DNA of 32,197 bases from Bacteroidota bacterium (lineage in GTDB: Bacteria; Bacteroidota; Bacteroidia; B-17B0; Aurantibacillaceae), in NCBI GenBank assembly GCA_025362395.1, contig JANYGK010000097.1:1-32197 (forward strand), written 5' to 3'. Below, piece by piece: positions 1-32,197 of the stretch. The notes beneath the pieces are model-generated. The model saw only the letters and a list, made by a program, of their open reading frames with translations. It made no database searches and had not been told where the DNA came from. Numbering within the stretch: the stretch's first letter is position 1; every line of letters starts with the position of its first letter. Made by a program: the position numbers and the translations under genes.

Positions 1-46
1 TTAAGTTCCGGACTTGTTTAGCGTTTAAATAATTAAAAGTATCCAT
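1..46 (-). CDS. Start of an unidentified ORF running off the left edge
   Basis: An ATG at 46 on the minus strand opens a frame that stays open to the window edge, giving only 15 residues (MDTFNYLNAKQVRNL). It lies about 75 bases inside the foreign segment that replaces the 3' part of the ABC-F gene. A leader of this length before an ORF is typical of insertion sequences, so a transposase or other mobile-element gene is one possibility, but 15 residues are not enough to assign a family. No TAnnTTTG promoter is visible ahead of it. It could also be spurious. Confidence 0.25.
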   Translation of the reverse strand, partial: MDTFNYLNAKQVRNL

Positions 47-121
47 GATATAAGGCGTTAATTTTACATTGTTTTATATTTATATTTTGAGTTTAGTAAC
101 AATTATGGCCAAGCAACTAAA
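1..121. mobile_element. Foreign segment interrupting the ABC-F gene (possible IS end)
   Basis: Reading the ABC-F gene on the minus strand, family-like sequence continues through KVKV and then stops matching the LSGGEKSR signature expected there; everything to the left is unrelated. The junction lies at about 115-124. Immediately inside it is a 7-bp inverted repeat, gtttagt (91-97) and actaaac (116-122), followed by an AT-rich leader and an ATG at 46. This resembles the end of an insertion sequence. The inference is weak because the other end and any target duplication lie outside the window. A rearrangement or a chimeric assembly would look the same. Confidence 0.3.
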
Positions 122-1453
122 CACTTTTACTTTTTTATCAATATCGTCACCTTGAAATAAAAACGAACCCAATAAGCTTCTCACTTGCCTGCGAACATCG
201 CCCACAGCTAATTCATCAATGGTTTCAAATACGGTTTTATCAAGGTCTACTTTTTCTTCTTGGTCCTGCTCAAAATATCCCATTAAAATATTATGACCCA
301 ATTGGATGCTGCCGTCAAATTTTATCTTATCGGCTATCATTTTCATCATGGTTGATTTTCCTTCACCGTTACGACCAACCAATCCAATCTTTTCACCTTT
401 GGTAATAATAAAATTAGCCCCGCCAAAAATGAATTTATCGCCGTATGATTTACCGGCATTTTCAGCAGTAATTACAATTTTACCGCTATGTGCAGGCGGC
501 GGAAATCGAAAACGAACAGAAGCAGTATCCATATCGTCTACCTCAACCCTGTCCATTCTGTCCAGTTTTTTAATCAACGATTGCGCCATGGCAGATTTAC
601 TGGCTTTAGCCCTGAATTTATCAATTAAAAATTCAGTCTGATCGATCATTTTTTGTTGATTCTTGGCAGCGTTTTCCTGCTGCTGCTTTCTTTCCTGGCG
701 CAACACTAAATAATGAGAATAATTAGTGCGGTAATCGTAAATTTTTTGATTCACAATTTCAATGGTACGCTTTGTAACTGTATCTAAAAATGTTTTATCG
801 TGGCTTATCAATACCACAGCGCCCGAAAATACATCCATAAATTCTTCAAGCCATTGTATCGCTTCAATGTCCAGGTGGTTGGTGGGCTCATCGAGCATGA
901 GCACATCGGGCTTTTGCAATAACAATTTAGCGAGCTCAATGCGCATTCGCCATCCGCCGCTAAACTCAGAGGTTTGTAAATGAAATTGTTTGCGTTGAAA
1001 CCCTAAACCTATTAATACTTTTTCAATTTCTTCTTCCGTGTTATCAGCCCCAATTATATTTAAGCGTTCATTAATATCCGTTAAATCCTGTATCAATTGC
1101 ATATAACCATCGCTCTCGTAATCCGTACGAATTTCCAGTTGATGGTTAATGTCATTTAATTTGGCCTGTAATAATTTAATTTCTTCAAAAGCAGATTCCG
1201 TTTCTTCGTATACCGTACGGCCATGCTGATGTGTCATATCCTGAGGTAAATATCCTATTTTGCAATCTTTAGGGCGAGACACTTCGCCTTTGGTAGGTGT
1301 TTGAAAGCCCGCTAAAATTTTAAGCATTGTACTTTTCCCCGCGCCATTTTTTCCCGCCAAGCCAATCCTGTCTTTTGGATTAATTAAGAATGACACATTG
1401 TCAAATAAATTATATCCGCCGAATGAAACCGTTACACCATTAATAGAAACCAT
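80..1453 (-). CDS. ABC-F family ATPase, truncated in its second nucleotide-binding domain
   Basis: This is a soluble twin-ATPase of the ABC-F family (Uup/EttA/YheS type), whose members act on ribosomes. NBD1 is complete: Walker A GKNGAGKST at 34-42, signature FSGGW at 164-168, Walker B VLMLDEP at 184-190 and switch histidine H218. The charged ABC_tran_Xtn linker spans about 250-305. NBD2 has Walker A GRNGEGKST (360-368) and a Q-loop (FEQDQ, about 394-398) but ends at residue 457, soon after KVKVFS (441-446). The second signature, Walker B and switch histidine are therefore absent. Intact relatives run to roughly 620-640 residues. The last 11 residues (CLAIIVTKLKI) come from unrelated DNA. ATP sites in ABC-F proteins need both domains, so the product is probably non-functional. 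A TATCTTTG promoter box lies upstream at 1481-1488. Family assignment is secure; the cause of truncation is inferred. Confidence 0.85.
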   Translation of the reverse strand: MVSINGVTVSFGGYNLFDNVSFLINPKDRIGLAGKNGAGKSTMLKILAGFQTPTKGEVSRPKDCKIGYLPQDMTHQHGRTVYEETESAFEEIKLLQAKLNDINHQLEIRTDYESDGYMQLIQDLTDINERLNIIGADNTEEEIEKVLIGLGFQRKQFHLQTSEFSGGWRMRIELAKLLLQKPDVLMLDEPTNHLDIEAIQWLEEFMDVFSGAVVLISHDKTFLDTVTKRTIEIVNQKIYDYRTNYSHYLVLRQERKQQQENAAKNQQKMIDQTEFLIDKFRAKASKSAMAQSLIKKLDRMDRVEVDDMDTASVRFRFPPPAHSGKIVITAENAGKSYGDKFIFGGANFIITKGEKIGLVGRNGEGKSTMMKMIADKIKFDGSIQLGHNILMGYFEQDQEEKVDLDKTVFETIDELAVGDVRRQVRSLLGSFLFQGDDIDKKVKVFSCLAIIVTKLKI

Positions 1454-1480
1454 TGCAATTAATTATACATTTTAAGGCCG

Positions 1481-1488
1481 CAAAGATA
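1481..1488 (-). promoter_or_regulatory. -7 box (TATCTTTG) of the ABC-F gene
   Basis: On the minus strand the sequence reads TATCTTTG, an exact match to the Bacteroidota TAnnTTTG element, 27 bases upstream of the ATG. No clear -33 TTG is visible at the usual spacing. Confidence 0.5.
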
Positions 1489-1495
1489 ATGAATT

Positions 1496-1530
1496 TAGTG
1501 AATAGTTGTTAGCGAATAGTGATTAGTAAC
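1496..1530. repeat. Short AATAGT/GATTAGT low-complexity repeat
   Basis: The spacer between the ABC-F and glycosyltransferase genes contains imperfect iterations of gaatagt and gattagt. Low-complexity strings of this type are common in Bacteroidota intergenic DNA. No function is evident. Confidence 0.35.
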
Positions 1531-1548
1531 CTTCAGGCCGTAAAGGGA

Positions 1549-2724
1549 TTATACATTGCGCTTGGGCGGTTCCCAAGTATTTTCGTTTGTAGAAGAAATA
1601 AATTTAAAGAAACCGATAAATAAGGCGGCATTCATTAATAAAAAATGACCCAATGCATTAATTAAGGGAAGTTTTAACTTTACCCTTTCAAGATAGATGG
1701 TCAATAAAGGTAAAGCAACTAAAAGTAAATACGATAAAGTAACAAAGAAGAACAAAGGATAGTAACATGAAATACAAACAGACATAAAAAAAGAAATGAT
1801 CAATGCAAAAGGCGTGAGCCAGCGCAATACTTTATGTGATAAAAAAGCAAAACCAAAACCTTTATGTATGGGGAATAATAAGTTGTGATAATAGTACAGG
1901 TTTCTGAAATTACCTAAAGAAATTCTTACTTTTCGTTTAAATTCAATCAGGGGCGCATCGTTTACATCCTCATAACAAACAGCTTCCGGTTCAAACAATA
2001 CAATTCCTTTTTTTGAAATAACATCGAGCGTAATAAAAAAATCATCCATTAAAAAGCCGTCCGGCACTTTTATAAATCGGTTTTTTTTTATAGCATAGCA
2101 GCCTCCTTCAACACCTACTACAAAATTATAAACCAAGCTTTCACAATGCTTTAACCGGTTCTCAAAATTCATATATAGTATTTCCTGTCCCGAAATCCCT
2201 TCATTATGCGGCGAAAATTTTTTAATATTTCCACACACCATGTCCGCGTTTTTTTTAATTAAATTAAAGACGAGTGCTTTGAGTGTGCCGGGCTCAAAAA
2301 ACACATTAGCATCCGTAAAAATTAAATGCTCTGTAGTTGCCATATCTACAAGCTCGTTGATGATCTTTAGCTTACCCGACCGCTTGTTTTTTTCAATCAG
2401 CTTAATATAAGAATTGGATTGAACGCATTCTGAAATAATAGTATTACTTGCATCAGTTGAATGATCGGAGCCGATCAAGACAAACAGTCTATCTTTAGGG
2501 TAATCCGAATTAATGATGGATTCAAGCTTTCGGCGAATTACTTTTTCTTCATTATAAACAGAAAATACAATGGTTATATTCGGCCATTCGCCAACTGTTG
2601 AATACTCATTCTTTACGTAATTTATTTTTTTAGCTTTTTGTTTCATAAGCCACGGAAATATAACGTAACTAAAAAAAGGAACCATAAAGCACAGAAAAAA
2701 AACTATCAGCAAAAAAAACGCCAT
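1549..2724 (-). CDS. Membrane glycosyltransferase, family GT2
   Basis: A processive-type inverting glycosyltransferase of the GT2 fold, expected to move a nucleotide-activated sugar onto a polysaccharide or lipid at the inner membrane. A transmembrane segment occupies residues 1-23. The catalytic domain has the GT-A start VFSVYNEE (53-60), GSDHSTD (85-91), the metal-binding TDAN (137-140) and the likely catalytic-base motif MDDF (226-229). KVRISLG (265-271) sits where processive members have QxxRW, but the tryptophan is missing. About three hydrophobic segments follow from 290 to 385, and the protein ends in a basic tail. It starts 8 bases after mqnE ends, so the two are probably co-transcribed, although no functional link is obvious. 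The exact sugar and product cannot be read from the sequence. Confidence 0.85.
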   Translation of the reverse strand: MAFFLLIVFFLCFMVPFFSYVIFPWLMKQKAKKINYVKNEYSTVGEWPNITIVFSVYNEEKVIRRKLESIINSDYPKDRLFVLIGSDHSTDASNTIISECVQSNSYIKLIEKNKRSGKLKIINELVDMATTEHLIFTDANVFFEPGTLKALVFNLIKKNADMVCGNIKKFSPHNEGISGQEILYMNFENRLKHCESLVYNFVVGVEGGCYAIKKNRFIKVPDGFLMDDFFITLDVISKKGIVLFEPEAVCYEDVNDAPLIEFKRKVRISLGNFRNLYYYHNLLFPIHKGFGFAFLSHKVLRWLTPFALIISFFMSVCISCYYPLFFFVTLSYLLLVALPLLTIYLERVKLKLPLINALGHFLLMNAALFIGFFKFISSTNENTWEPPKRNV

Positions 2725-2732
2725 GTCATGTT

Positions 2733-3869
2733 TTAATTGATCGAGTAGTCTTTTACAATATTATATAGAGTATCTCTTTCAACAGGTGTGCGCTTTACTT
2801 GAGTAATTAAATCAACCAGCTGCTGTGTGGTTAACTTCGGCGTTTGCTCTTCAGCGCCTGCCATACTATAAATTTTAGTTGTATCATCAATTGTGCCGTC
2901 AATATCGTCCACACCAAAATTTAAAGATAATTGTGCCGTGCTACGGCCTATCATAGCCCAATATGATTTAATGTGATCAAAATTGTCAAGGTAAATCCGG
3001 CTGATCGCATAGTTTCTTAAGTCTTCAATAACACTTACCTCAGGCACGTCAGACATATCATTATTTCCATTCCTGAATTTTAAAGGGATAAACGCGTTAA
3101 ATCCATGCGTTCTGTCTTGTAAGTGTCTTAATCTTTCTAAATGATCTACCCTGTGCGTAAACGTTTCAATATGTCCGTAAAGCATAGTAGCATTAGACTT
3201 CATCCCTAAGTTATGCCAGATTTCATGTATGGAAAGCCATTCTTCGGCTGAGCATTTTCCGCCGGCAATTTTATCGCGAAGCTCTTTATCAAAAATTTCA
3301 GCGCCGCCGCCGGGCATTGAATCCAGGCCGGCCTCCTTCATCAATTTCATGCCTTCTTCGTAACTTACTTTTGCCTTTTTAAAAATATAATGCAGTTCAA
3401 CCGGTGTTAATGCTTTAATATGCAGAGTAGGACGATGTTGTTTGATGGTTTTAAATAATTCGGTATAAAAGGCAAGATCCTGTTTTGGAATTACACCCCC
3501 CGTCATGTGAACTTCTGTTACTTCCTTACCATCATATTGTTTAATGATATCCAGCATTTGCTCAATAGATAATTCCCAGCCTTCGGCGCGTTGCTTTATT
3601 AGCCTTGAATAGGCGCAGAATGAGCATGTATACACACAAATATTAGTAGGCTCAACGTGGAAATTACGGTTAAAATAAACAAAATTCTTATTCTTTTTTT
3701 CTCTCACATAATTAGCAAGCGTTCCTAAATAAGAAAGGTTTGCATGTTCAAATAAATAAACGCCGTCGCTAAATAAGATACGTTCATTATTAAACACTTT
3801 CTTAGCAATGCTTTTTAATTCATCGCTTACAAGCTGAGATTCTAAAATTAATTTTTGCGAATTTTCCAT
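2733..3869 (-). CDS. mqnE: Aminodeoxyfutalosine synthase
   Basis: This radical-SAM enzyme of the futalosine menaquinone pathway joins the 5'-deoxyadenosyl radical to 3-[(1-carboxyvinyl)oxy]benzoate, giving 6-amino-6-deoxyfutalosine in the cytoplasm. The CX3CX2C cluster motif is C78, C82 and C85 (CVYTCSFC). Further family-typical blocks include HMTGGVIP, LDSMPGGGAEIF, SNATMLYGHIE, IPLKFRN and LNFGVDDIDGT. The length of 378 residues is normal. MqnC is the closest alternative, but these blocks resemble MqnE. The ATG at 3869 follows a TACATTTG promoter box (3881-3888) by only 11 bases, implying a very short leader. No other futalosine genes are in the window, so the pathway is scattered. Confidence 0.93.
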   Translation of the reverse strand: MENSQKLILESQLVSDELKSIAKKVFNNERILFSDGVYLFEHANLSYLGTLANYVREKKNKNFVYFNRNFHVEPTNICVYTCSFCAYSRLIKQRAEGWELSIEQMLDIIKQYDGKEVTEVHMTGGVIPKQDLAFYTELFKTIKQHRPTLHIKALTPVELHYIFKKAKVSYEEGMKLMKEAGLDSMPGGGAEIFDKELRDKIAGGKCSAEEWLSIHEIWHNLGMKSNATMLYGHIETFTHRVDHLERLRHLQDRTHGFNAFIPLKFRNGNNDMSDVPEVSVIEDLRNYAISRIYLDNFDHIKSYWAMIGRSTAQLSLNFGVDDIDGTIDDTTKIYSMAGAEEQTPKLTTQQLVDLITQVKRTPVERDTLYNIVKDYSIN

Positions 3870-3880
3870 AATAATACAGA

Positions 3881-3888
3881 CAAATGTA
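3881..3888 (-). promoter_or_regulatory. -7 box (TACATTTG) of mqnE
   Basis: The minus strand reads TACATTTG, matching TAnnTTTG, with 11 bases between the box and the ATG. Transcription would begin only a few bases before the start codon. The matching -33 element is not clear. Confidence 0.5.
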
Positions 3889-3963
3889 GGTAATCGGTTT
3901 AAATTTTAAACTTAAATTTTATCTCTTTATAATAACAGCCAATCGGGGCTTTTGTTAACAGGC

Positions 3964-3995
3964 ATAAAAAAATCCCGCATGTTACCATGCGGGAT
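3964..3995 (-). terminator. Rho-independent terminator after the Ig-like T9SS gene
   Basis: A perfect 10-bp stem, atcccgcatg (3972-3981) and catgcgggat (3986-3995), has a 4-base loop. It is followed on the minus strand by a run of T (A at 3965-3972 on the plus strand). It sits 20 bases beyond the stop codon of the secreted protein gene. Confidence 0.9.
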
Positions 3996-4015
3996 CCTTA
4001 AAAAAAGAGTGTAAC

Positions 4016-6208
4016 TTATTGTTTTACAATTCTTCCAATTTTAACTGATTTGGTAGAATTAACAATTTTATAAATATAAACTCCGTTAGCAAGGCTTGAT
4101 GTGTTAATTGCATTTTGCTCGTTGCTTAAGTTTTGAGAGATCATTAATTTTCCGATAGCATCATAAATTTCAACTGTTGAATTATTTGCTAAAGCAGAAG
4201 ATACAGAGATATTTAAAACACCTGTGTTAGGGTTAGGATATACGCTGATAGCTGAACCCGATAACTCTTCGATGCCTGCGCATGTGTTAACAGTTACCAT
4301 AACGTTTGCCGTAGCCGTACAAAATGAAGCGTTAGCAACTCCTACAGAATAAGTTGTAGTTGAAGTAGGTGTTACTACAGTTGCAGCAGTTGATGCACCG
4401 TTTGACCAAAGAGTATTAACACCATTTGTATTAGCCGTTAATGTTACTGATGCGCCTGCACAAATTGCAGAGCTTGAAGATATTGCCGTAACAGTTGGAG
4501 ACGGGTTAACAGTTAATGCAACTGTTTTTGTAGATGAACAAGAAGCAGTTGTACCTTGTACAGTATACGTTGTAGATGTTGAAGGATTAACAGTTGCTGC
4601 AGCACTGCCGCCACCTGCAGGCATCCATGTATAAGTGGTTGCGCCGCTTGCTGTTAATGTAGCAGATGAACCGCTACAAACCGCAGTTGTTGAGCTTACT
4701 ACTGTAACTGTTGGATTTGGAGTTACGTTTTGAACTAAAGTTGTAGTTGCGGTACCGCAAGATGAAACTCCTGTAATGGTGTAAGTAGTATTACCTGTAG
4801 GTGTTGCAGTTACAGTAGAACCATTCGCTGAGCTTAAGCTCGCAGAAGGGCTCCAGGTATAACTTGTTGCACCACTAACACTTAATGTAGAAGAGCTTCC
4901 TGCACAAATTGTAGGAATTGAACTAATTGCACTGATAGAAACTACCGATGAAACTACAACGTTAACTACAGCAGTTGAAGTACCACAGGCATCTGTACCC
5001 GTAACTGAATAAGTTGTATTAGATGCTGGAGAGAATGTAGCAGTTGCTGCAGACTGGCCGCCTTGCCATGCAAAACTGGACAGACCTGAAGCAGTAAAAC
5101 TTGCAATTGCAGTTGGACATATAGTAACGGACACTGGTGTTAAGGTAAGAGTTCCCGGTCCGATATGAATAGTAGTAATTTTTTTATCAACACAGTTAGC
5201 AGCGTTTGACATTGGAATAAATGTATATAACAAAGTATCATTATAATTACCATTAGCAGCATAAACATGATTCTGGTTTTTTGATTTAAAATGTCCTGAA
5301 CCGTCACTAAAACCCCATATATATACAGAGTCTAATCCGGCAACTGTAACATTCCATTTTTTTAGGTATTTTACGTAGTTATACATATAACTTTCAGGAA
5401 CATTTGTATTTGTAGAAGTATTCGTATTTATTACAGTAGTACCAATACATCTAGGCGCTGCGGGAGTTACTGTATAATTTGCAGACATGTTAAATGAATA
5501 AACAGGAAATATCGCAGGCTCATAATCAGGAGTTGGATTAAGTGGTGCAACAGTAGACGTAAAGACTGAGTTTGTAGAATAGAACTGCGTAGCAGACGCT
5601 CCAACATATCCCCGTCCTTCTCCATAATTATTAGTCGAAGCTGTAGAAGTTTGCGCAGGAGTCATATACATGGAAATTGAATCTGTAGCCACACTTGAAT
5701 TATTTCTAAATACAAGAGCAAAATTTGTAGTCATTGTTCTTGCAGTTGCTAATGTTCCATAGTAATAACTTGCAGCTCCAATGTTAAGACTTATTGAGTC
5801 TATTTTTGCTAATGGAACACCCGCTCCGGTTACACTGTATAAATACGCTTTTGTCGGAATAGTTGCTGAAGGGCTTCCTGTTTTGCGACCTGCTATAAAA
5901 CCTATAGCTGAAATTGTTATTGTACCTGTGTTTGCATATGAATATCCCAAAGAATACTTATTGGAACCTGTAGAAGGAAAAGTATAAAAACTACCTGCGC
6001 CTTTATCAGTATTTTTATAAATTACATAAAAATTAGTATCCACGCAAGCTGCAGTAGCTATAGTATTTGAGCCATAATGCGAAGAAGTCATGTTGTGTGA
6101 CTTGGACGGAATTGGTTGACTGTATTGGATTTGATTTGATAATTGCGCCCGCATACTCAGTATTGAGGTAATGGCTAAGGCACTTGTTAATAGTAATTTT
6201 TTTATCAT
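4016..6208 (-). CDS. Secreted Ig-like repeat protein with T9SS type A sorting domain
   Basis: A 730-residue exported protein. The ATG at 6208 gives a clean signal peptide (MIKKLLL... ending near MRAQ); a TTG eight codons upstream at 6232 is less likely. An N-terminal region of about 340 residues has no recognised family. Then come four Ig-like/PKD-like modules (about 348-645), each with a SGATTYTW-like strand, a TTTYTV-like strand and paired cysteines. The last 75 residues form a T9SS type A C-terminal domain: YPNPNTG, a central VEIYDAIGKL and a terminal NGVYIYKI...KIGRIVKQ. Cargo of this kind is carried across the outer membrane by T9SS and released or anchored at the surface. The Ser/Thr/Ala-rich composition and repeats suggest a structural or adhesive role, but no ligand can be named. 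A strong terminator lies just downstream, and a decayed cargo gene lies upstream. Confidence 0.88.
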   Translation of the reverse strand: MIKKLLLTSALAITSILSMRAQLSNQIQYSQPIPSKSHNMTSSHYGSNTIATAACVDTNFYVIYKNTDKGAGSFYTFPSTGSNKYSLGYSYANTGTITISAIGFIAGRKTGSPSATIPTKAYLYSVTGAGVPLAKIDSISLNIGAASYYYGTLATARTMTTNFALVFRNNSSVATDSISMYMTPAQTSTASTNNYGEGRGYVGASATQFYSTNSVFTSTVAPLNPTPDYEPAIFPVYSFNMSANYTVTPAAPRCIGTTVINTNTSTNTNVPESYMYNYVKYLKKWNVTVAGLDSVYIWGFSDGSGHFKSKNQNHVYAANGNYNDTLLYTFIPMSNAANCVDKKITTIHIGPGTLTLTPVSVTICPTAIASFTASGLSSFAWQGGQSAATATFSPASNTTYSVTGTDACGTSTAVVNVVVSSVVSISAISSIPTICAGSSSTLSVSGATSYTWSPSASLSSANGSTVTATPTGNTTYTITGVSSCGTATTTLVQNVTPNPTVTVVSSTTAVCSGSSATLTASGATTYTWMPAGGGSAAATVNPSTSTTYTVQGTTASCSSTKTVALTVNPSPTVTAISSSSAICAGASVTLTANTNGVNTLWSNGASTAATVVTPTSTTTYSVGVANASFCTATANVMVTVNTCAGIEELSGSAISVYPNPNTGVLNISVSSALANNSTVEIYDAIGKLMISQNLSNEQNAINTSSLANGVYIYKIVNSTKSVKIGRIVKQ

Positions 6209-6337
6209 GATTGTTTTTTTAAGTTGGTACAATATATAACAAATATTTTATTAAAAAAAATCTCCAAAATTCGTACATAATCAGATTCCTGATCTAAAAG
6301 GGTTTAAGTAATAGATGCAGTTACAGTTAAAAACAAG

Positions 6338-6363
6338 AAAGTCCCGCTATTAGCGGGACTTTT
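6338..6363 (-). terminator. Terminator downstream of the decayed T9SS cargo gene
   Basis: An 11-bp stem (6338-6348 with 6352-6362) built on gtcccgct/agcgggac has a 3-base loop. It lies about 20 bases past the ancestral stop codon (6382-6384) of the pseudogene. The tail on the minus strand is T-rich but interrupted. The hairpin is still intact although the gene is broken. Confidence 0.7.
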
Positions 6364-6381
6364 AATGTGTATGTTAAAAAG

Positions 6382-7485
6382 TTATTTAACAATTGTAAAT
6401 TTGCTGAATAACTGAGCACTGGCTGATTTTATGCGTATATGTTAACACCTGCGTTTAAAATAGAAACATCTAATTTAGTGATGTGATTACCTGCTTCCAT
6501 TTCTTGTAATTTAGAAGTTAATACTAATTTACCTGTAATATCATATACACTTATTTCAGTTTTAGCTGATTGGTTTAAACCAAAGTTAATATTTACTTCA
6601 TTAGGATTAGGTAGTAGCAGAATTAGGGAAAGACGCCAATAAAGTTAAATCACATTTAGAAACGCTGTTAACAACTGTTGTACAGGCTGCGATATCAACT
6701 ACAGGGAAAACTAAATAATCTAAATTATAGGTATTACTACCTGCTGCAATAGATCCCCAAACTCCAACTGAAGATGTAGGTGACGATTGCAACGTATATT
6801 GCCAAGATAAACTGTCCGCAGTTGAACAACCTTCAGCTGTTGAAAAGATACTAAAGTATCCTTAGTACTTCCGCCTAATTCAGGAGACTCTATAACTGCA
6901 AAAAAGTTTCCCGCAGAAACTGTAACGGCTATTCTGAAAGCAAATGCATCATTTCCTGTAAGAGAATTTAAAGGTTTTTATGAATTTGCTCCTATTTGAG
7001 CATTAGGTGCTTCTGTTGTCGGATTTTCAGAATAAATTTTTGCATTAACCATACTTGTTGCAGCATTTGATTTATGCTTAGCTGATCCTACAATAGCATT
7101 ACTGATAGTTGCAGTGCCTGCCACAGTATATTTTTCAGCGATTTTTAAATCTGTTATTGTATAAGTTACGCCTGTCTGTATAACACATAAGTTACGTTAG
7201 TACCAAAAGCGAAACCTTTTGCATCAATAGTATAGCTTGGTGTAGCCGTATATTGTGTAATTGAATAATACACAATATTTGCAGTATTTGTTGCGCAGCC
7301 GCTTCCGCTAAAGGTTGCAGGCATAAGAGTAATAGTTGATACTGCTTTAGCAGCATCATGATTAATAACTTAATAACTACAGGAGTAGTGATGGTATTTG
7401 GAGTTAATTTTTTTATAACCTTTTGTTGAGCATTTGCTCCATATAGTAATGCTCCTAAACCCAATGTTAAGTAAATTTTTTTCAT
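6382..7485 (-). pseudogene. Decayed T9SS type A cargo gene
   Basis: Joining reading frames gives one continuous secreted protein. It has a signal peptide (MKKIYLTLGLGALLYGANAQ), a body with blocks such as VNAKIYSENPTTEAP, GNDAFAFRIAVTV and AGNFFAVIESPELGG, and a type A sorting domain (LPNPNEVNI ... EISVYDITGKLVL ... KSASAQLFSKFTIVK). At least six lesions break it: an 8-bp tandem duplication of TTAATAAC (7362-7369 and 7370-7377); frameshifts near 7185, 6850, 6615 and 6431; and an in-frame TAA at 6978-6980. The body resembles the N-terminal region of the neighbouring intact cargo gene in overall pattern, so the two may be distant paralogues. Adjacent genes are clean, which argues against general sequencing error. 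Promoter and terminator both survive, suggesting recent decay. Confidence 0.85.
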
Positions 7486-7520
7486 GTGTGTGTTATTTAA
7501 TAGTTAAGTTAGTGTTTAAC

Positions 7521-7550
7521 CAAACATACAGTTAGTTTTATTGAAACAAA
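7521..7550 (-). promoter_or_regulatory. Consensus Bacteroidota promoter of the decayed cargo gene
   Basis: On the minus strand a TTTG (-33; CAAA at 7547-7550 on plus) is followed after 18 bases by TATGTTTG (-7; 7521-7528). This matches the TTTG-N19-TAnnTTTG consensus closely. The start codon is at 7485, leaving a leader of about 30 bases. Confidence 0.75.
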
Positions 7551-7655
7551 AATTACTATCTATATCAAAATGCATTGATACCAAAGAGATTCCGGAGAAT
7601 TTATGTAAAAGTTTAATAATCGGCATCATTATACTAAATATTTAGGTTTTTTAGT

Positions 7656-7663
7656 TAAATTTG
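7656..7663 (+). promoter_or_regulatory. TAAATTTG box abutting the giant gene's ATG
   Basis: An exact TAnnTTTG match ends one base before the ATG at 7664. If it works as a -7 element, transcription would start inside the annotated reading frame, so either the true start is downstream or the match is chance. No -33 TTG is seen at normal spacing. Confidence 0.25.
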
Positions 7664-10600
7664 ATGTTGCATCTGAACCCTTTTAAACATATCTTTTGTA
7701 TTAACAGCATACGTATTAGCCACTTTTACGTTATACTATTGTTGCTTTACTCTACCATAAATTTTTCGCAGGTTAAAAATGAGGATGAATTAAAAAAACA
7801 AGCAAGTGCTTATTTTGAAGATGAAGATTATAATTCATCCTATAAGCTTTATTCTCAATTAGTTTCGCTTTATCCTAAAGATCCTGTATATAATTATAGG
7901 CTGGGAGTGTGTATGCTTTACACGGAACCTGATAAGAAAAAACCATTTATGTATTTTCAAATTGCTCTGAAAATCCCTAATGAAGATTCGAAAGACGCCA
8001 AATTTTACCTGGCCAAAACCTACCATGTCAATTACCGGTTTGATGAAGCCATAAAACTCTATACAGAGTATAAACAAACAGCAAGTTCTTCATCCATCAA
8101 AAAATTACAGGTAGACAGGGAAATTGCCGCTTGTAAAAACGGGAAACGCTTGCTTTCCAATTTATCCGACCTTGTTATTATCAGTAAAAAACAGCTTAAT
8201 GAAGCAGATTACTTCAGGAGCTACGACATTAAAGATATTGGCGGAAAATTATTGGTAAAGCCCGATGATTTTAAAACAGGATACGATAAAAAGAAAAAAG
8301 ATAAATCGGTTGTTTACCTGCCCAGGAACGGAGAACGCGTTTATTTTTCAAGCTATGGCGACGGCGGCAGTAACGGAAGGGATATTTATTTTGTAAACCG
8401 TTTGCCAAACGGCAGTTGGAGCAAAGCACAGCCCATGCCCGCGCCAATAAATACTGAATACGACGAAGATTATCCTTTTTTACACCCTAACGGAAAAACA
8501 CTTTATTTTAGCTCAAAAGGCCATAATAGTATGGGAGGTTATGATGTATTTAAAACGACTTATAACACGGAAACGCAAAGCTGGAGTAAACCCGAGAACC
8601 TTGAATTCCCTATAAACTCACCCGATGATGATATACTATTTGTAACGGACTCGTTAGAAAAAACCGCTTTTTTCAGCACCGGTAGATACAGCCCTTACGG
8701 TAAAATTGATGTACTTAAAATTAGTACGGAACGAAGGCCTATGAATTTTGCTGTTTTAAAAGGCACCGTGGTAAAGGAAGACGTGACGCAAAGTTTATTG
8801 GCGAAAATTACGGTAAAAAACATGGCCAATGGCGAGATCATTGGTACATATAAGGCCCAAGAGAACGGCGATTATTATATGGAGCTGCCAAATGGCGGAA
8901 AATTTATTTTTACGGTAGAAACCCCCGGCCTTACAACACAGTCGGATGGCGTACAAATGCCTATCGCTTATTCTTTAAAGCCTTACAAGCAGCTTATTTC
9001 GTATGAGAAAAAAGTATTGAAGATCATTAATTATTTTGATGGACAAATTGCCGATGAAAACTACTCGATGATGATAGACCTGATCGAGAAAAAAGCAAAA
9101 TTGGAAGTTAACGAAAACGAGCCCTATAATAATAACCTGAAAGAAGTTCCTAAAAACGTAACTAATAAGGCGACAGATAAAACAAATTTAAATTCTGTAA
9201 GCACAAATAATCCCACTGCAAGCGGCAATGATGCAGCCGCAACTAAAACAAATACAAACAAAAATGTAACAAACGAGCAACTATTATCCTTAGCTAAAAT
9301 GGATGCTGTAGAAGCTGAAAACGACAGTAAAATATTAAAACAGGATGCACAGGAAGCATTTGATTTGGCAACTCAAAAAACAGCGGAAGCAGTTGCCATA
9401 CAAAAGCAGGTGGATGAGGCTGCGGCAAATTTGAACGCTATTACCAATGTTGCAAAAAAAGATGAAGAATCGGTTAAAATAAATCAGTTGAAAGAAGATG
9501 CTAAAACAGCCACTGCTATAGCAAACACTGCCACTAACCTCGCAAAAAAACTGGAAGTGGACGCCGACCAAAAACAAAAGGAGGCCGACTTAACCAATCA
9601 ATACATTAAAGAGCTGGAAATTGTTACTAAAAATAAAAACAATAAAGAAGCCCTTACTAAATTAGAAGAGATACAAACGCAGTTGGATGCTATATCAAAA
9701 CAACCGAATCAATCAGACGAATTAGTATCTTCTATTAAAGCTGAACTGGAGCTAAAACAAAACGAATTAAAAAAATCTGAAAAGAAAAATAATGAAATTG
9801 TAAGCGACATTAATTCCATTAAAACAGAATCAGGAACTCTTGAAACTGACCTTGCTAATGAGAATGACAAGTCATTGAAAGAAAATATTTCTGCTCAAAT
9901 CAGGGAATTAACAACTGATATAGATACTAAAAATAAAGAGCTTGATGCCAACAATCAAAAAATAGCAGGGTTAAAAAACCAGGTTGACGGCTTAAATAAA
10001 GAGTTGGAAATAGCTGCTGACATATTAAATGAAAACACAAGCGGCGCGGCTATTACCAATAATAAAGGTAGCGCAACACCATTAACCGGAATTGATAATA
10101 CTACCGGATCGAATAACACAACAGGAACTAATAATAGTACAGGATCAGAGATTAAAGGAACTGAATCTACAAGCCCGCTTTCGTATGAAGGCATTACAAC
10201 AAAATATGATGCGGAGATTAAAGGAAAAGAAATAGATAAAACAAACCCTAAGGAACTAACAGCTCAAAATGGTATTTTAAAGAATTATAATAAAGACATT
10301 GCAGATCTTGTTTCTATTGACAAAAACGAAGCTTCAAAAACGAAAGACGGTGTCGAAAAGAAAAAATTAAATAAAGAAATTAAAGAGCTGGAAAACCAAA
10401 AAGCAATTAATGATAAATTGATCACGGCAAATACTTCAGCTTTAAAGAAGATCGGGCCTGATGCCATTGCCGGTAATAATGCAAACCCAAACACTGCAGG
10501 CGATAACGGAAATACAACAAATCCGGGTAATACTAATTCAGGCATCACTACAAATACAATCGATGCAGTAAATGCTTCCAATACAAATACGACATCAGCA

Positions 10601-13600
10601 ATATCTTCTAGCACCAACGGTTTCGAAACAAACACAACCTCCGTTACAAACAACACCGCTCAAAATAATGCAGCTATTGAACCGATTAATACGTTTGTTG
10701 CCAATGATAACAGTGCTTATTTAAATGAGTTAGAGAAATTGAAAGCGGGTTTAAATGCAAATACGGGAGCAGCTACTCAGTTATTTTCTTATAATGGGTA
10801 CAAAGAAAATTCTTCTTTACTATTAAAACAAACGGCAGACAAAAAATTTGAAACGGCAAAACAAAATGAGATTGCTTTAAACACCCTTATTGCTTCTACA
10901 GAAACCAATATAAAAGCAAATACGGGAAATAAATCAACCGGTTTATTAAATGAAGCCGATGCCCTTGGTAATAAGGCTTTAGAGGAACGAAAAGAATCGG
11001 TAACAAAACAGGGAGTTGAAAAAGACGCGCTGTTAAAACAAGCGCAGGAAAATGAAAAACTGGCGGTAGATAAAAAACTGCAGGCATCGGGAGAACTGGA
11101 AAAAGAAAACAAAAATAAATTTGACGTAAATGCCTCTAACCTGGTTGAGCTTCAAAAATTAACGGGCGCAAAAACAAGCGATGACATTTCACAGGCTAAT
11201 ATGCTGACGGATGAGGCAGCTATTAATTACAAACAGGCACAAAAATTACGCACGGAAGCCAATTCTTATCCTGCAGGTGCTGCTAAACTTGGAGGATTGA
11301 GCAATGCGGAAGAGAAAGAAAATGAGGCATTGACCAAACAACAAAAAGCCATTGACATTTTATCGAAGGTTAATCCTTCCTATAAAGTTAAAACACCCGC
11401 CGGTAATAATGATCCTGCGGGAGCAATTACCTCTTTAAATAATGAGATCAATAAAACCTCTCAAACACAATTAGACGCTTATTTAGCGCTCAGTAAAGCA
11501 AACCAAAATGAATTAAAATTACAGGGAGATAAACTTGCTAAAAACCCGGCTTTTAATACGGAACAAAATAAGCCCGCACAAGATCTGAAAAATGAATCGG
11601 ATAAATTAAATAAAGATGCGAAAGCGTTTATAGGTCAATCGTTAACGACTACAGGCGCTTCAGAAAAAGCTAATTTATTACTGATGGCCAATGAACAGGA
11701 AATTAATGCCTTAAAAAAATTAAATGAAGCCGTTACCCTATTAACTAATTCGGGGAATACCCTTGCCGGCAATAATACAGCTAACGGTAACGTTACAACG
11801 CCTGAAAATACTCAAAACACAGGTAATGCCACTCAAAATACAACAAATACTAATGTAAGCAACAACTCCGGTAACACAACAGCATCTAACACCGGCAGCG
11901 GTAATAATAACACATCACAAAATGACAATAGCAACGCCGTAAACAATAACACGGGGGCAGACAATAAAAACGGGAATGCCGTAAAGCCTGAAACAACTTC
12001 TGCAAATAATACTAACACTTCCGTTACGGATGCAGGAAATACTAACGCTAATACTACAAACCCTGCCAATAATGCGGGTAACACTGCTGAAACCGGAAAC
12101 CCTACAACGAGTGCAACAAATTCAAACACCGTTATACCATCAAATAATACTACAGGTGATATATCATCTGAAATAGCAAACCTGAAAAACGGCTTAAACA
12201 ATTCAACTGAAAGCGGCTTAACTAATTTTAATACCTATACGAATACGGAAGCAATAAGCCTGAAAGAAAAAGCTTCCGAAAAAATTAATGCCGCTTTAAA
12301 TGAAGATAAAAACATAACCGCTTCTCTTGATAACGCGGCTCAACTGGCATTGGTAGTTAACGGAGCGCAACCGGTTACACAGGATGCTATTACAAATGCG
12401 GTTATGGAAGCTGAAAAAACTAATGATGCCGCTTATGAATTAAGAAAATCAGCAGTAGCTAAAACAGGGGAAGAAAAAGAGAAAGACCTGCAACAAGCAA
12501 AGGAACTTGAAACAAAAGCCATTGCTAAAAAAGTAGAAGCCGCGGGTAATCAGCAACGCTTAAATTCCGGCACGTTTGAAGCTAATACTAAGAGCCTTGA
12601 AGAACTGGCTGAGATGGCCAAAGGGAAAAATATAAGCGAATTAAGTACGGCCGACATGCAGCTGAATGAGGCAACCTTATATTTTAACCAAGCTCAAAAG
12701 TTAAGAGAAGAAGCTAATGCTTACCCTACAGATGCTGCTAAATTAGGCGGCTTTAGCAATGCCGAAGAAAAAGAAACGCTTGCATTGAATAAGCAAAAAG
12801 CAGTGCTTGATGTTTATAAAAAATATTTTTCGAATTATGTTTCTAAACAGGCAAAACCACAAGCGGCAAATCCTGAGGCAACCGCTAAATTAAATTCAAC
12901 AAAAACAAGCTTGGCAAGCAATAACCAAGCTCATATTGACGGGTTATTGTTATTGTCGCAAGCAGTTGAAAAAGAATATAAAAGCAGGTTGGTAAATTTA
13001 CCTGCTACACTGAAAACCGGTGATGCCGCTTTAAAAACAAATGCTCAGGGCCTTTATAAAAAATATCAATCAGCCTTAGTGCAGGCAACTAAAACAACTG
13101 ATGTAAATAAGAAAAAAGATTTTTTAATAGAGGCGAATAAAAACGGTCAAGCAGCTATTAACGCCTTAAGTCAAATAAATACTTCAGGAAATGCGGCGGT
13201 AGCAGATAATACCGGCAATACGGGTTTAGGAAACCAAACAAATAATACTACCGGGAATAATACGGCAGGAAATAACGGAAATCAAACTTCAGGGAATAAT
13301 AATACAACCGGAAATAACACGCAGGGAAATAATACATCAACCGTAAAAACAAATGCAGGTACTAGCGGAAATCAAGTTTCAGGAAATAATACGGTTAAAA
13401 ACAACAACACGGTAAATAACACCGGCGGTAATTCAAACACGCCCACCGTTAAATTAAAAGTAGAAGGGTTGGAAGTAAAAACAAATAACGCCTACACTGC
13501 CGATAAGCCTATACCTATTGACGAAAAAATACAGGACGGCTTAGTGTTTAAAGTACAGGTAGGCGCTTTTAAAACCACACTGCCAAACAATACTTTTAAA

Positions 13601-14698
13601 GGTTTAAGCCCTGTAATAGCGCAAACCACACCTAGCGGTTACATCCGTTACATGGCGGGTAATTTTGAAAAATATGCGAGTGCCAATGCTGTAAAAAATG
13701 ATCTGAAAAACTTAGGCTATGGCGATGCTTTTGTAGTTGCGTATTATAACGGTAAACGCATTAACCTCAACGAAGGGGTTGCAAAAGCCTTAGAAGCAGG
13801 ACAAGCAGTAGATGCCTCCACAGCGGCAAATACAAGTGCAGGCATAACGGCTAACTCTAATGTTCCAAAAAACACATTTACAAATAATACACCAAACCCT
13901 ACTGCATTGCCCGGCGATAACCAACCTGTAGAAATTACCAATGAGTTGGAAAAAATGAACGGGCTTTTATACACAGTACAAATTGGCGTATACTCTAAAC
14001 AGGTAACGCGTTCGCAATTATATAACTTAAGGCCAATTTACACAGAAAAATTACCGAGCGGCTTGTATCGCTACACTGCAGGCATCTATAACCAAACCGC
14101 TAAACTATTGGAAGACAAACGCAAAGTAGTGGACCTTGGCGTAAAAGATGCTTTTGTATCCGCTTATTATAATGCAAAACGAATTGCTTTTGCGGAAGGA
14201 CAAAAATTGCAAACAGAAAATAATAATTTAAAAATGGAAACCGAAAATCCTATTATTTTTTCGGGTGCAACAGCACCTGCTATTCAAAATACTACTAGTA
14301 ATACACCTGCCGTAACACCAACAACAAATGGCGTTACAAACACACCAAACGCAACGGCTTTTAATAACGGGGTTACTCAAAGCCCTATACCTACTGCAAA
14401 CAATGGAGTAAAAGCGGATGAAGCCGGGATTTCTTATAAAGTGCAAATTGGTGCTTATAAAAATCAGGTACCGAATGATGTTGCTACTAAATTTATGAGC
14501 ATTAAAACATGGCCGGTAAACAATGTGGTGATTAACGGGTTATTTATTTATACCATAGGAAATTTTAACGCGGTTTCTTTTGCTAAAAAATTAAAAGATG
14601 AAGCCGTTAATATAGGTGTAACCGATGCTTTTATTACCGTTTATAAAGACGGAAAAAAACTGTATGGAGCGGAAGCAAGCCAATACTTGAATAAATAA
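7664..14698 (+). CDS. Giant envelope protein: TPR, PD40 propeller, coiled coils, three SPOR domains
   Basis: A 2,344-residue exported protein. Order by rough residue: signal sequence (1-36); TPR-like helices (40-165); PD40/WD40-like propeller blades (215-353: VYFSSYGDGG, LYFSSKGHNSMGGYDVF, FFSTGRYSPYGKIDV); carboxypeptidase-regulatory-like beta domain (363-440); Lys/Glu-rich coiled coils (540-935); two diverged copies of a helical module of about 350 residues (1018-1365, 1500-1842) between Asn/Thr/Gly-rich linkers; and three SPOR-type domains (1960-2045, 2100-2185, 2257-2344), starting FKVQVGAF, YTVQIGVY and YKVQIGAY. SPOR domains bind peptidoglycan glycan lacking stem peptides. TPR-propeller-CRD is the order of the T9SS/gliding protein PorE, where an OmpA domain binds peptidoglycan. 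A periplasmic scaffold linking an outer-membrane complex to the wall is therefore inferred. The start is uncertain: TTG 7661, ATG 7664 and TTG 7667 are all possible, with an in-frame TAG at 7652. Confidence 0.88.
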   Translation: MLHLNPFKHIFCINSIRISHFYVILLLLYSTINFSQVKNEDELKKQASAYFEDEDYNSSYKLYSQLVSLYPKDPVYNYRLGVCMLYTEPDKKKPFMYFQIALKIPNEDSKDAKFYLAKTYHVNYRFDEAIKLYTEYKQTASSSSIKKLQVDREIAACKNGKRLLSNLSDLVIISKKQLNEADYFRSYDIKDIGGKLLVKPDDFKTGYDKKKKDKSVVYLPRNGERVYFSSYGDGGSNGRDIYFVNRLPNGSWSKAQPMPAPINTEYDEDYPFLHPNGKTLYFSSKGHNSMGGYDVFKTTYNTETQSWSKPENLEFPINSPDDDILFVTDSLEKTAFFSTGRYSPYGKIDVLKISTERRPMNFAVLKGTVVKEDVTQSLLAKITVKNMANGEIIGTYKAQENGDYYMELPNGGKFIFTVETPGLTTQSDGVQMPIAYSLKPYKQLISYEKKVLKIINYFDGQIADENYSMMIDLIEKKAKLEVNENEPYNNNLKEVPKNVTNKATDKTNLNSVSTNNPTASGNDAAATKTNTNKNVTNEQLLSLAKMDAVEAENDSKILKQDAQEAFDLATQKTAEAVAIQKQVDEAAANLNAITNVAKKDEESVKINQLKEDAKTATAIANTATNLAKKLEVDADQKQKEADLTNQYIKELEIVTKNKNNKEALTKLEEIQTQLDAISKQPNQSDELVSSIKAELELKQNELKKSEKKNNEIVSDINSIKTESGTLETDLANENDKSLKENISAQIRELTTDIDTKNKELDANNQKIAGLKNQVDGLNKELEIAADILNENTSGAAITNNKGSATPLTGIDNTTGSNNTTGTNNSTGSEIKGTESTSPLSYEGITTKYDAEIKGKEIDKTNPKELTAQNGILKNYNKDIADLVSIDKNEASKTKDGVEKKKLNKEIKELENQKAINDKLITANTSALKKIGPDAIAGNNANPNTAGDNGNTTNPGNTNSGITTNTIDAVNASNTNTTSAISSSTNGFETNTTSVTNNTAQNNAAIEPINTFVANDNSAYLNELEKLKAGLNANTGAATQLFSYNGYKENSSLLLKQTADKKFETAKQNEIALNTLIASTETNIKANTGNKSTGLLNEADALGNKALEERKESVTKQGVEKDALLKQAQENEKLAVDKKLQASGELEKENKNKFDVNASNLVELQKLTGAKTSDDISQANMLTDEAAINYKQAQKLRTEANSYPAGAAKLGGLSNAEEKENEALTKQQKAIDILSKVNPSYKVKTPAGNNDPAGAITSLNNEINKTSQTQLDAYLALSKANQNELKLQGDKLAKNPAFNTEQNKPAQDLKNESDKLNKDAKAFIGQSLTTTGASEKANLLLMANEQEINALKKLNEAVTLLTNSGNTLAGNNTANGNVTTPENTQNTGNATQNTTNTNVSNNSGNTTASNTGSGNNNTSQNDNSNAVNNNTGADNKNGNAVKPETTSANNTNTSVTDAGNTNANTTNPANNAGNTAETGNPTTSATNSNTVIPSNNTTGDISSEIANLKNGLNNSTESGLTNFNTYTNTEAISLKEKASEKINAALNEDKNITASLDNAAQLALVVNGAQPVTQDAITNAVMEAEKTNDAAYELRKSAVAKTGEEKEKDLQQAKELETKAIAKKVEAAGNQQRLNSGTFEANTKSLEELAEMAKGKNISELSTADMQLNEATLYFNQAQKLREEANAYPTDAAKLGGFSNAEEKETLALNKQKAVLDVYKKYFSNYVSKQAKPQAANPEATAKLNSTKTSLASNNQAHIDGLLLLSQAVEKEYKSRLVNLPATLKTGDAALKTNAQGLYKKYQSALVQATKTTDVNKKKDFLIEANKNGQAAINALSQINTSGNAAVADNTGNTGLGNQTNNTTGNNTAGNNGNQTSGNNNTTGNNTQGNNTSTVKTNAGTSGNQVSGNNTVKNNNTVNNTGGNSNTPTVKLKVEGLEVKTNNAYTADKPIPIDEKIQDGLVFKVQVGAFKTTLPNNTFKGLSPVIAQTTPSGYIRYMAGNFEKYASANAVKNDLKNLGYGDAFVVAYYNGKRINLNEGVAKALEAGQAVDASTAANTSAGITANSNVPKNTFTNNTPNPTALPGDNQPVEITNELEKMNGLLYTVQIGVYSKQVTRSQLYNLRPIYTEKLPSGLYRYTAGIYNQTAKLLEDKRKVVDLGVKDAFVSAYYNAKRIAFAEGQKLQTENNNLKMETENPIIFSGATAPAIQNTTSNTPAVTPTTNGVTNTPNATAFNNGVTQSPIPTANNGVKADEAGISYKVQIGAYKNQVPNDVATKFMSIKTWPVNNVVINGLFIYTIGNFNAVSFAKKLKDEAVNIGVTDAFITVYKDGKKLYGAEASQYLNK
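10712..13185 (+). repeat. Duplicated coiled-coil module inside the giant gene
   Basis: Copy A (10712-11755) and copy B (12158-13185) encode matching helical modules, separated by an Asn/Thr-rich linker (about 11756-12157). The best-conserved core is QAQKLRTEANSYP (near 11233-11271) in A and QAQKLREEANAYP (near 12688-12726) in B, each followed by AAKLGG and SNAEEKE. The order of flanking blocks is the same in both, with moderate divergence. An ancient internal duplication followed by drift is the simplest explanation. Confidence 0.75.
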
Positions 14699-14717
14699 AA
14701 AAATACACTTAATTTTG
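14687..14717 (+). promoter_or_regulatory. clpS promoter
   Basis: TTG at 14687-14689, a 20-base spacer and TAATTTTG at 14710-14717 fit the Bacteroidota sigma-A consensus. Only four bases separate the -7 box from the ATG at 14722, so the transcript would be leaderless or nearly so. The -33 element lies within the last codons of the giant gene. Confidence 0.6.
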
Positions 14718-14721
14718 TACC

Positions 14722-15009
14722 ATGATTTTAGGTAATTACACAGATACTGAAGAGTTATTAGAAGTTGACCTTCTTACAAAAGAAGCTAAACTGAATAACA
14801 TTATATTGTTTAACGATGATGTAAATACCTTTGAGTGGGTAATTGCATGTTTGGTGGAATACTGCGGACATGATAGCATCCAAGCTGAGCAATGTGCCCA
14901 TATCGTGCACCATAACGGCAAATGTGATGTTAAAAAAGGAACACTCAAAGTATTAAAGCCAATTTGTGAAACACTTTTACAAAAAGGCTTAAACGCCGAA
15001 ATAAATTAG
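14722..15009 (+). CDS. clpS: ATP-dependent Clp protease adaptor ClpS
   Basis: A 95-residue cytoplasmic adaptor that delivers N-degron substrates to ClpAP-type proteases. The substrate-pocket motif NDDVNTF is at 31-37. The helix EQCAHIVHHNGKC (56-68) carries the conserved His region, and the C-terminal strand and helix (DVKKGTLKVLKPICETLL) are typical of the family. The short N-terminal extension is usual. It is transcribed in the same direction as the giant gene but has its own promoter match overlapping that gene's 3' end. No Shine-Dalgarno sequence is present. Confidence 0.93.
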   Translation: MILGNYTDTEELLEVDLLTKEAKLNNIILFNDDVNTFEWVIACLVEYCGHDSIQAEQCAHIVHHNGKCDVKKGTLKVLKPICETLLQKGLNAEIN

Positions 15010-15111
15010 AAAGCTTTAGTGCTTTCAAAAATGGTGAGTTTCAATTTTCAAAAACCTTTTTTGATCAGGCATATTATTTGAATTGACTATTGCTTTACTA
15101 AGATAAAAAAT

Positions 15112-15912
15112 ATGAAAAAAAATAGTGTATTAGCCGCGTTTTTAATGGTTGCTTTTATGAGTTGTCAAAAAAATGCCATAACAGGCCGCAGGTCTATCGA
15201 TTTTGTATCGGAGCCTGAAATGATTGGGATGAGTGTTACCGAATACGGTAAATTTTTATCAACCAATCCTCCCTTACCCGCAAGCGATTCGCGGGTAGTA
15301 ATGGTAAGAACTATTGGAACAAGGATACAGCAGGCTGTAGAAAAGTATTATGCCGATAAAGGCTTAAGCAACCAGTTGGCAGGTTATAAATGGGAATTTA
15401 ACGTAGTAGATCAACCAACAGTAAATGCCTGGTGTATGCCGGGAGGTAAAGTAGTAGTTTATAGCGGCATTTTACCTGTAACACAGGATGAAGCAAGCCT
15501 TGCAATAGTTATGGGACATGAAATAGCACACGCCGTAGCTAAACACGGCAGCGAACGCATGAGCCAGGGAATGATCGTTCAGTTTGGGGGGGCCGCACTA
15601 TCAGTTGCCACTCAACAAAAACCGGCCCTTACACAAGCTTTGTTTCAACAATCATACGGTGCAGTATCTCAATTGGGAATACTGAAATACAGTCGCACAC
15701 ACGAAACAGAAGCCGATAAAATGGGGCTTATATTTGCCGCCATGGGAGGCTACAACCCCGAAGTAGCAATTGCTTTTTGGGAAAGAATGTCTAAAATGAA
15801 TACCGGGCAAAAACCAATGGAGTTATTAAGTACCCACCCAAGCGATGAAACACGCATAAGTGCCTTAAAAGCCTTTATGCCGGAGGCTAAAAAATATTAT
15901 AATCCAAAATAA
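15112..15912 (+). CDS. M48 family zinc metalloprotease, lipoprotein
   Basis: A 266-residue exported zinc endopeptidase of the M48 family (LoiP/BepA-like), the group that handles envelope protein quality control. The N-terminus is a lipoprotein signal with lipobox cysteine C18 (AFMSC), then the family motif ITGRRS. HEIAH (136-140) supplies two zinc histidines and the catalytic Glu137. The third zinc ligand is in ETEAD (about 198-202), with D202 matching the conserved Asp. A conserved THPSDETRI block near the C-terminus also fits. It has no TPR tail, so it is shorter than BepA. Lipidation implies periplasmic or outer-membrane location. No terminator separates it from clpS, only a weak hairpin. 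Confidence 0.92.
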   Translation: MKKNSVLAAFLMVAFMSCQKNAITGRRSIDFVSEPEMIGMSVTEYGKFLSTNPPLPASDSRVVMVRTIGTRIQQAVEKYYADKGLSNQLAGYKWEFNVVDQPTVNAWCMPGGKVVVYSGILPVTQDEASLAIVMGHEIAHAVAKHGSERMSQGMIVQFGGAALSVATQQKPALTQALFQQSYGAVSQLGILKYSRTHETEADKMGLIFAAMGGYNPEVAIAFWERMSKMNTGQKPMELLSTHPSDETRISALKAFMPEAKKYYNPK

Positions 15913-15918
15913 AATAAA

Positions 15919-15951
15919 TTTGTTTTATTCATAAATAAATACTTAAATTTG
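15919..15951 (+). promoter_or_regulatory. Promoter of the cold-shock protein gene
   Basis: TTTG (15919-15922), a 21-base AT-rich spacer and TAAATTTG (15944-15951) match the Bacteroidota promoter consensus. The ATG follows 26 bases later at 15978, leaving a short A-rich leader, much shorter than the thermosensing leaders of enterobacterial cspA. Confidence 0.7.
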
Positions 15952-15977
15952 AACATAACCATTATTAAAATAACAAA

Positions 15978-16169
15978 ATGAGCACAGGAACAGTAAAATT
16001 TTTTAATGAAACAAAAGGTTTTGGTTTTATTAAAGAGGACGAATCAGGAAAAGAGTACTTTGTACACGTAACAGGTTTATCAGACAAAATTAGAGAAAAC
16101 GACACCGTTACTTTCGACATCCAGGAAGGTAAAAAAGGTTTAAATGCAGTAAACGTAAAACTATCTTAG
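15978..16169 (+). CDS. Cold-shock domain protein (CspA family)
   Basis: A 63-residue single-domain OB-fold protein that binds single-stranded RNA or DNA and limits RNA secondary structure. RNP1 is KGFGFIK (13-19) and RNP2 is YFVHVTGL (27-34). GTVKFFNETKGFGFI at the start and the C-terminal KKGLNAVNVKL are typical of the family. The gene is a monocistronic unit: its own promoter lies upstream and a strong terminator 25 bases downstream. Whether it is cold-induced or constitutive cannot be told from the sequence. Confidence 0.95.
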   Translation: MSTGTVKFFNETKGFGFIKEDESGKEYFVHVTGLSDKIRENDTVTFDIQEGKKGLNAVNVKLS

Positions 16170-16190
16170 TTATATAGTACCATTTAACGA

Positions 16191-16221
16191 AAGATCCGGG
16201 CTCTTAAGTCCGGATTTTTTT
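16191..16221 (+). terminator. Rho-independent terminator of the cold-shock gene
   Basis: The stem 16194-16202 with 16207-16215 (atccggg.../...ccggat, one G-U pair) has a 4-base loop and is followed by a T run from 16215 to 16221. Confidence 0.88.
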
Positions 16222-16318
16222 ATGCCCGATATTTTCTTTAAAAAACGACATACAACTGTAGATTAATAAAAAAAAAGGGTATTTTAGGCCCGATAAAATT
16301 AAAACACTAAAAACGAAT

Positions 16319-18010
16319 ATGGAACAAGTTACTGCAAAAACAAGTCACCCGAAAGGGCTGTGGGTATTATTTGGAACCGAAATGTGGGAACGCTTTAATT
16401 TCTACGGAATGCGCGCCATTCTAACCTTATTTATGGTTAATTCATTAATGATGAAAGAAGCCGATTCCTCTTTAATATACGGAGGGTTTTTAGGGCTGTG
16501 TTATTTAACACCTATGTTGGGTGGCTTTATATCAGATCGTTTTTTCGGTAACAGAAACTGTATTTTACTTGGCGGAATTATGATGGCTGTCGGCCAGATG
16601 GTTTTATTTGCCAGTGCCACCGTATTTGGTTCAAATTTAGAGTTGGCAAAAACATTATTATGGATTGCGTTAACCATCATCATTTTTGGTAACGGGTTTT
16701 TTAAACCCAATATTTCGAGCATGGTGGGCAGCCTATATCCTAAACAGGAAAAAAGCAAATTAGATACTGCCTTTACTATTTTTTATATGGGCATTAATTT
16801 AGGTGCATTTTTAGGGCAATTAATTTGCCCTATATTGGGTGATGTTAAAGATTCAGGAGGTATAAGAGATATACACGCTTTTAAATGGGGATTTTTAGCG
16901 GCTTCTATGGCCATGTTGGTTGGATCGGCTGTTTTTTATTTTTTGAAAAACAAGTACGTTGTTACTCCCGAAGGCAAACCTTTAGGAGGATTACCGAAGC
17001 ATAATGATGCGTCGCATTACGAAGAAGGAGAGGCTCAAAAAGCCGTTTTTTCTTCCGCTTCATTAGTAATTGCCGTTATTGCTTTTGTTGGGTTGTTTTT
17101 TATATTCAGGTTTTTATTAGCCGGTACTAACCCGGTTAAAACAATTATTTACCCTATTATTTATGCGCTTGGTTTAACATTGGCCGGGTTAATTATTTCT
17201 GATAAATCATTAACTAAAGTTGAGCTCCAAAGAATTTTAGTGATCTATATTGTAGGATTTTTTATCATCTTCTTTTGGGCAGCCTTTGAACAGGCGGGTT
17301 CGTCTTTAACATTTATAGCCGATAACCAAACCGACAGGCATATTTTTGGTTGGGAGATGCCGCCAAGCATGGTGCAAATTTTTAACGGGGTATTTGTGTT
17401 TGCATTTGCATTTCCATTTAGTATGTTGTGGGATAAATTAAGGTCAAAAGGCAAAGAACCTTTATCTACAGTGAAACAAGCTATCGGGTTAGCATTAATT
17501 GCAGTGAGCTATTTTATTATTGCTCATAATGTAAAAGACTTAGGTAACAGTGGTTTGTTAGGCATACAATGGTTAATACTGTTATACTTAATACAAACCT
17601 TTGCAGAACTTTGCTTGTCACCGATCGGGTTATCATTAGTTGGGAAATTATCCCCGAAACGTTTCGCCTCTTTATTATTTGGGGTTTTCTTTTTATCGAA
17701 CGCTGCGGGGTATGCTTTAGCAGGCTCTTTAGGGGCTTTAATACCGGCTACAGGCGATAAATTTAAAAAAGCTCAGGAACTGGGTATTGATTTAAAAGCT
17801 ATACTGGATAAAACTGTTATTGCAACTGCTGACCAGGTAAAAATATTAGATGAGCATCAGATCAGTGCGGCTAATCCTGTATTAGCCGGTTTTGAAATTC
17901 ATAATTTATTTCAATTCTTTATGGTATTTGTGGTATTAACAGGAATAGCATCCATCATTTTATTTTTACTAACGCCTGTATTAAAAAAATTAATGAACGG
18001 GGTTAAATAA
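16319..18010 (+). CDS. POT family proton-coupled oligopeptide transporter (first copy)
   Basis: A 563-residue inner-membrane major-facilitator protein of the POT/PTR family, importing di- and tripeptides with protons. The ExxER proton-coupling motif is E21-M-W-E24-R25 in TM1, followed by FNFYGMRAIL. The second signature region (FGNGFFKPNISSMVG) and the TM7 block FFWAAFEQAGSSL are present. About 12-14 hydrophobic segments are visible. A hydrophilic insert of about 60 residues with a LGGLPKHNDASHYEEGE stretch lies mid-protein, and another, rich in Lys/Asp, precedes the last helix. It is followed after 5 bases by a second POT gene, so the pair is one transcription unit. No Shine-Dalgarno is seen before the ATG. 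Confidence 0.93.
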   Translation: MEQVTAKTSHPKGLWVLFGTEMWERFNFYGMRAILTLFMVNSLMMKEADSSLIYGGFLGLCYLTPMLGGFISDRFFGNRNCILLGGIMMAVGQMVLFASATVFGSNLELAKTLLWIALTIIIFGNGFFKPNISSMVGSLYPKQEKSKLDTAFTIFYMGINLGAFLGQLICPILGDVKDSGGIRDIHAFKWGFLAASMAMLVGSAVFYFLKNKYVVTPEGKPLGGLPKHNDASHYEEGEAQKAVFSSASLVIAVIAFVGLFFIFRFLLAGTNPVKTIIYPIIYALGLTLAGLIISDKSLTKVELQRILVIYIVGFFIIFFWAAFEQAGSSLTFIADNQTDRHIFGWEMPPSMVQIFNGVFVFAFAFPFSMLWDKLRSKGKEPLSTVKQAIGLALIAVSYFIIAHNVKDLGNSGLLGIQWLILLYLIQTFAELCLSPIGLSLVGKLSPKRFASLLFGVFFLSNAAGYALAGSLGALIPATGDKFKKAQELGIDLKAILDKTVIATADQVKILDEHQISAANPVLAGFEIHNLFQFFMVFVVLTGIASIILFLLTPVLKKLMNGVK

Positions 18011-18015
18011 TTTGA

Positions 18016-19527
18016 ATGGAAGCTATCCCCGATATATCGCACATTCAGAATTTTAAAGGTAAGTACCCCAAGCAATTGTGGTACTTATTTTTTAGTGAAA
18101 TGTGGGAGCGTTTCAGCTTTTACGGAATGCGGGGCATGCTTGTGTTTTTTATGGTAAATCAGTTAAAGCTGAACGAAACAGAGGCAAATTTACAATACGG
18201 TGCCACACAAGCCTTTGTATACGCATTTACATTTGTTGGCGGATTATTTGCCGATAAAATATTAGGTCTCCGCAAATCACTTTTCTGGGGCGGCATTTTA
18301 ATGATTGTGGGAAGTATTATACTGGCCATTGATCCGGAAAAATTCTTTTTTTTAGGGATAGGGTTTAATATTATCGGTACCGGTTTTTTTAAACCTACTA
18401 TTTCATCCATGGTAGGTAATTTATACAAACCGGGCGATAGCCGAACCGATGCGGGCTTTTCTTTATTTTATGCGGGTGTAAACTTAGGCGCCTTACTTGG
18501 CGGGTTTTTATGCATTGCCATAGGTAAGCGCAAATTATTTGAAAGCTTTATACCCGAAGGCATGGAGTGGAACGTTGCCTTTGGCTTAGCGGCTGTTGTA
18601 ATGGTGGTGAGCTTACTCACCTTTACCCGCACCCAAAAAAGTATGGGCGGCATTGGTATTTCACCCTTATTAAATCATGATTCAAAAAAACGTAAAACCT
18701 TTGAATGGCTTACTTATGCAGGTTCAATAGCTGTTATTCCCGTTATTATTTTATTGGTTTCCAATTCTCAATACACCGATATATTTATGTTTATTGTAGG
18801 GCCTTGTTCCTTATTTTATTTATTTTTTGAGATGCGACATTTTTCCTTAAAGGAAAATAAAAAATTAATTGCAGCGCTTGTCTTTATCTTATTCTCTATT
18901 TTCTTTTGGGCTTTCTTTGAGCAAAGCGGTGGTTCGTTAAGCCTATTTGCCGCCAATAATTTAAATGACTCTGTTGCCGGCCTTACCTTAGATGCAAACG
19001 GCGTAAATAACTCCGCCAACTCGTTTTTTGTAATTGTATTTGCTGCATTGTTAGGCCTCGTGTGGATCTGGATGAACAAACATAAAATTGAGCCGAACAC
19101 TATTGTTAAATTTGGATTGGCCTTTTTGTTTTTAGCAGCCGGTTTTTATATATTCTATTACACTAAGTTTTTTGCAGATGCCAACGGCCGAACCTCCTTA
19201 AATGTATTTACCTTCGGTTGGTTTATTATTACATTCGGAGAGCTGTGTTTATCACCTATCGGTATGTCTGTTATGACCAAACTTTCTCCTCAAAAAACAC
19301 AGGCTGTATTAATGGGAATGTGGTTTTTAGCGAGTGCCTACGGACAATATTTTGCAGGGTTATTAGGCGCCAATATCTCTGAAGCTTCAGAACATGCCAC
19401 TAATCTAGAAAAATTAAATATATACGCTGACGGGTATAAGCAACTGGCCCTATATGCTCTTGTTGCAGGCATTATTTTAATTATCATATCGCCATTAGTA
19501 AAAAAACTAATGGGAGATGTTAAATAA
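18016..19527 (+). CDS. POT family proton-coupled oligopeptide transporter (second copy)
   Basis: A 503-residue paralogue of the preceding gene. ExxER is E28-M-W-E31-R32 within SEMWERFSFYGMRGML. The TM4 block GTGFFKPTISSMVGNLY and the TM7 block FFWAFFEQSGGSLSLFA match the first copy closely, as does the C-terminal FGELCLSPIGMSV. It lacks the long central insert of copy one, which suggests the two have diverged in substrate range or regulation since duplication. It starts 5 bases after the first copy's stop, so expression is probably coupled. No terminator was found after it. Confidence 0.92.
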   Translation: MEAIPDISHIQNFKGKYPKQLWYLFFSEMWERFSFYGMRGMLVFFMVNQLKLNETEANLQYGATQAFVYAFTFVGGLFADKILGLRKSLFWGGILMIVGSIILAIDPEKFFFLGIGFNIIGTGFFKPTISSMVGNLYKPGDSRTDAGFSLFYAGVNLGALLGGFLCIAIGKRKLFESFIPEGMEWNVAFGLAAVVMVVSLLTFTRTQKSMGGIGISPLLNHDSKKRKTFEWLTYAGSIAVIPVIILLVSNSQYTDIFMFIVGPCSLFYLFFEMRHFSLKENKKLIAALVFILFSIFFWAFFEQSGGSLSLFAANNLNDSVAGLTLDANGVNNSANSFFVIVFAALLGLVWIWMNKHKIEPNTIVKFGLAFLFLAAGFYIFYYTKFFADANGRTSLNVFTFGWFIITFGELCLSPIGMSVMTKLSPQKTQAVLMGMWFLASAYGQYFAGLLGANISEASEHATNLEKLNIYADGYKQLALYALVAGIILIIISPLVKKLMGDVK

Positions 19528-19634
19528 CCGCACTCCTATTACTAACGGATGTTACGGCTTTACCTACTCTATTGAAATACAAATCATTAACAATAGGTTA
19601 ATACACAGCACATTTACAGGATAAATTTCGGCAC

Positions 19635-19642
19635 TAATTTTG
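19635..19642 (+). promoter_or_regulatory. -7 box (TAATTTTG) of the thioredoxin-like gene
   Basis: An exact TAnnTTTG match 14 bases before the ATG at 19657. No clear -33 TTG at standard spacing. Confidence 0.45.
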
Positions 19643-19656
19643 TAAAAAGATGCATT

Positions 19657-20310
19657 ATGTTTAATTGGAAAGATATATCAATGGCCGGTCTCATTATTTT
19701 AGCCATTGTGTTTTTTGCTTTCAAAAAAAGCACATTACAGGCCTCTATTAATACCCCCGAAAATAAGGTGAGTAATTTTATAGATCAGCCTTCCACAAAC
19801 TTTGAGTTTGTATCCCAAAATACGTATACTGAATTTAAAGATAATTCTTCTGTAAACTGGATCAGCTTTAGTGAAGCTTATAAAAAATGCAAAATGAATC
19901 CCCGCCCCATCATGATTGATGTTTACACAACTTGGTGCGGCCCCTGTAAAATGATGAGCTCGCAAACTTTTAACAACCCTGCAATAGCCAAATACATTAA
20001 TGATAATTTTTATGCCGTTAAATTTGACGCGGAAACAAAAGACAGCGTAAAATTTGACAGCTATGTTTTTGTGAGCTCAGATGTAAATAACCCCAAAGCT
20101 CCTCATCAATTTGCAGCCTCTATTTTAGATAACCAACTCGCCTACCCTTCCATCGTATTTTTAAATAATCAGATACAGCGAATCGATATTTTAAAAGGAT
20201 TTATGACCGCCAATCAATTTGAACCCATTATTCATTACTATGGCTCCGGCGATTACCAAACCACTAAATGGGACGATTACCATAAAACATTCGTCTCCGC
20301 TATTAAATAG
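19657..20310 (+). CDS. Membrane-anchored thioredoxin-fold protein
   Basis: A 217-residue protein with an N-terminal hydrophobic anchor (about 8-22, MAGLIILAIVFFAF) and a thioredoxin-like domain carrying WCGPC (C94, C97). Around it are MIDVYTTWCGPCKMM, then NPAIAKYINDNFYAVKFD, and a cis-Pro candidate in YPSIVFL. The fold resembles the thioredoxin_7/DUF255 group used in periplasmic disulfide reduction and cytochrome or cargo maturation. The anchor probably holds it in the inner membrane facing the periplasm. The amidase gene follows after 63 bases in the same direction. The substrate is unknown; co-transcription with the amidase is possible but unproven. Confidence 0.88.
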   Translation: MFNWKDISMAGLIILAIVFFAFKKSTLQASINTPENKVSNFIDQPSTNFEFVSQNTYTEFKDNSSVNWISFSEAYKKCKMNPRPIMIDVYTTWCGPCKMMSSQTFNNPAIAKYINDNFYAVKFDAETKDSVKFDSYVFVSSDVNNPKAPHQFAASILDNQLAYPSIVFLNNQIQRIDILKGFMTANQFEPIIHYYGSGDYQTTKWDDYHKTFVSAIK

Positions 20311-20373
20311 GCCCTGTTTATTTCTTGGCGTTTATCTCAACTTCCTGCCGGTTGCATTGTTTATTTTTATAAG

Positions 20374-21651
20374 ATGAAAGTGCTATCCTTTATATGTGTA
20401 TGGATGTGTTCAGTTTGCTTAACGGCGCAAACTACCGCAGACTTAAAGAAAAAATTTGACACTTACCTCAGCTTTAACGGCTCTTTAAATTCGTATGTTT
20501 CCTTCAATACAAATTCTGTTTCTATACTAAATGCCGGTACACCTGAATTTACGGTGTTTGCAGACGAAATACCAACCTTCGCCTTAATTCTTAAAAATAT
20601 AAAACCGGCAGAGTTCATCGCTATTTATAACCGCAAACAAAATAAACACCTTTCACAAAAACAACTGGACAGCTTAAAAAATAAGTATTCCGGCAATACT
20701 AAGTCAGCCTATAAGCAGCCTGCTTTAAAAGGCAAAAGAATTGCCCTTGATCCCGGTCATTTTGCAGGAGATATGCAAACCGCACGTGTAGAACAAAAAT
20801 TTATTGAGTTCCAACCGTCAGCCTTCAATAACTTAAAAGATACGGTTCGGTTTAACGAAGGCTCTCTAACCTATCAAACAGCCGAAATTTTAAGGCAGCG
20901 ATTGTTGGAACAAGGCGCCATAGTAATGGTTACAAGGCCAAAACAAAACTATACGGCTTTTCAAATAACCTACGATGAATGGATCACAAAGAGAAAAAAA
21001 ACGGTATTGGATTCCTTATTAAAAGAGAACGTTATAGACGCGAAACGTTATACTAAATTAATGAATTTTGGAAAAGACAAACTGTTTTGGGAGTTTTTCC
21101 GTGATTTTGAATTGATGGAACGTTCAAGGATCATTAATGAATTTAAGCCTGATGCCACCCTTATTATTCATTATAATGTAGATGAAAAAAATACGGATTG
21201 GCTGAGCCCCTCAACCAAAAATTTTACCATGGCTTTTATCGGCGGCGGTATGACCGGCGATAATTTTTCGAAACCCATTAATAAAGTACATTTTTTAAGG
21301 TTATTATTAACCGATGAATTAACGGAATCAGAAAAGCTGTCATCGCTTACGGTAAATCAATTCAGTAAAAAGTTATCTATTCCCGTTGCTCAAAAAAACG
21401 ATGCCGATTATTTAAGGGACAATTGCATGAAAACGCCGTCGAACGGGGTATTTTGCAGGAACCTGGCCTTGTGTCGCACTATAAATTCTGTTTTAGTATA
21501 CGGCGAATGCCTTTACCAGGATAATGTAAAAGAGTGTGTTAACTTAACCAAATGCGATTATGAAGTGCAGGGGCAAAAGGTTCCTAAACGCATTTATGAA
21601 GTTTCCGACTGCTACTATAACGCAATAAATGATTATTTTAGTAACCCTTAA
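20374..21651 (+). CDS. N-acetylmuramoyl-L-alanine amidase (Amidase_3)
   Basis: A 425-residue exported zinc amidase that removes stem peptides from peptidoglycan glycan strands. It has a signal peptide (MKVLSFICVWMCSVCLTAQ). The catalytic domain begins at about 120 with RIALDPGHF, where H129 is a zinc ligand; E162 (FNEGSL) and H266 (IIHYNVDE) are the other probable ligands. A glutamate in VYGECL near the C-terminal end is a candidate catalytic base. The domain holds an insertion of about 60 residues between strands (190-255), longer than in minimal AmiC enzymes and perhaps regulatory. The response-regulator gene follows after 12 bases. Amidases of this class produce the denuded glycan that SPOR domains recognise, and three such domains are encoded in the giant gene nearby. 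Confidence 0.9.
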   Translation: MKVLSFICVWMCSVCLTAQTTADLKKKFDTYLSFNGSLNSYVSFNTNSVSILNAGTPEFTVFADEIPTFALILKNIKPAEFIAIYNRKQNKHLSQKQLDSLKNKYSGNTKSAYKQPALKGKRIALDPGHFAGDMQTARVEQKFIEFQPSAFNNLKDTVRFNEGSLTYQTAEILRQRLLEQGAIVMVTRPKQNYTAFQITYDEWITKRKKTVLDSLLKENVIDAKRYTKLMNFGKDKLFWEFFRDFELMERSRIINEFKPDATLIIHYNVDEKNTDWLSPSTKNFTMAFIGGGMTGDNFSKPINKVHFLRLLLTDELTESEKLSSLTVNQFSKKLSIPVAQKNDADYLRDNCMKTPSNGVFCRNLALCRTINSVLVYGECLYQDNVKECVNLTKCDYEVQGQKVPKRIYEVSDCYYNAINDYFSNP

Positions 21652-21663
21652 CTAGTAGTGTAA

Positions 21664-22305
21664 TTGAGTTTTTTAAAGATATATATAGTAGATGACCATC
21701 AAATGCTGATTGATGGTTTAAAGGCTTTACTAAGCGATGAAAAACACATTTCTATTGTGGGAGAAAATACATTGGCTAAAAGCGCTTTAAAAGAAATAGG
21801 TGAATACAGGCCTGACATTGTATTAACAGATATTAATATGCCTGAAATGGACGGCATTGAGTTAACCAAACACATAAAAAAACTTTATCCAACCATAAAA
21901 ATAATTGCGCTCTCCATGTTTGGCGAAAGGGAAACCATCAGTGATATGCTGAAAGCCGGCGTAAGTGCTTACATTTTAAAAAACACAGGTAAGCAGGAAC
22001 TTCTAAAAGCCATTGACAAAGTAGCAAACGGAGGAACTTTTTTTAGTGATGAAGTAAGCGCTGAAATGATGCGTGCATATCCTGAAACCGCCGCAAAAGA
22101 AATCAGCTTATCGCAACGCGAAATTGAAGTGATAGAGCTGATCGCGCAAGAATACACAAATGCTAAAATAGCGGAGACCTTATTTATCAGTGAACGCACG
22201 GTAGAAACACACCGTAAAAATATTTTCAGAAAAACAGATACCAAAAGTGTTTTGGGCTTAATAAAATACTGTGTTGACAAACGCATTATTAAAGCGTTTA
22301 AATAA
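21664..22305 (+). CDS. NarL/FixJ-type response regulator with LuxR HTH
   Basis: A 213-residue two-component regulator. The receiver domain (1-120) has the acidic pair in IVDDH, phosphoacceptor D56 (LTDINMP), the Ser switch (ALSMFGE) and Lys in YILKN. The LuxR-type HTH (150-210) has LSQREIEVIELIAQ and SERTVETHRKNIFRK. It is a cytoplasmic DNA-binding activator or repressor. The start must be TTG at 21664, because an in-frame TAA lies directly before it (21661-21663) and the receiver's first strand begins four residues later. It is 12 bases behind the amidase gene, so the two are probably co-transcribed. Its likely partner is the HisKA_3-type kinase at 24602, encoded beyond rimO on the same strand. 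Confidence 0.93.
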   Translation: MSFLKIYIVDDHQMLIDGLKALLSDEKHISIVGENTLAKSALKEIGEYRPDIVLTDINMPEMDGIELTKHIKKLYPTIKIIALSMFGERETISDMLKAGVSAYILKNTGKQELLKAIDKVANGGTFFSDEVSAEMMRAYPETAAKEISLSQREIEVIELIAQEYTNAKIAETLFISERTVETHRKNIFRKTDTKSVLGLIKYCVDKRIIKAFK

Positions 22306-22335
22306 TTTACACGGTATTTAGTTTTTTCATACATA

Positions 22336-22364
22336 AAAAACCCGGGCATTTTACCCGGGTTTTT
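22336..22364 (+). terminator. Bidirectional rho-independent terminator after the response regulator
   Basis: A perfect 11-bp stem, aaaaacccggg (22336-22346) and cccgggttttt (22354-22364), has a 7-base loop, with A and T tracts on either side. It would stop transcripts from both directions. Confidence 0.9.
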
Positions 22365-22385
22365 AGTTTTGCTAAATTTAGTTCA

Positions 22386-22445
22386 CCCATTAAAACCTAT
22401 GTTTACAGCGTGGGCGCTGAAATTGGTTTTTATTACAAATTTTAA
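22386..22445 (+). pseudogene. Possible relic of an outer-membrane protein C-terminus
   Basis: A stretch just after the terminator reads PIKTYVYSVGAEIGFYYKF followed by TAA. The alternating hydrophobic and aromatic pattern ending in Phe is what the last beta-strand of a Bacteroidota outer-membrane barrel looks like. The frame has no start codon or upstream barrel; it passes through the terminator back to a stop at 22299-22301. A leftover from a deleted gene fits, but AT-rich DNA can give this by chance. Confidence 0.3.
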
Positions 22446-22634
22446 TTGTTGGGGCTGTAACCATACAGTGGTAGGAAGCATTAGCTAATGTTTCATAACT
22501 ATTATACACAAGGTGGGCAATTCCACACGCTTAGTGTGCAATTAATAAGCACGTAACACAAAATATAAAACATGACAGTGTTGTTACTTTGAGTGCAACG
22601 AAGGAGCGTATTGAGAAGCGTTATTAAACTTAAT
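22446..22634. other. Non-coding gap with a hairpin and a repeat-like sequence
   Basis: Together with the flanking terminator and relic this forms the 329-base spacer 22306-22634. No credible gene is visible. It holds an imperfect hairpin (aattccacac / gtgtgcaatt, 22519-22543) and, near its right end, a sequence resembling dispersed Bacteroidota intergenic repeats. Confidence 0.5.
22584..22619. repeat. Candidate dispersed intergenic repeat
   Basis: The segment contains ctttgagtgcaacgaagg followed by gcgtattgagaagc. Short strings of the form TTTGAGTG..ACGAAG..TGAGAAG recur between genes in many Bacteroidota. Only one copy is in the window, so repetition is inferred from memory of other genomes. 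Confidence 0.3.
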
Positions 22635-23042
22635 TCAACCTGAAAAAGAAAAAGAACACAGCAGCGCCACCTGGGTCCGGTTTATGTTTTTAAAATACCC
22701 CACCGTGTTATAATTACTGTTTTGTAAGGTTCCGTCTTCTTTTACATACCCAATGGTATTATAATTATTGCCTTGAACGGTTCCGTCCGGTTTAATATAA
22801 CCAATGGTATTATAGTTGCTGTTTTGCACGGTACCGTCCGATTTAATGTAACCGATGGTATTATAATTACTGTTTTGTACAGTACCATCCGCTTTTATAT
22901 AACCAACGGTATTATAGTTACTGTTCTGTACAGTCCCGTCTTCTTTAATGTAGCCTTCGGTATTGTAATTACTGTTTTGAATAGTTTGAGAATACGCTAT
23001 CCCGCTAAGCAGCATACAAAGAAATAAATAGATAGATTTCAT
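22635..23042 (-). CDS. Small secreted 17-residue-repeat protein, probably frameshifted at its 3' end
   Basis: A 135-residue protein with a signal peptide (MKSIYLFLCMLLSGIAYSQ) followed by six tandem 17-residue repeats (20-121) of the form TVQNSNYNTxGYIKxDG. The regular Asn/Tyr/Gly spacing suggests a repeating beta structure; small proteins with this look are labelled 5-fold beta-flower in some Bacteroidota annotations, a match I make from memory. After the last repeat the frame reads NINRTQVALLCSFSFSG. Adding one base in the run of five A (plus-strand T at 22687-22691) would instead give HKPDPGGAAVFFFFRLN and stop at 22630-22632, a more family-like ending. The gene is therefore probably frameshifted, or the base run is misread. 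Its neighbour rimO is unrelated. Function is unknown. Confidence 0.75.
   Translation of the reverse strand: MKSIYLFLCMLLSGIAYSQTIQNSNYNTEGYIKEDGTVQNSNYNTVGYIKADGTVQNSNYNTIGYIKSDGTVQNSNYNTIGYIKPDGTVQGNNYNTIGYVKEDGTLQNSNYNTVGYFKNINRTQVALLCSFSFSG
22680..22985 (-). repeat. Six 51-bp tandem repeats within the small secreted protein gene
   Basis: Six direct copies of a 51-bp unit encode the 17-residue repeats. Third-position differences between copies show they are not a very recent expansion, yet copies 2 to 4 are very close at the protein level. Confidence 0.9.
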
Positions 23043-23069
23043 ATCGTGATGATTACTAGAGTTGATTTA

Positions 23070-23220
23070 TGTCCCGCAGATCGCGCAGAAATCCGCAGAT
23101 CTTAGGAATTAGTTATATAATTAATAAAAATTTATAATGGAGCGCAACTCTGTTTTTTCAAATCTCTATCGATTCCTAATCACCTTTTTTATCCGCGCCA
23201 TCAGCGAGATCTGCGGGACA
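23070..23220. repeat. Palindromic element with CCGCAGATC arms
   Basis: A perfect 13-bp inverted repeat, tgtcccgcagatc (23070-23082) and gatctgcgggaca (23208-23220), bounds about 150 bases. Inside each arm are further gcgcag / ccgcag / atcagcg strings and a second partial inversion (ttaggaatt near 23102; gattcctaatc at 23171-23181). Palindromes of the tccgcagat/ctgcggga kind are frequent between genes in Bacteroidota. It lies between the repeat protein gene and rimO and has no coding potential. Confidence 0.65.
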
Positions 23221-23227
23221 TACATTA

Positions 23228-24541
23228 TTACACTAAATCCCCGTACAGATCAAAATCACTTGCCTCGTTAATTTTTACATTTGCAAAATCACCAATGCGG
23301 ATATAGTTCTCGTCTGTTGCTTTCACTAACACCTCATTATCCACATCGGGGCTGTCAAACTCCGTGCGGCCAATAAAATAATCATTCTCTTTCCGGTCAA
23401 ATAATACCTTATACGTTTTTCCTATTTTATCCTGATTTAAAGTGTAAGAAATTTCCTGTTGTACTTTCATTACAGCATCGGCACGCTCTCTTTTTACTTT
23501 ATCTTTTACATCGTCTTTTAATAAATGCGCATGTGTATTTTCTTCATGCGAATAGGTAAATATCCCAAGGCGTTCAAATTTAGAATCGGAAACCCACTGC
23601 AACATTTCTTCATGGTCCTGTTGTGTTTCACCGGGGTAACCGGCTATAAGCGTAGTACGAATGGCAATGCCGGGCACTTTATCGCGAATTTGATTTACGG
23701 TGTCAATGGTTTTTTGCTTAGTAATGCCGCGGCGCATGCTTTTCAGCATAGTATCGGTAATGTGTTGCAAAGGCATATCTAAATAATTACACACGTTACT
23801 TCTTTTGTTCATTACATCCAGCACATCCATCGGGAAACCGCTTGGGAAAGCGTAATGCAGTCGGATCCAATCAATGCCTTCTACATCACTTATACGGTCT
23901 ACTAAATTTGCAAGCTCTCTTTTTTTATAAATATCCAGCCCGTAATACGTAAGGTCTTGCGCTATTAATAATAATTCGCGTGTTCCTTTACTTGCCAGTA
24001 GTTTTGCCCTGCTTACCAGGTCTTCTATCGGTTCTGAAATATGCTTACCGCGCATTAAAGGAATGGCGCAGAAACTGCAAGGCCTGTCACACCCTTCGCT
24101 AATCTTGAAATATGCGAAATGATTGGGTGTGGTTAATAAGCGTTCACCAACTAATTCTTTTTTATAATCCGCTTTAAGGGTCTTTAAAATTTTAGGCAAA
24201 TCGCGTGTTCCAAAATAAGCATCCACGTCAGGGATTTCTTTTTCCAGATCAGCTTTATAGCGTTCGCTCAAACAGCCTGTTACATAAAGTTTTTCAATAC
24301 TCCCGTCTTTTTTTGCTTCTACATAGCGTAAAATAGTATCAATGCTTTCCTGCTTTGCATTTTCTACAAAGCCGCAGGTATTTATAATTACAATGTTATG
24401 ATTATCGTCTTCACTTTCATGCTCCACATTAAAATTATTGGCACGCAATTGCCCCATCAATACCTCACTGTCTACAATGTTTTTACTGCAACCGAGCGTT
24501 ACCACGTTTACTTTGTTTTTCTTAAGCGTTTTTGTTTTCAT
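23228..24541 (-). CDS. rimO: Ribosomal protein S12 methylthiotransferase RimO
   Basis: A 437-residue cytoplasmic radical-SAM enzyme that adds a methylthio group to the conserved aspartate of ribosomal protein S12. The N-terminal MTTase domain binds an iron-sulfur cluster through C18 (GCSKNIVDSE), C56 (NTCGF) and C90 (TGCLSERY). The radical-SAM cluster is C151, C155 and C158 (CDRPCSFC), followed by PLMRGKHISEP. The C-terminal TRAM domain covers about 365-437. GCSKN..DSE distinguishes it from MiaB. A TATCTTTG promoter box sits 8 bases from the ATG, and the divergent histidine kinase gene begins 60 bases away, so the two promoters must share this short spacer. Confidence 0.95.
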   Translation of the reverse strand: MKTKTLKKNKVNVVTLGCSKNIVDSEVLMGQLRANNFNVEHESEDDNHNIVIINTCGFVENAKQESIDTILRYVEAKKDGSIEKLYVTGCLSERYKADLEKEIPDVDAYFGTRDLPKILKTLKADYKKELVGERLLTTPNHFAYFKISEGCDRPCSFCAIPLMRGKHISEPIEDLVSRAKLLASKGTRELLLIAQDLTYYGLDIYKKRELANLVDRISDVEGIDWIRLHYAFPSGFPMDVLDVMNKRSNVCNYLDMPLQHITDTMLKSMRRGITKQKTIDTVNQIRDKVPGIAIRTTLIAGYPGETQQDHEEMLQWVSDSKFERLGIFTYSHEENTHAHLLKDDVKDKVKRERADAVMKVQQEISYTLNQDKIGKTYKVLFDRKENDYFIGRTEFDSPDVDNEVLVKATDENYIRIGDFANVKINEASDFDLYGDLV

Positions 24542-24549
24542 TCCTGCCG

Positions 24550-24557
24550 CAAAGATA
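24550..24557 (-). promoter_or_regulatory. -7 box (TATCTTTG) of rimO
   Basis: The minus strand reads TATCTTTG, followed by eight bases and the ATG at 24541. Transcription would start within a few bases of the start codon. A -33 TTG is not evident. Confidence 0.55.
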
Positions 24558-24601
24558 CCATTAATCTACAGTAATTAACGAGAAAATTGTACTTTTACAG
24601 G

Positions 24602-26509
24602 ATGAAATTCTTTTTGCTTTTTATCATAAGTATTTTCTTTTGGGTAAATAGTTTCCTATCGCAAACCTGCGATACATTTGCCGTTAAAAAACTTTACAAA
24701 GAAGCAAACAAGGCACTGTCACAAGATGTGGGACGTTCCTATAACCTCGCACTGCTGGCATATTCAAAAACAAAAGAGTGTAAGTATTCGGTTTACTATT
24801 TCGAGTCAGTTATCTCCCTTTGTAAGGCTTACTATCAAAAAGACGAAGGCGATTCCATTATTGCCTTATTGTTGCCTATCGCCAACACGCTTCCTTCAAA
24901 TACACCATTGGCTTACAGGGCTGCTATTCATCATAAACTAAGTTCTGCCTATGTAATGATGATGCAATTGGAACCGGGATTAAAAAACGCGTTTGAAGCG
25001 CTTAAAAATTATGAGCAGATAAAAGATACGGCAAACACGGCTAATATTTTGGTAAATATTGCCAACGTTTACCAGCAGCAACATAACTTTAAACAAGCCG
25101 ATCATTATTTGAGACAGGCCGAAGCAAAAGCAAAATTAATTTCACGAAAAACAGCCTTAGGAAATGTTTACAATACTATGGGAATATTATATGCGGAACA
25201 TGACCAATTAGATTCTGCCGAAAAATTCTTTTTACAATCCACTTTTATACGCGAAACATTAAATGATAAAACTTCGGTAGCGTGGAATTATAACAACCTC
25301 GGCGGCTTATATGTAATGCTGGAAAATCCTCAAAAAGCAATTTTATATTTAGAAAAAGCGCTTGCTAAATTTAAGGAAACAGAAAACTTAGACGGCCAAA
25401 CCTCTGTAGCAAACAATTTAGGACAGCTTTACATGCAAGTTGGCAATTCTAAAAAGGCGCTTAACTATTACAGCTATTCCCGCGGCCTTTATGCCCAAAC
25501 AAACAATCCCGATAATTTAGAGAACCTTTATACTAACTTATCAAACTATTATGATGAAACGGGTGATCTTAAAACCGCTTTTAAATACTCCGACTCCTTA
25601 ATTGTTTTAAAGGATTCCTTATACGGGCACCGCCTTGATAAAAGCATTGCTGAAATGCAGGTAAAATTTGATGTTGAGAAAAAAGATTTGCAGTTGGCAA
25701 GAAATAAAGCCGAATTAGACGCAAAAGAACAACAGGCATTTATTAAAAACACTATTATTATTTCGATAGTTGTATTATTTATGTTATTATGTGCAACCGG
25801 GTTTTTATTTTACAGAAAAAAACAGGTAGAGCGCAAAGCTGAGATGAACGCGGAAATAGCCAAGCAAAAAGAAATAAGAACACGATCTATTTTAGAAGCG
25901 GAAGAAAAAGAAAGACGGCGCATTGCACAGGATCTTCATGATGGCGTAGGGCAATTATTAAGCGCGGCAAAGCTAAACTTAAGTAATCTTGAATCTAAAT
26001 TACACGATCAAAACCAAGAGCAGCAAATGGCGATGCAAAACGCTTTAAGCCTGTTGGACGATTCGGTAAAAGAAGTGAGAGCAGTATCGCATAATATGAT
26101 GCCCAACGTTTTAATTAAGCTGGGGCTTGCAAGTGCCATAAGAGAATTTATTACCAAATTGGGAAACGCGCCCACTCTAAAAGTAGATCTTGAAATTGTT
26201 GGCTTGGATGCGCGTTTAGATAACCAAGTAGAAACTGTTTTATACAGGGTAATACAGGAAATAGTAACTAATATTATTAAGCATGCGGAGGCTTCAAAAA
26301 TAAGCATGCAATTAATACGGCATGAAACCGAATTAAATGTATTGATCGAAGACAACGGGATTGGCTTTGACTCATCAAAAGTAGATGAATTTGAGGGCAT
26401 GGGCTTAAAAGGAATTAAAACACGGATCGAATTACTGGCCGGCTCTGTTTATTTTGATTCAATTGTTGGAAGAGGCACAACTGTTATTATTGATATACCC
26501 ATCAGCTAA
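24602..26509 (+). CDS. TPR-containing sensor histidine kinase (HisKA_3 type)
   Basis: A 635-residue membrane kinase. ATG 24602 gives a proper signal sequence (MKFFLLFIISIFFWVNSFLSQ); the TTG five codons upstream does not improve it. A periplasmic sensor of about 330 residues made of tetratricopeptide repeats (60-340, with NTMGILYAEHDQLDSAEKFF and NNLGGLYVMLENPQKAI) is followed by a short coiled coil, one TM helix (384-406), a dimerisation helix with phospho-acceptor H446 (RRRIAQDLHDGVGQ) and a HATPase_c domain (N-box VTNIIKHA near 555; G-boxes EDNGIGFD, GMGLKGIK, GRGTT). DLHDGVGQ assigns it to the NarX-like family, which pairs with NarL-type regulators such as the one at 21664. The sensed signal is unknown. 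The next gene follows after 11 bases. Confidence 0.93.
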   Translation: MKFFLLFIISIFFWVNSFLSQTCDTFAVKKLYKEANKALSQDVGRSYNLALLAYSKTKECKYSVYYFESVISLCKAYYQKDEGDSIIALLLPIANTLPSNTPLAYRAAIHHKLSSAYVMMMQLEPGLKNAFEALKNYEQIKDTANTANILVNIANVYQQQHNFKQADHYLRQAEAKAKLISRKTALGNVYNTMGILYAEHDQLDSAEKFFLQSTFIRETLNDKTSVAWNYNNLGGLYVMLENPQKAILYLEKALAKFKETENLDGQTSVANNLGQLYMQVGNSKKALNYYSYSRGLYAQTNNPDNLENLYTNLSNYYDETGDLKTAFKYSDSLIVLKDSLYGHRLDKSIAEMQVKFDVEKKDLQLARNKAELDAKEQQAFIKNTIIISIVVLFMLLCATGFLFYRKKQVERKAEMNAEIAKQKEIRTRSILEAEEKERRRIAQDLHDGVGQLLSAAKLNLSNLESKLHDQNQEQQMAMQNALSLLDDSVKEVRAVSHNMMPNVLIKLGLASAIREFITKLGNAPTLKVDLEIVGLDARLDNQVETVLYRVIQEIVTNIIKHAEASKISMQLIRHETELNVLIEDNGIGFDSSKVDEFEGMGLKGIKTRIELLAGSVYFDSIVGRGTTVIIDIPIS

Positions 26510-26520
26510 TTTCCTATTAA

Positions 26521-27009
26521 TTGGACACAACAACCGTAAACGAATTTTTAGCGGAGCAAAAAGCAATACATATTATTTTTATATGTACCGGCGCGATCTC
26601 ATGCATGTTATCCTTCCTTTTTTTTAAGGTCATTAAATATTCTTTATTTAAAGGCTTGGCGGTAACGCTATTATTACTTGGTATATGTGAAGCGGCAAAT
26701 GGCACAGTTGCTGTTTGCCACTCAGGTAACATAATTAATTTTGCAGAAAAAACCAAACAGGAAAATTCTCAATTTATTAAAACTCAAATTCAAAAAACGA
26801 AACAACAGCTTTTTATGATTGAAATATGCTTATTTATATTTGGAATCTTTTTAGCGTTAGGAACAGTGCTCTTTATTAAATTTTATAATTCAGTGCAGGT
26901 ATTCTGGAAAGGCTTTGGCCTTGGCTTATCCATACAAAGTACAGTGAGTATTATACTGTTGTTTGTACAACTGTATAATTTTAAGGCATATTATAATTAT
27001 ATAGTATAA
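26521..27009 (+). CDS. Unknown four-helix membrane protein
   Basis: A 162-residue protein of no family I recognise. Four hydrophobic segments are visible (about 15-38, 42-62, 95-120, 130-150), with a charged stretch of about 25 residues (FAEKTKQENSQFIKTQIQKT) between the second and third. Start is TTG at 26521: an in-frame TAA sits immediately before it (26518-26520) and no ATG occurs until well into the protein. It follows the histidine kinase by 11 bases, so it may be co-expressed and could modulate or accompany the kinase. That link rests only on position. Confidence 0.75.
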   Translation: MDTTTVNEFLAEQKAIHIIFICTGAISCMLSFLFFKVIKYSLFKGLAVTLLLLGICEAANGTVAVCHSGNIINFAEKTKQENSQFIKTQIQKTKQQLFMIEICLFIFGIFLALGTVLFIKFYNSVQVFWKGFGLGLSIQSTVSIILLFVQLYNFKAYYNYIV

Positions 27010-27031
27010 ATAACATAACGTGGGAATACAA

Positions 27032-27059
27032 TTGTTTGTACAATTCCGTATTATCTTTG
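27032..27059 (+). promoter_or_regulatory. Candidate rnpB promoter
   Basis: TTG (27032-27034), a 17-base spacer and TATCTTTG (27052-27059) match the Bacteroidota pattern. This would start a transcript near 27065, about 50 bases before the first paired base of RNase P RNA, so a leader would have to be trimmed. A looser alternative box lies near 27093. Confidence 0.45.
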
Positions 27060-27114
27060 TAAATATTTACTAAATGAATGTTTAACATATCCTAAAATTT
27101 TGTAATTTTAACAC

Positions 27115-27483
27115 AAAACAGGTTTGTTTCATCGCTCTTTAATTTTAAGGGAGGAAAGTCCGGGCAACACAGAGCAATTTGCCGCTTGAAAGGGCGGGTA
27201 TGTTTTTAGAAATAAAAACATAACAGAGAGTGTCACAGAAAACGAGGTAGCCAAATCTTGATTTATCGGGAAGGTGATAGTGAAAATGTGAGGTAAGAGC
27301 TCACATTCCGTAACGGTAACGCGGCGGAAGGATAAACCTCAAATGTTGTAAGGCCATGTAAACTTTAATTTTGTGGCTGCTCGCCACAATAACGAAAGTT
27401 ATATTAGAGAGGGTAGGCTGCATAGATAAATGATGAAAGTTCTGCTTGCAGAAAACAGAACCCGGCTTATAGAACCTGTTTTT
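27115..27483 (+). ncRNA. rnpB: RNase P RNA (bacterial type A)
   Basis: The catalytic RNA of RNase P, which matures the 5' ends of tRNAs. The universally conserved 5' P4 region reads gaggaaagtccgggc (27151-27165), followed by aacacagagc. The 3' P4/J region reads cagaacccggcttatagaa (27456-27474). P1 closes the molecule with aaaacaggtt (27115-27124) paired to aacctgtttt (27473-27482). The total of about 369 nt suits Bacteroidota. The 3' strand of P1 runs into a T-rich tract, so it may double as the terminator. The next coding start is only 12 bases on. Confidence 0.93.
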
Positions 27484-27495
27484 ATTTTAAACTGA

Positions 27496-30400
27496 ATGAT
27501 AAAAAAACTACCATATCTGATCCTTTTCGTTTTGTTATCAAAACTGAGTAATGCAGCTTGCCCGCAGATTTATGACTACCTGGGCAATTTATCTTCCAAC
27601 CCTACCTTTATTGATTGTACCGGTTCGGGCAGTTATAATATGAATATTTCATCCAATGCAGGGTGGGGCGCCTATACTATTATTTGGGGTGATGGTACCC
27701 CGAACACCGTTGCTGGGGGATATACGGCTAATACATTTGTAAATCACACCTATACTTCCGGCAGCCCTACAAGCTATACGTTAACATTATTAATTCCAAG
27801 CTCATCCTGCACTTTAACCGCGACAGTGATAATGGAAAAACCGGTTAATTCTTCCATTCAAATTCCTGTAGGCGGCATTACCACTGCCTGTGCGCCTAAA
27901 GCGTTACAATTTGTAAATGCAAGTACGGATGTTTCTGCAACCACTACGTTTACATGGAACTTCGGCGACGGTACTGCTCCTGTGGTCTTTAACGCTTCTA
28001 ACGCGGGGCAAACGGTAACGCATACCTATAACCCCGGAACCGTTAATTGCCAAACTGCTGTTACGCTTTCTGCCATGAATTTTTGCACCAACATTCCAAC
28101 CATTGCCAACTTTAATCCCATACAAATTTATGATATTGATAATGCGGCCATAACACCCTCCGCTTTTATTAAATGTTTTCCCGATAATACATTTACCTTC
28201 AACAATACAACTAACAGAAACTGCGTGCCGCAGGGGAATACCTTTCAACGCCAGGAAAGATGGAACTTAGGCGATCATTGGGGTTTAGGCCGCGATTCTA
28301 TTATTGACTGGAGGCCATGGCCACCTACTGCCCCTATTACAATTACCTATCCTTCTGTAGGTAATTATACCATACAACTGCAGGATAGTAATTTATGCGG
28401 GATAGACGTCATTGCCTTAACCGTTAGTATTGTGAACCCGCCAACTGCGGGAGTTGTAGGGCCTACCGGGCCTGTTTGCGCGGGAACAGCCGTTACCTTT
28501 ACCAATACAAGTTCCACAGGCTATTCCTATAAATGGGATTTTGGAGTAGGTGCCGGCTATGTACCCAAACCTTTCGGTCCTCAATCATTTACCTATACCA
28601 ACGCGGGCACGTATACTATTTCGGTAGTTGCTTTAATTGCGGGGGGCGGGGCAGCCTGTTCAAGCACAGCACAAACAGTTGTAACTATTTTAGCGGCACC
28701 GGTGGTCAATTTTTCCGTCTCTCCAAATATAGGATGTAACACTATAACAGGCGCGGTATTTACCGATAATACTACCGGTGGAGCCACATGGAACTGGAAT
28801 TTCGGCAACGGTAATACCTCTGCAACCCCTGTGCCTGCCGCACAAAATTATACAGCGGTAGGAACCTATACTGCTTCCCTTACGGTTACTTCTACCAACA
28901 GTTGCGTAAATACGTATTCTACCTTAATACATGTTTATGCCACACCTAACGCTTCATTTACTACAGCGTCAGCCTGTGTGGGCTCTGTGGCTACTTTTTC
29001 TGACACTTCAACAAGCGCACCCGGGGATCCTGTTACTTCATGGAACTGGAATTTCGGGGATGCCTCCCCCACTGCAACCACAACTGTACAAAACCCAAAT
29101 CACACCTATACCATTCAAAATACCTATACAGTACAATTAATAGTTAATACAGCCAATTGCACAAATACCGTTACATTACCTATTACGATTAATGTAAGGC
29201 CAACGGCAAATTTCACAATGACTCCTTTGTCAGGCTGCCCTACCCTAACCGTTAACTTTACCAATACTTCGCTCAGCGCTACCTCCTATGCATGGAATTT
29301 CGGTAATGGGGCAACATCCACCGCTACCAATGTAAGCCAAAGCTTTACCAATACATTAACCGTTAATAAATCATATACTATAAGCTTACTGGCCCAAACA
29401 GGCTTAGGCTGTTCAGATACTAAAACGGCAAGCATTACTGTTTTTCCTAAGCCTGCAGTTACTTTTACATTAAATGCCCTTGCGGGATGCTCGCCTGTTT
29501 CAGCTACTTTTACAAATACTTCTTCAGGCGCAACGAGTTATTTATGGACGTTTGGTGATAATACGTCAAGCGGAACCGTATCCACTATATTATCACATAC
29601 GTATACTAATGCTACTTTGCTCATTCAAACCTATACTGTACAATTGGTTGCCACCAGCAGCAATGGCTGTAAAGACAGTACGAGTTTAGGCGTAACGGTT
29701 TACCCGCGACCAATTTTTAACTTTACGATGGTTCCCAATGCAGGATGTTCGCCTGTAAATGTCAATTTCCCAACCGTGCTCGGAGCTGTTAATTACCAAT
29801 GGAATTTTGGTGACGGAACCCCCTTAAATTTTTCGCCCAACCCAACTCATACATTTACAAATACAAGTACTATTGATGTAACTTACAGCGTTCAGCTGGT
29901 AGCATCCAACGCGTTTAGCTGTATAGATACAACTTACGGCTACCCGGTTGTTTACGGAAAGCCTCTACCGAATTTTTCTTTGTCGCCTAACTCAGGCTGC
30001 TCTGCTTTACCCATAACGTTTACCAATACCAGTACTTTTTCGTCTACTTATGTATGGCGGTTTGGAGACGGTAATACAAGTACAAGTGTAAATCCTGTCC
30101 ACACCTATACCAATACAAGCAATACAAGCAACCAAACCTTTACAAGTTCCTTAATAGCTATAACGGTTCACGGCTGTAAAGATTCTGTTACCAATACTAT
30201 TTTGGTATTTCCTAAACCAAAAGCCGCCTTTAATGTAGATACGCCAAGCTGCTCCCCTAAATTGCTTCATTTTATAAACAGCTCCATAGGCGCCGGCTCT
30301 TACGAATGGAATTTTGGCGGAGCAACCACATTTAATATTAATGAACAGTACCAATTCATTAATAATTCGGGCGCTAACATAACCAACACTGTAAGGCTGA

Positions 30401-31266
30401 TTGCTATTTCAGGAAACAGCTGCAGGGATACATTATTAGTTAATATTATTGTACATCCTAAACCTGAATTTACCATTATTGCAAATCCCGATTCGGGATG
30501 TACAGCGCTCACCGTTAATTTCCCTTCCATTGCAGGGGCCTCGTCTTATCAATGGAACTTTGGAGACGGTACGTTTTCAGGAAGCACCGCTCCTACTAAA
30601 GTCTTTGTAAACAATACATCCTTCGATCAAATATTTACGGTTAAGCTGATTGCCTTTAACAGTTATGGCTGCGCAGATACATCATCTAAAATCATTAAAG
30701 TATTTGCAAAGCCTATAGCCTTGTTCCAAGCCAACCCCAATACAGTATTTGTACCTAACGATCCTGTGCTGTGCAGTAACCTCTCGTCGGGCGCGGTGAG
30801 CTATGAATGGGACTTCGGAGATCATACAACTTCTACGGAAGTAAACCCTTCGCATAATTACCAACAGGCAGGTTTATACCAAATAATTTTAGTTGCCACT
30901 AACAGTAAAGGTTGTAAAGATAGGTTTGACCTTCCCTCTAAAATAATTGCGCAGCTGGAAAGCGGTGTTGATATTCCGAACGCGTTTTCGCCCAATGCAA
31001 ATGGCAGTAACGGTGGTGCGTACAACCCTAAGGATGTTAATAATGATGTGTTTCACCCGGTAATAAGCGGAGTTGCTAAATATGAATTAAATATTTTTTC
31101 ACGTTGGGGAGAATTATTATTTGTATCAAAAGATATAGATATAGGTTGGGACGGATATTATAAAGGAAAGCTCTGTACACAGGACGTGTATGTATGGAAA
31201 ATAAACGCCACAACGATCGATGACAAAAGAATACTTAAAACGGGTGACGTACTTTTACTAAGATAA
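27496..31266 (+). CDS. Large PKD-repeat surface protein with T9SS type B (CHU_C) domain
   Basis: A 1,256-residue secreted protein. The signal peptide MIKKLPYLILFVLLSKLSNA is followed by about 13 PKD domains, recognised by repeated xWNFGDGxx and xHTYTN motifs (for example WNFGDGTAP, WNFGNGNTS, WRFGDGNTS, WDFGDHTTS). Two repeats are degenerate: RWNLGDHWG and EWNFGGATT. The last 100 residues (from 1158) form the gliding-motility-associated type B sorting domain: IPNAFSPNANG, then YELNIFSRWGELLF, DIGWDGYYKGK and CTQDVYVWKI. Type B cargo is exported by T9SS and often stays cell-attached with a PorP/SprF partner. No PorP gene is visible; instead a TPR-PD40 protein begins 13 bases later. The start lies 12 bases behind rnpB. 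An adhesin or matrix role is inferred. Confidence 0.93.
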   Translation: MIKKLPYLILFVLLSKLSNAACPQIYDYLGNLSSNPTFIDCTGSGSYNMNISSNAGWGAYTIIWGDGTPNTVAGGYTANTFVNHTYTSGSPTSYTLTLLIPSSSCTLTATVIMEKPVNSSIQIPVGGITTACAPKALQFVNASTDVSATTTFTWNFGDGTAPVVFNASNAGQTVTHTYNPGTVNCQTAVTLSAMNFCTNIPTIANFNPIQIYDIDNAAITPSAFIKCFPDNTFTFNNTTNRNCVPQGNTFQRQERWNLGDHWGLGRDSIIDWRPWPPTAPITITYPSVGNYTIQLQDSNLCGIDVIALTVSIVNPPTAGVVGPTGPVCAGTAVTFTNTSSTGYSYKWDFGVGAGYVPKPFGPQSFTYTNAGTYTISVVALIAGGGAACSSTAQTVVTILAAPVVNFSVSPNIGCNTITGAVFTDNTTGGATWNWNFGNGNTSATPVPAAQNYTAVGTYTASLTVTSTNSCVNTYSTLIHVYATPNASFTTASACVGSVATFSDTSTSAPGDPVTSWNWNFGDASPTATTTVQNPNHTYTIQNTYTVQLIVNTANCTNTVTLPITINVRPTANFTMTPLSGCPTLTVNFTNTSLSATSYAWNFGNGATSTATNVSQSFTNTLTVNKSYTISLLAQTGLGCSDTKTASITVFPKPAVTFTLNALAGCSPVSATFTNTSSGATSYLWTFGDNTSSGTVSTILSHTYTNATLLIQTYTVQLVATSSNGCKDSTSLGVTVYPRPIFNFTMVPNAGCSPVNVNFPTVLGAVNYQWNFGDGTPLNFSPNPTHTFTNTSTIDVTYSVQLVASNAFSCIDTTYGYPVVYGKPLPNFSLSPNSGCSALPITFTNTSTFSSTYVWRFGDGNTSTSVNPVHTYTNTSNTSNQTFTSSLIAITVHGCKDSVTNTILVFPKPKAAFNVDTPSCSPKLLHFINSSIGAGSYEWNFGGATTFNINEQYQFINNSGANITNTVRLIAISGNSCRDTLLVNIIVHPKPEFTIIANPDSGCTALTVNFPSIAGASSYQWNFGDGTFSGSTAPTKVFVNNTSFDQIFTVKLIAFNSYGCADTSSKIIKVFAKPIALFQANPNTVFVPNDPVLCSNLSSGAVSYEWDFGDHTTSTEVNPSHNYQQAGLYQIILVATNSKGCKDRFDLPSKIIAQLESGVDIPNAFSPNANGSNGGAYNPKDVNNDVFHPVISGVAKYELNIFSRWGELLFVSKDIDIGWDGYYKGKLCTQDVYVWKINATTIDDKRILKTGDVLLLR

Positions 31267-31279
31267 ATTAATAAAGCTT

Positions 31280-32197
31280 TTGAATAGATTTTTATATATC
31301 TCCATTTTCTTGTTTTCTTTACAGCTTGTCGGCCAAACAAAGGTTAACTCAAAACTGTATTCGAAAGAACTTAAAAATGCAAATTTATATTTTGAAACCG
31401 AAGATTATGCCAATGCCATAAAAGCTTACCGTAAGGTTTTGGCTGTAGATCCTAATCTTGAGACCGCCAATTTAAATACTGCCATTAGCCGTATAAAACT
31501 TAATATGTCCGCCGACTCAGCGTTATGGTATTTATCGAAAGTAAACACAAGTAAATTTCCGGAAGCAGAATTTTATTTTGGCATTCTCTACCACCAATCT
31601 TCTAATTTTGATGAAGCAACAAACCATTTAAACCGGTACAGGGAAATACCCGTTAAAATAAGGACCATTACGAATGAGGAGGTTGATTATTATGTATCGT
31701 GCGTAAAAAACGCAAAAGAATTTACGGGACAACCGCACCGGTCTGTTATAAAAAATTTAGGAAATAAAATAAATTCGGTATATGATGATTATGTGCCTTT
31801 AATTACTCCCGATGAAAGCGTTTTATATTTTACATCGCGCAGAAACGGCGGTGTAGGGAACTTGCAGGACGGTGACGGCAAGTATTATGAAGATGTGTAC
31901 GTGTCGCAAAAAATGAATGACGGTTCATGGGGAGATCCAAAAAACATAGGCCCTCCTATTAATACAAACACACATGACGCGTGCGTGGCATTAAGTTTCG
32001 ACGGTAACCAAATGATTATATACAGAACCGCGGCAGATATGCTTACCGGCGATCTTTATTTGTGCCATACGGATTACTCGGGGTGGACTCCACCGCAAAA
32101 GCTCGGCCCGGAAATTAATACGCCTTTCATTGAAACAAGCGCGTGTTTCAGTACCGATACAAGTGTTATTTATTTCAGCAGCAATAAGCCCGGCGGC
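31280..32197 (+). CDS. TPR-PD40 envelope protein, 3' end beyond the window
   Basis: The first 306 residues of a secreted or periplasmic protein, open to the right edge. Start is TTG at 31280, giving a signal peptide (MNRFLYISIFLFSLQLVGQ); an in-frame TAA at 31259 and no ATG before residue 60 support this. TPR-like helices (about 25-110: NANLYFETEDYANAIKAYRKV, FYFGILYHQSSNFDEA) are followed by PD40 propeller blades (VLYFTSRRNGG, GDLYLCHTD, VIYFSSNKPGG). This is the beginning of the TPR-propeller order of PorE and of OmpA-PD40 proteins; whether an OmpA or SPOR domain follows is unseen. It starts 13 bases after the PKD protein, so the two are probably an operon encoding surface cargo and its envelope partner. 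Confidence 0.82.
   Translation, partial: MNRFLYISIFLFSLQLVGQTKVNSKLYSKELKNANLYFETEDYANAIKAYRKVLAVDPNLETANLNTAISRIKLNMSADSALWYLSKVNTSKFPEAEFYFGILYHQSSNFDEATNHLNRYREIPVKIRTITNEEVDYYVSCVKNAKEFTGQPHRSVIKNLGNKINSVYDDYVPLITPDESVLYFTSRRNGGVGNLQDGDGKYYEDVYVSQKMNDGSWGDPKNIGPPINTNTHDACVALSFDGNQMIIYRTAADMLTGDLYLCHTDYSGWTPPQKLGPEINTPFIETSACFSTDTSVIYFSSNKPGG

Follow-up and report, generated by a model that had tools for sequence, protein, structure and literature searches.

The locus and its long open reading frame

The window analyzed here, a stretch of 32,197 nucleotides, is the entire contig C12 of a 4.08-Mb genome of a Bacteroidota bacterium, and positions 7664-14698 of its forward strand hold a single uninterrupted open reading frame encoding a protein of 2,344 amino acids, which we call the giant protein. 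From the N- to the C-terminus, the chain consists of a signal peptide, a TPR region, PD40 blades, a carboxypeptidase-regulatory-like domain (CRD), a long tether and three SPOR domains. The sequence-only reading of this DNA had proposed this order, and it was borne out in outline by profile searches and alignment. An assembly or frame artefact was ruled out by the full-length open frames of relatives found in other assemblies.

The signal peptide (7664-7771, +; residues 1-36, ending in ...NFSQ) lacks the lipobox Cys; its site was placed by eye, and the signal peptides of the relatives were judged in the same manner. Cys residues are present in the chain only at positions 12, 83 and 157, and thus none lies at the cleavage site. 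The Pfam hits of the chain include no T9SS sorting domain, OmpA is absent from the Pfam matches of the full-length chain up to an E of 1, and no library that we searched has a name for it. An O-glycosylation pattern occurred once in the giant protein compared with 7.0 times in shuffled sequences, and such modification is thus given no support.

The head

The TPR region (7772-8158, +; residues about 37-165) stays below the Pfam TPR cut-off, and its profile matches the TPR of PP5 among PDB sequences with an E of 0.001. The PD40 region (8312-8737, +; residues about 217-358) contains three recognisable blades and matches Pfam PD40 with an E of 4.6e-9, a match that is above the cut-off also in the scan of the whole chain (5e-8). 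The CRD-like domain (8750-9013, +; residues about 363-450) was assigned on the basis of a CarboxypepD_reg match of 17.3 bits, for which the cut-off is 32.3, and of the alignment with paralogues. The TPR and CarboxypepD_reg matches of the 2,344-aa protein itself thus fall below the Pfam cut-offs; when the heads of 15 relatives were searched at E ≤ 0.01, PD40 was found in all 15, TPR_16 in 11 and CarboxypepD_reg in nine.

We aligned six giant proteins with seven paralogues from the genome studied here; the ends of these paralogues match OmpA-tailed models, the Pfam OmpA check covering the one on contig C89. Both groups have the TPR region, the CRD and, between the two, the last three blades, and the first two blades are absent from the giants; by this alignment, the recognisable blades would be the last three of a PorE-type propeller. 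The next segment (9011-9103, +; residues 450-480) is aligned with the first OmpA_C strand of the paralogues and may be a remnant of that domain; just past this apparent strand, the giants part from their OmpA-tailed paralogues. Of the NCBIfam families, CHU_0125 and PorE alone are matched by all 15 heads. For the head studied here the two scores are practically tied (96.5 bits against a cut-off of 620 for CHU_0125, and 94.2 bits against 600 for PorE); the PorE match spans positions 289-479 of a 648-position profile, and in the scan of the whole chain PorE alone was listed, with 90 bits.

The AlphaFold model of the head, made from an alignment of six close relatives, is weak (pLDDT 46). Its TPR part matches TPR folds, with BepA as the best (Z 10.4, rmsd 8.1 over 111 residues). 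The blade region was not resolved; the matches listed for it are beta domains of Tc proteins and include no propeller, and the confidence of the model makes this comparison meaningless.

The tether

Between the head and the first SPOR domain lies a tether of about 1,480 residues, for which the sequence-only reading had described about 1,500 residues of coiled coil and Asn/Thr linkers. The length and the linkers, in which N, T, G and S abound, agree with that description; the plain coiled coil does not, because the tether is modular and includes two homologous modules. A helical, coiled-coil-like domain (9281-10054, +; residues 540-797, 258 aa), whose helicity was judged from sequence, comes first, and its profile was detected in 22 of the 24 family members searched, with L059 and L066 as the exceptions. 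It is followed by module 1 (10784-11854, +; residues 1041-1397) and module 2 (12221-13330, +; residues 1520-1889), each of about 360 residues and 32% identical to each other, whose homology was detected by profiles and missed by a self-comparison with blastp. Neither module has a match among PDB sequences at E ≤ 0.01. Since one relative of 2,987 aa (L053) carries three copies of the module, the tether length can change by whole modules; many more distant members have one recognised module or none. In 44 proteins the distance from the head to SPOR1 ranges from 911 to 2,091 residues with a median of 1,372.5; in 24 of these proteins, the head was taken to end at residue 480. This length fits the predicted spanning of the periplasm.

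Three SPOR domains of ancient origin

SPOR1 (13538-13777, +; residues 1959-2038), SPOR2 (13961-14200, +; residues 2100-2179) and SPOR3 (14426-14677, +; residues 2255-2338) score 108, 104 and 96.5 bits, respectively, with an iterated profile that was seeded by these same three repeats. In the whole chain, Pfam SPOR (PF05036) reaches 17.1 bits, below its 21-bit cut-off, and a genome search with this model found four places, none of them within the window. When the C-terminal 388 residues are searched alone, the score rises to 27.4 bits, over the cut-off, and the same piece gives a match with an E of 0.01 or less in every one of 15 relatives (best 9.7e-17). Among PDB sequences, the SPOR profile has CwlC as its sole significant relative (E 1.2e-5; next 0.32). 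The model of the C-terminus (pLDDT 51, again from an alignment of six close relatives) has its best part in SPOR3, and the first three fold matches of this domain are all SPOR domains: CwlC 1x60 (Z 6.6, rmsd 2.2, 73 residues aligned), RlpA 6i05 (Z 6.5, rmsd 2.3, 70 aligned) and RlpA 6i09 (Z 6.4). A fourth match that looks unrelated, 6ozd, is tied with them at Z 6.3, and the tool warns that a Z under 8 can reflect a common arrangement. No SPOR entries are among the matches listed for the SPOR1 and SPOR2 models. Structure prediction thus agrees with a SPOR fold for the last repeat, and it did not recover the N-terminal propeller.

The available part of PMC6895207 names Q270 and R309 of RlpA among the glycan contacts; a basic patch of RlpA consists of R302, R309 and R311. 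We assigned the equivalents of Q270 and R309 by eye, and that of Q270 also through the CwlC alignment. In SPOR1, Q1965, F1969 and R1995 are kept in all 15 proteins of one set and in all 30 of a larger one. In SPOR2, Q2106 and R2136 are both kept in 15 of 15, and in the larger set the Gln is found in all 30 and the Arg in 29. In SPOR3, the Gln (Q2261 here) is present in 29 of 30 proteins and the Arg in one of 30, and the giant protein itself has Ile at the Arg position. The position of R311 is occupied by a basic residue in at most one of the 15 proteins for each SPOR domain, with one His, in SPOR3. The SPOR identity of the C-terminal domains, as judged from the C-terminal Pfam match, the relationship to CwlC and the kept Gln, is well supported, as had been claimed.

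A tree was built from the 90 SPOR domains of the same 30 proteins as in the residue counts (14 of the first set and 16 of 20 distant relatives) together with nine other SPOR domains of this genome; left out were ten close relatives, the fragment L070, and L177, L178, L179 and L186, which have another number of SPOR domains or a weak third copy. Although it rests on domains of only about 80 residues, SPOR1, SPOR2 and SPOR3 form three clades of 30 without any intruder, with supports of 0.80, 0.997 and 0.92, respectively. Because the copies form three separate clades, a recent repetition was ruled out and the triplication predates the sampled families. Judging from these alignments, SPOR3 has diverged in a fixed manner, with loss of the Arg. 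The idea of multivalent binding, put forward in the sequence-only reading, needs refinement, because the copies are anciently distinct and one of them lacks the Arg.

Occurrence in related genomes

In a search for relatives, all 41 genomes matched the protein, many of the matches being PD40 paralogues. When 30 sequences were searched for SPOR domains, 24 full-length proteins and the fragment L070 were found to carry exactly three; the exceptions are L051 with two (cut at a contig end), L065 with one weak copy, and L063, L067 (cut at a contig end) and L068 (a different paralogue) with none. L063 and L065, two class-level relatives, keep the head and the long, charged, helical middle and have NfeD and FloA downstream; one ends without SPOR and the other with one weak SPOR-like end, and the tail thus differs between lineages.

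In an even draw of the class (80% completeness), 153 of 396 genomes match the three-SPOR profile at E ≤ 1e-25, and the other 243 have no match at this threshold, which more diverged giant forms could escape. Of the 145 matches listed, 127 lie in open frames of 1,500 aa or more (median of all 145, 2,064). Twenty long-frame relatives were picked from 17 families, and the pairing of head and SPOR tail recurs in every one of them: all 20 match the head profile and have at least two SPOR domains, 19 have three or more, L177 has two, and the third copy is weak in L178, L179 and L186. A draw of the phylum, which differs in scope, in completeness (95%) and in threshold (1e-10), gave matches in 30 of 247 genomes, most of them within short frames; two genomes, G000 and G084, showed the giant form, and G080 has a 743-aa frame with two SPOR domains.

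Paralogues in the same genome

The genome also encodes four TPR-PD40-SPOR proteins of normal size (656-763 aa) on contigs C109, C95 and C100 (twice). They match the head profile, and the iterated profile finds one C-terminal SPOR domain in each; Pfam at E ≤ 0.01 finds PD40 in them, and not SPOR. They differ from the giant protein in having extra blade-like repeats and no long tether. OmpA-tailed PorE-like proteins are kept in the genome as well, for example on contig C89, whose protein has a better NCBIfam PorE score than the giant (477.7 bits), itself under the cut-off of 600; no protein of this genome passes that cut-off. Since SPOR- and OmpA-tailed paralogues are present in one genome, SPOR and OmpA_C seem to be interchangeable as the wall end of a shared head, with the giant protein as the extreme form. 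It had been stated that SPOR domains stand in place of OmpA; this is right for the chain, which has SPOR and no OmpA match, and does not extend to the genome, in which OmpA-tailed PorE-like proteins are retained.

The genome encodes further SPOR proteins. A protein on contig C5 combines Amidase_3 with a SPOR domain. On contig C29 (G000; L149), there are a 454-aa SPOR protein and a 573-aa protein that looks by eye like an outer-membrane barrel and has a SPOR-like match at 433-515; the start of contig C115 (L150), which is not joined to C29, holds an open reading frame cut by the contig end with two SPOR domains, and these proteins possibly constitute another system between outer membrane and wall. 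On contig C25 (L148:5272-6117), a 281-aa SPOR protein adjoins a PorP_SprF gene.

Genes around the giant protein

The downstream neighbour, 413 bp past the giant gene, encodes an M48 metalloprotease (15112-15912, +; Pfam Peptidase_M48, 1.8e-35), whose NCBIfam matches to BepA and LoiP are far under the cut-offs. Among 43 other giant loci, 19 have an M48 gene in the same orientation, starting 204-651 bp downstream; the other 24 have none within 3 kb (in L041 it is 5.4 kb off), some of the loci ending early. Within 3 kb of the giant gene, and with the same reservation for loci that end early, plsY was found in 11 of 43, a protein of 1,500 aa in nine, NfeD in seven and FloA in seven. In L064, L066 and L185, the gene order is 1,500-aa protein, plsY, giant, M48, NfeD and FloA. 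The conserved protein of about 1,500 aa (L058:9689-14206; L066:12776-17284) usually comes directly before plsY and has no Pfam match; none was found in this genome, an empty answer that shows little.

Farther downstream in the window, an Amidase_3 protein is encoded at 20374-21651 (+), 5.7 kb from the giant gene; no relatives of it are labelled near the giants in loci L041-L070. A 135-aa protein at 22635-23042 (-) is composed of near-identical NSNYNT-GYIK repeats and matches Pfam Bflower_2, a five-fold beta-flower. At 27496-31266 (+), there is a PKD-repeat protein with T9SS sorting matches just under the cut-offs (CHU_C, 26.5 against 27; TIGR04131, 31.7 against 35), followed at 31280-32197 (+) by a TPR-PD40 PorE-like open reading frame that is cut by the contig end; the two are likely a pair of cargo and anchor.

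Comparison with known systems

The available text of PMC7192894 describes PorE as a lipoprotein that carries OmpA_C and whose propeller has five blades, and PorE is bound to PorP and peptidoglycan according to the accessible parts of PMC9143113 and PMC7192894. The giant protein shares with PorE of the P. gingivalis T9SS (NF052230) the order of TPR, PD40 and CRD, a periplasmic location and a C-terminal wall-binding end, as predicted for the giant, and differs from it in lacking both the lipobox and OmpA_C and in having three recognisable blades, three SPOR domains and a tether of about 1,480 residues. Because OmpA_C and the lipobox are absent, two blades fewer are seen by alignment, the score is far under the cut-off and the protein on contig C89 is the better match, we rejected a PorE orthologue, and the equivalence to PorE that had been suggested is not upheld.

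With CHU_0125, the Pal-like outer-membrane protein of C. hutchinsonii (NF053607), which has 656 aa and one OmpA_C-like domain in the available text of PMC5891637, it has in common the TPR and PD40 head and, by prediction, a wall-binding end; it differs in its size and its SPOR end, and its score is 96.5 bits against a cut-off of 620. By the criteria tested, the giant protein is in neither family, and it probably works like their members. As in FtsN, DamX, DedD, RlpA and CwlC, its SPOR domains carry the glycan-contacting Gln. Those proteins are far smaller than the giant and are not known to have a TPR/PD40/CRD head. Most SPOR proteins are built of a transmembrane anchor at the N-terminus, followed by a disordered linker and the SPOR domain, according to the available part of PMC6895207. 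All in all, the sequence-only reading was partly confirmed: the domain order and the SPOR identity stood, the propeller (three recognisable blades), the middle (modular) and the replacement of OmpA (in the chain, not in the genome) were corrected, and the equivalence to PorE was not supported.

In literature searches whose scope excluded most subscription papers, we found none combining a SPOR domain with PD40, with Bacteroidetes and type IX secretion, or with tetratricopeptide and Flavobacterium johnsoniae. Papers on the SPOR domain, Bacteroidetes and peptidoglycan include, by their titles and the starts of their abstracts, none on the giant protein; the phrase "SPOR domain" is not among the matches listed for Bacteroidota, gliding and outer membrane, and the available portions of PMC12611786 and PMC12635249 hold nothing bearing on the head or on SPOR.

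Proposed function

The reading that we prefer, tentatively and with somewhat less than even confidence, is that the giant protein is a soluble, secreted periplasmic tether between an outer-membrane partner and peptide-free glycan. The TPR/PD40/CRD head, being of the PorE/CHU_0125 kind, would dock on the outer-membrane partner; a modular chain of 900-2,100 residues, helical and Asn/Thr-rich, would supply the reach; and the three SPOR domains would hold peptide-free glycan processed by amidases. SPOR1 and SPOR2 may contact the glycan via the Gln and Arg known from characterised SPOR domains, and the contact by SPOR3 may be weaker or different. In this manner the outer membrane would be tied to the wall where the cell constricts and where the wall is otherwise remodelled, which we consider the likeliest places because peptide-free glycan is enriched at the division septum; the role would be one in envelope integrity or constriction. 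The evidence on the SPOR domains, the likeness of the head to PorE and CHU_0125, the joint presence of both ends in all 20 long-frame relatives, the amidase with a SPOR domain on contig C5 and the lack of a T9SS sorting domain argue for this tether. Against it stand the neighbours plsY, NfeD, FloA and M48, which are not division genes, the occurrence of the giant form in two genomes only of the phylum draw, the low confidence of the head fold and the Z under 7 of the SPOR3 fold matches; furthermore, since 243 of the 396 class genomes have no match at E ≤ 1e-25, the job would not be universal. A more specific form of the proposal, which we regard as rather unlikely, is a class-specific device drawing in the outer membrane at division, in which the head would sit on an outer-membrane complex, three specialised SPOR domains would read freshly stripped septal glycan, and the tether would serve as a ruler tuned by gain and loss of modules.

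The same domains could serve a general integrity anchor of the CHU_0125 or Pal type, acting all round the cell, with SPOR as a wall-binding module and not as a septal address. The top NCBIfam match of the head is CHU_0125, in practical tie with PorE, one head is common to SPOR-tailed and OmpA-tailed paralogues, and loss of CHU_0125 impairs outer-membrane integrity, giving a leakier outer membrane and more vesicles (available text of PMC5891637); yet the head score is far under the CHU_0125 cut-off, and the available part of PMC6895207 describes known SPOR proteins in division or morphogenesis; we hold this anchor to be rather improbable. We are similarly doubtful of an accessory of T9SS or gliding, whose head would bind a PorP/SprF-like barrel or a part of the T9SS ring and whose SPOR tail would fix the machine or its type B substrate on the wall in the way put forward for PorE. 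Besides the relation of the head to the NCBIfam PorE model, it can appeal to a genome with SprA (split over two contigs), 13 PorP_SprF genes, of which five adjoin PorE-like genes as read by eye, and T9SS cargo in the window. SprA is present in 384 of the 396 class genomes, and the three-SPOR profile matches 152 of these and one of the 12 without it; thus 152 of the 153 matching genomes have SprA, but SprA is nearly everywhere and its co-occurrence does not discriminate. Because the profile finds nothing at E ≤ 1e-25 in 232 of the 384 genomes with SprA, a core part of T9SS is unlikely unless diverged forms escape this threshold, and the giant protein is probably none; in addition, a better PorE match is on contig C89, and none of the 13 PorP_SprF genes lies on this contig. 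A scaffold for wall enzymes or for outer-membrane quality control, partnered with the adjoining M48 protease, seems very unlikely to us: the close, same-strand M48 gene found here and in 19 other loci speaks for it, but the 24 loci without one within 3 kb, some ending early, and a neighbourhood that also includes plsY, NfeD and FloA speak against it.

The coupling of the outer membrane to the wall in these bacteria, above all at division, is to our knowledge poorly known. The giant protein is a fixed, old architecture of about 2,000 residues that is present, as traced by its SPOR tail, in more than one in three of the class genomes drawn (153 of 396), and together with its paralogues it suggests that, in a single genome, the same head can end at the wall in either SPOR or OmpA_C. 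It makes the coupling between outer membrane and wall testable, through three domains whose contact residues are predicted, through a head of a kind for which the type of partner is known, and through relatives that differ naturally in length.
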